NCBI RefSeq assembly: GCF_000230735.2 | Contig: NC_019962.1 | Coordinates: forward strand, 2,294,001-2,358,000 | Direction of reading: 5' to 3' | Origin: Natrinema pellirubrum DSM 15624 | GTDB taxonomy: Archaea > Halobacteriota > Halobacteria > Halobacteriales > Natrialbaceae | DNA: 64,000 nucleotides | Shown: positions 1-64,000 of the stretch, one piece after another | Layout: each line of letters starts with the position of its first letter | How positions within the stretch are numbered: position 1 is the first letter of the stretch | Notes under the pieces: generated by a model | What the model was told of the DNA's origin: nothing | Databases searched by the model: none | The model's input: the letters and a program-made list of their open reading frames with translations, nothing else | Translations under genes and position numbers: made by a program

Positions 1-1
1 C

Positions 2-43
2 GACGACGCCGCCACTGACGACCTCGCTGACACGACCGGCTGA
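2..43 (+). CDS. 3' end of an upstream gene (partial; possibly menD)
   Basis: Only the last 13 codons are in the window. They read D-D-A-A-T-D-D-L-A-D-T-T-G before a TGA at 41-43, an acidic haloarchaeal C-terminus on the same strand as menB. Haloarchaeal menB is often preceded by menD, so menD is a guess from context only; nothing in the tail identifies the family. Confidence 0.4.
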   Translation, partial: DDAATDDLADTTG

Positions 44-134
44 CCCCGGCCGGCAGTCGACCTCGAGCGGGGAGTCGACGACGACCCGGCCGAGACGCGA
101 ATCTATTTCAGCCGTCGCCCGCCACACTCGAGCA

Positions 135-1025
135 ATGGTTTCGGAACGCTTCGATCCCGAGCAGTGGGAGCCTGCGGCACTGAACGACGAGTTCAGGGAC
201 ATCACCTACCACCGCGCGGTCGACTCCGGGACGGTCCGGATCGCGTTCGACCGGCCCGACGTCCGCAACGCCTTCCGGCCGGGGACCGTCGACGAACTCT
301 ACGACGCGCTGGACCACGCCAAGCGCCAGACCGACGTCGGCTGTATCCTGCTGACCGGGAACGGGCCGTCCTCGAAGGACGGCGGCTGGGCCTTCTGTTC
401 CGGCGGCGATCAGACGATCCGGGGCGAGGACGGCTACCAGTACGAGGGCGACGAGGAACGAGCGTCGGAACAGGGCCGGCTCCACATCCTCGAGGTCCAG
501 CGCCTCATTCGGCACATTCCGAAGGTCGTCGTCGCCGTCGTGCCGGGCTGGGCCGTCGGCGGCGGCCACTCGCTGCACGTCGTCTGTGACCTGACCCTCG
601 CGAGCGAAGACCACGCGAAGTTCCTCCAGACCGATCCCGACGTGGCAAGCTACGACGCCGGCTTCGGCTCCGCGTACTTGGCCAAACAGATCGGCCAGAA
701 GAAGGCCCGCGAGGTGTTCTTCCTCGGGAAGACCTACGACGCCGAAGAGGCCGCGGAGATGGGCATGGTCAACGAGGCGGTTCCCCACGAGGAGTTAGAG
801 GAGACCGCCCTCGAGTGGGGCGAGCGCATCAACTCGAAGAGCCCGACGGCGATGCGGATGCTCAAGTACGCGTTCAACATGACCGACGACGGGATGGTCG
901 GTCAGCAGGTCTTCGCCGGCGAGGCGACGCGGCTGGGCTACATGACCGACGAAGCGAAGGAGGGTCGAGACGCGTTCGTCGAAGGTCGCGATCCGGACTT
1001 CGACGACTTCCCGTGGCACTACTAA
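135..1025 (+). CDS. menB: 1,4-dihydroxy-2-naphthoyl-CoA synthase (MenB)
   Basis: Crotonase-fold enzyme that cyclises o-succinylbenzoyl-CoA to dihydroxynaphthoyl-CoA in cytoplasmic menaquinone synthesis. The 296-residue protein has the MenB signatures CSGGDQ, the oxyanion-hole GWAVGGGHSLH stretch and a YDAGFGSAYLAKQIGQKKARE block, which separate it from ordinary enoyl-CoA hydratases. Length is normal. A TATA-like TCTATTT at 102-108 lies about 27 bp before the ATG, so the transcript is probably leaderless. menA, menC and menE follow after one unrelated gene. Confidence 0.96.
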   Translation: MVSERFDPEQWEPAALNDEFRDITYHRAVDSGTVRIAFDRPDVRNAFRPGTVDELYDALDHAKRQTDVGCILLTGNGPSSKDGGWAFCSGGDQTIRGEDGYQYEGDEERASEQGRLHILEVQRLIRHIPKVVVAVVPGWAVGGGHSLHVVCDLTLASEDHAKFLQTDPDVASYDAGFGSAYLAKQIGQKKAREVFFLGKTYDAEEAAEMGMVNEAVPHEELEETALEWGERINSKSPTAMRMLKYAFNMTDDGMVGQQVFAGEATRLGYMTDEAKEGRDAFVEGRDPDFDDFPWHY

Positions 1026-1048
1026 TCTAAGGCCCGTATATCGAACCG

Positions 1049-2299
1049 ATGCACCGACGAACGCTCCTCCGGCGGACGACGCTGCCGGCCGCGCTCGCGC
1101 TCGCAGGCTGTACCGCGCCCAGCGACGAGCCCGATGGGGAGGCCGACGCCGGGGGCGGAAGCGACGGCTCCGAGGGCGTCTCGGGAACCCCGCCGATCCC
1201 GATGCTCGAGGACCCGCCGGAGGCGGTCTATCTACCCGGCCACCGGAAGTCGATGCGCGTTCTCGAGCCGGTCGCTGCCGGCGAGTACGCGCTGACCCCG
1301 ATGCTGTCGTACCCCCATCCGTTCTGGATCGTCACGGCGAACTACCGCGAGTTCGTCGAACCCGCGGCCGGCCGTGGGGTCCACCTGATGGTCGTCGTCT
1401 GGGACCGGGAGACGGGACGGGTCTTGCCCGGTGCCGAGCCGAGGGCAACGGTCTCCCGCGACGGGCGCGAGATCGATTCGCGGGCGCTGTGGCCGATGCT
1501 CTCCCAGGAGATGGGCCTCCACGTCGGCGACAACGTCGCCCTCCCGGCGGACGGGACCTACACCGTCGACGTCGACCTCCCACCGCTTTCGATCCGTCGG
1601 ACCGGCTCGCTCGCGGGCAGATTCACCGACGGGGCGACCGCGACCTTCGAGTTCACGTACGATCAGGCCTTCCGCGAGGCCGTCGTCGAGGGGATCGAAC
1701 TGCTGGACCGGGACCGGTGGGGCCAGCGGGGTGCGCTCGAGCCGATGACGGAGCGCGGGGCCGCCGGTGACGAGGACGGTGGAGAGAGCGCCGGCGACGA
1801 CGCGACCGGTGTGGGGAACGGGGAACCGGACCCTGGAGCCCCCTACTCGCGGGTGCCGCCGGCCGACGCCTATCCCGGGACGCGGCTGGTCGAGTCGGTT
1901 GCCGGTTCCGAGACGAACGGCACGGCCGGCGATGGTGTCCCAAGGAGCGGCGATGCGGCGGTCGTCGTCGCGCTGCTTGAGCCCGAATCGCGACTCGCCG
2001 ACGGCGACGACCCCTATCTGCTCGTCTCGCCCCGGACGCCGTACAACCGGGTGCCGCTCCCGAACGCGTCGCTGCGGGTCGTCCTCGAGCGCGACGCCCG
2101 ACAGGTCCTCGACGAGCGCCTCGAGCCGGTGATCGACGGTGAGTACGGGCACCACTACGGGCGGTCCGTTTCGGACGTTCGGCCGGGCGATACGGTCCGG
2201 ATCGCGGTCGAGTCGCCCCCGCAAACGGCCCGCCATCAGGGCTACGAAACGGCGTTTTTCGGGATGGAGCCGGTCGAACTCGTGGTTCCGTCGGCGTAG
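1049..2299 (+). CDS. exported lipoprotein, DUF7350 / P19-like (possible iron-transport accessory)
   Basis: A 416-residue protein with an RRTLLRRT start, a short hydrophobic stretch and a lipobox-like LAGC, so it is probably exported and lipid-anchored. Residues about 65-210 (YLPGHRKSM, ALTPMLSYPHPFW, HLMVVVWDRETG, MGLHVGDNVALP) resemble the haloarchaeal DUF7350 domain, which I relate to the P19/Tp34 periplasmic iron-binding fold. The C-terminal half, beyond a low-complexity Gly/Asp linker, is unassigned. It sits between menB and menA on the same strand but has no evident role in quinone synthesis. Family assignment is from memory. Confidence 0.75.
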   Translation: MHRRTLLRRTTLPAALALAGCTAPSDEPDGEADAGGGSDGSEGVSGTPPIPMLEDPPEAVYLPGHRKSMRVLEPVAAGEYALTPMLSYPHPFWIVTANYREFVEPAAGRGVHLMVVVWDRETGRVLPGAEPRATVSRDGREIDSRALWPMLSQEMGLHVGDNVALPADGTYTVDVDLPPLSIRRTGSLAGRFTDGATATFEFTYDQAFREAVVEGIELLDRDRWGQRGALEPMTERGAAGDEDGGESAGDDATGVGNGEPDPGAPYSRVPPADAYPGTRLVESVAGSETNGTAGDGVPRSGDAAVVVALLEPESRLADGDDPYLLVSPRTPYNRVPLPNASLRVVLERDARQVLDERLEPVIDGEYGHHYGRSVSDVRPGDTVRIAVESPPQTARHQGYETAFFGMEPVELVVPSA

Positions 2300-2399
2300 C
2301 TGTTTCCCCCGTTCGTTCTCCCGCTCGCTCGTGGCCACGACCGCCGGCGGTCACTCGCAATGCCAACGTTGACACTCTCTCGAGTGGGACACTCGAACC

Positions 2400-3344
2400 A
2401 TGAGTTCGGCCGAGGTCGAGACATCACGGACGAAGGCGTGGCTGATGGCGGCCCGCCCGCAGACCTTGCCCGCGGCCGCGGCCCCGGTGATCGTCGGGTC
2501 GGGGCTGGCGGCCGCCGAGGGCGTGTTCGCGCCGCTGCCGGCGATCGTGGCCTTCGTCGGTGCGGCGCTGATCCAGATCGGGACGAACTTCGCGAACGAC
2601 TACTACGACGCCGTCAAGGGGGCCGACACCGAGGACCGGGAGGGCTTTACCCGGGTCACCCAGTCGGGGCTCATCTCGCCCGAGCAGGTCAAGCTCGCGA
2701 CGATCGTCACCTTCGGACTGGCGATCTGCTCGGGGACCTATCTCGTCTATGTGGGGGGCGTTCCGATCCTCGTCGTGGGGCTCGTCAGCGTCTTCTGCGG
2801 CTGGGCCTACACCGGCGGCCCCTACCCGCTGGGCTATCACGGGCTGGGCGATCTCTTCGTGTTCGTCTTCTTCGGCCTCGTCGCCGTGACCGGAACCTAC
2901 TACGTACAGGCCGCGGCCGTCCTCGCGGAGCCGCTCGCGACGACGGTCCCCGACGGCACCGTCCCGCTCGAGGCCGTGATCGCGAGCCTGCCGATCGCCG
3001 GGCTCTCGACGGCGATTCTCGTCGTGAACAACGTCCGGGACAAGGAGACCGACACCGAGGCGGGCAAACGGACCCTCGCGGTCCGGCTGGGCTACCGCTG
3101 GAGTCGCGTGGAGTACGTGGCCATGCTCGCGATCGCCTACGTCGTTCCGGGCTGGTTCTGGCTCGCGACCGACGTCGGCCCCGGTGTGTTGCTCCCGCTG
3201 GTGACGCTGCCCTACGCCGCGACGATCGCGCGAACCGTCCTGACCCGAACCGATGGCGAGGCGCTCAACCCCGCGCTCGAGGCGACCGGCAAGCTGCTCG
3301 CGATCTATGCCGTCTGTTTCGCCGGGGGGCTGGTGCTGCTATGA
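2400..3344 (+). CDS. menA: 1,4-dihydroxy-2-naphthoate polyprenyltransferase (MenA)
   Basis: UbiA-family membrane prenyltransferase that attaches the polyprenyl tail to dihydroxynaphthoate. The 314-residue sequence has the first Asp-rich motif NDYYDAVKGAD with the MenA-type FTRVTQSGLIS continuation, the second motif NNVRDKETD, and 8-9 hydrophobic helices. Its last codon overlaps the menC start (ATGA at 3341-3344), so the two are translationally coupled. Confidence 0.95.
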   Translation: MSSAEVETSRTKAWLMAARPQTLPAAAAPVIVGSGLAAAEGVFAPLPAIVAFVGAALIQIGTNFANDYYDAVKGADTEDREGFTRVTQSGLISPEQVKLATIVTFGLAICSGTYLVYVGGVPILVVGLVSVFCGWAYTGGPYPLGYHGLGDLFVFVFFGLVAVTGTYYVQAAAVLAEPLATTVPDGTVPLEAVIASLPIAGLSTAILVVNNVRDKETDTEAGKRTLAVRLGYRWSRVEYVAMLAIAYVVPGWFWLATDVGPGVLLPLVTLPYAATIARTVLTRTDGEALNPALEATGKLLAIYAVCFAGGLVLL

Positions 3345-4438
3345 GCGCCGCCGAGGACCTCTCGCTGGAGTATCGTCCCTTCTCGCTCGACCTCGTTGAG
3401 CCGCTCGAGACGGCCGACGGGACGATCGCGTCCCGGGACGGCTTTCTCGTCCGACTGGTCGACGAGGCCGACGACGGCAGCGACGGAGCCGGCGACGAGC
3501 CGGCCGTCGGCTACGGGGAAGCGACGCCGCTGCCGGGCTGGACCGAGTCCCGGGAGGACTGCGAGCGCGCCCTCGAGCGCGCACAGGAGGCGCTCCGAAC
3601 CGACGGCCCGAGCGAGGCCCTCGAGGCCGTCGACCGGCAGGTCGCGGCCCGTCACGCCCTCTCGCTGGCACTGGCCGACCTGCAGGCGACCCGCGAGTCG
3701 ACGCCGCTGTATCGGTACCTCGGACAGGGGCCGATGGTCGGGCGGGTGCCGGTCAACGCGACGATCGGCGACGGCTCACCGGACGAGACGGTCGCCGCGG
3801 CCCGCGCGGCCGTCGATCGGGGCTTTACCACCTGCAAGCTGAAGGTCGGCCTCCGGAGCGTCGAGGACGACATCGAACGCGTCCGCCGAGTCCGCGAGGC
3901 CGTCGGCGACCGGATCGAACTGCGGGCCGACGCCAACGAGGCCTGGACCTTCGAGGAGGCCCAGTCGGCTCTCGAGGGCTTTGCCGACTGTGGCGTCTCG
4001 ATCCTCGAGCAGCCCCTCCCGGCGGGCGCGCTCGAGGGTCACGCCGACCTCCGCAAGGAGAGCCGTGGCGTCTCGATCGCGCTCGACGAGGGGCTGCTCG
4101 AACACGGCGTCGACGCGATCTGTGACGCCGGGGCAGCCGACGTCGTCGTCCTGAAGCCGATGGCGCTGGGCGGGATCGACGTCGCCCGACAGGTCGCTGC
4201 GTGGCTGTCCGAACTCGAGGTCGCGCCGCTGGTGACGACCACCATCGACGGCGTCGTCGCGCGCACCGGCGCGGTACATCTGGCGGCCGCGATCCCCGAC
4301 GTGCCGGCCTGCGGACTGGCGACCGGCGATCTGCTCGCGACGGATCTGGGCCGGGATCCCGTCTTGATCGAGAAGGGGTCGGCCGTCGTCCCGCAGGCGA
4401 AGGGACTGGGCGTCGCGGACGTCTGGGGTGACCGATGA
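3341..4438 (+). CDS. menC: o-succinylbenzoate synthase (MenC)
   Basis: Enolase-superfamily dehydratase producing o-succinylbenzoate. The start at 3341 is fixed by the ATGA overlap with menA; the reading frame is open further upstream but that part is antisense-like. Of 365 residues, the catalytic signatures are the KxK pair in CKLKVGL, the metal ligand in RADANEAW, LEQPLP, the ALDEG acid and the VLKPM segment. It ends in another ATGA overlap with menE at 4435. Confidence 0.94.
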   Translation: MSAAEDLSLEYRPFSLDLVEPLETADGTIASRDGFLVRLVDEADDGSDGAGDEPAVGYGEATPLPGWTESREDCERALERAQEALRTDGPSEALEAVDRQVAARHALSLALADLQATRESTPLYRYLGQGPMVGRVPVNATIGDGSPDETVAAARAAVDRGFTTCKLKVGLRSVEDDIERVRRVREAVGDRIELRADANEAWTFEEAQSALEGFADCGVSILEQPLPAGALEGHADLRKESRGVSIALDEGLLEHGVDAICDAGAADVVVLKPMALGGIDVARQVAAWLSELEVAPLVTTTIDGVVARTGAVHLAAAIPDVPACGLATGDLLATDLGRDPVLIEKGSAVVPQAKGLGVADVWGDR

Positions 4439-5961
4439 CCGGCGGCCTCGAGTGGCCGACGCGGGACCTGCTCGCCGGTCGTGCCTCGACGACGCCGGAC
4501 GCGACGGGACTCGTCGACGCCGACGGTGACCGATCGTGGACGTACAGGGCGTTCGACCGGCGGGTCGACGCCGTCGCGGCACGATTCGAGAGCCTCGTCT
4601 CCGGCCCCGACGATCGCCTCGGTATCCTCATGGACACCCGCGTCGCGTTCGCCGAGGTCTACTTCGCGGCGATGCGACTCGGCGTCACGATCGTCCCGTT
4701 GAACGTCCGGGAAACGGCAGCGGAACTCGCCCCGAAGGTCCGACGAACCGCCATCGACGCGCTCGTCTGCGAGGCGGCGACCGAAGAACTCGCCCTCGAG
4801 ATCGGCGACTGCCCGATCGTCTCGGTCGACGCCCCCGATCGCGACGGCGTCGACCCGCTCGAGCCGATCGACGGGGCGTCCGTGACCCCGGTCGCGCTCG
4901 AGCGCGACGACACGCACCTGCTCATGTTCACGTCGGGTACGTCGGGGGATCCGAAGGCCGTCCGGCTGACGGTCGGCAACCTCGTCGCCAGCGCGACCGC
5001 CTCGGCGTTCCGGCTCGGCGTCCTGCCGGCCGACCGGTGGCTCTGCTGTCTGCCGATGTATCACATGGGCGGGCTGGCACCGATCGTCCGGTCGACGCTG
5101 TACGGAACGACCGCCGTGATCCAGCGCGTGTTCGACCCCCACGACACCGCCCGCGTCGTCGACGAGTACGATATCACGGGCGTCTCGCTCGTGCCGACGA
5201 TGTGCAAGCGCCTGCTCGAGGCCGGCTGGGAGCCACCGGACTCGCTGCGGTTCGTTCTGCTGGGCGGCGCTCCGGCTTCGGGGGAACTGCTCGAGCGCTG
5301 TCGGGAGCGGGGCGTGCCGGCCCACCCGACCTACGGCATGACCGAGACCGCCTCCCAGATCGCGACGGCGACGCCGGCCGAGACCGCGGCCCACGAGGGG
5401 ACGGTCGGCAAGCCGCTTTCCGGAACCGACGTGACCGTTGTCGACGAGGACGGCACGGTTCTCGGGCCGGACGAACAGGGCGAACTCGTCGTCTCGGGGC
5501 CGACGGTGACGCCGGGCTATCTCGACGCCGCCGAGACCGCGGCCGCCTTCGGCGACCACGGGCTCCACACCGGCGACGTCGGCTACCGCGATGCAGACGG
5601 CCGGCTATGGGTCCTCAATCGCCGCAGTGACCGCATCGTCACCGGCGGCGAGAACGTCGACCCCGGCGAGGTCGTCGCGGCGCTGCGGTCCCACCCAGAT
5701 GTCGAGGACGCCGCGGTCGTGGGTCTCTCCGATCCGGAGTGGGGCGAACGGGTCGCAGCACTCGTCGTCCCCGAAGCGGGGGCAGCCGCATCGCTCGAGC
5801 CGGCGTCCCTGCTCGCTCACTGCGACGAGCGCCTCGCGGGGTTCAAGCGGCCGAAGACGATCGGGGTCGCCGACTCGCTTCCCCGGACCGCGTCGGGGAC
5901 CGTCGACCGTGAGGAGGTCCGCGAGCGTCTGCTTACGGACGGGACCGACCTGAGCGGGTAG
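4435..5961 (+). CDS. menE: o-succinylbenzoate-CoA ligase (MenE)
   Basis: ANL-superfamily acyl-CoA ligase (508 residues) activating o-succinylbenzoate for MenB. Visible motifs are the P-loop FTSGTSGDPKAVRLT, LPMYHMGG, the PTYGMTETAS motif, and the hinge region around LWVLNRRSDRIVTGGENVDPGE. The catalytic Lys lies in the C-terminal GFKRPKTI segment. Last gene of the coupled menA-menC-menE unit; 16 bp later the convergent BCCT gene ends. Confidence 0.94.
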   Translation: MTGGLEWPTRDLLAGRASTTPDATGLVDADGDRSWTYRAFDRRVDAVAARFESLVSGPDDRLGILMDTRVAFAEVYFAAMRLGVTIVPLNVRETAAELAPKVRRTAIDALVCEAATEELALEIGDCPIVSVDAPDRDGVDPLEPIDGASVTPVALERDDTHLLMFTSGTSGDPKAVRLTVGNLVASATASAFRLGVLPADRWLCCLPMYHMGGLAPIVRSTLYGTTAVIQRVFDPHDTARVVDEYDITGVSLVPTMCKRLLEAGWEPPDSLRFVLLGGAPASGELLERCRERGVPAHPTYGMTETASQIATATPAETAAHEGTVGKPLSGTDVTVVDEDGTVLGPDEQGELVVSGPTVTPGYLDAAETAAAFGDHGLHTGDVGYRDADGRLWVLNRRSDRIVTGGENVDPGEVVAALRSHPDVEDAAVVGLSDPEWGERVAALVVPEAGAAASLEPASLLAHCDERLAGFKRPKTIGVADSLPRTASGTVDREEVRERLLTDGTDLSG

Positions 5962-5977
5962 TCTCCCGCGTCGCTGG

Positions 5978-7567
5978 TCAGTCGTCGTCGGAGACGCTCT
6001 CGGAGACCGGCCGCTGACGGCGAGTCGGCGGCTCCGAGACCGGCGTCTCGTTGTCGCGAACGTAGTTTCTGGCGACGACGTAGCTGCCGTACAGGACGAG
6101 CAACAGGAACAGCGAGAACGGCAGCGCCATCGTCACCGACAGCGACTCGATGGCGCTGAACTCCTCGAGTTCGAGTGACATCATCCCGAAGACGGCGAGC
6201 AAGGCACCCCACCACGCGCGGTTTCGCGGGTTCGGGTTCTCGTCGCCGAGCGTGATCGCCGAAATCATAAACACCGCCGAGTCGAGCGAGGTAATGATGT
6301 AGCCGGCGATGATGAAGACGAAGAGTACGGCGAGAATCGTTCCATACGGCGTGATCTCGAGGGCTTTCGCGATGGCTGCGGGATTGCCCGAGGCGGCCAG
6401 TGCCTCCGCGATTGGAGCTTGATACCCCGGTGCGAGCGCCCAGCCGCCGATGAGACCGTGCTGGATCCAGGTGAACAGCGTCGGGACCAGCACGAGGACG
6501 GCGAACAGTTCCCTGACCGTGCGGCCCTTCGAGACGCGAGCGACGAAACTCCCGACGAAGATACTCCAGGCGGCCCACCAGGCCCACCAGAAGCCGGTCC
6601 AGTCGGCCGCCCAGTTGCCCTCGGCCCCCGGCGCGGTGTACAGCGACAGCCGGAACAGGTTGCTGAGCCAGACGCCGGTCGCGTCGAGGTGGAGTTCGAG
6701 CATGTACAGCGTCGGCCCGATCACCACGAGTAGGGCCATCGCGACGCCGATGAGGACCACCGTCGCCCGGGCCGCGTTACGGATCCCCTTCCGGAGGCCG
6801 AGCCAGACGTCACCGAGGAAGACCAGCCCGATCAGCGCGAACACCGCGTAGGTGAGGATCCGCGCCTCGAGGCCGAAGACGCCGCTGAGGATCGCGGACA
6901 TCGTCTGTGCGCTGAACCCGAGCGTCGTCGCGATGCCGCCGATCGTGGCGATCATCGCCGCCAGATCGACCAGCCAGTAGAGGCCCGGGATTCGGCCCTT
7001 GTCGACGACGCCGGCAAGCATCGAACTGATCTTGTACTCGCCGATGCCGTCCGTGTAGACCGCGATCCCGAAGGCGATCGCGACGGGGAGATACCACATC
7101 GCCAGCCCCGGGAACACCTCGTGGATGAACATGAACGCGAGCGCCATCGACTCGGTGGACGCGTTCTGGACCGGCGCGGGATCCGGCGGGGGATACTGGA
7201 CGATCGAAACCGGTTCCGCCACGCCCCAGATGAGGACTGACGCGCCGAACCCGACGGTAAAGACCATCGATAGCCACGAGAAGCGATCGAATTCGGGCTC
7301 GGCGTCGGGGCCGCCGATCCGGATCCGGCCGTACCGCGAGGCCGTGAACGCGGTCGCGGCGACCAGCAGGACGAACCCAAGCAGGATGAACCACCAGCCG
7401 AAGTAGACGAGGACCCAGCTTTTCGCCCCAATGAGCGCACTACTCAATGCCGACGGCCGCAGGAATCCAACGATCCCAAGCGAGAGCATCACGCCCATCG
7501 TCACGAAAAACAGGGCCATCTCTCCCCGCGAGGCGTCCTCGAGGCCGAGGAGCCGACCGACGTTCAT
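5978..7567 (-). CDS. BCCT-family transporter (betaine/choline/carnitine type)
   Basis: A 529-residue, roughly 12-helix secondary transporter. The family-specific tryptophan-rich segment FWWAWWAAWSIFVGSFVAR followed by SKGRTVRE is present, with the GFGASVLIWGVAEP region typical of BCCT carriers. In haloarchaea these usually import glycine betaine or related compatible solutes with Na+ or H+; the substrate cannot be read from the sequence. Convergent with menE and divergent from the NRDE gene, with a 236-bp promoter region between. Confidence 0.92.
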   Translation of the reverse strand: MNVGRLLGLEDASRGEMALFFVTMGVMLSLGIVGFLRPSALSSALIGAKSWVLVYFGWWFILLGFVLLVAATAFTASRYGRIRIGGPDAEPEFDRFSWLSMVFTVGFGASVLIWGVAEPVSIVQYPPPDPAPVQNASTESMALAFMFIHEVFPGLAMWYLPVAIAFGIAVYTDGIGEYKISSMLAGVVDKGRIPGLYWLVDLAAMIATIGGIATTLGFSAQTMSAILSGVFGLEARILTYAVFALIGLVFLGDVWLGLRKGIRNAARATVVLIGVAMALLVVIGPTLYMLELHLDATGVWLSNLFRLSLYTAPGAEGNWAADWTGFWWAWWAAWSIFVGSFVARVSKGRTVRELFAVLVLVPTLFTWIQHGLIGGWALAPGYQAPIAEALAASGNPAAIAKALEITPYGTILAVLFVFIIAGYIITSLDSAVFMISAITLGDENPNPRNRAWWGALLAVFGMMSLELEEFSAIESLSVTMALPFSLFLLLVLYGSYVVARNYVRDNETPVSEPPTRRQRPVSESVSDDD

Positions 7568-7803
7568 CGTTCGACCCCACTACGCTCGTCGCCGTTCCGT
7601 TCGGCGGTCGTCTGCGTATCGTCGCTACTCACGATTGTGTGAGCCAGCATCAGATGTGTCTCGGATCCCACTCCTAATCGTTGAAGAACCCTTTGTATCG
7701 AACGCCGCTACAGGATCGGTACCACACTGCAGGATAGATGGGCGGAACCAACGGGATTGCCGCCGGACCCGGAGTTAAGCCGCTTGCCGCCCTACGCGGA
7801 CCC

Positions 7804-8607
7804 GTGTGTACGCTCACGCTCGCTTGGCAGGTCTTCGAGGAGGCACCGGTCGCCGTCGCCGCGAACCGTGACGAGGCGGTCGGCCGGCCATCCGAACCGC
7901 CGGGCGTCTACCGCGAGGAACCGCTGATCGTTGCGCCGCGTGACGCCGAGGCCGGCGGCACTTGGATCGGCTACAACGAACACGGCGTCTTCGTCGGCCT
8001 CACGAACAAGTGGGCCACCGCCGATCTCGCCGGCGAGCGCTCTCGGGGGCTGCTCGTCGCCGACGCCCTCGAGGCGCGCTCGGCCGCCGAAGCCCGCTCG
8101 ATCGTGGCGGACGCGACCGATGCCGACGGGTACAGCGGGTTCTATCTGGTTGCCGCCGACGCCGACGAGGCGTTTTGCTACCAGTGGGACGGCGACCTCA
8201 CGCTGACCGAGTTCGAGCCCGGCGTCCACGTCGTCGTCAACGTCGCGGTCAACGACGACGTCGACGTCCCGGCGGACCGAGCGGCGGTCGGCCAAGCGCA
8301 GGCGGACAACGCTCGAGCGGTCCGGGATGCGCTCGCGCCGGCATCGGGCGAGACCGTCGGCGACTGGCTCGAGCGCGGGGCCGCGGTGCTTTCGGACCAC
8401 GATTACGGCGTCTGCATTCATGAGGACGGGTTCGGAACCCGCTCGTCATCGCTGCTCGCGCTCGGTCCCGAGACGGCGCGATACGAGTTCGCGCCGGGAC
8501 CGCCCTGTCGGACGAGCTACGAGTCGGTCTCTCTCCCCGAACGCGTGTCGGGAGCCGCCGACGCCGACGGAACGGACCCGGCGATCGACGGCGAAGGGCA
8601 CATTTAA
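7804..8607 (+). CDS. NRDE-family (TANGO2-like) protein
   Basis: Starts with GTG-TGT, giving M-C-T-L: the Cys2 expected of the NRDE/TANGO2 family, an Ntn-hydrolase-like fold. This is why I place the start at 7804 rather than at the earlier in-frame 7738. The eponymous motif AANRDEAVGRPSEPP follows at residues about 20-35, then GGTWIGYNEHGVFVGLTN. 267 residues, full length. The family is linked to heme or lipid handling in eukaryotes; its role in archaea is not settled. Confidence 0.88.
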   Translation: MCTLTLAWQVFEEAPVAVAANRDEAVGRPSEPPGVYREEPLIVAPRDAEAGGTWIGYNEHGVFVGLTNKWATADLAGERSRGLLVADALEARSAAEARSIVADATDADGYSGFYLVAADADEAFCYQWDGDLTLTEFEPGVHVVVNVAVNDDVDVPADRAAVGQAQADNARAVRDALAPASGETVGDWLERGAAVLSDHDYGVCIHEDGFGTRSSSLLALGPETARYEFAPGPPCRTSYESVSLPERVSGAADADGTDPAIDGEGHI

Positions 8608-8632
8608 GCGGCTCGCACTATCTGGTATGGGT

Positions 8633-8683
8633 ATGGACGCACTCCTGCCTGTAGCGACGCACACGGCGAGGTGGTGGCCGTGA
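8633..8683 (+). CDS. 16-18 residue leader mini-ORF overlapping the HTH gene
   Basis: A TTTAAG box at 8604-8609 places a leaderless start at ATG 8633 (or 8627). The ORF encodes MDALLPVATHTARWWP and stops at TGA 8681-8683, overlapping the GTG start (8680) of the HTH gene by four bases (GTGA). The promoter position plus the exact overlap suggest a translated leader coupled to the regulator. It is too short for homology inference. Confidence 0.45.
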   Translation: MDALLPVATHTARWWP

Positions 8684-9030
8684 GCGTGTCCGCGGCCGAA
8701 GCCGAACTCACCGAGGCCGAGCGCGCGGGCCTCGAACTCGTCCGCGAGTCCGGCGGCATCCACCAGAGCGACTTCTGGAAGGAACTGGACGTCTCCTCGC
8801 GGAAGGGCAGTCGAATCGTCGAGTCGCTCGTCGAGAAGGAACTGGTCGACCGGGAGGAGACCGTCTACGAGGGACACAACACCTACTACATCTCGCCGAC
8901 CGCCCGCGACCTGGATTTCACCCTGCTGATGGCCGGCGACATGCTCTCGCCGTTCATCGGCGAGGAGGAGGTCGACCCCAACAGCGACGCCTTCTCCCAG
9001 TGGATCATGAACCTCGCTTACGAGGAGTAA
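8680..9030 (+). CDS. winged-helix transcriptional regulator
   Basis: A 116-residue protein with an N-terminal winged helix (LTEAERAGLELVRESGGIHQSDFWKELDVSSRKGSRIVESLV, in two helices plus a recognition helix) and a wing around REETVYEGHNTYYIS. The C-terminal 35 residues (LLMAGDMLSPFIGEEE) are unassigned. It resembles MarR/TrmB-like single-domain haloarchaeal regulators. GTG at 8680 is chosen because it overlaps the upstream mini-ORF stop; GTG 8671 is an alternative. The target is unknown. Confidence 0.8.
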   Translation: MSVSAAEAELTEAERAGLELVRESGGIHQSDFWKELDVSSRKGSRIVESLVEKELVDREETVYEGHNTYYISPTARDLDFTLLMAGDMLSPFIGEEEVDPNSDAFSQWIMNLAYEE

Positions 9031-9297
9031 CCCGTCGACCGCGGTCGACGAACCACCGCTCTTTCATCGGCTGCCGTTGCTCGAGCGCAGGCTATCGCGT
9101 CGGGTCAGTCGTTGCCGACGCCGAAGTGAGCGCGCCAGCCACGTGTGCGGCCCGATCGAATATCTCGGCGGGATCCGGCGCGACGGACACGGTCTAGTTA
9201 CGGTTCGTTGATAAATAAGAGCGAGACATGAACACGCCGGCTGTCGAGACACTGTGCGTCGGGTCGGGAGCCGACCCAGCCGGCCCGGCGGAATCGA

Positions 9298-9711
9298 TCA
9301 CTCGTAGGGATCGAACCGCTCGATGAGAACGAAGGGGTCGCGTTCGCGGTTGTAGTAGGAGACGTCGCCGTCCAACGCCTCGATGAGTCGCCGGTGGACC
9401 TCGCGTGCGGCCCGTCCCTCGTCGGGCTCTAGGTGATGTTGGCCCCGCATGTCGGTCCAGAACCCGCCGTCGAGCCACAGCAGCGTTTCGTCGTTGGACT
9501 GATAGACGACCTCGCCCTCCTCGGTCAGGCCGTCGATCGCGAGCTGTCGACCCGACAGCTGTGCGCGCGCGAGGACGGCGATGAGCTGCCGGCGGGAAAC
9601 CGGCGCGTGCAACGCGACGTCATCGATCGTCTCCCCGAAATAGCTCTCGACGAGATCACACGCCCGCGAGAACTCGTCGAATTCGACCTCCTGATCCTGT
9701 GCGATTTTCAT
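9298..9711 (-). CDS. conserved haloarchaeal protein of unknown function
   Basis: 137 residues from ATG 9711 (MKIAQDQEVEF); the longer in-frame extension to 9762 is basic and not coding-like. The protein is acidic and soluble, with no membrane segment or Cys cluster. A middle region (LLWLDGGFWTDMRGQHHLEPDEGRAAREVHRRL) looks globular. I do not recognise the family. It stands alone between the HTH gene and gatCA. Confidence 0.7.
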   Translation of the reverse strand: MKIAQDQEVEFDEFSRACDLVESYFGETIDDVALHAPVSRRQLIAVLARAQLSGRQLAIDGLTEEGEVVYQSNDETLLWLDGGFWTDMRGQHHLEPDEGRAAREVHRRLIEALDGDVSYYNRERDPFVLIERFDPYE

Positions 9712-9860
9712 AAGTCCCCTCGAGTGAACCGTTCGGTACGCAGAGGATTGCCAGACGGACACAAAAATCTATCCGTCGTTCAGACGGTTTCCTGTCAGTC
9801 ATTGCCGGCGCAATCGCTACGGGTCGCGGTTGCGCCGGAAAATCAGAACAGCAAGCCGTC

Positions 9861-11135
9861 TCAGGCGAGCGCGCTCGCCGCCCGGATCAGCCGCCGTTCG
9901 CCGAATGCGGGGCCGATCAGTTGGAGGCCGACGGGGAGCCCGTCCGTTTCGCCGGCCGGCACCGAAATCGCGGGCAGGTCAGCGAGGTTCACCGGCACGG
10001 TGTTCGCGTCGGCGAGATACAACTGCAGCGGATCCTCGAGGCTCTCGCCGAGTTCGAACGGCGGCACCGGCATCGTCGGGCTGGCGAGGACGTCCGCCTC
10101 CGCGAGGGCGTCGTCGAAGTCCTGTTTGACCCACGCGCGGGCGTCCTGGGCCTTCTTGTAGTACTTGTCGTGGTAGCCGGCGGAGAGTGCGTAGGTTCCC
10201 AGCAGAATCCGCCGTTTGACCTCGTCGCCGAACCCCTCCTCGCGCGCTTTCGCGAAGGTCTCGTTCCAGTTGCCGTCGTAGCCGCCCGACTGCCCGTAGC
10301 GGACGCCGTCGAACCGCGCGAGGTTCGACGAGGCTTCCGACATCGCGATCACGTAGTAGGCCTCGACGGCGTGTTCGACGGACGGCAGGGAGACCTCGTG
10401 GTACTCCGCGCCGCGGTCCTCCAAGTCGGCGATGGCGTCCCAGAACGTCTCGACGACCCCCTCGTCGGCCCCCTCGAGCAGTTCCGTCGGAACGCCGATC
10501 GAGAGCCCGTCGACGTCGCCGGTCGCGGCGTCGGCGTAGCGCTCGCTGTCTTCCAGTGGCGCCTCGCGTGTCGTCGCATCGCGCTCGTCGCTGCCGGCGA
10601 TCACGTCAAGCAGTTCGGCGGCGTCCTCGACGGTCTCGCCGAAGGGGCCGATCTGCTCCAAGCTGTTGCCGTAGGCGACGAGGCCGTACCGCGAGACGAG
10701 GCCGTAGGTCGGCTTGATGCCGACGACGCCACAGAAGGCCGCGGGACAGCGAACCGAGCCGCCGGTGTCCGACCCCAGCGCGAGGTCGGCCTCGCCGGCG
10801 GCGACGGCGGCCGCGGAGCCTCCCGAGGAGCCCCCGGGAACGTGGCCCGGCGCGGCAGGGTTGTCCGTCGCACCGAAGTAGGAGGTCTCGGTGGTCGTCC
10901 CCATGCCGAACTCGTCCATGTTGGCCTTGCCGACGATGGTCGCGCCGGCCTCCTTCAGCCGCGAGACGACCGTCGCGTCGTAGGGCGGGACGTAGTCCTC
11001 GAGCATCTTCGAGCCGCAGGTCGTCCGGACCCCCTCGGTCGAGATGTTGTCCTTGACGGCGACCGTCCGACCGGCGAGCGGGCCGTCGTCGGCCCCCTCG
11101 ATCCGCTCCTCGGTGATGAAAATGTCCTCGGACAT
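9861..11135 (-). CDS. gatA: Asp-tRNA(Asn)/Glu-tRNA(Gln) amidotransferase subunit A
   Basis: Amidase-signature subunit that hydrolyses glutamine for transamidation of mischarged tRNA. 424 residues from ATG 11135, which lies 2 bp after the gatC stop. The Ser-cis-Ser-Lys machinery is visible: VAVKDNIS (Lys), GGSSGGSAAAVAAGEADLALGSDTGGS (Ser-rich amidase signature), and SPTMPVPP near the C-terminus. Somewhat shorter than bacterial GatA but usual for haloarchaea. gatB is not in the window. Confidence 0.95.
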   Translation of the reverse strand: MSEDIFITEERIEGADDGPLAGRTVAVKDNISTEGVRTTCGSKMLEDYVPPYDATVVSRLKEAGATIVGKANMDEFGMGTTTETSYFGATDNPAAPGHVPGGSSGGSAAAVAAGEADLALGSDTGGSVRCPAAFCGVVGIKPTYGLVSRYGLVAYGNSLEQIGPFGETVEDAAELLDVIAGSDERDATTREAPLEDSERYADAATGDVDGLSIGVPTELLEGADEGVVETFWDAIADLEDRGAEYHEVSLPSVEHAVEAYYVIAMSEASSNLARFDGVRYGQSGGYDGNWNETFAKAREEGFGDEVKRRILLGTYALSAGYHDKYYKKAQDARAWVKQDFDDALAEADVLASPTMPVPPFELGESLEDPLQLYLADANTVPVNLADLPAISVPAGETDGLPVGLQLIGPAFGERRLIRAASALA

Positions 11136-11137
11136 GG

Positions 11138-11416
11138 TTACGAGACGTTGGGCCCCTTGAAGTAGCCGTCCTCGGTTTCCGACGCGTTCCGGAGCGCGTC
11201 CTCGCTCGAGAGCGATTCGCGTTCCTCGTCGGGCCGCATCACGTTCGCGAGATCGGCGTCCCGATCGACTGCCGGCACCTCGTCTAGGGTCTCGAAGTAC
11301 TCGAGGATGTCCGCGAACTGCCCGGTGAACCGGTCGACCTCTTCGTCGTCGAGGTCGACGCGGGCCAGCTCCGCGACGTGGCGGACCTCCTCGGGACTGA
11401 CGGCGTCGTCGCTCAT
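11138..11416 (-). CDS. gatC: Asp-tRNA(Asn)/Glu-tRNA(Gln) amidotransferase subunit C
   Basis: A 92-residue partner that wraps GatA and stabilises the GatCAB complex. It begins VSPEEVRHVAELARVDLDDEE, the classic GatC N-terminal helix pattern, and ends in the MRPDEE....LRNA segment that contacts GatA. Same strand, immediately upstream of gatA, so an operon. Confidence 0.94.
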   Translation of the reverse strand: MSDDAVSPEEVRHVAELARVDLDDEEVDRFTGQFADILEYFETLDEVPAVDRDADLANVMRPDEERESLSSEDALRNASETEDGYFKGPNVS

Positions 11417-11587
11417 ACGTGGTCAGACCGGCCTCCGGAGAGTAAGGGTTTCGATACCGCGGGGCCACGGACCGTCCGCCGACTGCTGCCCGCCGCGGAC
11501 TGTCTCGATCCCAGCGTTTAACTGACATGATTCCGTTATATGGGTCACGAGAACGTTTTCCAGCCACTGGTACCCGTCTCGCTGACA

Positions 11588-12565
11588 ATGACAGACTCAC
11601 CCATCCGAACGCGAAGCGACGAGCCCCGCCAAACCGAGTCCGAGACATCGACCGAGACCGCCGACGAGCAGGAACACTGCCCCGAGTGTGGCGGCCGACT
11701 GGTTTCCGACGACGGACGTGCCGAGACGGTCTGTACGGACTGTAGCCTCGTCGTCGAGGAAGACGAGATCGACCGCGGCCCCGAATGGCGTGCGTTCGAC
11801 GCCGCCGAGAAAGACGAGAAGTCCCGCGTCGGCGCGCCGACGACCAACATGATGCACGACCAGGGGCTCTCGACCAACATCGGCTGGCAGGACAAAGACG
11901 CCTACGGCCGCTCGCTCTCGAGTCGCCAACGCGAGAAGATGCAGCGCCTGCGTACCTGGAACGAGCGCTTTCGCACCCGTAACTCCAAGGAGCGCAACCT
12001 CAAGCAGGCGCTGGGCGAGATCGACCGGATGGCCAGCGCGCTCGGTCTCCCCGACACCGTCCGCGAAACGTCGAGCGTGATCTATCGGCGTGCCCTCGAG
12101 GAGGACCTGCTGCCGGGTCGCTCGATCGAAGGCGTCGCGACCGCGTCGCTGTACGCCGCCGCCCGACAGGCCGGCACCCCTCGCAGTCTCGACGAGATTT
12201 CGGCGGTCAGCCGCGTCGAGAAAGCCGAAATCGCCCGCACATACCGGTACGTCGTCCGGGAACTCGGCCTCGAGGTCCAGCCGGCCGATCCCGAGAGCTA
12301 CGTCCCCCGGTTCGCCAGCGATCTCGATCTCGCCGACGAGACCGAACGCCGCGCTCACGACCTCCTGTCGACGGCCAAGGAACGCGGCGTCCACAGCGGC
12401 AAGTCTCCGGTCGGCCTCGCCGCGGCCGCCGTCTACGCCGCCGCCCTCCTGACCAACGAGAAAGTCACCCAAAACGACGTCAGCGACGTCGCCAGCATCT
12501 CCGAGGTCACCATCCGCAACCGCTACAAGGAACTGCTCGAGGCCGACGGCGGCGCGCCGGCCTGA
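11588..12565 (+). CDS. tfb: transcription initiation factor IIB (TFB)
   Basis: A 325-residue general transcription factor that bridges TBP-TATA and RNA polymerase. An N-terminal zinc ribbon (CPECGG...CTDCS, residues about 27-48) is followed by the B-reader/linker (GPEWRAFDAAEKDEKSR) and two cyclin-like repeats (about 115-205 and 215-310; ATASLYAAARQ and AAAAVYAAAL). ATG 11588 is preferred over 11540 because the 16-residue extension is not acidic and is absent from the usual TFB start. Haloarchaea carry several tfb copies; which paralogue this is cannot be told here. Confidence 0.95.
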   Translation: MTDSPIRTRSDEPRQTESETSTETADEQEHCPECGGRLVSDDGRAETVCTDCSLVVEEDEIDRGPEWRAFDAAEKDEKSRVGAPTTNMMHDQGLSTNIGWQDKDAYGRSLSSRQREKMQRLRTWNERFRTRNSKERNLKQALGEIDRMASALGLPDTVRETSSVIYRRALEEDLLPGRSIEGVATASLYAAARQAGTPRSLDEISAVSRVEKAEIARTYRYVVRELGLEVQPADPESYVPRFASDLDLADETERRAHDLLSTAKERGVHSGKSPVGLAAAAVYAAALLTNEKVTQNDVSDVASISEVTIRNRYKELLEADGGAPA

Positions 12566-12691
12566 GCGGTATCGCGACTGACGGTCAACCCGTGATTGTC
12601 GCGTTCCAATACTGTCTTACTCGCCGAACAATCACGAGAACGATATTTTAACAGGTCGATACTCAAGGGTGGTCGTCGTGACCGTGGCCGT

Positions 12692-12817
12692 ATGCACTGT
12701 GACAACTGCGATTCCGACGCGGTCGCGTACACGTTGACGACCTACGTCGAACCGGACGGACGGGAGTCGGTCGACCTCCACTTCTGCTCGACCGACTGCC
12801 TCCACGTCTGGACCTGA
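12692..12817 (+). CDS. 41-residue CxxC zinc-binding protein (DUF7576-like)
   Basis: Starts MHCDNCDSDAV and contains a second pair CSTDC, giving four cysteines (CxxC...CxxxC) for one zinc site, similar to TRASH/DUF7576 mini-proteins common in haloarchaea. An AT-rich TATTTTAACA at 12642-12651 is a plausible promoter. Acidic, soluble, no other domain. Function unknown; possibly a metal sensor or protein adaptor. Confidence 0.7.
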   Translation: MHCDNCDSDAVAYTLTTYVEPDGRESVDLHFCSTDCLHVWT

Positions 12818-12908
12818 CGACGCCCCGTGGACGCGACGCGTCGGCCTCGAGTTCGACTCGGCGGCGGGTGGCATCACGCGCAAAAAAGTCGTCCGGATCC
12901 GATCCCGC

Positions 12909-14000
12909 TCACGGGTCCTCGTCGTAGATGTCGCGGGTAGGCTCGCCACTGACGTCGACGACGCCGAGTGCGCCGCGGCGGGCGGCACGAGTCAGGGCGT
13001 GGTCGACGATCTTGACCGGTCCCGGCACCGGGAACTCCATTTCGGCCGCAGCCGTCGTCCCGGGTGCGACGGGCGCGGTTTCGACGTTGCGATCGGGGTC
13101 GGTCAGGAGGTCGCCGTCGCGGTAGAAGCGACTCCAGACGTTGCCGATGGCGTGCCAGGAACTCAGCAGGTTCGGGCCGCCGTTGGCGAAGTACACCCGG
13201 GCGGTCTCGCCGGTGTTGGCCTCCATGGGAACGCCGCCGTCGGGAGTGAAGCCGTAGGCCTGGCCATTGAAGACGACGTAGGTCGGCTCCTCTTTGAGCA
13301 TCGCATCGAAGTCGAAGCCGTGGTGGCCTTCCTCGCCGAGGTCGCCGTCCGTGTAGATCTCGTGCTGGCCGAGGTAGTACTCGTTGTCGACCTCGGGCAG
13401 ACCGTCCTCGGGCTCGACGAGGATCGAGCCGAACATGCCCGCGCTGATGTGCTGGTCCATGTTCGGGATCGCGCAGTGATAGATGAACACGCCCGCGTAG
13501 TCGGCGGTGAAGCTGATCTGGGTGGGATCATCGCCGGGCGCGATCGTGGTCGCGTCGGCACCGCCGCCGGGGCCGTAGACCGCGTGGAAGTCCATGTTGT
13601 GGGCGGCCACGTTCAGGTCATCCGGCACGTCGAAGGTCAGATTCACCCGGTCGCCGCGGCGCACTCGGAGCATCGGCCCGGGAACCTGCCCCTCGAAGGT
13701 CATGTAGTCGAAGGTGACCCCGGGCTCGATCTCGGCCGTGACCCGCTCGGTCCGGATCGTGACGTCGTGTTCGCGGGGCTCGTTCCAGTCAACCGGGTCC
13801 GGAATGTCCGTCGGGTCCCGCGCGATGCGGTCGACGTCGACGGCTTTGGCTGCCGCCAGCCCCTCGTCCTCAGCCGCCGACTGGTCGCCGTTCCCGCTGT
13901 CGGTCTGGGTGTCGCCACCGAGGCAGCCGGCGACTGCCAACGCGCCGGTCGCTCCGATCGCCTGCATCGCCCGTCGTCGGGTGAGATTGGATTGGGTCAT
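12909..14000 (-). CDS. nirK: copper-containing nitrite reductase (NirK)
   Basis: Reduces nitrite to nitric oxide on the outer face of the membrane. 363 residues from ATG 14000, with a twin-arginine lipoprotein signal (LTRRRAMQAIGATGALAVAGC). Two cupredoxin domains carry all expected ligands: HNMDFHAVYGPGGG (type-1 and type-2 His), FIYHCAIPN (type-2 His, type-1 Cys), the MDQHISAGM segment (type-1 His, Met) and SSWHAIG (third type-2 His). This pattern distinguishes NirK from multicopper oxidases. It is divergent from the hydrolase gene and heads the respiratory/copper cluster. Confidence 0.94.
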   Translation of the reverse strand: MTQSNLTRRRAMQAIGATGALAVAGCLGGDTQTDSGNGDQSAAEDEGLAAAKAVDVDRIARDPTDIPDPVDWNEPREHDVTIRTERVTAEIEPGVTFDYMTFEGQVPGPMLRVRRGDRVNLTFDVPDDLNVAAHNMDFHAVYGPGGGADATTIAPGDDPTQISFTADYAGVFIYHCAIPNMDQHISAGMFGSILVEPEDGLPEVDNEYYLGQHEIYTDGDLGEEGHHGFDFDAMLKEEPTYVVFNGQAYGFTPDGGVPMEANTGETARVYFANGGPNLLSSWHAIGNVWSRFYRDGDLLTDPDRNVETAPVAPGTTAAAEMEFPVPGPVKIVDHALTRAARRGALGVVDVSGEPTRDIYDEDP

Positions 14001-14054
14001 TGTCCTATCTATACATAGTGGTGGACGTATGATCAACCATCACGATGCTTCCCG

Positions 14055-14070
14055 TCGGATAGTAATCCGA
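14055..14070. promoter_or_regulatory. inverted repeat upstream of nirK
   Basis: Perfect 6-bp arms TCGGAT and ATCCGA separated by AGTA, 55 bp upstream of the nirK ATG, just beyond the likely BRE/TATA region (ATGTATAG-like on the minus strand). The position fits an activator or repressor site. The sequence differs from the CGAAC-type palindrome found further along the cluster. Confidence 0.35.
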
Positions 14071-14233
14071 TCGTCGGTTCCCCGGATATGATGGTCCATT
14101 AAATACCCACTTCCGGTTGATTTCGTCGACCGGCACGAATTCAGCCCCGTCATCGGTCCCACTCCCAGCGGGAAGCGACTCTCGAGCGTGGCCGACCCAA
14201 ACGGATATGTTGGATCTCGGTCAAGTCAGTAGC

Positions 14234-15142
14234 ATGGAGCCACACGGACGCGCTTCGGACGGAGTACTCGAGGCGACCGTTTCGTCGGTCGAACTGGACT
14301 CGAGTCGCCGAACGGTCAACGGGGTCGACCTGCACGTCGTCGCCGCCGGTGACGAGTCGGCGCCGCTGGTGGTCTTGCTCCACGGGTTTCCCGAGTTCTG
14401 GTACGGCTGGCGGCGGGTCATCGGGCCGCTCGTCGATGCCGGCTATCGGGTCGTCGTGCCCGATCAGCGCGGGTACAACCGAAGCGAGAAACCCGACGGC
14501 GTTGGTTCGTACCGTCTCACTGAACTGACGCGGGACGTGGTCGAACTGATCGGGACCGAGGATCGCGAACGCGCGGCCGTCGTCGGCCACGACTGGGGCG
14601 GCATGGTCGCCTGGTCGGTCGCAGCCCACCACCCCGAGGTCGTCGACCGACTGACCATCGTGAACGTCCCACACCCGACCGCGTACCGCCGCCAACTCCT
14701 GTCGAATCCGGCGCAGCTACGCCGGAGCTGGTACGCCCTCTGGTTCCAGGTGCCGTGGCTTCCCGAACGCGTCGCCCGCTACGACGACTACCGCGTTCTC
14801 GAGCGGGCCCTTCGTGGGACGGCCGCCCCGGGAACGTTCCGCGATGACGAACTGGCTCGCTATCGCCGCGCCTGGGACCGAGAGGGGGCGCTGACGGCGA
14901 TGCTGAACTGGTATCGAGCGGCCGCCCGGTATCCGCCTCGGTCCCCGACCGAGCCGATCGAGCCCCCGACGCTCGTCGTCTGGGGCGAGGACGACGACGC
15001 GCTCGTTCCCTCGCTGGCGGTCGACAGCACGATGCTGTGTGCCGACGGACGGCTCGAGTTGCTCCCGGAGACGAGCCACTGGGTGCCACACGAAGCGCCG
15101 ACGCGGCTCACCGACGAAATCCTCGCACATCTGGCTGCTTGA
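14234..15142 (+). CDS. alpha/beta hydrolase, epoxide-hydrolase-like
   Basis: 302 residues from ATG 14234. Oxyanion motif LLHGFPEFWYGWR, nucleophile elbow VGHDWGGMVAW with Asp as nucleophile (as in epoxide hydrolases and haloalkane dehalogenases rather than serine esterases), acid in WGEDDDALVP and catalytic His in ETSHWVPHEAP. A cap domain occupies about 150-220. The substrate is unknown; 'epoxide hydrolase-like' is inferred from the Asp nucleophile and HGFPEFW motif. Confidence 0.88.
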   Translation: MEPHGRASDGVLEATVSSVELDSSRRTVNGVDLHVVAAGDESAPLVVLLHGFPEFWYGWRRVIGPLVDAGYRVVVPDQRGYNRSEKPDGVGSYRLTELTRDVVELIGTEDRERAAVVGHDWGGMVAWSVAAHHPEVVDRLTIVNVPHPTAYRRQLLSNPAQLRRSWYALWFQVPWLPERVARYDDYRVLERALRGTAAPGTFRDDELARYRRAWDREGALTAMLNWYRAAARYPPRSPTEPIEPPTLVVWGEDDDALVPSLAVDSTMLCADGRLELLPETSHWVPHEAPTRLTDEILAHLAA

Positions 15143-15298
15143 TCGGCTCCGGTGATACCGGGGACCGATCGGACCGGCAGAACACGTTCGGGAGAGGAAC
15201 CGCATCCGACGGGAGCGTCGCTCCGAACGAGTCGCTCCGTACCGGGCTGCCGGCGATCCCGGCCATCTCACCGGTCCGTGCGGCGCTCGAGGACTAGT

Positions 15299-15742
15299 AT
15301 GATCGAATCCCGCATACAGCCACAGTCGGTCGGTCGAATCGTCACCGAACCGTTCGTCCTGTCGGTAGCCGTCGTCGACGCGCTCGTCGTCGTGGCGTTC
15401 ATCGGCGTCGGCCTGTTCATGCACGCGATGGAACCGTGGACGTTCCCGGCCTACACCCTTCGAACGGCGACCCCGTTCGTGATCGGCTGGGCGATCGCTG
15501 CGCCGCTTCTCGGGGCCTATCGGGGACGAGTCCTCGAGTCGTTCGGGCGCACCCTCGCAGTCGTCGCCATCGCGTGGATCGCCGCGACCCTGATCGGCGG
15601 TCTCATTCGCTCGTCGTCGCTGTTCCTCGGCGGCGCACCGCCCGAGTTCCTGCTGGTCAACGCCGTCCTCGGGCTCGGTTTTATCCTCCCGTGGCGGCTG
15701 GCGGTGACGGCCGGCCACCGCTGGCGGGCAGGCCGCGCGTGA
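15299..15742 (+). CDS. DUF3054 family membrane protein
   Basis: 147 residues with four hydrophobic helices: ALVVVAFIGVGLF, TPFVIGWAIAAPLLGAY, VVAIAWIAATLIGGLI and FLLVNAVLGLGFILPW. The pattern of LRTATPFVIGWAIAAPLLGAYRG matches DUF3054 proteins. ATG 15299 is taken because the 49-residue upstream extension is Arg/Ser-rich antisense-like sequence. Function unknown. Between the hydrolase and the copper ATPase, all on the plus strand. Confidence 0.8.
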   Translation: MIESRIQPQSVGRIVTEPFVLSVAVVDALVVVAFIGVGLFMHAMEPWTFPAYTLRTATPFVIGWAIAAPLLGAYRGRVLESFGRTLAVVAIAWIAATLIGGLIRSSSLFLGGAPPEFLLVNAVLGLGFILPWRLAVTAGHRWRAGRA

Positions 15743-15824
15743 TCCCGCTTCGATCATCGGCCACTAACCCGAACTCGTTCGGGACTACGGCTTCCCCGAC
15801 TCGTCGACGACGTTCGACCGTGAG

Positions 15825-18341
15825 ATGAGTTCCTGCTCGCTCTGCGGGCTGCCGATCCCCGACGAACCGGTGACCGCGGCCGACCTCGAGGGGACGTTCT
15901 GCTGTCGTGGCTGTCTCGAGGTGAGCGCGACCCTCGACGACGTCGATGGACTCGAGCGCGAGGCAGTAGTCGATCGCGCGCGGGAGTCGACCGACCGCGA
16001 GGTGCCGGCGGGGGCCGCGGAGACGTTTCTGGCGGTCGACGGGATGCACTGCTCGACCTGCGAGGGGTTCGTCTCGCTGCTGGGCGAGGACGAGCCGGGT
16101 ATCCTGACCGTCGAGGCGAGCTACGCGACCGACACCGCCCGGGTCGTCTACGATCCCGAGCGGCTCGAACGGGCCGATCTCCCCGAGCGGCTCTCGGGCT
16201 ACGGCTACGAGGCGCGGTTCCGCGACGGCGACGGCGGCCGGCGAGACGAGACGGAACTGATCCAGCGGCTGCTGGTCGGCGGCTTTCTCGCGATGTTGAT
16301 CATGCCGTGGTACCTGTTCTATCTCTATCCGAGCTACGTCGGTATCGAGACGGGGATTCTCTCGGTCGACGCGACCTCACCGGTCGGAATCTACCTGCCG
16401 ATGGCGATAATCGGGCTGTTGACGACCGGCGTCCTGTGCTATACCGGCTACCCCGTCCTGCGGGGCGCGTACGTCAGCCTGCGGGTCGGCCAGCCGAACA
16501 TGGACCTGCTGATCGCCGTCGCTGCCGTCTCGGCCTACGCCTACAGCACGGTCGCGCTGGCGACGGGCAGTACCCACCTCTACTACGACGTGACCGTCGC
16601 CGTGATCATGATCGTCTCGCTTGGCACCTACTACGAACGCCGGATCAAGCGCCGGGCCACCGATCTGCTTGCGGACGTGACCGCCGCGCAGGTCCGGGAA
16701 GCAACACGCCGGCTTCCGGATGGGGGCGGGACCGAAACGGTCCCCGTCGATCGGCTCGCGGCCGGCGACGAACTGCTCGTCAAACCGGGCGAGCGGATTC
16801 CGGTCGACGGGATCGTCCGTGAGGGGACGGCGGCGGTCGACGAGTCGGTCCTCACGGGGGAGTCCCTGCCGGTCACCAAGGAGCCTGGCGACCGGGTCGT
16901 CGGCGGCGCGATCGTGACCGACAGCGCGCTCGTCCTCGAGGTCGGCGAGGACGCTGAGAGTACGCTCGACCGGATCGCGACGCTCATGTGGGAGATCCAG
17001 AGCGCGACCCCGGGCGTCCAGCGGCTGGCCGACCGGCTCGCGACGGTCTTCGTCCCTCTCGTCGTGACCGTCGCAGTCCTCGTCACGGCCTGGCGGCTCG
17101 CGACGGGGACGCCCGTCGGCGACGCCGTGTTGACGGGGCTGACGGTACTCGTCGTCTCCTGTCCCTGTGCCATGGGGCTGGCGACGCCGCTGGCGGTCGC
17201 GTCCGGACTGCGCGACGCCTTAGAGCGCGGGATCGTCGTCGCGAACGCGACCCTGTTCGAATCGGCGTCGGCCGCCGAGACGGTCGTCTTCGACAAGACC
17301 GGCACGCTGACCGCCGGCGAAATGTCGGTCCGTGAGGTCCACGGCGAGGACTCGGCGATCACGTTCGCCGCGGCCGTCGAACGCCGCTCCGAACATCCGG
17401 TTGCGGGCGCTATCGTCGCCCACGCTACGGCCGAGGCGTCCGAAAACGAGGGCACGGGCATCGACGACCCGGTCGCGTCCGACGGGGGCACCGTCGACGC
17501 CGCGGCGGCCGGTGACTTGCCACCTCGCGATCACGACCTCGCGGTGACCGACTTCGAGCGACACCCCGGCGAGGGAGTGAGTGCGACGGTCGGTCTCGAG
17601 GCGTCCGATCGGCCCGCGCCCGAGGAGCGGGCGTCCGAGCCGTCGGGCACGTCCCGTCGCCGCGTCGTGGTGGGGACGCCCGACCTCGTCGAGCGGCTGG
17701 TCGGTCCGATCCCGGCGGCACTCGAGGCGGCGATCGACGAGGCGCGAGCCGGCGGCGACCTTCCCACGGTCGTCGGCTACGACGGGCGGGCGCGGGCCGT
17801 CGCGGTCGTCGGGGACCGCCGACGGGCGGAGTGGCGCGAGGTCCTCGAGTCGGTCGCCGACCGCGAGGTGATCGTCCTGACGGGCGACGACGAAGCCGCG
17901 ACGGCGACGTTCCGCGACCATCCGGCGGTCGATCGGGTCTTCGCGGGCGTCCCGCCGGACGGCAAAGTCGAGACCGTCCGGCGGCTCGCCGACGAGGGGA
18001 CCACCGCGATGGTCGGCGACGGAACCAACGACGCACCCGCACTGGCGGCTGCGGACGTCGGGATCGCCCTCGACAGCGGGACCGCTCGCGCGACCGACGC
18101 CGCCGACGCCGTCGTGACCGGGAGCGATCTCCGCGCCGTCCCCGCCGTGTTCGATCTCGCAGCGGGCACACGACGGCGCATTCGCGAGAACGTCTGCTGG
18201 GCACTGCTGTACAACGCGGTCGCGATCCCACTGGCCGCAGCGGGATTGCTCAACCCGCTGTTTGCCGCCGTCGCGATGGCGACCAGCAGCGCAATCGTCG
18301 TCGTCAACTCCTCGCGGCCGGTGCTGTCGGACGATCGGTGA
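15825..18341 (+). CDS. copper-transporting P1B-type ATPase (CopA/FixI-like)
   Basis: 838-residue heavy-metal P-type ATPase. Residues 4-30 form a Cys-rich CSLCG...CCRGC module, followed by an HMA domain with GMHCSTCEGF (about 71-80). The core has the transmembrane SCPCAMGLATP motif (Cu+ type), TGES, the phosphorylated Asp in DKTGTLT, the nucleotide-site HP in RSEHPVAGAI, and GDGTNDAP. The extra N-terminal Cys module resembles FixI/CcoI ATPases that load copper into heme-copper oxidases. That fits the nirK and CuA enzyme genes nearby, which also need copper. Confidence 0.93.
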   Translation: MSSCSLCGLPIPDEPVTAADLEGTFCCRGCLEVSATLDDVDGLEREAVVDRARESTDREVPAGAAETFLAVDGMHCSTCEGFVSLLGEDEPGILTVEASYATDTARVVYDPERLERADLPERLSGYGYEARFRDGDGGRRDETELIQRLLVGGFLAMLIMPWYLFYLYPSYVGIETGILSVDATSPVGIYLPMAIIGLLTTGVLCYTGYPVLRGAYVSLRVGQPNMDLLIAVAAVSAYAYSTVALATGSTHLYYDVTVAVIMIVSLGTYYERRIKRRATDLLADVTAAQVREATRRLPDGGGTETVPVDRLAAGDELLVKPGERIPVDGIVREGTAAVDESVLTGESLPVTKEPGDRVVGGAIVTDSALVLEVGEDAESTLDRIATLMWEIQSATPGVQRLADRLATVFVPLVVTVAVLVTAWRLATGTPVGDAVLTGLTVLVVSCPCAMGLATPLAVASGLRDALERGIVVANATLFESASAAETVVFDKTGTLTAGEMSVREVHGEDSAITFAAAVERRSEHPVAGAIVAHATAEASENEGTGIDDPVASDGGTVDAAAAGDLPPRDHDLAVTDFERHPGEGVSATVGLEASDRPAPEERASEPSGTSRRRVVVGTPDLVERLVGPIPAALEAAIDEARAGGDLPTVVGYDGRARAVAVVGDRRRAEWREVLESVADREVIVLTGDDEAATATFRDHPAVDRVFAGVPPDGKVETVRRLADEGTTAMVGDGTNDAPALAAADVGIALDSGTARATDAADAVVTGSDLRAVPAVFDLAAGTRRRIRENVCWALLYNAVAIPLAAAGLLNPLFAAVAMATSSAIVVVNSSRPVLSDDR

Positions 18342-18468
18342 CCCGGGGCCCGCGACGCCTCGAGGGCCAACGCCGGGCGTCTCCGCCTCGATACCGGTTC
18401 CGGATAACTGAAACGGCCGTTTTAGCTCGAGCCGGGTTTATGCAGTCGGATCTCCAACACGTTCGTAT

Positions 18469-19161
18469 ATGAACCGACGAGCGATGCTGTCGACAGTCGG
18501 CGCGGTAACGGGGGCGGTCGCCGGCTGTCTCGACGACGGTGCCGACGAGGGTCGAACCGGGAGCGAAACGGATCGATCTGACGACGATGACGCGGACCGG
18601 CCCGATGACGACGGGTCGGACCGATCCGAAAGAGGGGGTGAGAAGGCGACCGTTCGGAGTCGATTCGAAGAGGGGCCAGTACGTCCCGAGTGCAAGCGGG
18701 AGTCGGAACGAATCACGGTCGACGAAGGCGGCGACACTCGCGAGTACGAGACGGCGGCGACGATTCCGTATCCGGAGCCACCGACCGAGTTCGGGACGGC
18801 CGCGGTCGTCGACTTCGTCCGCGAGTTCGAGAACGCGTACGTGACCCACGAGGAACTCTGTAACCGGTCGGGGTCCGGCCGCGTCCTCAGCGTCTACTAC
18901 GGCGTCCAAGACAGCGAACTGTGGGGAAAGAACCCGCACATCGTATTCCTCTATCGAGTCGGTGCCGTCGGGTCAGTACTCCACGAGGATGGTGCAGTTT
19001 CGGTCGCCGACGCTGCGCCCAGCGGCGTCGTCTACGCAGTCGACGAAACCGGCGCAGCCAGGGTCGAATACGACGACGCGACGACGGTGGAGCCGAACGA
19101 GCGGGAAGCCAACGCCCCAGACCCGCTCGCGGCGGGTGATCTCGTCACGGCCTTCGATTGA
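18469..19161 (+). CDS. secreted lipoprotein of unknown function
   Basis: 230 residues: MNRRAMLSTVGAVTGAVAGC is a twin-arginine signal with lipobox, then about 45 residues of Asp/Ser/Arg low-complexity linker, then a globular domain with two Cys (PECKRESER; HEELCNRSG). No family recognised. A TTTATG box at 18438-18443 suggests a leaderless start. The sequence CCAACACGTTCG at 18454-18465, immediately before the ATG, resembles the palindrome found around the DUF2249 genes. Confidence 0.72.
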   Translation: MNRRAMLSTVGAVTGAVAGCLDDGADEGRTGSETDRSDDDDADRPDDDGSDRSERGGEKATVRSRFEEGPVRPECKRESERITVDEGGDTREYETAATIPYPEPPTEFGTAAVVDFVREFENAYVTHEELCNRSGSGRVLSVYYGVQDSELWGKNPHIVFLYRVGAVGSVLHEDGAVSVADAAPSGVVYAVDETGAARVEYDDATTVEPNEREANAPDPLAAGDLVTAFD

Positions 19162-19185
19162 GCCGTTCCGGCGATCGGTGACGAG

Positions 19186-19905
19186 TTAGGCTTCGGACAC
19201 CGACGCCATGGACCGCCGGTACCGCCGCAGCGTCTCGCCGTCCTCGTCTCGGAGTTCAACGATGAACTCCTTTTGACCGACCGTCTCCTCGAGGTCGGCC
19301 TCCCGGAACGTGACGTTGTACGGCGGTTCCTCGGTCCGTGTCACCTCGCTTCCACCGCTTGTCACGACGACGCTGTCGATCCCCTCGGAGTCGGAGAGTT
19401 CGCAGGTGATCTCCCCGTCCGCCCGCGTACAGGTGAGATCGGGGTTTACGTCCGCGCTCGAGCCGTCGTCGGAGGCAGGCTGGAAGTCGAGTATCATCGG
19501 CGAGATCGGGGCCGTCCCCAGAATCAGGACGATCGCGAGGAAGATCGAGAGGTTGATCTTGGACCCGTTACGGGCGATCGTCCGGACGATGGGCCGGTTT
19601 GCGGTCCGCCGGAGCCGGATCACCAGCGGGACGACGACGGCGTGAGTCAACGGCCCCCACAGGATGAGGGCGAAGCCGTAGGCCCGCACGTACTCGAGGA
19701 TCGTCCACTCGACCCCGTAGGAAAACAGGAGGTTCGACGCCGTCCAGCAGAAGAAGCCGAAAAAGAGCAGGCCGACGCTCTTGAACAGCCGCCAGATCGG
19801 CGTGTTCGCGTAGTACACGCTCAAGATGTCACGCCAGGCCTGTTGGATGACTCGCCTGACGTACTCGAGCGGCGATGCAGTCGCGTCGGTGTCGGATGCT
19901 GTCAT
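19186..19905 (-). CDS. membrane protein with extracellular C-terminal domain, unknown
   Basis: 239 residues with three membrane helices (about 42-66, 72-98, 112-135) and a C-terminal outer domain of about 100 residues containing a CysXn-Cys pair (LTCTRADGEITCELSD) and a predicted beta-sandwich (VVVTSGGSEVTRTEEPPYNVTF). It lies 81 bp downstream of the heme-copper subunit I gene on the same strand and may be co-transcribed. No function is assigned. Confidence 0.72.
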   Translation of the reverse strand: MTASDTDATASPLEYVRRVIQQAWRDILSVYYANTPIWRLFKSVGLLFFGFFCWTASNLLFSYGVEWTILEYVRAYGFALILWGPLTHAVVVPLVIRLRRTANRPIVRTIARNGSKINLSIFLAIVLILGTAPISPMILDFQPASDDGSSADVNPDLTCTRADGEITCELSDSEGIDSVVVTSGGSEVTRTEEPPYNVTFREADLEETVGQKEFIVELRDEDGETLRRYRRSMASVSEA

Positions 19906-19986
19906 TCGTGCGTCGGTGATCGGTGGGTCGAGAGTCGGTTCGCCCGCGAGGGGCGGTCGGTTCGCCAGGGGTCGGGGGCCGATCGG

Positions 19987-21729
19987 TTAGGCCCCGATCG
20001 ACCAGAGTTGCGTGAGCAGATACCAGTTCAGCAGGTAGGTGATCACGAACGCCGCGAGAAAGACCAGACAGAGGACGAACGTGCCGCGCATCTCGTAGGC
20101 GTGGACGGGGTCATCGGGATCCTGTGCCATCCCGAGACCGCCGTCGGCGACGAGGTCGGCGTTGTCGCCGTTCTCGACGCGGTCGCCAAAGACCAGCGAG
20201 CCGACCGCCACGAGGACGAACAACACGCCGCCGGCGATCGCGAGCAGGGCGAAGATCCCGAAGACCGCAAACAGCGGCGAGGCGGCCGAGAGGCTGAACT
20301 CGGTGCCGGGGATGTTCTCGACGACCTCGGCGGTTCGACGCGGAATCCCGTAGAGGATGCCCACGTACATCATCATCAGGACGGCCACGCCCATCGCGGC
20401 CGAGTAGAAATACGGCTGGATCGCGGCCAGCCGCTTGGAGATATACTGGCGCATGAACATCGTCCGGATCACGAAGAAGACCAGGCCCATGAACGCGACC
20501 GTGGTCCCGAGGACGACGGTGCCGTGGAAGTGCCCGACCGTCGCGAACGTGTTGTGCCAGGTCATGTTGAGTTGCAGCTGGCCCATCATGACGCCGGTGA
20601 TCCCCCCGAGGAAGCCGAAGAGGATGATCGAGAAGATCGTCGACGAGAAGACCGGATTCCGCCATGGTGCGGACGTCAGCCAGCCGAACAGGCCGCCGCC
20701 TTTCCCGCGTTTACGCCGGCCGGCCTCGAGCCCGGCCGGGATGGTAAAGGCGTGGATCAGGCTCGCGAACGTCGCCCCGTAGAACGCGTAGGACGTGTTC
20801 CAGATCCGCCAGCCGGTCGAGACGGCGGGGTCGGACAGCAGGTGGTGTGCCGCCCCGAGGTTGATGAAGAACAGGTACAGAATAAAGGCCGTCCGCGAGA
20901 TCTTCTCGCTGGCGACCTCCGCGCCCGCGACGACGTGTGTCACGAAGTACCAGACCGCGATCATCGCCACGAGGTTGATCTGCTGGGTGCCGTGGCCGAT
21001 GATCCAGTACATCTGACGGTACCAGGCCGCGTCCCACCACTCGATGATCTCGAGACGCCACAGCAGGGCGGGACCGAACGCGAGTAGGCCACCGACCAGC
21101 GCCTCGACGGCGATGATCGACGTGACGAAGGCGGCGAAACTGACCAGCGGCAGCGTCTTGCCGGGGTTTTCGCGCTTCTCGAACCACATCGTCGCGAAGA
21201 ACGGCAGCGCCGCGACGACCGTTCCCAGAATGAAAACGACCGCGCCAGCGTAGAACAGCGGCGAGATCGGCATCGGCACGTAGGCCGTCAACAGCGGTGC
21301 CTCGTTGGGTGCCTCGGTGGTCCAGATGGCGTAGTTGACCAGAACCGCCCCGGCGGCCATGACGAGCCAGCCGGCCTTCGCGATCTTCGTGAACGGCAGC
21401 CGTCTGCCAAGCACCATCGGCCCGCCGACATAGAGGATGGCGATCTCCATGAACACCATCCAGAAGATCAGCAGGTTCCAGGCGTGCAGGCTCAGGTGGG
21501 TGTAGAAGGCCCCGGGCTCGAGCAACCCGATGACTTCCCAGCGGGTCATCGCGACGGTGAAGGCGAAGATTCCACCGTATAGCAGGGCGACGACCGCCGT
21601 GAGCCCGAACAGTTTGATATGGTTCTCGGTGGAACGGTGGACCTCGAGCCCCGTTACAGAGCAGGTCCGGAAGCCGTCCTCGCGGTACTCGTTGTCGAAC
21701 AGGCCGAGAACGTCCAGTTTGTGTGCCAT
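19987..21729 (-). CDS. heme-copper oxidoreductase subunit I lacking the active-site Tyr (candidate NO reductase)
   Basis: 580-residue integral membrane protein with 13-14 helices. Heme and CuB ligands are present: His82 (LSLHAWN), His246 (IIGHGTQQ), His295/296 (GAAHHLL), His400 and His402 (VGHFHG). The HNTFATVGHFH stretch resembles B-type (ba3) enzymes. Oxygen-reducing A and B enzymes have His-x3-Tyr in helix VI; here the +4 residue is Gln250. No Tyr occupies the cbb3-type helix VII position either (Glu there). Lack of the Tyr cofactor is a hallmark of NO reductases in the superfamily, and nirK is close by. It forms an operon with the CuA subunit and a one-helix protein. Confidence 0.85.
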   Translation of the reverse strand: MAHKLDVLGLFDNEYREDGFRTCSVTGLEVHRSTENHIKLFGLTAVVALLYGGIFAFTVAMTRWEVIGLLEPGAFYTHLSLHAWNLLIFWMVFMEIAILYVGGPMVLGRRLPFTKIAKAGWLVMAAGAVLVNYAIWTTEAPNEAPLLTAYVPMPISPLFYAGAVVFILGTVVAALPFFATMWFEKRENPGKTLPLVSFAAFVTSIIAVEALVGGLLAFGPALLWRLEIIEWWDAAWYRQMYWIIGHGTQQINLVAMIAVWYFVTHVVAGAEVASEKISRTAFILYLFFINLGAAHHLLSDPAVSTGWRIWNTSYAFYGATFASLIHAFTIPAGLEAGRRKRGKGGGLFGWLTSAPWRNPVFSSTIFSIILFGFLGGITGVMMGQLQLNMTWHNTFATVGHFHGTVVLGTTVAFMGLVFFVIRTMFMRQYISKRLAAIQPYFYSAAMGVAVLMMMYVGILYGIPRRTAEVVENIPGTEFSLSAASPLFAVFGIFALLAIAGGVLFVLVAVGSLVFGDRVENGDNADLVADGGLGMAQDPDDPVHAYEMRGTFVLCLVFLAAFVITYLLNWYLLTQLWSIGA

Positions 21730-21731
21730 CG

Positions 21732-22274
21732 TTATCCCTCCTCCACGACGATGGTGCCGTGCATGCTCCGGTGGCCCTGCCCACAGAACTCGTTACAGAT
21801 GATGTGGTAGGTACCGGGTTCGTCGAAGGTCATCGGCACGACCCACTCGTAGCCGGGCAGCACCTGCAGGTTGATCTGTTTGCTCAGTGCGTCCTCGGGA
21901 CGAAGCGAGAAGCCGTGTTGGACGTCCATCGAGTTGAGATGGAAGTCGTACTCCGTTCCCGTCTCGAGGACGACCGGTGCGCCGTCCCACTGGAACCGCA
22001 TCGCCTGGAGATAGACGTCCTGTTCCGGCGGAACGAGGCCGTCGTCGGTCTCCTCGGCGCGCTCTTTGTAGTCAGTCAGCTTCTCACGGAACTCCTCGTC
22101 CTCGACGCGGAACGTCTCGCCGATGGGGTTCTGGTCGCCGACCCGGGTCCAGGCGCTCATCCAGCCAAAGAGGATCAGCGACCAGCCGACGCCGAGCCCG
22201 AGCCAGATCGATTCGCGCCTGTTGACGGGTTGGTCCCACCAGTTTCCGTCCGGGGGTTTGATCGGTGACGTCAT
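21732..22274 (-). CDS. heme-copper oxidoreductase subunit II (CuA domain)
   Basis: 180 residues: one N-terminal membrane anchor (about 24-42) and a cupredoxin domain. All CuA ligands are seen: His120 (MDVQHGF), Cys160, Glu162, Cys164, His168 and Met171 in CNEFCGQGHRSM. It therefore accepts electrons from a small donor such as a halocyanin and passes them to subunit I, unlike cytochrome-c-containing NorC. Stop and subunit I start are 2 bp apart. Confidence 0.92.
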   Translation of the reverse strand: MTSPIKPPDGNWWDQPVNRRESIWLGLGVGWSLILFGWMSAWTRVGDQNPIGETFRVEDEEFREKLTDYKERAEETDDGLVPPEQDVYLQAMRFQWDGAPVVLETGTEYDFHLNSMDVQHGFSLRPEDALSKQINLQVLPGYEWVVPMTFDEPGTYHIICNEFCGQGHRSMHGTIVVEEG

Positions 22275-22278
22275 TGAA

Positions 22279-22428
22279 TCACCCCATGGGAACCGAGAAG
22301 ACGTCTATCCAGCCCCACGCAACGTACGACAGCGCGAAAAACAGGAGCGCTGCCGCTGCGAGTAGCCAGATGCGGTCGTACAATCGTTGCATCGTTGGTT
22401 CTGATTCGGTTCGTTGTGATGGTGCCAT
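22279..22428 (-). CDS. one-helix small subunit of the heme-copper enzyme
   Basis: 49 residues from ATG 22428 (MAPSQRTESE...), with a single hydrophobic helix LLAAAALLFFALSYVAWGW. First gene of the operon, 4 bp before subunit II. Similar tiny subunits accompany ba3-type oxidases (subunit IIa, CbaD-like). The start is uncertain: ATG 22491 and an internal ATG at MQRLYDR are alternatives. Confidence 0.68.
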   Translation of the reverse strand: MAPSQRTESEPTMQRLYDRIWLLAAAALLFFALSYVAWGWIDVFSVPMG

Positions 22429-22476
22429 AGCTCCGTTCGACCCGATCTCCTTGTGGAACTTGCATATCGATTCCCC

Positions 22477-22488
22477 CGCACATATTCC
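22477..22488. promoter_or_regulatory. degenerate CGAAC-type palindrome before the heme-copper operon
   Basis: CGCACATATTCC matches 9 of 12 positions of the local consensus CGAACATGTTCG. It lies about 49 bp upstream of the small-subunit ATG and just upstream of an AT-rich CGATATGC (minus strand, 22462-22470) that could be the TATA box. Weaker than the sites at 27.3-28.0 kb. Confidence 0.3.
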
Positions 22489-22572
22489 CATCAGAGCCGC
22501 TGAAGAGCCGAATAAACTGATGGCAGGTGCTAATGGTGACAGGACGGAGAAGGGATCGCGGCCGCGGTGGCG

Positions 22573-23235
22573 TCAGACTGCGGCGACGTACAGTTGGCCG
22601 AGGCCGGCCACGACCAGCACGACCCCCGCCAGTCGGACCACGCGGTCGACGTAGCCGGCGATGCGGCCGGCACCCAGTGCGTAGCCGAAGGCCGTCGCGA
22701 CCGTGATCGCGACCGTCAGCGACCCGAACCCGACGGCGTACGTCCCGAGTACCAGCGCCGTCTCGAGCGGCGGCATCGTCAGCGACCGAAACGCGAGCCC
22801 GAGGAACAACGGGAGGACACAGGCGACCGCCGCCAGCGCGTACATCGCGCCGAAGAGGCCGAACCCGAGAACGGTCGACCGGCGCTCGGGCAGGAGGACG
22901 TGGACGGCACCACTGCCGCCGTAGGCCACCCAGAGCCCGAGTGCGATCAACCCGACGCCGACGCCGTACTCCAGTAGCGGCAACGTCTGGCCGACCGTCT
23001 CGCCCGCGACGACCGCGGCGACCGAGAGCGCGCCGAGAACCCCCACCGCGCCGGCGGCGGCAGCGAGCCCGCGGGCGAGCGTCCCCGACAGCGGCGGCGC
23101 GGTCTCATCACCGGTCGCGGCGACGTAGTAGCCGACGTACCCGGGCAAGAGCGCGTACGCACACGGTGAAAAGAACGTAGCGATGCCGGCACCGAGGGCG
23201 AACACCACGGTGCCGAGGAGTTCGCCACTCGCCAT
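22573..23235 (-). CDS. CcdA/DsbD-type thiol-disulfide membrane transporter
   Basis: 220 residues, six membrane helices, with the two redox cysteines in FSPCAYALLPGY and VACVLPLFL. CcdA moves reducing equivalents across the membrane to outer thioredoxins. ATG 23235 lies just after the TGA of the TlpA-like gene, and a GTG at 23244 is possible. With TlpA and SCO it forms an assembly module, probably reducing the cysteines of CuA. Confidence 0.9.
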   Translation of the reverse strand: MASGELLGTVVFALGAGIATFFSPCAYALLPGYVGYYVAATGDETAPPLSGTLARGLAAAAGAVGVLGALSVAAVVAGETVGQTLPLLEYGVGVGLIALGLWVAYGGSGAVHVLLPERRSTVLGFGLFGAMYALAAVACVLPLFLGLAFRSLTMPPLETALVLGTYAVGFGSLTVAITVATAFGYALGAGRIAGYVDRVVRLAGVVLVVAGLGQLYVAAV

Positions 23236-23236
23236 G

Positions 23237-23767
23237 TCACCCACCCCCGGCAGCGTCGATCGCCGATCGGATCTCGTCGGCCGATTTGCGCCCGCGACCG
23301 GACCACGTGACCGTATTCGATTCGTCCAGCACGAACGCGTACGGAACGCCCGAGGCGTCGAGGGCCTCCGTCAGTTCGAGATCGGTATCGAGTGCGACGG
23401 GCCAATCGCCGTCGTGATCGCGCCACCAGGTCGCGATGTCGTCTCGAGTGATGGTGTTCCCGACGGGTTCGCTCGTCGCGGAGACGAACTGGACCTCGTC
23501 GTCGACCGTCCCGTGGACCGCCGCGAGCGGCTCCATCTGGCTCTCACAGACGCCACACCAGGTGGCGAACAGTTCGACGAACGTCACGCGGCCACGTTCG
23601 GGAACGCTGGCGGTTCCCGCGGTACTTCCGGGTGCGTCGATCGTCTCGAGTTCGATCGGTTCGACGGCGTCGCCGCTCTCGAGGGGGTTCCATCCGCCGA
23701 CCGCGAGCGCGCCGCCGCCGAGGGCGGCGAGTCCGGTGACTCCCACGAGGACCTCGCGACGGCGCAT
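23237..23767 (-). CDS. exported TlpA-like thioredoxin
   Basis: 176 residues with an RRR-led hydrophobic signal (MRRREVLVGVTGLAALGGG) and a thioredoxin fold carrying the WCGVC active site (ELFATWCGVCESQMEPL) and the cis-Pro region (GVPYAFVLD). It is predicted to be attached to, or outside, the membrane, where it would reduce SCO or CuA cysteines. Three bases downstream of the SCO stop and overlapping the ccdA start region: a tight operon. Confidence 0.9.
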   Translation of the reverse strand: MRRREVLVGVTGLAALGGGALAVGGWNPLESGDAVEPIELETIDAPGSTAGTASVPERGRVTFVELFATWCGVCESQMEPLAAVHGTVDDEVQFVSATSEPVGNTITRDDIATWWRDHDGDWPVALDTDLELTEALDASGVPYAFVLDESNTVTWSGRGRKSADEIRSAIDAAGGG

Positions 23768-23770
23768 CGG

Positions 23771-24520
23771 TCACCACCCCTCCACGACGGTCCGTGCGTC
23801 TTCGACGATATCGTTGCCGTCGGGCGAGCCGCCCGTGTAGGCCCGCTCGACGACGCCGTCCTTGTTTACGAGCAGGATCAGGGACGTGTGGACGAACTGT
23901 CGGTCGTGGTCCATTTCATCGTGATCCGTCTCGTCGTCCCCGCCGTCGGACGACTCGTCGCCCTGCTCGAACGCGACGCCGAACGTGTCCTGAACGACGG
24001 CCTTCGCGTCGTCGGGCGTGTCCGGCCGGAGGAAATACCAGTTCCCAGCGTCGAAGTCGACGCCGTAGTCCTTGCCGTAGGACTCGAGGACGTCCGCCGT
24101 GTCGTATTCCGGATCGAACGTCGTCGGGAGGAAGGCGATCTCGTCCGCGTAGTCGCGATCGGTCGCATCTGCCTGCACTCGCCGCAGGGCGGCGGTCAGT
24201 CCCGTACAGACAGTCGTACAGCTGGTGTATATGAACGTCAGCATCAGGTGACGGTCGCCGGTGAACTCCGTGGTCGTGATCGAGCGCTCGTGGAGCGGTG
24301 CCGGGACCGTGGCTTCGGGAATCTCCTCCCCGTAAATCGGGTGCGGAAGCCCCGATTCCTTGATCCGCTCGTGGTTTTCCGGCGCTGATAGGACGGGCCT
24401 GTCGCCGTCGCTGTCGGCGCCGTTCAGGGACAAACACCCCGCGACGGACGCGCCGACGGCCGTCGCGCCCACTGTCTGCAGTACCGTTCGTCGATCGAGA
24501 GTCGGATCTGGGCGGTTCAT
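23771..24520 (-). CDS. SCO1/SenC-family copper chaperone
   Basis: 249 residues from ATG 24520 with a Tat lipoprotein signal (LDRRTVLQTVGATAVGASVAGC). The thioredoxin-like domain has the copper ligands CTTVC (in FIYTSCTTVCTGL) and the distal His in FVHTSLILLV. SCO proteins insert copper into CuA. An Asp/His-rich insert (DDETDHDEMDHD, about residues 195-210) could bind extra metal. Upstream region 24521-24668 contains a perfect CGAACATGTTCG palindrome. Confidence 0.92.
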   Translation of the reverse strand: MNRPDPTLDRRTVLQTVGATAVGASVAGCLSLNGADSDGDRPVLSAPENHERIKESGLPHPIYGEEIPEATVPAPLHERSITTTEFTGDRHLMLTFIYTSCTTVCTGLTAALRRVQADATDRDYADEIAFLPTTFDPEYDTADVLESYGKDYGVDFDAGNWYFLRPDTPDDAKAVVQDTFGVAFEQGDESSDGGDDETDHDEMDHDRQFVHTSLILLVNKDGVVERAYTGGSPDGNDIVEDARTVVEGW

Positions 24521-24586
24521 GATAATTGCTCCTTGCGGCTGTCGGTGGTAAAGCGCTGCTCGGATTCCCGCCCCGGTAGAAACACG

Positions 24587-24598
24587 CGAACATGTTCG
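24587..24598. promoter_or_regulatory. perfect palindrome CGAACATGTTCG upstream of the SCO gene
   Basis: 12-bp perfect inverted repeat, 67 bp before the SCO start. It is the best match in the window to the motif repeated upstream of the DUF2249 and regulator genes, and is inferred to be an operator. Confidence 0.55.
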
Positions 24599-24668
24599 AC
24601 AGCGACCCACCGAGCGGCGCGTCCGACGGACGGCTCGAGGCGTGCCGGCCGACCCGAGACACCGTCGT

Positions 24669-25250
24669 TCATGGCCCCTCCTCGAGTACGGGACGGGTTT
24701 TCTCGTTGAACAGTTCGATCGCGTTGACGACCTGCAACGGGAGTTCCGGCTGGGGGTCGGCCATCGCAGGCTCGTCGGTGGGGTCGGGCCAGCCGACGAC
24801 GATGCGGCCTACGTTCCCGGCGACTTCGTGTGAGGTACAGACCTGCTGCGTGTCGACGTAATCGTAGACGCCCTCGGTATCGAAGGTGTGTTCGTACTCG
24901 GAGCCGACCCCGGTCAGTCGGTCGCTCCCCCACGGCTCGACGCTGCCGGGAGTTCGGTGCGGCCCATGGCTATCCTCGTGGTAGCCGGTGACGTCGTGGC
25001 GACCGGTCTCGACGAGCCACTCGACGGTCCCGCCGGGAACGACGTGGACGATCTGCGGGTCGAACTCGGGATACGGCCGGGAGTTCGCCGTGATCGTGAC
25101 TGCCTCGGCAGGGGTGCCGAGTTCCCCAGCGTTTTCGGGCGGCTGCCCGTCATCCGACTGCTCGTCGCCGTCGGCGAGACAGCCCGCCAACGCGAGGCCG
25201 ACTGTACAGGCGGTCGATCGAAGGACGGTACGGCGTGAGAGGTGTGTCAT
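24669..25250 (-). CDS. halocyanin-like cupredoxin with altered axial ligand
   Basis: 193 residues: Tat lipoprotein signal (LSRRTVLRSTACTVGLALAGC) and a plastocyanin-type domain (VVPGGTVEWLVETGRHDVTGYH). Type-1 copper ligands His (GRHD), Cys and His (QVCTSHEVAG) are present, but the usual Met five residues after the second His is Asn (HEVAGN; codon at 24813-24815). Probably an electron donor to the CuA subunit encoded nearby. A 36-residue tail after the domain is atypical. Confidence 0.87.
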   Translation of the reverse strand: MTHLSRRTVLRSTACTVGLALAGCLADGDEQSDDGQPPENAGELGTPAEAVTITANSRPYPEFDPQIVHVVPGGTVEWLVETGRHDVTGYHEDSHGPHRTPGSVEPWGSDRLTGVGSEYEHTFDTEGVYDYVDTQQVCTSHEVAGNVGRIVVGWPDPTDEPAMADPQPELPLQVVNAIELFNEKTRPVLEEGP

Positions 25251-25369
25251 GGGTCTATGATGCGGTGTGGCGATCGATCGAACTGGTCTCGAGTCGTTGC
25301 CCTCACGCTCGTCTAGCAGGGCTAGCCGGTTCAACCGGTACGACAGTTCTCGGGCGGTAAGAGGAGGGG

Positions 25370-25381
25370 CGTACATGTTCA
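25370..25381. promoter_or_regulatory. CGAAC-type palindrome (10/12) upstream of the halocyanin gene
   Basis: CGTACATGTTCA, 120 bp upstream of the halocyanin ATG. Between it and the gene lie an imperfect TCTTACC box and a short hairpin (arms CCGGTT/AACCGG at 25326-25338). The 25251-25474 gap holds no other gene. Confidence 0.35.
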
Positions 25382-25474
25382 GACGATCAATAAAAAGAGG
25401 CCGTTCGTCGCGGCGGGACTCGGCATCGGGCGTTCGTTCGACCGTCGGCGACGCCCCGTCGAGGGCGACGCCGG

Positions 25475-26905
25475 TCAGCCCGCAACGACGAGCGTCTCGA
25501 GAACGATCGCCAGCAGGATCGCCCCGAGATAGTAGTTCGAGACGTAGAACGACCGCAGCGCGACCTCGTCGGTCGGCTGCCGGAACTGGCGGACCACCGA
25601 CCGCAGGAAGACGGCGCCGAGGGCGACCGACGTGATGCCGTAGACCCAGCCTAAGCCGGCCACCCATCCCAGGCCGCTGGCGGCCAGCAACGTTGCGCCG
25701 AGGTAGAACGCGATGTGGCGACGCGCCGCGGCGACGCCTTCCGCGACCGGGTACATGGGAAAGCCCCCACGCGCGTAGTCGTCGCGATACGCGATGGCGA
25801 GACTGTAGAAGTGGGCGGGCGTCCACAGGAAGATCACCGCCGCGAGGGCGACGGCGGGAAGCCCGACGCGCCCGGTGACGGCGACCCAGCCGATGACTGC
25901 GGGCAACGCACCTGCACCGCCGCCCAACACCGTGTTCCAGGCCGTGTTCGGCTTCAGCACGACGGTATAGAGGGCGGCGTAGTACCCGATCGCAGCGAGG
26001 GTAAACACCGCTGCGAGCGCGTTGACCCACGTCAGGAGAACGGCCATCGACACGGCCGTGAGCCCGACCCCGAACGCCACGGCGTTGCGCGCCGGCACGA
26101 GGTCGTGGACGAGCGGCCGATCCGACGTTCGGTCCATCCGCCGATCCCGGTCGCGCTCGTAGACGTGATTGAAGGTTCCGCTCGCTCCGATCGCGAGGAC
26201 GCCGCCGGCAAGCGTCGCAAGCGCCGTCGACGGCTCGAGCGTCGCCCCGGAAAGCGTCGCCAGTCCCATCCCCGCCAGCGCGACCAGACAGAGCAGCCAC
26301 ATCAGTCGCGGTTTGGTCAGGGTCAGGTACGCGCCGATCGTCCGTTTGAGCCGGGCGCTCCGACCGGTCGGCTGCGGGGCCGTCGCCGGGTCGCCGCCCG
26401 CGTCATCGCCGCTGGTCGGCGACTCGGGCGTCGGCGTCAACCGGTCCGTCTCCTCCTCGAGCGTGCCGTCATCGAGGGTGAACACGAGCGCGACGAGGAG
26501 ACAGGCGAAGATGGCCATCGCGAGCGCGAGGTGGACGGGGCCCGCGACCGACGGGCCACCGACGGCGATGGTCGCGCCGAGGAGGACCTGGACGGGAAAG
26601 AGAACGAGCGCACAACCGATGAGGGCGGCCACACGGCGGTTGACCTCGACCCGGCGGGCGGCGAGCCCGGATGCGAGGACGAGGCAGCCGGCCACGAGCG
26701 CCGCCACGCGATGGCCCCAGTAGAGGAGGGTGTCGCCGGTGGCCGAGCCGATGATCGGATCGGTCGAGCAGGTCGGCCACGCGCTGCAGGCGGCCGCGCT
26801 ATCGGTCGTCGAGACGGCGGTCCCGAGCGCCACGAGGACGTACGCCGCGATTACCGTCGCTGTCAGTAGATCCGCGAACCGTCGTCGGCTGTGTTCCGTT
26901 GTCAT
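25475..26905 (-). CDS. ctaB: heme O synthase (protoheme IX farnesyltransferase) fused to a CtaA-like half
   Basis: 476 residues. Residues about 1-140 form four helices with the CtaA/COX15-like WGHRVAALVAGC and PVHLALAMAIFACL histidines. Then comes an acidic linker (about 145-185). The UbiA-type domain (about 190-476) has LTKPRLM, NHVYERDRDRRMDRTSDRPL and YTVVLKPNTAWNTVLGGGAGALP. This makes heme O, needed by heme-copper enzymes. Haloarchaea commonly carry this fusion. The CtaA half is half the size of bacterial CtaA. Confidence 0.92.
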   Translation of the reverse strand: MTTEHSRRRFADLLTATVIAAYVLVALGTAVSTTDSAAACSAWPTCSTDPIIGSATGDTLLYWGHRVAALVAGCLVLASGLAARRVEVNRRVAALIGCALVLFPVQVLLGATIAVGGPSVAGPVHLALAMAIFACLLVALVFTLDDGTLEEETDRLTPTPESPTSGDDAGGDPATAPQPTGRSARLKRTIGAYLTLTKPRLMWLLCLVALAGMGLATLSGATLEPSTALATLAGGVLAIGASGTFNHVYERDRDRRMDRTSDRPLVHDLVPARNAVAFGVGLTAVSMAVLLTWVNALAAVFTLAAIGYYAALYTVVLKPNTAWNTVLGGGAGALPAVIGWVAVTGRVGLPAVALAAVIFLWTPAHFYSLAIAYRDDYARGGFPMYPVAEGVAAARRHIAFYLGATLLAASGLGWVAGLGWVYGITSVALGAVFLRSVVRQFRQPTDEVALRSFYVSNYYLGAILLAIVLETLVVAG

Positions 26906-26992
26906 CCGTGAGTTATCTTCCGGCCGCTACCGTCCCCGTTTCCGCGGTCCCGCGATCGGTCAGTCGCCCGATCCCTCCGTCGCTCGACGGCG

Positions 26993-27256
26993 TTAGACAC
27001 GCCAGATGACGGTCACGACGTCGTCGTCGCGTTCGACCGTCTCGTAGCTGTAGCCGCGGTCGTCCAGTTTCGGGAAGAGGAACTGGGGAACGCGATCGTT
27101 TCGCTGGACGAGAACCGTCTCGTCGGGTAGGTCGACGAGCGTCTCGAGCGTCCGCTGGAGCGGCTCCGGCGGCCCGGCCGATCGGACGTCGATCGTCTCC
27201 GTTTGTCGGTCGTCCGGTGCGTCGGTTCGGTCGACGATCGAGGCTGGCGATTGCAT
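26993..27256 (-). CDS. DUF2249 protein 1
   Basis: 87 residues; core from DVRSAGPPEPLQRTLETL to VVTVIWRV, with the beta-alpha-beta-beta pattern of DUF2249 (TusA/SirA-like fold). It is the most diverged of three neighbours: the usual PKPL signature is FPKL here. DUF2249 proteins cluster with nitrite/NO-reducing genes and hemerythrins in many prokaryotes; the mechanism is unknown. A palindrome-type site lies 39 bp upstream of its ATG. Confidence 0.85.
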   Translation of the reverse strand: MQSPASIVDRTDAPDDRQTETIDVRSAGPPEPLQRTLETLVDLPDETVLVQRNDRVPQFLFPKLDDRGYSYETVERDDDVVTVIWRV

Positions 27257-27294
27257 AGGTGTCGGTTCAAGCCGGTATCGGCTATCTCTGCTCC

Positions 27295-27306
27295 CGTACG
27301 TGTTCG
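27295..27306. promoter_or_regulatory. CGAAC-type site before DUF2249 gene 1
   Basis: CGTACGTGTTCG (10/12 to consensus), 39 bp upstream of the ATG at 27256; same spacing as the sites before the next two DUF2249 genes and the regulator. Confidence 0.5.
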
Positions 27307-27327
27307 GTCACCGGTCGGCCGGCTCGA

Positions 27328-27561
27328 TCAGGCCTCTACTTTCGGGAACGTCGCGACGAACTCGTCGGGTGCGACTTGTTCGACCTCGTAGCCGTCGGCA
27401 TCGAAGCTCTCGACTTCGGCCTCGAACTCGTAGAACAGCGGTTTGGGCTCGTGATCGTTGACGATCGTCAGCGCCTCGCCCGGCTCGAGGGCCTCGAACT
27501 CGTCGTGGATGGTCGGATGGCGGTTCACCGGCGGGATGTCCCTGACGTCGAGTCGCGTCAT
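27328..27561 (-). CDS. DUF2249 protein 2
   Basis: 77 residues, MTRLDVRDIPPVNRHPTIHD start and the signature EPGEALTIVNDHEPKPLFYEFEAE: the NDHEPKPL box is the family hallmark. Small, acidic, cytosolic. Separate promoter with its own palindrome 41 bp upstream, so the three paralogues appear to be individually transcribed but co-regulated. Confidence 0.9.
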   Translation of the reverse strand: MTRLDVRDIPPVNRHPTIHDEFEALEPGEALTIVNDHEPKPLFYEFEAEVESFDADGYEVEQVAPDEFVATFPKVEA

Positions 27562-27601
27562 GCAACCCGTACTCGGATCGAGTCCCGCATCGGCGTTTGC
27601 A

Positions 27602-27613
27602 CGAATATGTTCG
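27602..27613. promoter_or_regulatory. CGAAC-type palindrome before DUF2249 gene 2
   Basis: CGAATATGTTCG (11/12), 41 bp upstream of the ATG at 27561. Confidence 0.55.
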
Positions 27614-27642
27614 GTACTCGTTCGGAGGTGGACCCGCGGGGC

Positions 27643-27870
27643 CTACGCATGCTCGATGAGGACGTGCCAGACACCGCCCTCCCGTTCCCGACTCTCGTGG
27701 GTGAACCCGCGATCGTCGAGGACTTCGTAGAGCGGCTTCGGCTCGAACGGGGCGATCAGCCGGAGCCGTTGTTCGGTCTCCAGTTCCTCGAGGGCGGCCA
27801 TGATGTCGTCGAACGGCGGTCCATCGATCTCGCGGACGTCGAGCGTTCGTTCGGTGGATTCGGTCGCCAT
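27643..27870 (-). CDS. DUF2249 protein 3
   Basis: 75 residues with LDVREIDGPPFDDIMAALEEL and the signature RLIAPFEPKPLYEVLDDRGF. Third tandem paralogue; identity to the other two is limited to the signature, so they are old duplicates rather than recent copies. It faces away from the regulator gene at 28006, sharing a 135-bp divergent promoter region with three palindrome-type sites. Confidence 0.9.
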   Translation of the reverse strand: MATESTERTLDVREIDGPPFDDIMAALEELETEQRLRLIAPFEPKPLYEVLDDRGFTHESREREGGVWHVLIEHA

Positions 27871-27909
27871 CGGTTACACGTTCCGGCCGCGGACCGATGG
27901 TCGTTCGTC

Positions 27910-27921
27910 CGAACGTGTTCG
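27910..27921. promoter_or_regulatory. CGAAC-type palindrome before DUF2249 gene 3
   Basis: CGAACGTGTTCG (11/12), 40 bp upstream of the ATG at 27870, in the divergent promoter region with the regulator gene. Confidence 0.6.
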
Positions 27922-27955
27922 AGCAGGACGAACTTCCCAGTCGGTAGGAAATGGG

Positions 27956-27967
27956 CGAACATATTCG
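27956..27967. promoter_or_regulatory. CGAAC-type palindrome upstream of the regulator promoter
   Basis: CGAACATATTCG (11/12), ending 39 bp before ATG 28006. A clear TATA box GATATAGA (27978-27985) sits 25 bp before the ATG, so the palindrome touches the upstream edge of the BRE: an activator-like position. Confidence 0.6.
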
Positions 27968-27992
27968 TAACTACCGGGATATAGATTCGAAC

Positions 27993-28004
27993 GGAACACG
28001 TTCG
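27993..28004. promoter_or_regulatory. second CGAAC-type site overlapping the regulator start
   Basis: GGAACACGTTCG (10/12), ending one base before ATG 28006. If the transcript is leaderless, as the TATA position implies, binding here would block initiation, which suggests autoregulation. Confidence 0.45.
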
Positions 28005-28005
28005 T

Positions 28006-28680
28006 ATGGCCCAAGCAACACTCAGTCTCACGATGCCCGAGGAGGTCTGGATCCAACAGATATCGACGGATTACCCCGAATCGACCTTCCGGGTGCTGGC
28101 CGCCGTCCCCGGCTCCGAGTCCGGGTTCGCTCTCGTCCGGATCGCCGGCTCGTCGGTGCCGGAGGTGATCGAGGACATGAACGATCACCCCCAGCTCACC
28201 GAACTCACGCTGGCCCAGTGGAGCGACAACGAGGCGACGGTCCACTTCGAGACGACGGCCCCGCTGTTGCTGTTTTCCTCTCGAGAGTCGGGGATGCCCA
28301 TCGAGCTACCGGTGGAGATTCAGGACGGCGAGGCGAAAATCGAAGTGACCGGTTCCCGCGAACGCCTCGCCGAACTCGCCGAACAGCTCGAACACTTCGG
28401 GCTCCAGTACCGGATCGAACACGTCCGCGAACGACTCCACGAGAGCCAACTGCTCTCCGAGCGCCAACTCGAGGTCGTCGTCGCTGCGGTCGACGAGGGC
28501 TACTACGACACCCCGCGGCGCTGCTCGCTGACCGATCTGGCGGATCACTTGGACATCGCCAAGTCGACCTGCAGCGAGACGCTCCACCGGGCCGAGGAGG
28601 CGATCGTCAAGCGGTTCGTTGAGGACCTCCCGGGACTCGACGACGAGGAGGAACTCGAAGAGCAACTCGCGACCAGCTAA
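28006..28680 (+). CDS. bacterio-opsin-activator-type HTH regulator
   Basis: 224 residues. The C-terminal HTH_10 domain (about 148-205) reads LSERQLEVVVAAVDEGYYDTPR, with the CSLTDLADHLDIAKSTCSETLHRAEE recognition segment. The N-terminal 145 residues form a Bat-like sensor domain without the cysteine cluster of NarO-type oxygen sensors. It sits between the DUF2249 genes and the ferredoxin/NrfD operon. Two palindromes lie in its own promoter and more lie before its neighbours, so it is the best candidate to bind them. Likely signal: low oxygen or N-oxides, by context only. Confidence 0.9.
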   Translation: MAQATLSLTMPEEVWIQQISTDYPESTFRVLAAVPGSESGFALVRIAGSSVPEVIEDMNDHPQLTELTLAQWSDNEATVHFETTAPLLLFSSRESGMPIELPVEIQDGEAKIEVTGSRERLAELAEQLEHFGLQYRIEHVRERLHESQLLSERQLEVVVAAVDEGYYDTPRRCSLTDLADHLDIAKSTCSETLHRAEEAIVKRFVEDLPGLDDEEELEEQLATS

Positions 28681-28773
28681 GTCGGGTCGTCTGTTCGTTA
28701 TACGTCCGTGCGCGCGATCCGAGTCTCCGATGCTCGGGCCAGCCGTTAGTATAGCACCCCTCACTTATACTCA

Positions 28774-28785
28774 CGAACATGGTCG
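28774..28785. promoter_or_regulatory. CGAAC-type palindrome upstream of the ferredoxin/NrfD operon
   Basis: CGAACATGGTCG (11/12), 154 bp before the ferredoxin ATG at 28940 and 32 bp before a mini-ORF start at 28817. A CTTATAC box is at 28764-28770. The 28681-28939 gap otherwise holds two short overlapping ORFs. Confidence 0.5.
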
Positions 28786-28939
28786 CATTGATTTTCAGCC
28801 GTTGGAAATCGGCTCGATGCTTCATCCGAGTAGGGTTGTGAGTCCCGGAGTGAGGATCCACAAATGAACGATTTGAAGTGCATGCCGTCGAGTAGCCCCG
28901 GCATGACACCAGTGTCATATACAGAGGTGTTCTGATCTA

Positions 28940-30604
28940 ATGAGTACGGACGACGAATCATTCCACCCGCTCGGCGAGGAGTGGGAAGACGAACTCGAGT
29001 CGATGCTCGACGATACCGAGTACGACAGCGAACTCGGTATGGAGATGGCCCAAGACGCGATGCGGGTCACGAAGGGCGAACTCTCCGAGGCCGAATTCCA
29101 CGACCGCTACCACGAGGAGGTCATGGAGGAGTTCGGCGAGGACGAGCGCCCGACCAAGGAAGCCTACGAGGCGGCCCAGGAGGAGGCGAAAGGAACTGCC
29201 TCCAGAATGCTCGACAAGTTCGACGGCGACGGCGACGAAACCCGTCGTGAAACCATGAAGAAGATGGGGGTCGGCGCTGCGGCCGTCGGGATGGGCGCGT
29301 TCGGTACCGTCGCCGAGGGCCCCGAGAACAGCATCGCGGAAGAAGGGGGCCACGGCGGTCCCCGACAGGAGACCACTGAGGAAAGCGACACCCAGTGGGG
29401 GATGACGATCGACCTCGAGCGCTGTGACGGCTGTCTCTCCTGTATGACCGCCTGTACCGAGGAGAACGACATCGATAAGGGGGTCAACTGGATGTACGTG
29501 ATGGCCTGGGAGGACGAAAACCACAGCGGCCCCGGAGAAGAAGGCGGCACCGACGTTTACTCCGACTTCAACCTGGGAAGCGACTACAACATGCTCGTGC
29601 GGCCGTGCCAGCACTGTACGGACGCCCCCTGTGAGAAGGTTTGTCCGACCACGGCCCGCCACACCCGCGACAAGGACGGGATCGTCCTGACCGACTACGA
29701 CGTCTGTATCGGCTGTCGGTACTGTCAGGTCGCCTGTCCCTACGGCGTCAACTACTTCCAGTGGGACGAGCCCGACGTCGCCTACGAGGACATCGACGGC
29801 CTCGAGAACCCCGAGGATCCCGACGAGATCACGCACGCCGAGTACGAACACGGCGAGCGCTGGGTCGACAGCCGCGCGCCACGTGGCGTCATGAGCAAGT
29901 GTACGTTCTGTCCAAGCATGCAGGACGGCCGCCAGGGCGAGGAACACGTGGGTACGACTGCCTGCGAACGGGCCTGTCCGCCGAACGCGATCCAGTTCGG
30001 GAACGTCAATGACGAGCGCAGCGATCCCTCTCAGCACCGTGAACACCCGTCCAAGAGTCGCGCCATCGTTCACTTGACGAACGGGACCGAGAGTCCCAAA
30101 TCCGCTCCGACGGCGGATCAAATCGATAGCGCTCTCAGCCAGGGCGACGACCTCGAGACCGCGATCGAACAGATCGACGGGCTCACCGAAGACATCCTCG
30201 CGGTCATGAAGTCGATCGAGATGGTCAGCGAGGGTCTCGAGCCCGGCGACGAGGAGAACAATTCCATCCTCCAGAACGAACAGGCCATCATCTCGGCGGT
30301 CGAGACCTTCCAGCAGTACGTCGACCTCGATACCGAGGAGGCGTACGATACGCTCGGACTCGGCGACGGTAGCGAACAGGACGTCCAGATGCGACTCAAG
30401 CAGTACACGGGCGATCCGAGTTCGTTCCAGCTGCTCGAGGACGTCGGGACGAACCCGAACGTCACCTACCTCGGCCAGCAGCCCGGACCGGAGGCCCACC
30501 AGGTCGAAGGGCCGACCAAGTACGAGGACGCCGGCCTGCTCGACAAGCGTCAGGAGTACCTCGACGAAGAGACGGTCGGACGTATTGACGGGGTGTCGCT
30601 ATGA
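28940..30604 (+). CDS. exported four-cluster ferredoxin subunit (NrfC/ActB-like)
   Basis: 554 residues. A 95-residue acidic N-terminal domain (Ferredoxin_N-like) precedes an internal twin-arginine signal (TRRETMKKMGVGAAAVGMGAF), so the iron-sulfur part lies outside. Sixteen cysteines bind four [4Fe-4S] clusters: CDGCLSCMTAC, CQHCTDAPCEKVC, CIGCRYCQVAC, CTFC...CERAC. A 200-residue C-terminal extension has no recognised fold. It overlaps the NrfD gene by ATGA at 30601. It probably passes electrons between the NrfD quinone site and an unidentified partner; no molybdenum subunit is adjacent. Confidence 0.9.
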   Translation: MSTDDESFHPLGEEWEDELESMLDDTEYDSELGMEMAQDAMRVTKGELSEAEFHDRYHEEVMEEFGEDERPTKEAYEAAQEEAKGTASRMLDKFDGDGDETRRETMKKMGVGAAAVGMGAFGTVAEGPENSIAEEGGHGGPRQETTEESDTQWGMTIDLERCDGCLSCMTACTEENDIDKGVNWMYVMAWEDENHSGPGEEGGTDVYSDFNLGSDYNMLVRPCQHCTDAPCEKVCPTTARHTRDKDGIVLTDYDVCIGCRYCQVACPYGVNYFQWDEPDVAYEDIDGLENPEDPDEITHAEYEHGERWVDSRAPRGVMSKCTFCPSMQDGRQGEEHVGTTACERACPPNAIQFGNVNDERSDPSQHREHPSKSRAIVHLTNGTESPKSAPTADQIDSALSQGDDLETAIEQIDGLTEDILAVMKSIEMVSEGLEPGDEENNSILQNEQAIISAVETFQQYVDLDTEEAYDTLGLGDGSEQDVQMRLKQYTGDPSSFQLLEDVGTNPNVTYLGQQPGPEAHQVEGPTKYEDAGLLDKRQEYLDEETVGRIDGVSL

Positions 30605-31953
30605 GTACGAAGGAGCCGACCGAAGCGGACATCCTCCGCCCGATCAACACGTTCACGAAGAAGTACATCATCCTGTACGGGGCCGCTGCACTGGGCCTCG
30701 TCGCCTTCCTGATCGCGTGGGCCTACCAGCTCCAGAAGGGGCTGATCGTTACCGGCCTCGGCGACTGGGGGAGCGGCGGTGGCTCGACGTGGGGCCTGTA
30801 CATCGGCGCGTTCATCTGGTGGGTCGGTGTCGCACACGGCGGCATTATCCTCTCGGCTGCCGTCCGACTGCTCGGCATGGACCGCTATATGCCGATCGCC
30901 CGACTCGCGGAGATGACGACGATCGGTGGCCTCTCGGCCGCCGGCTTCTACATCCTGGTCCACATGGGTCGTCCGGACCGGATGGTTACGAGCGTCATCG
31001 GTCACTACCACATCACGGTTAACAACTCGCCGCTAGTGTGGGACGTGACGGTCATTACGGCCTACTTCGTGCTGTCGGCGACCTACCTCGGACTGACGCT
31101 TCGCTACGACATCAGCCGGCTGCGCGACGATCTGCCGGACATGTTCGAGCCGGTCTACAAGATCATGACGATCGGTTACTCCGAGAAGGAAGACGAAGTC
31201 ATCGACCGGATGGTCTGGTGGCTCGCGGCGGCGGTCATCATCATGGCCCCGCTCCTGCTCCACGGCGGCGTCATCCCGTGGCTGTTCGCACTGCTCCCGG
31301 CGATGCCCGCCTGGAGCGGTGGGATTCAGGGGCCGATGTTCCTCGCCATCGCACTGATGTCGGCGATCAGCGGCGTGATGATCATCTCCTATGCGTTCCG
31401 TCGTGCCTACGACTGGGACCACATCATCACCGACGACATCTTCCGCGGGCTGCTCCTGTGGCTTGGCTTCTTCACCCTGCTGTTCCTCTGGTTCCAGCTG
31501 CAGGCCAACATCAACGGCGTCTTCCTCGGTCCGACCAACAGCGCGGTCGCGGCCGAAGCGAAGATGGCCCACCCGCTGTATCAGATGGCGATGGCGCTGG
31601 CCTTCCTCACGCTGGTCTATATCTTCCTGCAGGCGATTCGCCCGTCGCTGTTCAGTAAGAAACGGGCGCTGATCGCCAGCTGTGCGATCCTCACTGCGAC
31701 GCTGACCGAGAAGATCCTGTTCGTCGTCGAAGGGTTCCTGCACCCCACGTTCGACATCTACGCCAACACGCCCGGGACCTACTTCCCGAGCGCGATCGAA
31801 TGGCTCTCGCTCGTCGGAACGGCCGGATTGGTTGCACTTTTATTCCTCAACCTCTCGAAGCTCGTTCCCGTGGTCGAACTCCACGCGGTCGAACACATGC
31901 GCGGCGACCACGAACACGGTGACGACGCGACCGAACCGGAGGTGGAAGCATGA
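30601..31953 (+). CDS. NrfD/PsrC-family integral membrane quinone-interacting subunit
   Basis: 450 residues, about nine to ten membrane helices (FIWWVGVAHGGIILSAAVRLLG is the typical first conserved helix of NrfD-type proteins, as in ActC/PsrC). It exchanges electrons with menaquinol and the ferredoxin subunit. Translationally coupled on both sides by ATGA overlaps (30601 and 31950). Length and helices fit ActC/NrfD of about 400-470 residues. Confidence 0.9.
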   Translation: MSTKEPTEADILRPINTFTKKYIILYGAAALGLVAFLIAWAYQLQKGLIVTGLGDWGSGGGSTWGLYIGAFIWWVGVAHGGIILSAAVRLLGMDRYMPIARLAEMTTIGGLSAAGFYILVHMGRPDRMVTSVIGHYHITVNNSPLVWDVTVITAYFVLSATYLGLTLRYDISRLRDDLPDMFEPVYKIMTIGYSEKEDEVIDRMVWWLAAAVIIMAPLLLHGGVIPWLFALLPAMPAWSGGIQGPMFLAIALMSAISGVMIISYAFRRAYDWDHIITDDIFRGLLLWLGFFTLLFLWFQLQANINGVFLGPTNSAVAAEAKMAHPLYQMAMALAFLTLVYIFLQAIRPSLFSKKRALIASCAILTATLTEKILFVVEGFLHPTFDIYANTPGTYFPSAIEWLSLVGTAGLVALLFLNLSKLVPVVELHAVEHMRGDHEHGDDATEPEVEA

Positions 31954-32258
31954 GTTCAGCACTGGCACTCTCGTCGACGCTGCTGTACCACGGCTACGAC
32001 GGGACCAGCGGCTTCACCGGCTTCGCCAACGAAGGGACGTGGGTGATCTTCGCGATCATCCTGGTTCCGGTCTACATCATGCTCGCGGCGTGGTTCCTCG
32101 GTGAACCTCGCGACACGAAGTCCGGGCTGATGGGCGTTGGCTATCTCGTCGGTCTCACGACGTCGATGTGGGTCGGGATGTTCGTCCTGACCGTGCTGAT
32201 CGGCGTCGTGTTCTACGGTGGCCCGCCGGAGCCGATCAGCAGCGTCGGCCCGCCGTAA
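31950..32258 (+). CDS. small two-helix membrane subunit of the ferredoxin/NrfD complex
   Basis: 102 residues with two helices (WVIFAIILVPVYIMLAAWF and a longer one around TSMWVGMFVLTVLIGVVFYG). Not recognised on its own; the ATGA overlap with the NrfD gene argues for a third structural subunit of the complex. Confidence 0.78.
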   Translation: MSSALALSSTLLYHGYDGTSGFTGFANEGTWVIFAIILVPVYIMLAAWFLGEPRDTKSGLMGVGYLVGLTTSMWVGMFVLTVLIGVVFYGGPPEPISSVGPP

Positions 32259-32394
32259 CCGAGTCGTATCGCGTTCGAACGTCCGTTCCGTTTTCACATT
32301 TTTCTCGTAGCCGTACCCCGATAGCAACGGCTTCGATGGCCGAACCATCACACGTATCCCGTTCGATCCCCTTCATTCGTATCACACAGCCACT

Positions 32395-33486
32395 ATGAGC
32401 ATCACTGAACACGAACTCGAAATCAAACTCGAGGGGGTCGAGGACCCCGACATCGGCGAGGACATCGTCTCGCTGGGGCTGGTCAACGACGTCCGGATCG
32501 ACGACGAGACCGCCCGGATCTCGCTGGCCCTCAACGCGCCGTATGCGCCCTCGGAACTGGAACTTGGCAACCGAGTCCGTGACGTCATCGAAGACGCCGG
32601 CCTCGAGCCCGACCTGCGGGCACACGTCGACGAGGACCACGGCTTCGATCAGGAGGTCCTCCCGCGGGTTCGCAACGTCATCGCCGTCTCCTCGGGCAAA
32701 GGCGGCGTCGGCAAGACGACGGTCGCGGCCAACCTCGCGGCCGGCCTCCAGAAACGCGGCGCGATGGTCGGGCTACTCGACGCCGACATCCACGGGCCGA
32801 ACGTCCCCCAGATCCTGCCGGTCGAGAGCGAGCCTGGCGTCACGCCCAACGAGGAAATCGTCCCGCCGCGATCGGACGGCGTCCGCGTCATCAGCATGGG
32901 GATGATGATGGAAGACGAGGACGACCCCGCAATCTTGCGCGGCCCGATGGTCAACAAGTTCATGATGAAGTTCCTCGAGGGCGTCGAGTGGGGCCGACTC
33001 GACTACCTCATCGTCGACCTGCCGCCGGGGACCGGCGACGCGACGCTGAACCTCTTGCAGTCGATGCCGGTGACCGGGTCGGTCGTCGTCACGACGCCTC
33101 AGGAGATGGCCCTGGACGACACCCGCAAGGGGATCCAGATGTTCAACAAACACGACACGCCGGTACTGGGCGTCGTCGAGAACATGAGTTCGTTCGTCTG
33201 TCCGTCCTGTGGCGACCAGCACGGGCTGTTCGGGACCGGCGGGGCCGACACCATCGTCGACAAGTACGACGTGCCGTTGCTGGGTCGGATCCCGATCCAC
33301 CCCGACTTCGGGGCCGACGGCAGCGAAGGGGCCCTCGTCAAGGACGACGACAGCGAGGTCCAGGACTCCCTCGAGGACGTCGTCGGCGAGATCGCCGACC
33401 GGATCGGCGAGCAGAACCGCCGCAAAGTCTCGGAGAACGTCTCCCACGAACCGACGAACAAGCTGCCGACCGAGACGGAAGACTGA
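32395..33486 (+). CDS. Mrp/NBP35-family iron-sulfur cluster carrier ATPase
   Basis: 363 residues: an N-terminal MIP18/DUF59 domain (about 1-85) and a P-loop ATPase with the deviant Walker A SSGKGGVGKTT, LLDADIHGPNVPQ, and the bridging CxxC in FVCPSCGDQ. It delivers Fe-S clusters to apoproteins, which would suit the neighbouring four-cluster ferredoxin, but every haloarchaeon has such a gene, so co-location may be incidental. Confidence 0.93.
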   Translation: MSITEHELEIKLEGVEDPDIGEDIVSLGLVNDVRIDDETARISLALNAPYAPSELELGNRVRDVIEDAGLEPDLRAHVDEDHGFDQEVLPRVRNVIAVSSGKGGVGKTTVAANLAAGLQKRGAMVGLLDADIHGPNVPQILPVESEPGVTPNEEIVPPRSDGVRVISMGMMMEDEDDPAILRGPMVNKFMMKFLEGVEWGRLDYLIVDLPPGTGDATLNLLQSMPVTGSVVVTTPQEMALDDTRKGIQMFNKHDTPVLGVVENMSSFVCPSCGDQHGLFGTGGADTIVDKYDVPLLGRIPIHPDFGADGSEGALVKDDDSEVQDSLEDVVGEIADRIGEQNRRKVSENVSHEPTNKLPTETED

Positions 33487-33577
33487 CGCCTCGACGGCCG
33501 CCGCCAGAGTGTGGCGCCTTCCTGTTCTATCGTGGTCTTCCCCGAGCGTTATAGTGGACTCGAGCGAACCGTTCCAC

Positions 33578-33904
33578 ATGCTCGATAGCTACGCCGAATC
33601 GATCGCCGACCTCGAGCCGGCCGACGGCGAGGTCGAGACCGCGGAACTGGCCGTCAGCGACGACGTCCTGGTGAAGGCCTTCGCCCTCGGCCCGGGCGCG
33701 GAACTCGAGGCCCACGACCACCCCGATAGCACGAACGTCTTTCACGTCCTCGAGGGGACGGTAACCGTCGTCCAGGGCGACGAAAGCGAGGCCATCGAGG
33801 CGCCCGGCGTCGTCCACCACGAGCGTGGTGTCGACCACGGCGCGAGAAACGAGACCGACGAGACGGTGATCTTCACCGCGAGTCTCTGTCCGCTGCCGTC
33901 CTAA
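33578..33904 (+). CDS. single-domain cupin protein
   Basis: 108 residues. Cupin motif 1 (GAELEAHDHPDSTNVFHVLEGTV) and motif 2 (APGVVHHERGVDH) supply His/Glu metal ligands. Typical of small metal-binding cupins of unknown substrate. Its TAA overlaps the convergent stop codon of the AsnB-like gene (33901-33904). Confidence 0.88.
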   Translation: MLDSYAESIADLEPADGEVETAELAVSDDVLVKAFALGPGAELEAHDHPDSTNVFHVLEGTVTVVQGDESEAIEAPGVVHHERGVDHGARNETDETVIFTASLCPLPS

Positions 33905-35043
33905 GACGACGTGGTGGAGGAGTCGCGCTCGGTCGGACCGTCCGAACACAGCGCGGCGACGTACTTGTCGACGTGGTCGTCGATCCGGCGCTTGTAGCCG
34001 GCCTGCCGGGCGAGGCGGTCGAGTTCGCGGGCGACGAGGCTGCCGTACTGGACCGCTTTCTTGTCCCGCTGGGCGACTTCGGCCGGGAGGTGTTCGGCCG
34101 CAACCCGGCGGAAGCCGCGTTTCCGTTCCTCGGTGTCGGCGAGTAGCTCGTCGGGCAACCGAAGCGCCGCCTCGATCACGGCGTCGTGGAGAAGCGGCGC
34201 GACGGGCTCGAGCCCCGTCGCTTCGATCGTCAGGACGTCCCGCGGGAGCTGGTCGGGGAGGCTCCGGATCCCCTCCCGGACGGCCCCGCGGACCGTCTCG
34301 GCGTCGACCCGGTGATCGAGCCGGACGACCTTCTCGTAGCCGCCGAACAGTTCGTCCGCGCCCTGTCCGACCGCGAGCGCGTCGAACCCGTCGGCGGCGA
34401 CGCGTTCGCCGACCAGATACAGCGGCAGGGCGATCTGGACGTCCATCGCGTTCGTCCGGCCGGTCGCTCGCACGACTTCCGGGACCGCCCGCTCGAGGTC
34501 CGCGGGCTCGAGTTCGACGACCGTCAGCTCCCGGCCCATCGCGTCGGCGGCCGTCCGCGCGGCTTCGACGTCGTGGCTGTCGGGGAAGCCGACGACGTAC
34601 AGCGGTGCATCGAGCAGTTCGGCGACCAGCGCCGAGTCGACCCCGCCGGAGAAGGCGACCGCGATATCGTGGTCGGTCCCCAGCGCGGCGTCGGCCGCCG
34701 TCTCGACCGCCCGCTCGAGGGATGCGAGCGCCCGCTCGGGGGCGTATGGCTCCGGATCTGGAAGGGACCAGTACGATTCCGGCTCGGGAAGCGGATCGGC
34801 GGGGGACGTGGCCGCGCCAGCCGGGAAGAGAACGGGGTCCTCGAGCGGGGCCGGCTCGAACGACCACGCCCGCTCCTCGTCCGCGGAGTCGTCGGCGTCG
34901 ACGAACAGCGGCTCCCGGCCGAGGATATCGCGGACGAGGCGGCCGTCGACGCGCCCGGAGAATCCGGTGCCACCGGGCAGCGGATCGGCCCGCTCGATGG
35001 CGTCGCGGACGGTCGCCGGGTCGCCGCGCAGTTCGTCGGTCAT
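33901..35043 (-). CDS. asparagine synthase-like protein without glutaminase domain
   Basis: 380 residues. The PP-loop SGGVDSALVAELL (about residue 130) and VGQGADELFGGY match the AsnB synthetase domain. The N-terminal 110 residues keep remnants of a glutaminase-like region (TGFSGRVDGRLVRDILGREPLF), but the protein has no Cys2 nucleophile. It may use free ammonia or a different amide acceptor. It starts at 35043, overlapping the PHP gene stop by ATGA, so the two are coupled. Confidence 0.87.
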   Translation of the reverse strand: MTDELRGDPATVRDAIERADPLPGGTGFSGRVDGRLVRDILGREPLFVDADDSADEERAWSFEPAPLEDPVLFPAGAATSPADPLPEPESYWSLPDPEPYAPERALASLERAVETAADAALGTDHDIAVAFSGGVDSALVAELLDAPLYVVGFPDSHDVEAARTAADAMGRELTVVELEPADLERAVPEVVRATGRTNAMDVQIALPLYLVGERVAADGFDALAVGQGADELFGGYEKVVRLDHRVDAETVRGAVREGIRSLPDQLPRDVLTIEATGLEPVAPLLHDAVIEAALRLPDELLADTEERKRGFRRVAAEHLPAEVAQRDKKAVQYGSLVARELDRLARQAGYKRRIDDHVDKYVAALCSDGPTERDSSTTSS

Positions 35044-35723
35044 CGCAGCACGCTCAGAACGCGGCTCAGTCGTCGCGTGACGCCGCCGGCGAACTGTTGG
35101 ACGCTGATTCGCCACGGCGTTCGCTTCCCCTCGACCGTCGTCCGGCCGTCGGCGATGGCCGCGAGGATCGCATCGGCCGAGCGCTCGTCGGCGTCGACCC
35201 GGGTGACCGCCTGTCCGACCATCTCGCTGATGTGGGCGTCGCTGCCAGCGGTCATCGGTAGCTCCCGCGACCGGGCGTAGCGCTCGGCCTGGCGGTTCGC
35301 GCGGCCGGTAAACAGCCGCGAGTTGTAGACCTCGATCGCGTCGCCCAGCGCGAGCTGTTCTCGAGAAATACGTGCCATGACGCCGTGTCGAGCCTCCTGG
35401 AAGGGATGCGGGATCACTGCGAGCCCACCCTGGTCGTGGATCGCCTCGAGCGTCGACTCGAAGGAGAGTCCCGGCGGGACTGCCTCCTCGAGTCCCAGCC
35501 CCAGTACGTGGCCGGCCTTACTCGAGATTTCCATGCCCGGAACCCCGACCAGTCCGTACTCGGGGGCCAGTTCGGCGGCCTCGAGGCTCGCGTCGATCTC
35601 GTCGTGGTCCGTCACGGCGATCGCGTCCAGCCCGACGGCCTCAGCCTGCTCCAAGATGAGTTCGACCGGGTCGCGACCGTCGTAGGACAGCGACGAGTGC
35701 GTGTGGAGTTCGACCGACAGCAC
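35040..35723 (-). CDS. PHP-domain metal-dependent phosphoesterase
   Basis: 227 residues from GTG 35723. PHP motifs are ELHTHSSLSYDGRDP, VTDHDEID, PGMEISS, AVIPHPF and TAGSDAH, giving the full set of His/Asp metal ligands. Similar to TrpH/YciV-type phosphoesterases that act on nucleotide or oligoribonucleotide phosphates. The pairing with the AsnB-like gene by ATGA overlap is notable. Confidence 0.9.
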   Translation of the reverse strand: MLSVELHTHSSLSYDGRDPVELILEQAEAVGLDAIAVTDHDEIDASLEAAELAPEYGLVGVPGMEISSKAGHVLGLGLEEAVPPGLSFESTLEAIHDQGGLAVIPHPFQEARHGVMARISREQLALGDAIEVYNSRLFTGRANRQAERYARSRELPMTAGSDAHISEMVGQAVTRVDADERSADAILAAIADGRTTVEGKRTPWRISVQQFAGGVTRRLSRVLSVLR

Positions 35724-35842
35724 GAGCGTACGTTTAGGCGGCCTGATCAAAAACGACTCGGTCCGTCGGCTGCGATCGTCGAATCCGATCGCCAATATAC
35801 ATGAACGTGCATATAGAAACCCATTTACCGACCGACTTTCAC

Positions 35843-35852
35843 CACCTAGGTG
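35843..35852. promoter_or_regulatory. palindrome at the purL start
   Basis: CACCTAGGTG, a perfect 10-bp inverted repeat one base before the purL ATG. In a short-leader transcript it would overlap the transcription start; a possible repressor site, or chance. Confidence 0.25.
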
Positions 35853-35853
35853 A

Positions 35854-37998
35854 ATGAGTCTTGCCGATTCGGACCGCGAACTCGTCGTTTCCGAGCTGGG
35901 GCGGGAACCGACTCGAGCGGAGGCGGCGCTGTTCGAGAACCTCTGGAGCGAACACTGTGCGTACCGCTCCTCGCGACCGCTGCTGTCGGCCTTCGACAGC
36001 GAGGGGGCGCAGGTCGTCGTCGGGCCGGGCGACGACGCGGCGGTCGTCGCGCTCCCCGGCGAGGAGGGCGAGGACGCGACGTACATCACGATGGGGATCG
36101 AGAGCCACAACCACCCCTCCTACGTGGACCCGTTCGACGGCGCGGCGACCGGCGTCGGCGGCATCGTCCGGGATACGCTCTCGATGGGGGCCTACCCGAT
36201 CGCGCTGGCCGATTCGCTGTACTTCGGCGAGTTCGGCGACGACCACTCGAAGTACCTCTTCGAAGGCGTCGTCGAGGGGATCAGCCACTACGGGAACTGT
36301 ATCGGCGTCCCCACCGTCGCCGGCAGTGTCGACTTCCACCCCGATTACGAGGGCAACCCGCTGGTCAACGTCGCCTGCGTCGGGCTGACGAACGAAGACC
36401 GGCTGGTCACCGCCGAAGCGCAGGAACCGGGCAACAAGCTCGTCCTCGTCGGCAACGCCACCGGCCGCGACGGCCTCGGCGGCGCGAGCTTCGCCAGCGA
36501 GGACTTGGCAGAGGACGCCGAAACCGAAGACCGGCCCGCGGTCCAGGTCGGCGACCCCTACGCCGAGAAGTTGCTCATCGAGGCCAACGAGGCCCTCGTC
36601 GACGAGGGACTGATCGAATCGGCCCGCGACCTCGGTGCCGCCGGCCTCGGCGGGGCCTCGAGCGAGATGGTCGCCAAAGCCGATCTCGGCGCACGGATCG
36701 AACTCGAGCGGGTCCACCAGCGCGAGCCGAACATGAACGCGCTCGAAATCCTGCTGGCCGAATCACAGGAGCGGATATGTTACGAAGTCGAGCCCGAGAA
36801 CGTCGACCGGGTGCGCGAGATCGCCGAGCGGTTCGATCTGGGCTGTTCGGTCATCGGCGAGGTCACCGACGGCAACTACACCTGCACGTTCGACGGAGAG
36901 CCGGTCGTCGACGTCGACGCCTACTTCCTCGGCGAGGGCGCGCCGATGAACGACCTCGAGAGCGAGGACCCCATTGAACCGGAGACCGAGCTGCCCGACA
37001 CCGACCTCGAGGCCGCCTTCGACGCCGTCGTCGCGAGCCCGAACACGGCCTCGAAACGGTGGGTCTACCGCCAGTACGACCACGAAGTCGGCGTCCGCAC
37101 GAGCGTTGGCCCCGGCGACGACGCAGCAATCGTTGCGGTTCGGGAAGCCGAGCAGGGACTGGCGCTCTCGTCCGGTGCCGCACCGAACTGGACCTCGACG
37201 GCGCCGTACGAGGGCGCTCGCGCGGTCGCCCTCGAGAACGCGACCAACGTCGCGGCCAAGGGTGCGACGCCGCTTGCCGCCGTCGACTGTCTCAACGGCG
37301 GCAACCCAGAGAAGCCCGACGTTTACGGCGGCTTCGAGGGGATCGTCGACGGCCTCGCCGAGATGTGCGAAACGCTGTCGACGCCGGTCGTCGGGGGTAA
37401 CGTCTCCCTGTACAACGATTCCGTCGCCGGACCGATCCCGCCGACGCCGACGCTGGCGCTTGTCGGGGCGAAAGAGGGTTACGACGCGCCGCCGCTATCG
37501 GCCGCGCCCGAGGGCGACCTGGTGCTGGTCGGCGATCTGGGGCTCGGCGATGACGCCCGACTCGGCGGCTCCGAGTACCTTGCGCAGTTCGGCGGTAGCG
37601 ATCGGTTCCCCGAACTGCCCGACGACCCCGCGGCCCTGATCGAGACCCTCGCCGCGGTCGCCGACGACGACGCGACGCTCGCGGTTCACGACGTCAGCCA
37701 CGGCGGCCTCGCCGTCTCCCTCGCCGAGATGGTCACCGAGGAGGCCGGCCTCGCGGTGTCGCTGCCGGGCGACGACCCCGCCGGCGAACTGTTCCACGAA
37801 CAGCCCGGCCGCGCGCTGATCCAGACTGAGTCCGTCGAAGCGGTCCGCGAGGCGTTTGACGGCGTCGCCCCCGTCGTCGAACTCGGGTCGGCAACCGACG
37901 ACGGGTCGCTGTCCGTCGCCGTCGGCGACCGGACGATCGAGACCGACGCCGCCGAGATTCGGGAACGGCGCGCGACGATCGAACGCGGCCTCGAGTGA
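35854..37998 (+). CDS. purL: phosphoribosylformylglycinamidine synthase subunit PurL
   Basis: 714 residues, the small-type (archaeal/Gram-positive) PurL that works with PurS and PurQ in purine synthesis. Motifs: [42 protein letters not shown], a second ATP-grasp-like AIRS repeat with GPGDDAAIV, and [25 protein letters not shown]. No purS/purQ adjacent. Full length. Confidence 0.96.
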
Positions 37999-38108
37999 CG
38001 GTCGCGGCGTGATGATCGGCGGGGACCACCTTACGACCGCTACTCTCCGGTATATTGATATTCGTTCGGCACGGATTCTCCGCGAACGGCACAGCCGGAG
38101 GAACATCG

Positions 38109-38693
38109 ATGTCCGATACCCCATCCGTCCTGATCGTCGAAGACGAGCCCGACCTCGCGGATCTCTATGCCGCCTGGCTCGAGGAGGAGTGTCGCGTCCG
38201 CACGGCTTACGACGGCGCCGAGGCGCTCGATGCGATCGATGAGACGATCGACGTCGTATTGCTCGATCGGCGGATGCCGGGGCTCTCGGGCGATACCGTC
38301 CTCGACACCATGCGGGAACGGAGCCTCGATTGTCGCGTCGCGATGGTGACGGCGGTCGAACCCGACTTCGACATCGTCGAGATGGGGTTCGACGATTACC
38401 TGGTCAAGCCGGTTTCGGGCGACGAACTCGTCGACGTGATCGACCAGTTACTGCTTCGTTCGACCTACGACGACCAGCTCCGGGAGTTCTTCGCGCTGGC
38501 CTCGAAGAAGGCGCTGTTGGACGACCAGAAGACCGCGGCTGAGCGCCAGTCGAGTCAGGAGTACGCCGAACTCGAGGACCGACTGGCCGTCCTCCGGGTC
38601 CGGGTCGACGACACGATGCAGGAACTCTTAGCGCAGGACGGCTACCGACAGCTCTGGCGGGACATCGCGGGTGAGTCGTTCGAAACGGAATAG
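38109..38693 (+). CDS. HalX-type response regulator
   Basis: 194 residues. Receiver domain 1-120 with acidic pocket VEDEPD, phospho-Asp in VVLLDRRMPG, Thr in MVTAVE and Lys in DYLVKP. A C-terminal HalX helical domain (about 125-180; SKKALLDDQKTAAERQSSQEYAELEDRL) follows. Its gene ends 3 bp from the convergent kinase-like gene. No DNA-binding domain. Confidence 0.93.
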   Translation: MSDTPSVLIVEDEPDLADLYAAWLEEECRVRTAYDGAEALDAIDETIDVVLLDRRMPGLSGDTVLDTMRERSLDCRVAMVTAVEPDFDIVEMGFDDYLVKPVSGDELVDVIDQLLLRSTYDDQLREFFALASKKALLDDQKTAAERQSSQEYAELEDRLAVLRVRVDDTMQELLAQDGYRQLWRDIAGESFETE

Positions 38694-38696
38694 CGT

Positions 38697-40559
38697 TTAC
38701 GCGGGGTCCCGATCGAGGGTCGTTATCTCCCTGATTTCGATCCGGGTGCCGCCGTTGTCGCCGTTGGTGACCGTACACGTCCAGTCGTGGGCCTCGGCGA
38801 TCGCCCGGACGAGCGCGAGCCCGAGGCCGTCGATCGCGGTGTCGTCGTCGGCGGTCGGGTCGAGGACGCGATCGTGTGCGTTCGGCGGGATCTCCGCGGC
38901 ATCATCGAGGAGGAAGAGCCCGCGGCTGCCGTCGTCTTCGAACCCGACCAGTCCGATCTGGATCGTCACGTCGTCGTTCGCCCGAGCGACCGCGCTGTCG
39001 AACGCCGTCTGGAGGAGGTGGACGAACCGGTCGGGATCGGCCCGGAGCGCGGCCGGCGCGTCCACGACGACGTTATCGGGGTCCAGCCGGGAATCGGCGA
39101 TCGCGTCGTCGATCGCCGACTCGAGGCGGAGTCGGCTTCGCGGACCGACCGCGGAGGCGTTGCGGGCAAATTCCCGGACGTCGTCGACGAGCCGTTCGGC
39201 CCGGTCGAGCGTCGTCTCGACGGTGTCTTCCGCCAGCGGGAACTCCCACTCGTCGGCTCCGTCGTCCGCGAGGGCGTCGGCGACGGCCTCGAGCTGGTTC
39301 TGAAGGTCACTCGAGAGGATCTCGGCGACGGCCTCGAGGCGTTCGGTCTGGCGCTCGAGTTCGGCCGTCCGATCCCGCAGGACTCGTTCCCGGTCCGCCC
39401 GGTCGAGGGCGGCACGAGTGTTCTCGACGAGCGTCGAAATGAGATCGACGTCGGTTTCGTCGAACCAGTGGGGGTCGTACGAGCCCGTCATGAGAACCCC
39501 GTGGGTCCCGATCGGGGCGATGATCTCAGATCGAAGCGGCGTCTCGGGATTGTAGAGTCCATCGGTATCGCCGAGATCGTCGAACAGTTGGACCTCGCCG
39601 CCCTCGAAGACCTCCCAGACCAACCCCTCGCCGGGGTTGAACCGCGGGAGGCCGCCGAACTCGTCGTGGGCCCCCGCGGTGCCGGCGACCGGTTCGAGGT
39701 AGCCCTGTTCCTCCTCGAGCAGCCAGACGCCGCTGATGGGGAGATCGAGCAGGTCGCTGCCGGCGTGGACGGCGATCGCACAAATCTCCTCGGGATCGTC
39801 GGACTCGAGCAGCCAGCGGGTGACCTCGTGCAACGACGTGACGACGCGGTCGTACTCGTGTTGGTCGGTGACGTCGCGGACGATGGCGGCGACCGTCGCC
39901 GCGTTGTCCTCGACGGGGACGAACCGGAACTCGCCCATCCGGTCGTCGCCGTTCGGCCCGACGTAGGGCAACTCGAGCTGGCGGCGGTCGGCGTTGCCGA
40001 CGTCGACGTCGGTGATCGCCCGCCCGATCTCGACGGCGTCATCGTCGTCGATCCCCGCCGCTTCGGTCAGGGTCTCGATGTGTTCGCCGACGAGCGTCGA
40101 GCGGCCCGCACCAAGCACCGACTCGGTCGCGCCGTTGACGGTGATGATCTCGCGGTTGCGATCGAGCGTGACGACGGCGTCGCGGATCGCCTCGACGACC
40201 GCGGCGTGTTGGGCGAGCGTCGTCTCCTGGGCCTTCCGCTCGCTGACGTCGCGCATGAACACGGAGAGGCCCGTTTCGGAGGGATAGGCCCGTGCCTCGA
40301 ACCACGTCTCGAGGGGGGCGTGATAGATTTCGAAGGAAACCGGCACCTGTTCGTCCATCGCGCGGTGAAAGCCCTCGGGGAACTGCGTCTCGACGGTCTG
40401 AGGGAACTCGTCCCACATGACCCGCCCGATCAGATCCTCTCGGGAGCGTTTCAGTAACGTCTCCGCCCGTTCGTTGAGATAGGTGAACCGAAAGCTCGTA
40501 TCGAGAGCGAAGAAGGCGTCGGTGACGCGATCGACGATCGGTACGGAACGCATCGTCAT
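38697..40559 (-). CDS. PAS-PAS-GAF histidine-kinase-like protein with degenerate H-box
   Basis: 620 residues: PAS (about 8-105), PAS (about 115-235), GAF (about 240-385) and a histidine-kinase module (400-610). The phosphoacceptor His of the usual SHDLRNPL box is Ser417 (SSDLQNQL). The N-box Asn residues are Thr/Ser (LLQTAFDSAV), and the G1 box is LDDAAEIPP. G2 (GLGLALVRAIAEAHDW) is kept. It is therefore probably a non-catalytic sensor or a partner kinase. ATG 40559 (or 40553) chosen; the longer GTG start is basic. Confidence 0.88.
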   Translation of the reverse strand: MTMRSVPIVDRVTDAFFALDTSFRFTYLNERAETLLKRSREDLIGRVMWDEFPQTVETQFPEGFHRAMDEQVPVSFEIYHAPLETWFEARAYPSETGLSVFMRDVSERKAQETTLAQHAAVVEAIRDAVVTLDRNREIITVNGATESVLGAGRSTLVGEHIETLTEAAGIDDDDAVEIGRAITDVDVGNADRRQLELPYVGPNGDDRMGEFRFVPVEDNAATVAAIVRDVTDQHEYDRVVTSLHEVTRWLLESDDPEEICAIAVHAGSDLLDLPISGVWLLEEEQGYLEPVAGTAGAHDEFGGLPRFNPGEGLVWEVFEGGEVQLFDDLGDTDGLYNPETPLRSEIIAPIGTHGVLMTGSYDPHWFDETDVDLISTLVENTRAALDRADRERVLRDRTAELERQTERLEAVAEILSSDLQNQLEAVADALADDGADEWEFPLAEDTVETTLDRAERLVDDVREFARNASAVGPRSRLRLESAIDDAIADSRLDPDNVVVDAPAALRADPDRFVHLLQTAFDSAVARANDDVTIQIGLVGFEDDGSRGLFLLDDAAEIPPNAHDRVLDPTADDDTAIDGLGLALVRAIAEAHDWTCTVTNGDNGGTRIEIREITTLDRDPA

Positions 40560-40798
40560 GACTCGCCACCCCACACCCGTCTCGACGACGTAGTCCCGCC
40601 CCCGCACCCGAATAGATACCCGCTCGCAACCGTTGGAATCATCGACGGATAGTTACTGGATAGTTAGTAAACCCCCTATTTCAGTGTCGTGGCCGAGCGC
40701 CGGTATGTGTTTGAGTGACATGGGGCGGCGCCGAGCGGAGTCGAATCGTCCGGTCCAGGCAAGCGAGTTATCCCGATCGATCGGATAGGAACGACGCC

Positions 40799-41005
40799 AT
40801 GGTCGATTTCTTCGAACGACTCTCGATCCTCCTCGGCAGCGCGACCGTCCTCGCGGTCTGTCTCGTCCTGCTCGCGAGCGGCCTCCTCGAACTCGGGCTG
40901 GATCGACGGCTGCGATCCGGCCTGCTGCCGAGTCTCGGACTGCTCGTCTCCGCCGCCACGCTCGCGGTCTGGGACGCGTCAAACGGCGATGTCGACGACC
41001 CCTGA
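40799..41005 (+). CDS. small two-helix membrane protein
   Basis: 68 residues from ATG 40799 with two hydrophobic helices (LLGSATVLAVCLVLLASGLLE and LLPSLGLLVSAATLAVW) and an acidic tail DASNGDVDDP. Coding-like codon use, no recognised family. Isolated between the kinase-like gene and the aminotransferase. Confidence 0.65.
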   Translation: MVDFFERLSILLGSATVLAVCLVLLASGLLELGLDRRLRSGLLPSLGLLVSAATLAVWDASNGDVDDP

Positions 41006-41088
41006 GGACCCTCGAGCCAGGGGCTCGCGGCGGGACCGCTTGTCTCAGCGACTCGGCCGGCAACACGATACGGGTCGGCGATGCCGGC

Positions 41089-42246
41089 TCAGGCGTTGTC
41101 GGCGACGAACGCCTCGATCCGGTTCAGCGCCTCTCGAAGGTCCTCGAGGCCGGTCGCGTAGGAGATCCGCAGGTGGCCCTCGCCGCCGGTGCCGAAGACG
41201 TCGCCGGGGACGACGGCCACGCCCTGTTCGCGCAGCACTTCCTCGGCGAACTCCTCGGCGGTAAAGCCCTCGGGGACCTCGGGGAAACAGTAGAAGGCTC
41301 CCTTGGCCTCGAAGACGTCCATCCCGATCTCCCTGAATCGCGAGAGGACGAACTGTCGGCGGCGGTCGTACTGATCGACCATCTCCCGGACGTCGTCCTC
41401 GCAGGAGTCGAGCGCCTCGAGGGCGGCGTACTGAGCGGTCGTCGGGGCCGACAGCATCGTGTACTGGTGGATCTTGTTCATCGCGCCGATGGCGTCGGCC
41501 GGGCCAAGCGCATAGCCCAACCGGAGCCCGGTCATCGCGTGGGCCTTCGAGAAGCCGTTGAAGACGATCGTCCGCTCGCGCATCCCCTCGAAGCTCGCGA
41601 TCGAGGTGTGATCCCCGTCGTAGGTCAGTTCCGCGTAGATCTCGTCCGAGAGGACCATCAGGTCGTGTTCGCGGGCGAACTCGGCGATCGGCTCGAGGTC
41701 CTCGGCGGGCATGATCGCGCCAGTTGGGTTGTTCGGGTAACAGAGGACGAGGACGTCGGCCTCGTCGGCGCCCGCTTCCTCGAGGCCCTCGACGGTGAGC
41801 CGGAAGTCGTCTTCCTCTTTCGTGGGGACCGACAGCACTTCGCCGCCGGCGAAGATCACGCCGGGCTCGTAGGAGATGTAGGAGGGCTGGGCGATCGCGA
41901 CCGTGTCGCCGGGATCGACGAACGCCCGGAAGGCGAGATCGACGGCCTCACTGGCCCCGGCGGTGACGATGATCTCCTCGTCGGGATCGTAGCCCAGATC
42001 GAACCGATCGGCGACGTAGTCGGCGATCGCCTCGCGGAGGTCGCTCTTGCCGCGGTTGGCGGTGTAGGAGGTCTTGCCCTGCTCGAGCGAGGCGATGGCG
42101 GCGTCGCGGGCCGCCCACGGCGTCGCGAAGTCGGGTTCGCCCACGCCCAGCGAGATGACATCGTCGCGCTCGTCGGCGATTTCGAAGAACCGGCGGATGC
42201 CCGACGGCGGCACCGTCTGCACCCGGTCTGACAGTTCGAAGCTCAT
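41089..42246 (-). CDS. PLP-dependent aminotransferase (class I/II, AspC-like)
   Basis: 385 residues, fold-type I. PLP-binding landmarks: ITAGASEAVDLAFRAF-like loop, CYPNNPTGAIMP, LSDEIYAELTY, and Schiff-base Lys in FNGFSKAHAMTGLRLGY. Likely an aspartate or aromatic aminotransferase of the archaeal type. It is 2 bp downstream of an Lrp-family gene, which probably regulates or accompanies it. Confidence 0.93.
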   Translation of the reverse strand: MSFELSDRVQTVPPSGIRRFFEIADERDDVISLGVGEPDFATPWAARDAAIASLEQGKTSYTANRGKSDLREAIADYVADRFDLGYDPDEEIIVTAGASEAVDLAFRAFVDPGDTVAIAQPSYISYEPGVIFAGGEVLSVPTKEEDDFRLTVEGLEEAGADEADVLVLCYPNNPTGAIMPAEDLEPIAEFAREHDLMVLSDEIYAELTYDGDHTSIASFEGMRERTIVFNGFSKAHAMTGLRLGYALGPADAIGAMNKIHQYTMLSAPTTAQYAALEALDSCEDDVREMVDQYDRRRQFVLSRFREIGMDVFEAKGAFYCFPEVPEGFTAEEFAEEVLREQGVAVVPGDVFGTGGEGHLRISYATGLEDLREALNRIEAFVADNA

Positions 42247-42248
42247 GG

Positions 42249-42734
42249 TCAGGGCGAGAAGGAAAGCCGGTCGTCGTCCTCGCCGTCGCCGAGTTCGATC
42301 CCGTTCTCCTTGTAGGAGGTCATCACGTAGTGGGTGACCGTCTGGGTGATCTCGGGGACGGGCGCGACCTTCTCGCTGATGAACTGCGAGACCTCGCGGA
42401 TGGAGTCGCCTTCGACCTCCATATCGAAGTCGTAGTCGCCGCTGATCAGTCGGAGGGCTTTGACCTCCGGGAACTGTGCGAGGCGCTGGGCGATGTCGTC
42501 GTAGCCGGTCTCGCGGTCGAGCGTGACGTTCAGCTCGACCTCGGCTCGGACGCGCTCGTCGGCGAGCTTGTCCCAGTCGACGACCGCTTGGTACCCGCGG
42601 ACGACGCCTGCTGCCTCGAGTTCCTCGATGGTTGCCTCGACCTCGTCTTCCTCGAGGTCGGTCATTCGCGCGATGTCGGCCGCGGAGTATCGCGCGTTCT
42701 CACGAAGCAACTCGAGCACCTCGCGTTCGCTCAT
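42249..42734 (-). CDS. Lrp/AsnC-family regulator
   Basis: 161 residues: N-terminal HTH (EREVLELLRENARYSAADIARMTDLEEDEV), and a RAM/effector domain after residue 65 (AEVELNVTLDRETGYDDIAQRLAQF, SGDYDFDMEVEG). Amino-acid-responsive octameric regulators of this type often control adjacent amino-acid genes; here the aminotransferase follows 2 bp later in the same operon. Confidence 0.92.
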   Translation of the reverse strand: MSEREVLELLRENARYSAADIARMTDLEEDEVEATIEELEAAGVVRGYQAVVDWDKLADERVRAEVELNVTLDRETGYDDIAQRLAQFPEVKALRLISGDYDFDMEVEGDSIREVSQFISEKVAPVPEITQTVTHYVMTSYKENGIELGDGEDDDRLSFSP

Positions 42735-42776
42735 ACTGCCTGCAAGCGCGAGCGCGAGTAAAGGTCTAACGTTGTT

Positions 42777-42788
42777 CGTTCGTGAACG
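42777..42788. promoter_or_regulatory. inverted repeat upstream of the Lrp gene
   Basis: CGTTCGTGAACG, two 5-bp arms about a 2-bp centre, 43 bp before the Lrp ATG and just upstream of a TTTACT box (minus strand). Position fits an autoregulatory site. Arm orientation is opposite to the CGAAC..GTTCG motif of the respiratory cluster. Confidence 0.35.
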
Positions 42789-42804
42789 ATCGTTCGGGAT
42801 CCGA

Positions 42805-43464
42805 CTACCGGTAGTTCTTGAACAACAGCGCCCGCACGTCGTCTTTCGTCTGGACCTGCTCGGTCGAGCCGTCCGGCAGATCGACGCTGTAGCGGTAGTC
42901 CGCCGAAGCCGCCTCTTCCCACTTGTCGTCGTGGGTCTCGAGTAGGCTCATCATCTCATCTAACATGTCGTCGTCGTCAGCGGAGCCGTCATCGTCGGAG
43001 CCGTCGTCGCCGTCGGTGTCGCTCTCGTCGTCCGCGTCGCTCTCGTCATCTCTCCCATCCTCGCCGTCGTCATCGGTTCCTTCGTCCGCGTCGCTCGTAT
43101 CGTCGTCGGCCGGTTCCGCGGGATCGTCCGACTCGGACTCGCGGTCCTCGTCCCCGTCCGCGTCGTCCACGACCCCGTCGGTCCCCGTCGCCTCGCCCTC
43201 GACGTAGGAGACTTCCTCGAGGTCGTGGGGATCGGCCTCGCCGTCGATGGCGGCCCCGACCGAGGCCGCGACGTCGTCGGTCGCCGAGGAGTCGAACTCG
43301 CCGTCGGCCTCGAGTTCGATTTCCTCGTCCAAGTTGTCGATCAGGAACTGCACCGCGTCCTGCTCACGGACGAAGCCGTACTTGCCGACGACCGATTCGG
43401 AGATCTCCTCGCGGAGGTACTGGATGAACGCGTACTGTTCGTCGGTGACCTCGAGCGTCTTCAT
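42805..43464 (-). CDS. acidic protein with N- and C-terminal folded ends, unknown
   Basis: 219 residues from ATG 43464 (MKTLEVTDEQYAFIQ). An N-terminal 50-residue helical region could be ribbon-helix-helix-like. The middle 95 residues are almost entirely Asp/Glu/Ser/Gly. A C-terminal 45-residue conserved-looking domain (DDKWEEAASADYRYSVDL, then TKDDVRALLFKNYR) ends the protein. I do not recognise a family; the acidic spacer is length-variable in such proteins. Confidence 0.75.
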   Translation of the reverse strand: MKTLEVTDEQYAFIQYLREEISESVVGKYGFVREQDAVQFLIDNLDEEIELEADGEFDSSATDDVAASVGAAIDGEADPHDLEEVSYVEGEATGTDGVVDDADGDEDRESESDDPAEPADDDTSDADEGTDDDGEDGRDDESDADDESDTDGDDGSDDDGSADDDDMLDEMMSLLETHDDKWEEAASADYRYSVDLPDGSTEQVQTKDDVRALLFKNYR

Positions 43465-43574
43465 ACCCAGTCGATGCGGCCGGGGGTACAAATATGTAAG
43501 TCGTCCCCGCGTCTCGAGGGACGGCGACCGCCCCGAACGTGAGACCTAAGGCCGAACGAGCCGAACCGACGACC

Positions 43575-44138
43575 ATGGTTCTCCAGGAATCCGACTCCGA
43601 ACTCGAGGCCGGCGACCCCGCCCCCGAGTTCGACCTCGAGGGCGTCGACGGCGAGACGTATTCGCTCGACTCCTTCGCCGACGACGAGGCGCTGCTGGTC
43701 GTGTTCACGTGCAACCACTGCCCGTACGCGCAGGCGAAGTTCGACCTGCTGAACGAACTGGCCGCCGAGTACGACGACGTCTCGGTCGTCGGGATCAACC
43801 CCAACGACGCCGCGGAGTATCCCGACGATTCCTTCGAGAAGATGGAGGCGTTCGTCGACGAGGGGAAAATCGAGTACGACGCCTACCTCCGCGACGAGAG
43901 TCAGGCGGTTGCGCGAGCCTACGGCGCAGTCTGTACGCCGGATCCGTTCCTGTTCGAACGCGAGGACGGCACGTTCAGGCTCGCGTACCACGGCCGGCTC
44001 GACGACGCGCCCAACCCCGACGACGAACCGAGTCGCTTCCAGATCCGCGAGGCGATCGACGCCGTGCTGGCCGGTGAGTCGCTCGACCTCGAGTGGCAAC
44101 CCTCCCGGGGCTGTTCGATCAAGTGGAAAGAGGACTGA
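43575..44138 (+). CDS. thioredoxin-like/AhpC-TSA family protein (CNHCP type)
   Basis: 187 residues. Thioredoxin-fold peroxiredoxin-like protein with LEAGDPAPEFDLEGVDGE and the redox motif FTCNHCPYAQAK (CxxC), then GINPNDAAEYPDDSFEKM. The C-terminal RGCSIKWK tail is typical of this family. Probably a cytosolic thiol oxidoreductase; substrate unknown. Confidence 0.9.
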   Translation: MVLQESDSELEAGDPAPEFDLEGVDGETYSLDSFADDEALLVVFTCNHCPYAQAKFDLLNELAAEYDDVSVVGINPNDAAEYPDDSFEKMEAFVDEGKIEYDAYLRDESQAVARAYGAVCTPDPFLFEREDGTFRLAYHGRLDDAPNPDDEPSRFQIREAIDAVLAGESLDLEWQPSRGCSIKWKED

Positions 44139-44217
44139 GTCGGTTCGACCTCCGAACGCCGCCCGCTTCCGCCCGTTCGTCCCCGGTCTTTAGTCCGTGG
44201 CCAGTGTAGTCGGACGT

Positions 44218-45006
44218 GTGAGTCAGCATCCGCGAACCAACGCGCTTCGGGAGACGCTCGAGTCCGGCGACGTAGCACTCGGCGTCCTCGAAAACACGTA
44301 CAGCCCGACTGTCGTCGAACTCTACGCCGCGCTCGGCGTCGACTTCGTCTGGATCGACCTCGAACACGGCGGCCCGAGTCCGGTCGATGGCGGCCGGTTG
44401 GAGGAACTGCTCCGGGCGGCCGACGGCACGGATACCGAACTGCTCGTTCGGCTCCCCGATACCGATCCCGCGCTCGTACGGAAGGCACTCGACGCCGGCG
44501 TGCGAAACGTCTTTCTCCCCCGCGTCGGCAGTCGCGAGGAACTCGAGGCGGCGGTCCGGGCCGGCCGGTTCGAGTACGACGGTGAACCCGGTCGCCGGGG
44601 CATGGCCAACCCTCGAGCGAGCCGCTGGGGGCTGACCGACGACTACGTGACCAGCGAGGACGAGTCAGTTGTCGTCGGGGTCACGATCGAGACGCAGTCC
44701 GCGCTCGACGAACTCGACGACATCCTCGCCGTCCCCGAACTCGGATTCGTCTTCATCGGCCCGCTCGATCTCTCGGTCTCGCTGGGTCATCCGGGCGAAT
44801 TCGACCATCCGGAGGTCGAGGAGGCCGTCGAACGGATCCGATCGGCCGCCATCGAGGCGGACGTCCCGGTCGGTGGCCTCGGCTTCGGGATGGACGACGT
44901 CAACGAAAAGGCGGAGAACGGCTATCAACTGCTGAACGTCGGGACGACGACCGGCGCGTTGCAGTCGGCGGTCACGGGCTGGCTCGACGGCTACGACGGA
45001 GCGTGA
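44218..45006 (+). CDS. HpcH/HpaI aldolase-family protein
   Basis: 262 residues from GTG 44218; a TTTAG box at 44189-44193 fits a leaderless start here rather than at GTG 44197. TIM-barrel aldolase signatures: WIDLEHG, LVRLPDTDPALVRKALDAGVRNVFLPRV, a metal-site Glu in TIETQSALDEL and GPLDLSVSLG. Cleaves or forms 2-keto-3-deoxy-sugar acids or related hydroxyketoacids; substrate not determined. Confidence 0.9.
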   Translation: MSQHPRTNALRETLESGDVALGVLENTYSPTVVELYAALGVDFVWIDLEHGGPSPVDGGRLEELLRAADGTDTELLVRLPDTDPALVRKALDAGVRNVFLPRVGSREELEAAVRAGRFEYDGEPGRRGMANPRASRWGLTDDYVTSEDESVVVGVTIETQSALDELDDILAVPELGFVFIGPLDLSVSLGHPGEFDHPEVEEAVERIRSAAIEADVPVGGLGFGMDDVNEKAENGYQLLNVGTTTGALQSAVTGWLDGYDGA

Positions 45007-45033
45007 CCGTCGGGGTACCTGCTTGCGGACCCG

Positions 45034-46152
45034 TTATCGCTGGGTTGCGCGTCGGTACTGGACCGGCCACTCTTTCGCGACCGCGTCGGGGTCACGCTCG
45101 AGGTCGCCGGTCGCGCGGAGCCCGAAGTACGGATCCCGCAGGAACTCGCGGCCGACGAGGACGAGATCGGCTCGCTCGTTGCGAATCAGGGCGTCGGCCT
45201 GTTCGGGCTCGGTGACGCCGCCGACCGCGCCGACGGCGACGTCCGCGCCCTCCCGGACCTGCTCGGCCAGCGGCACCTGAAAGTTCGGACCGCCCGAAAT
45301 CGACTGGTCGGGGTGGAGCCCGCCGGAACTCACGTCGACTAGATCGACACCGAGATCGGCGAGGTCGTCGGCCAGTCGCACCGACTGTTCGATGTCCCAC
45401 GACTCCCGATCGTCGAGCCAGTCCGTGCCCGAAATCCTGACGAAGACCGGCTTGTCGTCGGGCCAGACCTCACGAACGGCTGCGACTACTTCGCGGACCA
45501 GTCGGGTTCGGTTCTCGAAGCTCCCGCCGTAGTCGTCCTCGCGATGGTTCGTGACCGGCGAGAGGAACTCGTGGAGCAGGTAGCCGTGGGCCGCGTGGAC
45601 CTCGGCGATCTCGAAGCCGGCCGCGAGCGATCGTTCGGCCGCCGCACGGTAGGCATCGATTACACCCTCGATGTCGTCCTGCTCGGCCTTCCGCATCGCC
45701 GGCCGATCGCCGTCGAAGGGCGGATAGGCGTCGGGCGACGGCGAGAGTACCTCCCAGCCGGCCGCCCCCGAGGGCCCCGTTTCGTCGGGCTGGATCGGGA
45801 CGTGGCCCTCCCACGGACGTTCCTTGCTCGCTTTGTGGCCCGCGTGGGCGAGCTGGATCGCCGGCACGCCGCCCTGCTCCCGGATGAACTCCGTGATCGG
45901 CTCGAGGGCCTCGGCGTGGTCGTCGCTCCAGATGCCCAGGTCGTGGGGCGTGATCCGTCCCTCGGGGGAGACCGCGGTCGCCTCGGTCATGACGATGCCG
46001 GCCCCGCCGACGGCTCGGCTCCCGAGGTGGACGCGGTGCCACTCGGTCGGCAGCCCGTCGGGGTCACAGGAGTACTGACACATCGGCGAGACGGCGATTC
46101 GGTTCCGCGTCTCGAGATCGCGCAACGACAGTCCGGCAAGCAAGTCAGTCAT
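45034..46152 (-). CDS. NADH:flavin oxidoreductase (Old Yellow Enzyme, YqjM type)
   Basis: 372-residue TIM-barrel flavoprotein: SPMCQYSCDPDGLPTEWH (N-terminal FMN Cys), AIQLAHAGHKAS, EIAEVHAAHGYLLHEFLSP (substrate-binding His pair), RLVREVVAAVREVW and a C-terminal LVGREFLRDPYF. Reduces activated C=C bonds with NAD(P)H. Full length for the YqjM class. Confidence 0.94.
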   Translation of the reverse strand: MTDLLAGLSLRDLETRNRIAVSPMCQYSCDPDGLPTEWHRVHLGSRAVGGAGIVMTEATAVSPEGRITPHDLGIWSDDHAEALEPITEFIREQGGVPAIQLAHAGHKASKERPWEGHVPIQPDETGPSGAAGWEVLSPSPDAYPPFDGDRPAMRKAEQDDIEGVIDAYRAAAERSLAAGFEIAEVHAAHGYLLHEFLSPVTNHREDDYGGSFENRTRLVREVVAAVREVWPDDKPVFVRISGTDWLDDRESWDIEQSVRLADDLADLGVDLVDVSSGGLHPDQSISGGPNFQVPLAEQVREGADVAVGAVGGVTEPEQADALIRNERADLVLVGREFLRDPYFGLRATGDLERDPDAVAKEWPVQYRRATQR

Positions 46153-46268
46153 CGACCGGTCGTATCCACGGCAGGAGGAAAACGGCCGCGGAGGGAGCGG
46201 GGCTTGCCGGCTCGCGTCGGCCCGACCGAACGCGATACCGGTATGATCGTCGCGGTTCCAGCACCGAT

Positions 46269-47135
46269 ATGGAGACGGTATCCGCCATCATGGACCGATT
46301 CGACGCGTCCCACCCGGTGATCGGCATGGTCCATCTCCCGCCGCTGCCCGGCGCGCCGGGGTTCGGCGACGGAGACGAGGACGACCGTGCGGCTATCCGT
46401 CGCCGCGCGCTCGCGGACGCCCGCCGGCTCGAGGCCGGCGGGGTCGACGGAATCATCGTCGAGAACTTCGGGGACGCCCCGTTCTATCCCGACGACGTAC
46501 CGAAACACGTCGTCGCGGAGATGACTGCGACCGCGACGGCCGTCACCGACGCCGTCGACGTTCCGGTCGGGATCAACGTCCTCCGCAACGACGCCGCGGC
46601 GGCGGTGTCGGTCGCCGCGGCAGCCGACGCCGCGTTCGTCCGTGTCAACGTCCACGTCGGCAGCGCCGCGACCGACCAGGGCGTCCTCGAGGGCCGAGCC
46701 CACGAGACGCTCCGGTTGCGCGACCGGCTCGCGGCCGACGTCTCGATCCTCGCGGACGTCCACGTCAAACACGCAAGCCCGATCGGCGACCGGGACATCG
46801 AACGTGCCGCGCTCGAGGCCGTCGAGCGTGGACGGGCCGACGGCGTGATCGTCTCCGGACCCGGAACCGGAGCCGAAACGTCGCTCGCGGACCTCGAGCG
46901 GGTCGTCGACGCGCTCGCCGATCGGACAACCGACGGCGAGCGCGATCGGCCCCCGGTGTTCGTCGGTAGCGGCGTCACGAGCGACACGGTCGGCGACTGC
47001 CTCGCGGCGGGGGCCGACGGCGTCATCGTCGGTACCGCGCTCAAACGCGGCGGCGAGACGACAAGCCCGATCTCCAGAGATCGGGTCGATGAACTCGTTG
47101 GCACGGTCCGGGACGCGGCCTCGAGCGACGACTGA
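46269..47135 (+). CDS. BtpA/SgcQ-family protein
   Basis: 288-residue TIM-barrel protein: GMVHLPPLPGAPGFG near the N-terminus, GGVDGIIVENFGDAPF, PVGINVLRNDAAAA, RVNVHVGSAATDQG and a C-terminal phosphate-binding SGPGTGAET/VGSGVT pair. BtpA is known from photosystem I biogenesis; SgcQ homologues are found in sugar-related loci. The archaeal role is unknown. Confidence 0.9.
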   Translation: METVSAIMDRFDASHPVIGMVHLPPLPGAPGFGDGDEDDRAAIRRRALADARRLEAGGVDGIIVENFGDAPFYPDDVPKHVVAEMTATATAVTDAVDVPVGINVLRNDAAAAVSVAAAADAAFVRVNVHVGSAATDQGVLEGRAHETLRLRDRLAADVSILADVHVKHASPIGDRDIERAALEAVERGRADGVIVSGPGTGAETSLADLERVVDALADRTTDGERDRPPVFVGSGVTSDTVGDCLAAGADGVIVGTALKRGGETTSPISRDRVDELVGTVRDAASSDD

Positions 47136-47157
47136 TCGCGAGCGGCCCGCGAGCCGC

Positions 47158-48396
47158 TCAGAGCCCCAGCATCAGCGGCCCGATCAGGACCCCCATCAGG
47201 TGGACTCGGCGACACCGCAGGCGTACTGGAACCATCCCGATCCCCGTCGCGACGGCGAAGATCGCGATCCCGATAACGCCGGTAAAGAGATACGAGAGCG
47301 CGAGCAACACGGCGAGGACGGCCACCGAAATTTTCCAGTAGGGAAGCCGCCCGACCGCGTCGAGGTAGGCGTCCCCCAACGCGATCACGGCGACGAACCC
47401 GACCAGTCCCGCGAGGACGACGGCCGCGAGCAGGATCGGCAACTCGAGCGGCGCAGCAGTTCCCTCGAAGGCGACCAACACGCCGGTTCGGGGCTGGCCG
47501 ATAGCGACCAGTGCGAAGAGCGCGAAGACCGTGTTCGACGTGTCGACGCCGCTGGTCGCGACGACGTAGCCGCGGTCGCTGGCCCCGTTCGGCACGACCG
47601 CCAGCACGGCGACGGCGGCGATGGCGGCCGAGATGCCCGGGAGGTAGCCGACGACGGCACCTGCGAGCGAGCCGGCGACCGCCGTCGTCCCGACGAACCG
47701 TCGCGAGGTCGTGACCGCTGTCCCCTCCTGGCTCGGGACGCCACCCCCGCGGACGGCGTCGATCAACACGGGCGCGCCGAACAGCCCGGCGAAAAGCGGT
47801 GCGAGGGTGCCGCCGGCCTCGAGCGGGGCGTCCGGCGAGAGATCCAGCGCGACCGCGCCGAGTCCAGTCGCCAGCGCGAAGGAAACGAGACCACCGATCC
47901 GACCGCGTCGGGTGGGTTCCGAGGCGAGTAGCGCTACTGCCACCATCGCGAGGACGAGCGAGAGGTGGGCCCGAACCGTCGGATACGCCGCCGTCACGGC
48001 CGCGGTCACGGGAAGCGCGAGCGGGACCGCCACGAGGACGGCAAGCAGGCTCCCCAGCGCCGACAGACGGATCGCCTCGTAGCCCCGGCCCTCGAGGACC
48101 AGTCGATGGCCGGGGAGGGCGGTGACGGCCATCTCGGCGTCGGGGACGCCAAGCGCCATCGCGGGGACGGCGTTCAGGAACGTGTGGACGACGCCGGCCG
48201 CGAGCATCGCACAGCCGACGAACAACGGTGGGCCTGGCACCGACGGCACGACGCCGGCCAGCAGGAACGCGAAGTTGTTGGCGTGGAGTCCCGGTACGAG
48301 CCCGCTACAACACCCCAGTAGGGAGCCGGCCAATACCCAGCCCAGCAACTGGAGCGTCACCGCCGGCTCGCTCACGACTTCGATCGGCGCGGGCAT
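47158..48396 (-). CDS. TctA/DUF112-family membrane permease
   Basis: 412 residues, about 11 helices. The GLVPGLHANNFAFLL and GYLPGISAAIAAVAVLA repeats are the conserved P-G-x-x-x loops of the tripartite tricarboxylate carrier large subunit superfamily. No TctB or TctC partner is adjacent, which is the rule for the archaeal branch. Substrate unknown. Confidence 0.88.
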   Translation of the reverse strand: MPAPIEVVSEPAVTLQLLGWVLAGSLLGCCSGLVPGLHANNFAFLLAGVVPSVPGPPLFVGCAMLAAGVVHTFLNAVPAMALGVPDAEMAVTALPGHRLVLEGRGYEAIRLSALGSLLAVLVAVPLALPVTAAVTAAYPTVRAHLSLVLAMVAVALLASEPTRRGRIGGLVSFALATGLGAVALDLSPDAPLEAGGTLAPLFAGLFGAPVLIDAVRGGGVPSQEGTAVTTSRRFVGTTAVAGSLAGAVVGYLPGISAAIAAVAVLAVVPNGASDRGYVVATSGVDTSNTVFALFALVAIGQPRTGVLVAFEGTAAPLELPILLAAVVLAGLVGFVAVIALGDAYLDAVGRLPYWKISVAVLAVLLALSYLFTGVIGIAIFAVATGIGMVPVRLRCRRVHLMGVLIGPLMLGL

Positions 48397-48442
48397 CTCC
48401 GGCTTTGGCCGCGGCTTCGTTTATATGATCTCGGGCATCGCC

Positions 48443-48790
48443 TCACTGTTCCGGATCGTGATCGACGATTTTCTGGGGGAAGCCGGTCTCGTCGTCGGTT
48501 GGAATCGCGCTAGCTGCAACGACGAAAGCCGCCGGAGATTGCTCGCTTGCGACGTAGCCGCGAGTACGAACGCGTCGAGCAAGTCGTCACGGTTGGACCG
48601 TGAATCCGTCGTTCGTGTTGCTCGAAGCCGTCGATGTGGGTTGCCTCAAGTTCCTCGTAATGCTCGCCGAGATCACCCTCCCACGGGCTCGAAGCAGTCT
48701 CGCTGACCGTCGACAGGGTCTCAAGGCGGGCCGCTCGCTCGTCGGTCGTCGCTGCTGTTAATGCACACGACCTGATGTGGTGGTACCGGT
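48443..48790 (-). pseudogene. degraded DUF429 gene remnant
   Basis: Read on the minus strand, three frames together restore the C-terminal half of a DUF429 protein. One frame gives TTDERAARLETLSTV, the next gives DDLLDAFVLAATSQASNLRR (the family's DD-x-LDA-x-x-LA signature), and the third gives AIPTDDETGFPQKIV before a stop at 48443. At least two frameshifts separate them, and the N-terminal half is missing. It fills most of the 48397-48902 gap and borders the AT-rich halocin region. Confidence 0.6.
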
Positions 48791-48902
48791 CGGACTGGAC
48801 CTCATTATACCCTCAATTTTGGACTACCCTCGTGCCTTGACTTGGTTCTGGCACGCTATACAAAAGCAAGACGTTTAATATACCCAATATCAATCCGAAA
48901 AT

Positions 48903-49094
48903 ATGATGGTGTCGAATGAAAAGAGAGTAATCGTGGAACAGGGATTGATTCTTATTGTTATCTACTTTTTGGTGAACTTTATGCTTGATCGGGGCGGTAT
49001 ATTTGAGTTGGCAGTCGAGAGTTTCATTGTAGGGATTGGATTCATGCTACTCGTAGCGTCCTACAACTATTGGCGAGGAAACCTACACAAATAA
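48903..49094 (+). CDS. 63-residue two-helix membrane protein beside the halocin gene
   Basis: MMVSNEKRVIVEQ leads into two hydrophobic helices (GLILIVIYFLVNFML and a second near FIVGIGFMLLVASYNYW) and ends in the basic tail RGNLHK. AT-rich, with rare-for-this-genome codons (ATA, AGA), like the adjacent halocin-like gene with which it converges. It could be an immunity or secretion helper, by analogy with peptide-antibiotic loci; that is inference. Confidence 0.6.
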   Translation: MMVSNEKRVIVEQGLILIVIYFLVNFMLDRGGIFELAVESFIVGIGFMLLVASYNYWRGNLHK

Positions 49095-49142
49095 ATACTA
49101 GACTACTCAGTTCATAAAATAGGCAATTATAAAATTTTGAAT

Positions 49143-50039
49143 TTATAGAACTGCGTCACAGAGGTCGAAGTTCTTGTTGCAGAACTTTTGGGCTGCCAGA
49201 CTACCGCAATCCCAACTCGATGTTTCTTTCCTGCACACGGTTCTTGCGATAGTCGCACACGTCAGGCTTCCTGGGATACCGCCAATATCAAGTACTGCGC
49301 AGATAGTTGAAGCACCTCCCCAACACCCATGCTTACAGACATGTTTGTATATCTGAACACAGAGACTGCATTTCAATGTGCATCCACAACCGTGCCCCTG
49401 TATCGTCACTTCCGAGGGGTCGGTTGGGTATACCTCCTTTGAGGGATTGACTGTTTCAGTCGTCGATTCTAATCTAACACCTCTTTGGTTACTCGCTCGC
49501 TGAGCAGTAACCTCGTTGGTCGTTACATCAAGTTGTATTGTGATATCACCGTCTTCACCATCCTTGAAGCGTGTCGCCTTGGCTGAGACCGAACCATCCG
49601 ATTCGAATACTACGTTGACAACCGTATCTCCGTCTTCATCGTCTGTTGTTCTTCCTTTTCGACCGCGATCTGGAGAAGATTTCACAGGGAATTCGACGAT
49701 GTGCCGTGGGCCGCTTTCTTTTGAGGACTCTTTCCACTCCGAACGCACTACTCTGGAATCATTGAGTTGGACTGACTGGCGAGAAACTATCGACGACTCT
49801 CGCAGTAACGTTTTGTATTCAGGAGAGGACAATGCCTTCAAAATGTATTTTTTCTTTTCATCGCCGGATAGCTCTTCTACATCTGGAAGGGGGACATCAT
49901 CTGTATCTGATTCGCTAGCACTCCCGGTTCCTGAGAGTCCAGTTAGGGCGAACATTCCCCCACTGATTGTTTGTAATGCGTTACGTCGATTGAATGATGG
50001 GGTGTCACTACCATTATCGTTTTCTTCTCGCGCTATCAA
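49143..50039 (-). CDS. halocin C8-like peptide-antibiotic precursor
   Basis: 298 residues. Tat signal (FNRRNALQTISGG), a 195-residue charged propeptide, and a Cys-rich C-terminal domain of about 80 residues. Its last ten cysteines have spacers 2,7,3,7,13,7,8,8,6, almost identical to the mature halocin C8 pattern I recall (2,7,3,7,13,7,8,8,5); two more Cys (GCGC) precede them. In halocin C8 the propeptide is cleaved to give toxin plus immunity protein. The start is TTG 50039; no ATG lies between the upstream stop and the RR motif. AT-rich codons mark transfer. Confidence 0.85.
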   Translation of the reverse strand: MIAREENDNGSDTPSFNRRNALQTISGGMFALTGLSGTGSASESDTDDVPLPDVEELSGDEKKKYILKALSSPEYKTLLRESSIVSRQSVQLNDSRVVRSEWKESSKESGPRHIVEFPVKSSPDRGRKGRTTDDEDGDTVVNVVFESDGSVSAKATRFKDGEDGDITIQLDVTTNEVTAQRASNQRGVRLESTTETVNPSKEVYPTDPSEVTIQGHGCGCTLKCSLCVQIYKHVCKHGCWGGASTICAVLDIGGIPGSLTCATIARTVCRKETSSWDCGSLAAQKFCNKNFDLCDAVL

Positions 50040-50447
50040 AACTAAGTCTATAACATATCGTATTAATATTTTCTATATAAAATTATACCCAGATACATAG
50101 ATATCTATCGCGGATCTTCAAGAGACGGTGGCCGCTAATGTCCTCGGGGACGTACCAGTACGTGTCCTGAGATTGATCTTAGCAAGAAATACAAGATCTG
50201 AAGAAGGGATACGAGGTGGTAGTCACAGAGAGAGAGAGATGTGGCCTTCATCGCACTCAAACGCGTTCTTACCGTCGACTCAACCCTCAATCGTCCCACC
50301 AACGTCGCCGGGTGTATTGGTCTCGGCCCCGTAATTAATCGTCGCTCAGTAAGTAGCCTGACCGCTACTGTACTCACCATCGCTACTCTCGGTGACGGTC
50401 TGATTCCGGTTTCGGCCTCGATCGGCGTCGCCACTCGATCTCGAGTC
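50040..50447. other. intergenic region between the halocin-like and rpl12 genes
   Basis: The first 70 bases are extremely AT-rich and hold the probable halocin promoter (minus strand). The rest has no convincing coding ORF on either strand. GC rises back to the chromosomal level by about 50240, which marks the island edge; no direct repeats or att-like site were obvious by eye. Confidence 0.5.
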
Positions 50448-50490
50448 GAAAGAAAATTCGGGATTGCAACTCGTCGGAACCGAACCGACG
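50448..50490 (-). terminator. terminator of the L1-P0-L12 operon
   Basis: On the minus strand, arms CGTCGG and CCGACG (50485-50490 and 50472-50477) around a 7-nt loop are followed about 15 nt later by the T-rich ATTTTCTTTC (about 50447-50456). It lies 7 bp after the rpl12 stop. Confidence 0.5.
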
Positions 50491-50496
50491 GGAACG

Positions 50497-50850
50497 TTAT
50501 CCGAAGAGTTCGCCAAGACCCTCGCCGTCGGCCTCGTCGTCTTCGTCGTCGTCGTCCGTCGTGTCCGGCACGTCGCTGGTCTCTTCGGCTTCCTCGGCTT
50601 CGTCGTCGCCGTCGTCGTCGGCAGCTTCCTCGGCACCTGCAGCGCCGCCCGCGGCGGCCCCGCCGGCGGGGACGGCTGCGGCCTCGGAGACCGCGTCGTC
50701 GATGTCGACGTCCTCGAGCGCGGCGACGAGGGCCTTGACGCGGGACTCCTCGACGTCGACGCCCGCAGCGTCGAGCACGTTCGTCAGGTTGTCTTCGTTG
50801 ATCTCTTCGCCCGATTCGTTCAGGATGAGTGCAGCGTATACGTATTCCAT
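50497..50850 (-). CDS. rpl12: ribosomal protein P1/L12 (stalk protein)
   Basis: 117 residues: [22 protein letters not shown] helical dimerisation domain, Ala/Gly hinge, long acidic stretch and the conserved C-terminal GLGELFG that recruits elongation factors. Last gene of the L1-P0-L12 operon. Confidence 0.97.
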
Positions 50851-50868
50851 TGTTGGGTCCTCCGTTAG

Positions 50869-51918
50869 TTATCCGAACATCTCGCCGAGACCGGCCGCGC
50901 CGTCACCGTCGTCTTCGTCGTCATCGTCGTCGGTGTCGGTGTCTTCGGTCTCGGCCTCCTCTGTCTGGTCGTCTGCCGATTCGTCGTCAGCGTCGCCCTC
51001 ATCGGCGGCCGCCGGCTGGGCGGCCGCGTCGACGTCCTGCAGTTCCTCGGGCAGGGCGTCCTCGTCGTCGATCTGGGCCGCGAGCGCACGCAGCTGTGCG
51101 TCGGCCTTGCTGACGAGGTCGGGCATCAGCTCTTCGTCCTCGATGGCGGCCTGCAGGCCGAGGCTCTTGGCCTCGCCCGTGGCCTTGGCGATGAGCGTCG
51201 GGGCCGTACTCGCGGTCGGGAAGCTCGCGTTGATCGCGAGGTTCCGTGCGCGGGCGGCGGCCGTCGACACGTCGCTCTCGTAGGCCTCGACGTCGATGTC
51301 GAGGTCCTCGGGGTCGAAGCGAACGCCGTCGGCGACGACGGCGCGCAGGTCGAGCCCGACTTCCTTGGGCTCGATCCCGAGTTCGTTGAGGACGTTCGCC
51401 AGATCCGCGGAGACTTCCTCGCCGGCCTCGAGGACCGTCGAGTCCTCCATGACCTGAATCGAGCCGTCCTCGATGCGCGCGTTCGCGCCGATGCTCTGGA
51501 GTTCGCCGACGAACGGCCCCGGATCGACACCGGTGTCCCCTTCGGGGATCACGATGTCGTTCGGCGCAACCTCGCCCTCGTTGATCGGTGCCGGCGTCTT
51601 CGACGCCTCGAGTTCCTTGTACAGCGAGAACGGGTTCTCGTTCGTGCCGACGATACCGACCTGGCCCTCGACGTGTTCGACGAGGTCACCGAAGCCGGCG
51701 TCTTCCAGCGCGCGGGACTGCAGCGTGTTGCGGCTGACCCGCAGCTGGGCCGTGCCGTACAGGTCCCGGCGCATGTCCTGGAGCTGTTTCGAGGGGATGC
51801 CGGCGATGCCGACGATGCCGACGCTGTCGTAGCGCTCGATGATCTCCTCGAGCTCCGCGACTTCTTCTTTCTTCCACTGGGGAAGGTTCTCGGTCTTGCG
51901 TTCGGCCTGTGCGCTCAT
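50869..51918 (-). CDS. rpl10: ribosomal protein P0 (L10)
   Basis: 349 residues. N-terminal rRNA-binding L10 domain ([36 protein letters not shown]), the archaeal insertion domain, three helical L12-binding segments, and an acidic tail ending GLGEMFG like L12. Between rpl1 and rpl12. The rpl1 stop TAA directly abuts the ATG. Confidence 0.97.
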
Positions 51919-52551
51919 TTAGGCCACCTCCACGGACGGCCCCATCGTCGTCTTCACGTAGACGGCGTCGATGTTCTGGGGGCCCTTCTCGAGGTCGGCG
52001 TGCAGGCGTCGCAGGATGACGTCGATGTTGTCGCCGATGTCCTCGGCGTCCATGTCTTCGGCACCGACGAGGGTGTGGAACGTTCGTCGGTCGCCGGAGC
52101 GAAGCTGCACGGTGTTTTTGAGCCGGTTGACGGTTTCGACGACGTCGTCGTCGGGCGAGAGCGGGTCCGGCATCTTCCCTCGGGGACCGAGAATGGTACC
52201 CAGGTGCCGGGCGATGTCTTGCATCATCGCCTCTTCGGCGATGAAGAAGTCCGTCTCGTCGGCCATGTCTTTGGCCTCGTCGTCGTCCAGATCCGCGACG
52301 TCATCGGCCGAGAGAACCTCGTCCGCCGCCTCTTCGGCGCGGACTGCGGTCTCTCCCTCGGCGATGACGACGATGCGGGTCTCCTGGCCGGTTCCGGCCG
52401 GCAGGACGATCGACTCGTCAACGCGGTTCGACGGTTCGTTCAGGTCTAAGTCGCGCAGATTAATCGCGAGGTCTACCGTCTCGGTAAAGTTCCGGTCCGG
52501 CGAGTCCTCGAGTGCGCGGGCTACTGCTGTTTCAATATCCGAATCTGCCAT
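51919..52551 (-). CDS. rpl1: ribosomal protein L1
   Basis: 210 residues; L1 signatures [34 protein letters not shown] (conserved RNA-binding loop) and [11 protein letters not shown] strong Shine-Dalgarno GGAGGTG precedes the ATG, unusual among the mostly leaderless genes here and consistent with a regulated leader. Confidence 0.97.
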
Positions 52552-52646
52552 CGTTCACCTCCGTAGTACGCAGGACTGCTCCTACGGGTCAGTGAAACAG
52601 GCGATGCCTGTCTCTTTTGAACCAAGTGCGATGCTGGACTTAAACC
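52552..52646 (-). promoter_or_regulatory. leader of the L1 operon (candidate L1 autoregulatory site)
   Basis: Minus-strand TTTAAG box at 52640-52645 implies a leader of about 60 nt. The leader has the hairpin ACAGGC-ATC-GCCTGT and a second imperfect stem (CGTAGGAGCAG with CTGCGTACTACG) ending at the Shine-Dalgarno. In Halobacterium the L1-L10-L12 leader is reported to mimic the L1 site of 23S rRNA; this leader sits in the same place. Confidence 0.5.
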
Positions 52647-52828
52647 CGTCGAACTACCCGCGCGCTCGCGTCAGGGCCGAACGCGGCGATCCCCCGACGC
52701 GTACTCGGATCGGAGTCGATGAACGGGCCGCGAGTCCGTTCCGTCAGCGCAGCGATCAGTTTCGTAAGGCATCATTACAGTCAATTTCACCGAAAGTTCT
52801 ATTATGCGTTGTCGTATACCATTCGTCT

Positions 52829-53434
52829 ATGTGGCCATTAGACTTATATATCAGTATCGGGCCGGCAGTACTCGGCTCGATCGCCATGCCGGCGGCCGGC
52901 GGTGAACTCGAGGCGTATCGATCGCTCGACCCGCTCTTGCGGGCGGGGATTCAGTTCGCGGGGACGGTCCTCGTCGCGATGGTCGTGCTGGGGCTGCTCC
53001 AGAACTTCGGGACGCAGGCGATCTCGAAGTCCCGCCGCAGTCCGGTCATCTCGATCTGTCTCGGACTGCCGAGCCTGCTCGTCGTCGCCGGGCTCGCGGG
53101 GACGGGGTATCTCATCGTCGATACGAGCGTCGGGACGTTCTTCGGCATCCCGCTTGTCATCCTCGGGGTGACGGTCCTGCCGGCCGTGATCGCGATCGGA
53201 TTCACCGCGCTCGGGCGCAACGCGGCCGCGATCGTCGGCCGCGATCGTCTCTGGACCGGTATTCTGGTCGGCGGGCTCATCCACGGGGCCGCCGGCCTGG
53301 TGTTCCCGGCGACGGTGGCCGTCGCCGCCCTCGCCGGCGCGCTCGGCATCGGTGCCAGCGTCCGCGTGCTGGTCGGCGGCGTCGGCGCGGCCCGCCCCGA
53401 CGACCGGACCGTCCCGCCTGCGAACAAGATCTGA
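52829..53434 (+). CDS. membrane protein of unknown function inside the ribosomal stalk cluster
   Basis: 201 residues from ATG 52829, with a TTCTATTATG box 26-36 bp upstream. Five hydrophobic helices (for example GTVLVAMVVLGLLQNFG, SICLGLPSLLVVAGLAG, IPLVILGVTVLPAVIAIGF). No recognised domain. It is on the opposite strand and separates rpl11 from rpl1. Common haloarchaeal hypothetical. Confidence 0.78.
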   Translation: MWPLDLYISIGPAVLGSIAMPAAGGELEAYRSLDPLLRAGIQFAGTVLVAMVVLGLLQNFGTQAISKSRRSPVISICLGLPSLLVVAGLAGTGYLIVDTSVGTFFGIPLVILGVTVLPAVIAIGFTALGRNAAAIVGRDRLWTGILVGGLIHGAAGLVFPATVAVAALAGALGIGASVRVLVGGVGAARPDDRTVPPANKI

Positions 53435-53597
53435 ATCGGCCCACCACCCCCGCCGGCGCTTCACGTCCTCTATACCGTTCCGACGACTCGTAGCCTCGCG
53501 TGAGCGCATGCGACAGAAGACAGCACTGTCGGGTTTGCAACGACGTGCGCGGCTACGCACGCGACATCGGAAACGACAAAACTCGATCGGCCCGTGA

Positions 53598-54086
53598 TTA
53601 CGCTGCCGCTTCGTCGACGAGTACGTCGTCGTACTCGCCGTCGTCGACGCGCTCTTTGAACTCTCGAGCGTCGTTGCCCTCGATGGTGACGCCCATCGAG
53701 GCACAGGTACCGACGACTTCCTTCGCCGCGTTGCGGAGGTCGTAGGCCAGCAGGTCGGGGTGTTTCTGCTCGGCGATCTGTTTGACCTGATCGACCGAGA
53801 GGTCGGCGACGAAGTCCTTCTGGGGCTCGCCGCTGCCGGTCTCGAAGCCGGCCTCGTCCTTGACGAGTTCGGCCGTCGGCGGGACGCCGACGTCGATCTC
53901 GAAGGAGCCGTCGTCGTCGTAGTCGACGGTGACGGGGACTTCGGTCCCGTCGAACGCTTCGGTCTGGTCGTTGATCTCCTGTACGACGGCCTGCACGTCG
54001 ACGGGGGTCGGTCCAAGCTCGGGACCGAGCGGCGGGCCAGGATTGGCCTGGCCACCCGGAACGAGCACTTCGATGGTTCCAGCCAT
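53598..54086 (-). CDS. rpl11: ribosomal protein L11
   Basis: 162 residues from ATG 54086 (a GTG three codons earlier is possible). Landmarks are the N-terminal VPGGQANPGPPLGPELGPTP thiostrepton-loop region, KDFVADLSVDQVKQIAEQK and GTCASMGVTIEG. Own promoter, separate from the L1 operon, as in Halobacterium. Confidence 0.97.
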   Translation of the reverse strand: MAGTIEVLVPGGQANPGPPLGPELGPTPVDVQAVVQEINDQTEAFDGTEVPVTVDYDDDGSFEIDVGVPPTAELVKDEAGFETGSGEPQKDFVADLSVDQVKQIAEQKHPDLLAYDLRNAAKEVVGTCASMGVTIEGNDAREFKERVDDGEYDDVLVDEAAA

Positions 54087-54178
54087 ATCCGTCACAACCC
54101 GTGCGCGAGTTTTAAGGGTTGCTAATTCGTGCAGTCATCGTCTGTGACCGTCTCACGTGCGGGTCCGATCGCCGGTCA

Positions 54179-54481
54179 CTACTCGACGCTATCGGCGCGC
54201 CACGTCGCAAATGACTCGAGGACGTCGCTCTCGTCGAAGCGTTCGATACAGGGCACGTCGTCGGGATGCAGTTGCAGGACGCGGTCGACGAGGTCATCGT
54301 AGGCGTCGTCGGTGGTCTTCGCGAGCAGGACGACCTCCTCGTCGCGGTGGATTTCTCCCTTCCAGCGGTACGTCGAGGTCGCCTCGAGGCGATTGACGCA
54401 GGCCGCGAGCCGTTCCTCGACGAGCGTCTCGGTGATTTCCGTAGCCGCCTCGGGCGGTGCTGTGACGTAGACGGTCGGCAT
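54179..54481 (-). CDS. cutA: CutA1 divalent-ion tolerance protein
   Basis: 100 residues, trimeric ferredoxin-like fold. TAPPEAATEITETLVEERLAACVNRL and STYRWKGEI...EVVLLAKTT match CutA, including the conserved Cys in AACVN. Involved in metal tolerance in some bacteria; the mechanism is unclear. Confidence 0.94.
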   Translation of the reverse strand: MPTVYVTAPPEAATEITETLVEERLAACVNRLEATSTYRWKGEIHRDEEVVLLAKTTDDAYDDLVDRVLQLHPDDVPCIERFDESDVLESFATWRADSVE

Positions 54482-54538
54482 ATCCGACGCTACGCTCGAG
54501 GTGGGCAAAAACGTCCCGTCACGGGACACGTTGCCCGG

Positions 54539-54727
54539 CTACTCGTCGTCGTTGACCGGATTGAACGTACCGTTGATATCCCACTCGTGGATGCAGTGTG
54601 GGTTACCGACTTGCTTCTCGTCGTCCTCGAGCGCGAGTTGCCAGGCCTCGAGGGTCTCGTCCCATCGTTCGACTCGACTGCATTCTTCGCAGACTCTCGC
54701 GGTCGGTTTCCGTACCTGTGTACTCAT
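54539..54727 (-). CDS. HEWD-family small zinc protein
   Basis: 62 residues from ATG 54727. A CEEC pair near the N-terminus, a Cys-His near PHCIHEWDINGTFNPV (the HEWD motif that names the family), and an acidic end NDDE. A haloarchaeal family of unknown function, probably one zinc site. Confidence 0.85.
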   Translation of the reverse strand: MSTQVRKPTARVCEECSRVERWDETLEAWQLALEDDEKQVGNPHCIHEWDINGTFNPVNDDE

Positions 54728-54830
54728 TATTGGTCCGTGGGAACTCGACACATATAACGGTATCCGTGCGCGGCAAGTGCTGCCTCGCCGCTCGAAAATC
54801 GTGCGTCAAACGGGTTGCCGTACCGAGTTC

Positions 54831-54865
54831 CCGGTGGGACCGCAGGACGGTCGCGGTCCCGCCGG
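54831..54865. repeat. hairpin repeat, copy 1
   Basis: 13-bp stem: arm CCGGTGGGACCGC (54831-54843) and arm GCGGTCCCGCCGG (54853-54865), with loop AGGACGGTC. Nearly the same element recurs at 63856-63890, with base-pair-preserving changes. Lies in the 54728-54943 gap between the HEWD and pckA genes. No T-tract, so not a simple terminator. Confidence 0.6.
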
Positions 54866-54943
54866 CAATGACGGACGGGAGACCGTATCAGTCTGAAGTC
54901 CGGGGACAGTTGGTTGTGGCCGGTCCGAGACCGGAACTGGCGA

Positions 54944-56455
54944 TCAGTAGACGGCGTCTTTGATCTCGTCGCGGAGTTCGTCGAACTGCTCTAGGTACTC
55001 GCGGCGCTCGGCGCGCAACTCGGCGAGTGCGTCCTCGTAATCGTCGACGTGGTCGGGGACGTAGTAGTCCTCGATGTCGAGTTCCGGGATCGACTCGGGG
55101 ACGGTCAGGCCCATCCGCTCGTCGTCCGTCCACTCGATGGTGCCGCGAGCGGCCTCGGTGAGGATCGTCACTGACTCGGTGACGCCGATGTCCTTGGATT
55201 TGTCGCCGAGATACCCCGTGTTGATGACGTAGCAGTCGACGTCGAGGATGTCGATCAGTTCGTGGAAGATGTTGCCCTCCTCGCCCGCCGGCCCAACGAT
55301 AAAGGGGTTGGTCCCGACGACGCGGATCGACTCGCCGGCGCGGGAGGGGTCGCCCGCGCTGGTCTCGATCGACTCGCCGAGCATGAACGCGACCGCGGCC
55401 TGTTCCTCGTCGAGTTTGGCGACCGGCGGCATCAGGGGGTTCCGGGTGATGAAGAAGGCCTGATCCATGCTCCCGAGGTCGATCTCCTCGTCGGCGCTCT
55501 CGAGTTGGTCGCGCTGGATGATCGCGCGGGAGTTCGAGGTATGGCGATCCTCGTCGAAGTCGACGGTACCGTCGTCGTCGACCGCGACGTTCTCCAAGAT
55601 CGCCGACTCGTCGGTCGCGGCCGCGTAGAGTTCGGGCTGTTCGTCCTCGCCGAGGCCGATCGTCTTGATGAACAGCCCCTGACCTTCGCTGCCGGCGACG
55701 GAGCCGTCTGAGAGCAGTCCACAGACGTCGTCCTGCAGCATCGCGGCGTCCTCGGGGTCCTCGAGCCAACAGCCGTGGGAGGTAAGCGTCGACTTACCGG
55801 TCGCGGACAGCCCCATGAAGACCTGCCCGACGGTCCGGAGGTCGCCGTCGGCATCGCGGACGCGGACGCGTTTGCTCCCCGCGTGGAGTCCGAGGCCACC
55901 CTGCTGCTTGATCCGGTACATGAACAGCCGGAGGAACGACTTCTTGGCTTCGCCGGTGTAGTCGCTGCCCAACACCGCGGTGAAGCCGGTATCGGGAAGC
56001 ACGCGGATGGCGGTCTCGTCGTAGTCGGGGAGCTGGACCGTATAGAGGTCCGGGTCCCGGCCGTCGGCGGGCTCGAACAGGTTCGCCCACGCGTAGGCGA
56101 TGCGAGCGTGTTCGACGGGGACGAAGAGCCGACAGCAAAACGACGCCTCGGGGTGGCGGCCCATCAGTCGGTCGACGCAGACGAACTCGGTCTCGTCGGT
56201 ACGATCGACGGCGTCGTCGATCAGTTCGTGATCGCGCTCGTCGAACTCGTCGTCGACGGCGTTTTTCGTCCGATCGGCGCTCCGCGAACGGAACTCACTG
56301 ACGTAGGATGGCGACCCGAACTCGGTGGTCGTCTCCTCGTGGTCGGCGAGTTCCCGTAGTTCCTCGAGCGACGGGTTATACCGGACGTTCGACGCTGTGG
56401 TTGGATCCGGAAGCTGTCGGACCAGCGGACGGGACTCCGTCCCGGTTTCAGACAT
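54944..56455 (-). CDS. pckA: phosphoenolpyruvate carboxykinase (ATP)
   Basis: 503 residues. Kinase-1a P-loop GLSATGKSTLTSHGC, kinase-2 MLQDDVCGL, the substrate-binding region AVLGSDYTGEAKKSFLR and the LMPPVAKLDEEQAAVAFMLGES adenine region. Gluconeogenic oxaloacetate to PEP conversion. Full length; alone, with a 323-bp upstream gap shared with the actin-like gene. Confidence 0.95.
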   Translation of the reverse strand: MSETGTESRPLVRQLPDPTTASNVRYNPSLEELRELADHEETTTEFGSPSYVSEFRSRSADRTKNAVDDEFDERDHELIDDAVDRTDETEFVCVDRLMGRHPEASFCCRLFVPVEHARIAYAWANLFEPADGRDPDLYTVQLPDYDETAIRVLPDTGFTAVLGSDYTGEAKKSFLRLFMYRIKQQGGLGLHAGSKRVRVRDADGDLRTVGQVFMGLSATGKSTLTSHGCWLEDPEDAAMLQDDVCGLLSDGSVAGSEGQGLFIKTIGLGEDEQPELYAAATDESAILENVAVDDDGTVDFDEDRHTSNSRAIIQRDQLESADEEIDLGSMDQAFFITRNPLMPPVAKLDEEQAAVAFMLGESIETSAGDPSRAGESIRVVGTNPFIVGPAGEEGNIFHELIDILDVDCYVINTGYLGDKSKDIGVTESVTILTEAARGTIEWTDDERMGLTVPESIPELDIEDYYVPDHVDDYEDALAELRAERREYLEQFDELRDEIKDAVY

Positions 56456-56778
56456 ACACCTAAGTCACCATCTTCCTGATGCATAAGCGTGAAGGATTTT
56501 CGTCGTCGTGTGTCAGGACCTACCCAGTGACCGAGTAACGTATGGCGGTTCCTAGCCCGGAGACGGCCGTGTGTAACAATCTCATTACTAGGTCCGAAAG
56601 AGTACTCTTTCTGGTAAGAGATAATGAGTACTCGAGTCAGAAATAATTCTAATCGAGTCGTGTTCCGTCGGCAGCGGGAGTGTCCAGTGGTGGCGGTCAG
56701 CGGGCGCCGGCAGCGCCGATTTTCACATCTGGTACTGGGGGGCAAACTTCCAATAGGGCGGTCGAAGTTGCCGGGGGT
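56456..56778. promoter_or_regulatory. divergent promoter region of pckA and the actin-like gene
   Basis: No gene fits here. 56570-56660 is AT-rich and contains the perfect 16-bp palindrome GAAAGAGTACTCTTTC (56596-56611) and a second GAGTACTC copy at 56626-56633. Two copies of GAGTACTC spaced about 25 bp in a divergent promoter suggest a regulator-binding array. No strong TATA is seen near the actin-like start, which has a GGGGGT before the ATG. Confidence 0.45.
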
Positions 56779-59700
56779 ATGGCATACGGTCTCGACATCG
56801 GCCCGGGGACGGTACGGGCCGCTACCGACGCGGACGGAGGGGAGGGGATCGACGCGGTCCCGCCGGTCGTCGTTCCGGTCGACGACGCCGCCCTCGAGGC
56901 GGCAGGGATCTCCGAGGAACGGACGATCCGGGCGGAGGGAACGACATACGCGGTCGGCGACGACGCGCGGGCAGTCGCCGACGAAGTCGACGACACACCC
57001 CGGTCAGTGTTCGACGGCGGCGTCCTCGCGGCGGAGACGACGGCGTACGCGACGCCCGCGCTGGATACCGTCGTCGGCGACCTCCTCGAGGGGGAGTCCG
57101 ACGGGCAACTCTGTTATACGACACCCGGGCCGCTGATCGACGCGACGGCCTCGGCCGATGTGCATCGCGAGACGGTCGAGACCGTGCTGGCCGATCGTGG
57201 CCTCGAGATGACGCCGATCAGCACGGGGTTTGCGGTGATCTACGATCAACTGGCCGGCGACAACTACACCGGGCTCGGGATCAACATCGGCGCCCGGACC
57301 ACGAACGCGACGCTCGCGTACTACGGCGTCCCGGCGATGACCTGTTCGCTCTCGAAGGGCCGGGAGTGGCTCGTCGAGCGGGCAGCCGCCGAAACGGGCC
57401 ACGCACCGGCACAGGTCGCCGGCGTCCTCGCGGAGTTCACGCTCGATCCGGATGCGGCGGCCGGCGAGATCGAGAGCGCGCTCGCCGAGGCGTTCGACGG
57501 GCTGATCGCCGCATTGACCGAGGCGATCCGCGAGGAGGCCGACGAGAGCGACGTCCAGGAGGGGCTGTCCGTCCCGATCGCCATCGCGGGGACGGGTGCG
57601 GTCGAGGGCGTCGAGTACCTGTTCGGCGGGCGGTTCGACGCCGCCGCGCTCCCGTTTTCGGTTCGCGGCGTCCGGCTCGCCGCCGCACCCGCGGAAAGTG
57701 CCGCTAGAGGTGCCCTCGCGGCGGCGAAAGACGACGTCGACGCCGACGAGACGATCACGTGGGAGGACCCGACGGCCGGCGGCGACGAGGGAGAGGTCGT
57801 CACCGACCCGAGCGCCGCTGCCGACGAATCGGGAGGCGGGGAGGCGTCGACGACCGGCGATCCGACCGAACTCGCGTTCGACGAGCCGTCACACACCGAT
57901 CCCAGCGACGACGCCATCGATCAGTTGTTCGACCGACTCGCCGATCGCGACGCGGAGATCGAGTCGGTCCGGGCGGACGTCGAGGGGCTAATCGAGGACC
58001 TCGAGTACGTCGAGGAACGGACTGCGCCCGCCGAGGCGGTCGACGAACTCGACGAGCGCCTCGAGTCGTTCGCCGACGAACTGACCGACCTCGCGGACGA
58101 GAGCGAAACGCACGCCGACGAGTCGACCGTCGCGGCCGTCTCGGACGACGTCGAACGGCTCGACGACGATCTCGCGGCGCTGTCGGACGCGCTCGCGGCC
58201 CTCGAGGGAGAGATCGAGGGCGTCGACGACGAACTGGCGGAACTGGACGCGACCGCAGCCGACGAACGGGCCGCCCTCGAGGAGCGGCTGGACGACCTCG
58301 GAAGCGATCTCGACACGGTAACCGAACGGACCGAAACGGCCGAGAACGGCCTCGACGACCTTCGGGACGACCTCGAATCCCTCGAGGAAACCGCGGCGAC
58401 TGAGACGGATCTCGCGGCCCTCGAGGAGACGACCTCGGAGTTGGCGGCGGATCTCGCGGCCCTCGAAACGGCGACCGACCGCGCCGAAACCAGACTCGAG
58501 GGGGTCTCGGGACGGCTCGAGGAGCTGCGTACCCGGATCGACGGCGTGTCGGGCCGACTCGAGGAACAGTCCGAGCGGACCGACGCGCGGGTCGACGAGG
58601 TCGAGGCCACGATCGACGAGGAGATCGCAGCCGTCGAGGCCGATCTCGACACCGTTCGCGGGCGGCTTGACGAGCGGACCGAGACGCTCGACGCCGATCT
58701 CGAGGCGCTCTCGGACACGCTCGCGACCCTCGAGGAAGCGGCCGCGACCGACGAGCGAGTCGACGGGCTCGCGTACGATCTGACGGCCCTCGAGTCGGCG
58801 TTCGAGGAGATCGACGGAACGGTATCGGCCGTCTCGGACTCGCTGGCCGATCTCGAGGACCGGGCCGCTGACACTGAGACGGTCGAGGGAATCGCCGACG
58901 ATCTGTCGGCCCTCGACGAGGACCTCGCGGCGCTGACGGCCGACCTCGAGTCGCTCGACGATGCCCTCACGGAGCGGGTGGAGACGGCGGCGTCGGAGCT
59001 AGAGGGGCGGATCGATCGGGTGGAGTCGACCCTCGAGGGTCGACTCGAAACCACGACCGACGAGATCGCTGCGGATCTCTCGGCACTCGAGGCAACGGTC
59101 GACCGGCTCGACGACGAGGCAGTCACGGACGAGGCGCTCGCGGCGGTACGGGAGTCGGTGACCGAAACCGCAGATGGGATCGAGACGGTGGCCGACGACG
59201 TGGAGTCGATCGACGCCGACCTCGCAGCCGTCGAGGGTCGGTTAGACGGCCTCGAGGACGAACTGGCGGACGTAGCCGACGTTCGGACGACGCTCGAGGA
59301 CGAGATCGACGACGTACGGGCGTCGTTCGACGACCGCGTCGACGATGTCGAGACCTCGCTCGCGGACGATGTCGCCGCCCTCCAGGCCGACCTCGAGTCC
59401 GAAACTGAATCGTTGACCGAGACGGTGGCGGCGCTCGAGGCCGAGTCCGACGACGCCGACCAGCGGCTGGCCGACCACGACGACCGACTCGCGGACGTTT
59501 CGGCGACGCTCGAGGCGGTCGAATCCGAACTCGAGGCGATCGGTGGCGACCTCGACGGGCTCTCGGATCGGGTCGACGATGCTGCCAGCGAGCGTGATCT
59601 GTCGGCCCTCGAGGACGACGTTTCCGCGACCGCCGACCGACTCGACTCGTTGCAAGCGGCATCCGACGACCTCGCCGAGTCCATCGATTCGATGCCGACG

Positions 59701-60144
59701 GCGTCGGCGGTCGCGTCGGTCGAGGACGAGGTAGCAACGCTCGAAAACGATGTCCGTGCGCTCGAAGACGAGACCGCGACGCTCGGAACCGACGTACAGT
59801 CGGTCGAAAACGAGACCGACGCGATGAACGAACGGTTCGAGACGGTTTCGACGGGGCTCTCGGATCTCGAGGATCGGGTCGAAGCCATCGACGCGCGACT
59901 CGACGCCGTCGACGAGCGGGCGGACCGCACCGACGATCTCGAGGCGCTCCGGACGGACCTCGAGGCCGTTCGCGAGGAGACGACCGACGGTACGGCCCTT
60001 TCGCCCGCGGTGGCTGCGGGCGGTGGCGGCGCGGGCGTCGTCGCGGGCGGCGTTGCCGCCCTCACCGGTGGGACTGCCGTCGGGGCCGGCGCCATCATCC
60101 TCGGCCTCCTGCTGGTCGGCGTCGCAGTGGCACTTGACCGTTGA
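56779..60144 (+). CDS. actin-like ATPase fused to a long coiled coil with a C-terminal membrane anchor
   Basis: 1121 residues from ATG 56779. Residues 1-320 resemble the actin/MreB/FtsA ASKHA fold: phosphate-1 GLDIGPGTVRAA (4-15), phosphate-2 GLGINIGARTTNATLAYYG (166-184; the usual Asp is Asn169), adenosine loop IAGTGAVEGVEYLF (269-282). Residues about 395-1075 are nearly uninterrupted heptads (LEETTSELAADLAALETATD-type) of Glu/Asp/Ala/Leu. The last 35 residues are a glycine-rich membrane helix (AIILGLLLVGVAVALDR). Likely a membrane-tethered cytoskeletal or spacer protein. Not like the short haloarchaeal actins (about 350-400 residues) known to me. Confidence 0.85.
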   Translation: MAYGLDIGPGTVRAATDADGGEGIDAVPPVVVPVDDAALEAAGISEERTIRAEGTTYAVGDDARAVADEVDDTPRSVFDGGVLAAETTAYATPALDTVVGDLLEGESDGQLCYTTPGPLIDATASADVHRETVETVLADRGLEMTPISTGFAVIYDQLAGDNYTGLGINIGARTTNATLAYYGVPAMTCSLSKGREWLVERAAAETGHAPAQVAGVLAEFTLDPDAAAGEIESALAEAFDGLIAALTEAIREEADESDVQEGLSVPIAIAGTGAVEGVEYLFGGRFDAAALPFSVRGVRLAAAPAESAARGALAAAKDDVDADETITWEDPTAGGDEGEVVTDPSAAADESGGGEASTTGDPTELAFDEPSHTDPSDDAIDQLFDRLADRDAEIESVRADVEGLIEDLEYVEERTAPAEAVDELDERLESFADELTDLADESETHADESTVAAVSDDVERLDDDLAALSDALAALEGEIEGVDDELAELDATAADERAALEERLDDLGSDLDTVTERTETAENGLDDLRDDLESLEETAATETDLAALEETTSELAADLAALETATDRAETRLEGVSGRLEELRTRIDGVSGRLEEQSERTDARVDEVEATIDEEIAAVEADLDTVRGRLDERTETLDADLEALSDTLATLEEAAATDERVDGLAYDLTALESAFEEIDGTVSAVSDSLADLEDRAADTETVEGIADDLSALDEDLAALTADLESLDDALTERVETAASELEGRIDRVESTLEGRLETTTDEIAADLSALEATVDRLDDEAVTDEALAAVRESVTETADGIETVADDVESIDADLAAVEGRLDGLEDELADVADVRTTLEDEIDDVRASFDDRVDDVETSLADDVAALQADLESETESLTETVAALEAESDDADQRLADHDDRLADVSATLEAVESELEAIGGDLDGLSDRVDDAASERDLSALEDDVSATADRLDSLQAASDDLAESIDSMPTASAVASVEDEVATLENDVRALEDETATLGTDVQSVENETDAMNERFETVSTGLSDLEDRVEAIDARLDAVDERADRTDDLEALRTDLEAVREETTDGTALSPAVAAGGGGAGVVAGGVAALTGGTAVGAGAIILGLLLVGVAVALDR

Positions 60145-60207
60145 CTACCGTCCGCTACCGATTCCACAGGCTGACGGAACTGCCGGGAGACGGGGCGTTC
60201 GAACGTC

Positions 60208-60336
60208 CTACTGAATCAACTCGACGTTGCGCATCTCGCCCCCGCAGTACGGACAGGTGCTGACGAGCGCGTCGCCGACCGTTTCCCGCCGCCCGCAGTC
60301 GACGCACTCGTACTCGCGTTGCTCCTCGAATGCCAT
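60208..60336 (-). CDS. 42-residue rubrerythrin-like zinc-ribbon protein
   Basis: From ATG 60336 (MAFEEQREYECVDCGRRE). Two CxxC pairs (CVDC, CPYC) make a rubredoxin-like zinc site, followed by GGEMRNVELIQ. Haloarchaeal 'rubrerythrin-like domain' mini-protein; a paralogue is at 61107. Confidence 0.75.
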   Translation of the reverse strand: MAFEEQREYECVDCGRRETVGDALVSTCPYCGGEMRNVELIQ

Positions 60337-60538
60337 GTGTTGCCATACTTCTCGAGTCGAGTTAACTCTTGTCGTCGTAAACGCGTCGGGAACCAACCAA
60401 TTGAACGACGAACCGGGGTACGGGACCGGTATCGCTTCGAACCACCAACATTCTCACCAATGTCATTATATGGCATACTAATTGTAATAGATCCTAACGG
60501 GCGAGACTTATATGATAGTTCCTGATAGATATCGGTAC
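60337..60538. other. intergenic region
   Basis: No ORF of note. A TTATATGA box at 60509-60516 directs the next gene (leaderless start at 60539). Confidence 0.4.
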
Positions 60539-60721
60539 ATGGCTGTGAACACGACGACGGACTGGTCCGACCCTGTCACGTGCCCGTTCTGCGGAGACGA
60601 ACTCGCGTCGCCCGGTGCCGGCTTCGTCGACCATATCGACGAGAAGACCGACTGCGAGGAGGGGTTCGAACAGTGGCGACAGAACATCGCCGGCGACCTC
60701 GCCGGCGAATGGGCCGGATAG
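60539..60721 (+). CDS. 60-residue zinc-finger protein (DUF7501-like)
   Basis: MAVNTTTDWSDPVTCPFCG start; the CPFC pair, with His and Cys in VDHIDEKTDCEEGF, suggests a CCHC zinc site, then WRQNIAGDLAGEWAG. ATG 60539 is chosen because TTATATGA at 60509 is 23-30 bp upstream. Function unknown. Confidence 0.75.
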   Translation: MAVNTTTDWSDPVTCPFCGDELASPGAGFVDHIDEKTDCEEGFEQWRQNIAGDLAGEWAG

Positions 60722-61106
60722 CGACCGGCGACGACCGACTCGAGTATCGACTCCATCAACGGCCGCGAGTAACTGCGTTTTCCGATCCACCGACTCCCGA
60801 CCCGACTGAGCGTCGCGGAACCCGTTTCGCCACCGTCTGCTGTCGCCGACGACGACCGGTAGGCACCAAACCGACGGTCGCGCAACACGAAACGATCGGC
60901 GACTCTCACCGTCGACCGATCGGCTGACGGCGACGGCGTCTCCGGGTACTCAAGCGTCGAGCGATTCGCGCTCGAGCTAACGACGGACGGCCCGATAGAT
61001 GGACGAATGTGCAGTCCGAAACCGCATTCCGCGCACTAGTATTGTCCCTATCGACTCATACTGTCTTCTCGTAACGTTCTTCCGTGGTAGTCAATCACGG
61101 GCCAGC
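60722..61106. other. gene-free stretch
   Basis: 385 bp with no coding ORF on either strand that shows haloarchaeal codon or acidic bias. The last 60 bp are AT-richer and likely hold the promoter of the next small gene. Confidence 0.4.
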
Positions 61107-61244
61107 ATGTACCCAGCGCCACACGCCGACGACAGATCGTACTACGAATGCCGGAACTGCGGCCACCGCAAGGTCACGGACTCGCTCGGTCGTTGTCCGA
61201 AGTGCAACGGCCGTACACGGAACATCGCCGTGGCTCGCGAGTAA
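61107..61244 (+). CDS. 45-residue rubrerythrin-like zinc-ribbon protein
   Basis: MYPAPHADDRSYYECRNCGHR with CRNC and CPKC pairs and the GRCPKCNGRTRNIAVARE end, parallel to the protein encoded at 60208 (YxC-x2-CG...CPxCxGxxRNxxx). Probably paralogues. Confidence 0.72.
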   Translation: MYPAPHADDRSYYECRNCGHRKVTDSLGRCPKCNGRTRNIAVARE

Positions 61245-61319
61245 CGCCGTTGCGGGCAGTCATCTCCCGTCCGGACCTGCTCGAGTCGCGGTCGCAGCGT
61301 CGGTCGGTGCCCGCTGGAC

Positions 61320-61787
61320 TCAGTCGAAGTCCGGCAGGTCCTCGGGCGGTTCGTACTCGGCTTCCCAGTCGACGTACTCCTCTTTGAGCGTGACCGAGAC
61401 GATCTGGCCGAACTCGGTGAGTTCGGCGTTGATCGAGGAGACGGTCCCCCAGGTGTCGAGTTCGGGGTGATACTCCCGGGCCTGCCAGTCCTCGGGAATG
61501 CCGGGTGCGTGATACCCCACACGGTCGGCGAAATCGTCCCAGAAGAAGTCAAAGCCAGCGAAGAGATCGAGGTCCCGCGCGATCCCGTACTCCCGGTCCT
61601 CGAGATCGGTGTCGGCGCGCCACTCGTCGAACGCCTCCGTCCAAGCTCCCTCCTCGAGGAACGCCTGTAGCTCCTCGCGACGGTAGTCGATCTCCTCGCC
61701 GTCGGCGCTGATGGTCGCGTCCTCGTACTCGTTGGGGTCGACGAACTCCAGTTCCGGCGGCTCGGGGGGCTCGACCTCGAGTGTCAT
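61320..61787 (-). CDS. conserved acidic protein of unknown function
   Basis: 155 residues from ATG 61787 (MTLEVEPPEPPELEFV). Trp/Asp/Glu-rich, with YHAPGIPEDWQAREYHPELDTWG and a final YVDWEAEYEPPEDLPDFD. Soluble, no recognised family; seems a common haloarchaeal protein by composition. Confidence 0.72.
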   Translation of the reverse strand: MTLEVEPPEPPELEFVDPNEYEDATISADGEEIDYRREELQAFLEEGAWTEAFDEWRADTDLEDREYGIARDLDLFAGFDFFWDDFADRVGYHAPGIPEDWQAREYHPELDTWGTVSSINAELTEFGQIVSVTLKEEYVDWEAEYEPPEDLPDFD

Positions 61788-61835
61788 ACCCGGCCGTAGG
61801 TCGGGTCCCCGGATAAGAATTCCCACCGCGGCCGG

Positions 61836-62264
61836 CTACCCCCAGAGGATGTCGAGCAGTCGACCGGAACCCCAGCCGAGCAATCCGACGGCGAGCCCGA
61901 CGACCACGGCTCCGATGAACCACGTCCGGGAATCCGAATCGAACTGAGAGGTGCCGACGGCCGCCGCCACGAGCAGGGTCAGCACCGCCCCGACGGGAGC
62001 GGCAAGACCGAACAGCATCCCCCGTGTGAGGGCCCCTTTGGCGTATCCCGTCCCCGCCGCGACGAGGAACCCGAGCGCGGGAACCACATACAGCGCCACC
62101 GCCGACAGCGCGTGATACCCGTTCGCGCCGACGGCACCGGTCGCGTACGCGAGTCGCAGGCCGCCGGCGATCGTTCCGCCGGCGAGAGCCAGCAGGCCCC
62201 AGCGGAGCGCGAAGACGTGGCCCTGACTCGAGCCGAGCAGTACCGTGGGAACGACCGGAGTCAC
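61836..62264 (-). CDS. membrane protein of unknown function
   Basis: 142 residues from GTG 62264, four to five helices (FALRWGLLALAGGTIAGGL, ALYVVPALGFLVAAGTGY, GLAAPVGAVLTLLVAAAVG, FIGAVVVGLAVGLLGWG). Same strand, 48 bp upstream of the preceding acidic protein gene. Not recognised. Confidence 0.7.
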   Translation of the reverse strand: MTPVVPTVLLGSSQGHVFALRWGLLALAGGTIAGGLRLAYATGAVGANGYHALSAVALYVVPALGFLVAAGTGYAKGALTRGMLFGLAAPVGAVLTLLVAAAVGTSQFDSDSRTWFIGAVVVGLAVGLLGWGSGRLLDILWG

Positions 62265-62395
62265 GGACGTAACGACGGCTACCGGGATGATAGGCGTTGC
62301 TCAATAACGCTATGTGAGAGACGCTCCCACTCGGTTCGATACGGGCCACTATTATAAAATTTCGTTACTTTCTGCGACGGAAGACGATCCGGATC

Positions 62396-63334
62396 ATGGA
62401 CGAGACAGATCCGGCACGATTCGGACGACGCGGGTTCCTCGCATCGATCGCGAGCAGCGGTCTGCTCGCCGGGCTCGCCGGCGTGGGAAGCGCCGCGAGC
62501 GACGACGACGCGGGACCGGTGACCGTCTCCGGTCGCCGCATCCACAAGTACCGACCGGACGGCGACTTCTTCGAACACGAACAGCGGTTCGTCAGTCCCG
62601 AACTTCGGGACTACTACGGGAAAGCGACGCTGGTCTACGACGAGGGAACGATCCACCGACGGGCCGTCCCCGACGAGTACACCGACCCCGATCGCGCGTT
62701 CACCCTGAACTACCGCGACACGGCGGTGATCGGTCGCTTCCGGGAGTTCGATCGACTCGAGACAAAACAGCGGGACGCGGGAAGCGCGGACGCGGCGGTC
62801 GGTACGGCCTCGATCCCGGACTACACCGGGCCGCTGTACGTCTACAACTCCGACGTCGATAACCCACAGGAGGATGACCTGGGCGAGGCGACAGGTCCGA
62901 TCAACGTCGGCTGGAACCGCGACCTCGATCGCGACGCCGCGTCAATCAACTCGCAGATGGAGTCGTGGGGCTGGACGTCGCTGTACGCCGGCAGCCCCGG
63001 TGACAGATACGTCATCATGGACGAGGACGCCTCCCTGCCCTACGTCACGAAACAGGACGAACACATCGTCAAGGGGCTGTCGACGCCGACGACCCAGTAC
63101 CACGTCCGCGCGTACGACCTGCCCCAGTACGAGGAGGAGAACTTCGCGGTCGCCGGCCAGGCTCACAAAGATCCCGTCCTCCACGACGGCCCGCCCTGGA
63201 ACTTCGCCGAGGCCCGCGACGCCGCCTCGAGCGCCTGGGACGACAACGGGTACTCGACCGTCCTCCACTACGTCGAAAACGGCGAGGGATACGACACCAG
63301 CGACGGACTCTTCGATCAGGTCCGGGAGAGCTGA
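62396..63334 (+). CDS. Tat-exported protein of unknown function
   Basis: 312 residues. FGRRGFLASIASSGLLAGLAG is a twin-arginine signal with AXA-like GSAAS cleavage. The mature part is one globular domain with aromatic-rich blocks (GPINVGWNRDL, SWGWTSLYAGSPGDRYV, DLPQYEEENFAVAGQAHKD, DGPPWNFAEARDAASSAWDDNGYSTVLHYV). No cysteines, so no obvious disulfide or metal site. Family not recognised. Confidence 0.8.
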   Translation: MDETDPARFGRRGFLASIASSGLLAGLAGVGSAASDDDAGPVTVSGRRIHKYRPDGDFFEHEQRFVSPELRDYYGKATLVYDEGTIHRRAVPDEYTDPDRAFTLNYRDTAVIGRFREFDRLETKQRDAGSADAAVGTASIPDYTGPLYVYNSDVDNPQEDDLGEATGPINVGWNRDLDRDAASINSQMESWGWTSLYAGSPGDRYVIMDEDASLPYVTKQDEHIVKGLSTPTTQYHVRAYDLPQYEEENFAVAGQAHKDPVLHDGPPWNFAEARDAASSAWDDNGYSTVLHYVENGEGYDTSDGLFDQVRES

Positions 63335-63427
63335 TCGAGGACGATCGGGCGGTCCGTTCCGCCGGGCGCGGCCGACCCGCGGTCGCAGTCCCGCACAGTT
63401 ATTTCAGCCGGCACACAACTAGCGCGT

Positions 63428-63832
63428 ATGGCCAGCGGAACCGCCGGCGGCCGGGACTACTCCCTGGTCGAACTGTTCGCCATGAAGTTCGTCCTGGCCG
63501 ACGTCCTCATCATCGCTTTACTGCTGTTGGCTGGACCGATCTACGCCATTCTGGCTACTGCCGTGATCGTCCTCGGGGGACTGCTCCTGTGGTATCTCGC
63601 CGAGGGCGGGGGCGACGAGCAAGCCGCCACCGAATCGTCCGCTTCGGCCGCCGAGTCCGATGCGGCCGCCGCTGAAACAGACCCCGTGACGACCTTACAG
63701 GAACGATACGCCGCCGGCGAACTCTCCGACGCCGAGTTCGAGGCGAAACTGGACCGACTGCTCGAGGCCGACGAACGGGCTGCCGATGCCGACGTCGAGA
63801 CGGCGAACCTTTCACTCGAGCGCGAGCGGTGA
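63428..63832 (+). CDS. SHOCT-domain membrane protein
   Basis: 134 residues: two N-terminal helices (VLADVLIIALLLLAGPIYA and ATAVIVLGGLLLWYLA), an Ala/Glu/Ser spacer, and a C-terminal SHOCT motif (LQERYAAGELSDAEFEAKLDRLL). SHOCT proteins often modulate membrane assemblies; the exact role is unknown. Confidence 0.88.
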   Translation: MASGTAGGRDYSLVELFAMKFVLADVLIIALLLLAGPIYAILATAVIVLGGLLLWYLAEGGGDEQAATESSASAAESDAAAAETDPVTTLQERYAAGELSDAEFEAKLDRLLEADERAADADVETANLSLERER

Positions 63833-63833
63833 G

Positions 63834-63911
63834 ACGGACTGTCGTAACGGGTTCCCCGGTGTGACCGCAGGACGGTCGCGGTCACATCGGGACTGACTTC
63901 CGACAGTCCGT
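63834..63911. repeat. hairpin repeat, copy 2, with outer inverted repeat
   Basis: Inner 13-bp stem: arm CCGGTGTGACCGC (63856-63868), arm GCGGTCACATCGG (63878-63890), loop AGGACGGTC identical to copy 1. An outer 11-bp inverted repeat, ACGGACTGTCG (63834-63844) and CGACAGTCCGT (63901-63911), encloses it. It starts 2 bp after the SHOCT gene stop. Confidence 0.6.
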
Positions 63912-63958
63912 CTGTGCCATCCCAACACTCAATCGCCGGCCGGTCCTAGGGACGGCCG

Positions 63959-64000
63959 ATGACCGACTACGAGGCGGCGATCCTCGACGTCGACGGGACG
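63959..64000 (+). CDS. HAD-family phosphatase (partial, N-terminus only)
   Basis: MTDYEAAILDVDGT, the haloacid-dehalogenase motif I DxDGT with the catalytic Asp, continuing beyond the window. Probably a phosphoglycolate-phosphatase-like hydrolase. Confidence 0.75.
   Translation, partial: MTDYEAAILDVDGT

Follow-up and report, generated by a model that had tools for sequence, protein, structure and literature searches.

A stretch of 64,000 nucleotides from the genome of Natrinema pellirubrum DSM 15624 (contig NC_019962.1, positions 2,294,001 to 2,358,000; hereafter, the window) very probably encodes a nitric oxide reductase of the eNOR type, together with genes dedicated to its maturation. As an eNOR, the enzyme is of a known but often overlooked kind that is normally annotated as cytochrome oxidase, and it does not represent a new enzyme class. 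Its family, its phylogenetic clade, the genes linked to it and its co-occurrence with nitrite reductase all suggest that it would reduce nitric oxide (NO).

According to the part of PMC8756737 that treats these enzymes, a conserved glutamine at the position of the oxygen-reductase tyrosine marks eNOR subunit I and separates eNOR from other NO reductases (NORs), the second subunit is of the cupredoxin type, and eNORs are found in Natronomonas and across the rest of the Halobacteria. Passages of PMC11388526, citing Murali 2024, include eNOR among the biochemically characterised NORs that are related to B-family oxidases and attribute to it NO reduction under microoxic conditions. The literature that we searched, which excluded the primary eNOR paper, contained no activity measurements on a haloarchaeal eNOR. 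The enzyme assayed in that primary paper, Murali 2024, is reportedly the eNOR of Rhodothermus marinus.

RESULTS

Subunit I carries glutamine in place of the active-site tyrosine

The reading frames of subunits I and II are both intact (Table 1). An alignment with the Thermus thermophilus ba3 oxidase that covers most of the length of subunit I assigned His82 and His402 to the low-spin heme, His400 to heme b3, and His246, His295 and His296 to CuB. In the same alignment, His246-Gly-Thr-Gln-Gln250 fell on His233-Pro-Ile-Val-Tyr237 of the ba3 enzyme. The description in the initial annotation, in which all heme and CuB histidines are kept and HGTQQ stands where oxygen reductases have His-x3-Tyr, is therefore accurate. 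The motif HG[ST]QQ is conserved in all 52 relatives of subunit I, and Gln249 and Gln250, at whose positions 8 of 8 B-family oxidases have valine and tyrosine, are found in 56 of 56 eNORs; the loss of the tyrosine is thus not due to chance. A tyrosine supplied at the position used by cbb3-type enzymes, which in CcoN precedes the CuB His-His pair by six residues, was ruled out, as the initial annotation had also maintained: subunit I has Ile289 there, and this residue is invariant among its relatives.

The 56 eNORs compared all share Arg21, Cys23, Trp90, Glu95, Gln249, Gln250, Asn252, Ser278, Tyr285, Asn311, Tyr314 and His326, none of which is present in the 8 B-family oxidases. The helix that follows the His-His pair bears two eNOR-specific tyrosines, Tyr314 (56/56) and Tyr317 (55/56). 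By sequence alignment, Tyr261, Ser323 and His326 are conserved at positions of the ba3 K-channel, with Tyr261 where ba3 has Tyr248. The window enzyme is similar to ba3 (B-family) oxygen reductase in overall fold, CuA-bearing subunit II and ligand histidines, but differs from it in having no His-x3-Tyr tyrosine, in having His326 in place of the K-channel Thr312, and in belonging to a separate clade. The predicted structure of subunit I resembles those of ba3 and aa3 oxidases (Z about 30), a likeness that informs on fold alone, and its pLDDT near the active site is moderate (65-85). A sequence search found no solved eNOR structure, the best chains being those of ba3 and 7deg.

Subunit I belongs to the eNOR clade

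Subunit I is 99% identical in N. thermotolerans, 65% identical to its Rhodothermus orthologues, and 38-40% identical to Thermus and Thermomicrobium plasmid enzymes, in which the motif is HGAQQ; the corresponding motif of the Defluviimonas enzyme is HSSQQ. In a maximum likelihood tree of 44 sequences, subunit I grouped with Rhodothermus (support 100/100) and then joined the QQ enzymes of Thermus, Thermomicrobium and Defluviimonas (100/99). The phylogeny proposed in the initial annotation was thereby obtained in part: the eNOR clade stood apart from ba3, A-type, cNOR and qNOR sequences, some of the outgroups being joined by long branches, in a tree that left out bNOR, sNOR, gNOR and nNOR and had no characterised eNOR reference by accession.

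The window enzyme has in common with the eNORs of Natronomonas, other Halobacteria, Chloroflexi and Rhodothermus the glutamine, the six histidines, and a CuA subunit II encoded upstream of subunit I, and no difference was found in either catalytic subunit. The initial annotation had seen here a candidate novel NOR. Gln250, the clade and the nirK context uphold the reading as a NOR; its novelty is forfeited to the described eNOR family, and a novel class is ruled out by the signature glutamine, the clade placement and the description in the part of PMC8756737 cited above. The CuANOR/bNOR of Bacillus, given in passages of PMC11388526 as a CuA-bearing NOR related to B-family oxidases, is likened to the window enzyme by description only.

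Subunit II has a complete CuA site and lies among maturation genes

The CuA ligand set of subunit II is complete, as had been noted from the sequence, and consists of C160-N-E-F-C164-G-Q-G-H168-R-S-M171 (CNEFCGQGHRSM) plus His120. The best solved relative of this subunit is subunit II of the T. thermophilus ba3 oxidase (E 6e-19). Its gene adjoins that of subunit I at related loci and is immediately upstream of it here, and subunit II, subunit I and a third gene are arranged head to tail on the minus strand (Table 1).

Table 1. Genes of the eNOR locus and its surroundings, numbered from the first nucleotide of the window
Feature	Coordinates	Strand	Evidence
eNOR subunit I, heme-copper catalytic, 580 aa	19987-21729	-	Pfam COX1 168.6 bits; alignment; maximum likelihood tree
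eNOR subunit II, CuA cupredoxin domain and one N-terminal hydrophobic segment, 180 aa	21732-22274	-	CNEFCGQGHRSM and His120
Third gene linked to eNOR, product of 239 aa with about three membrane helices and one Ig/Fn3-like domain	19186-19905	-	downstream of subunit I
CcdA/DsbD-like membrane protein	22573-23244	-	by inspection, no curated family match; homologues at 12 of the loci searched
TlpA/ResA-like thioredoxin	23237-23767	-	Pfam Redoxin 46 bits
SCO1/SenC-family copper chaperone	23771-24610	-	Pfam SCO1-SenC 50.7 bits
Halocyanin-like blue copper protein	24669-25205	-	Pfam Copper-bind 27 bits, over cut-off; TIGR03102 below cut-off
CtaA-like and CtaB (heme O synthase) fusion	25475-26905	-	TIGR01473 287 bits, over cut-off; COX15-CtaA 25 bits, below cut-off
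DUF2249 protein	26993-27256	-	Pfam PF10006 54.5 bits
HTH_10 (bacterio-opsin activator type) regulator	28006-28680	+	Pfam HTH_10 66.6 bits; homologues at 23 of the loci searched
Copper P1B-type ATPase	15825-18341	+	TIGR01511 over cut-off; homologues at 37 of the loci searched
NirK, copper nitrite reductase	12909-14036	-	TIGR02376 363 bits (cut-off 296)

Upstream and in the same direction are genes for the CcdA-like, TlpA-like, SCO1 and halocyanin-like proteins and the CtaA/CtaB fusion; on the opposite side lie the genes for a copper ATPase and for NirK. A nirK gene about 6 kb away and a halocyanin-like gene nearby, both pointed out in the initial annotation, are thus present. The SCO1/SenC protein likely functions in CuA assembly and the TlpA/ResA-like thioredoxin likely serves copper or thiol maturation; the halocyanin-like protein is a candidate electron donor, and the HTH_10 protein possibly regulates the cluster. 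Heme-synthase and copper-ATPase homologues lie near eNOR at most loci, with homologues of the CtaA/CtaB fusion at 35 of 55 loci searched, and a NirK homologue is found within about 8 kb of eNOR at 25 of 52. Behind the regulator, window positions 28940-32258 (+) encode Fe-S and NrfD-type membrane subunits with no obvious molybdopterin subunit alongside.

A third gene is linked to eNOR

At 49 of 52 loci, those of Rhodothermus among them, subunit I is followed by the third gene in the same orientation. Two of the three remaining loci end too early to tell, and the bacterial locus L055 seems to lack the gene. In a few genera, subunit I and the third gene are separated by roughly 1 kb that contains a heme-synthase homologue, and in Rhodothermus the third-gene frame starts near where subunit I ends or overlaps that end. 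Among 116 haloarchaeal genomes, the gene is present in 23 of the 24 that have eNOR, the exception being a genome in which the edge of a contig truncates subunit I. Outside eNOR genomes it was encountered only as a broken remnant, in a genome without an eNOR match (G036:C2:672528-672878; L090:4905-5373:-), which suggests loss of the whole unit of eNOR and third gene. The gene was not found in the sampled genomes of the host's phylum outside Halobacteria, in plasmids, or beside the more distant eNORs of Thermus, Thermomicrobium and Defluviimonas.

A model of the third protein (pLDDT 86.8) combines three long helices with a domain that is Ig/Fn3-like, and Cys159, Cys168 and His88 are invariant. 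The protein had no Pfam or NCBIfam match other than a sub-threshold one to Big_7, no PDB relative by profile search, and no confident fold match, Ig/Fn3-like domains being retrieved at E just above 0.001. From its linkage, the third protein is most likely an eNOR subunit or assembly factor. The parts of the published eNOR descriptions on which we drew do not include a linked third gene, and it is plausible that the gene is new to the eNOR literature. We tentatively propose, at somewhat less than even confidence, that it encodes an undescribed, obligatory component of the eNORs of haloarchaea and Rhodothermota, either a structural subunit near CuA or a protein required for assembly, with the Ig-like domain probably outside the membrane.

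The host genome also encodes a qNOR

A search of the 4.35-Mb host genome for a separate qNOR, a check suggested in the initial annotation, revealed an intact gene (G000:C1:3702604-3704937; L006), whose product combines a fused cytochrome c-like domain (PF22085) with PF00115 and has the features of a qNOR. The genome therefore encodes two enzymes for the same proposed reaction, 2 NO -> N2O. qNOR (NorZ), unlike the window enzyme, comprises a single chain to which a cytochrome c-like domain is fused, has a glutamate in its active site and has no CuA. In qNOR and cNOR this glutamate comes after the first metal-site His (H-x-WVEG), and a cytochrome c partner or fused domain is present; the window protein instead has HGTQQ and a CuA partner. 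The proposal that this locus completes nitrite reduction to N2O without qNOR accordingly fails for this genome, in which eNOR does not make up for an absent qNOR. The genome also contains two nirK genes and four tyrosine-bearing oxidases, one ba3 and three A-type, and neither canonical NosZ nor narG gave a match over cut-off.

Outside the window, a gene at G000:C1:2385488-2387248 (L095:7264-9252:+) encodes a fusion protein with a CuA-like domain at its N terminus (CNVYCGDGHAQM) and a cytochrome d1 domain (Pfam PF02239, 254.7 bits). This protein, whose solved relatives are NirN and NirS, is probably Tat-exported, and its gene is followed by those for two d1/NirF-like beta-propellers, a radical SAM/SPASM protein and a glutamyl-tRNA reductase. 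Adjoining them, G000:C1:2392529-2396649 (L095:14530-18650:+) encodes DMSO-reductase-II-family molybdopterin and Fe-S subunits. The fusion and its neighbors possibly constitute a heme d1 cluster in a haloarchaeon; a survey of haloarchaeal denitrification gives NirK as the sole nitrite reductase class there. The fusion is present in 8 of the 116 haloarchaeal genomes, several of which have a second d1-domain protein.

eNOR co-occurs with nirK in haloarchaea

In the sample of 116 haloarchaeal genomes, eNOR is present in 24. All 24 have nirK, in contrast to 37 of the 92 others (Fisher P 1.4e-8, uncorrected for relatedness among the genomes, which are not independent), and this co-occurrence supports the reading of the window enzyme as a NOR. 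A qNOR accompanies eNOR in 17 of the 24 genomes and is absent from 7, all with nirK, so that the scenario of nitrite reduction to N2O without qNOR fits these other haloarchaea. In G049 (locus L091), which lacks qNOR, a single 16 kb cluster brings together eNOR, the third gene, NirK, TlpA, CcdA and two each of halocyanins and SCO proteins.

Loci of Rhodothermota/Bacteroidota (L035, L042-L044, L048 and L049) have eNOR subunit II, subunit I and the third gene in common with haloarchaea. The position of haloarchaeal eNOR beside that of Rhodothermota/Bacteroidota in the tree suggests transfer between the groups, in either direction.

DISCUSSION

In the pathway that we propose, NirK would reduce nitrite to NO outside the membrane, and the halocyanin-like protein would deliver electrons to the CuA site of subunit II, from which they would travel by way of the low-spin heme to the high-spin heme/CuB center of subunit I, where, by analogy with the family, two NO would be converted to N2O and water. 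The active-site tyrosine of oxidases donates an electron and a proton for O-O cleavage. Because this residue is replaced by glutamine, the center may be better adapted to forming an N-N bond than to reducing O2 fast. Protons would probably be drawn from the cytoplasm via a modified K-type channel that includes His326 and Tyr261, in which case eNOR may conserve energy. Since the host also has qNOR, eNOR probably adds a second path for NO, one that is fed through CuA and perhaps used at low oxygen.

It is unlikely, though a reading to be taken seriously, that the enzyme is a NOR used mainly for detoxification, for example under some oxygen, and not for respiration. The qNOR of the host could carry respiration; Rrf2 and DUF542 genes, whose types are frequently associated with the NO response, adjoin the Thermus eNOR locus; and the microoxic NO reduction mentioned in passages of PMC11388526 fits such a role. 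Against it, the CuA site, the halocyanin, and the heme and copper maturation genes imply a respiratory investment, and seven genomes carry nirK and eNOR without qNOR.

We consider it improbable that the enzyme is instead a B-family (ba3-like) oxygen reductase that dispenses with the cross-linked tyrosine, with Tyr314 or Tyr317, for example, acting as electron and proton donor. The invariance of Tyr314 and near-invariance of Tyr317, both specific to eNOR, the ba3 and aa3 oxidases as closest solved relatives by sequence and fold, and the cytochrome c oxidase label that annotation pipelines give to the relatives favor such an enzyme. However, the clade is separate from that of true ba3 oxidases, the association with nirK is complete in the genome sample, four tyrosine-bearing oxidases are already encoded in the genome, and PMC11388526, in the passages cited, lists eNOR as a biochemically characterised NOR. 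Membership in another CuA-bearing NOR family (bNOR/CuANOR, sNOR, gNOR or nNOR) is highly improbable: these families, too, are relatives of the B-family oxidases, and a cupredoxin subunit II likewise accompanies sNOR and gNOR, as parts of PMC8756737 and PMC11388526 relate, but the former states that glutamine at the tyrosine position marks eNOR against other NORs and describes Halobacteria as eNOR hosts.

The assignment as eNOR bears on how NO reduction is scored in haloarchaea. Surveys of this group (PMC8400030, PMC8301774) give qNOR (NorZ) as the only haloarchaeal NOR class, a view that the eNOR counts reported here and the eNOR literature contradict. About a fifth of the sampled haloarchaeal genomes (24/116) have eNOR, always with nirK in the same genome. 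In the seven of these genomes that have no qNOR, keyword surveys would score NO reduction as absent and miss the potential for N2O formation. The third gene, in turn, offers a simple genetic way into the construction of a CuA-type NO reductase.
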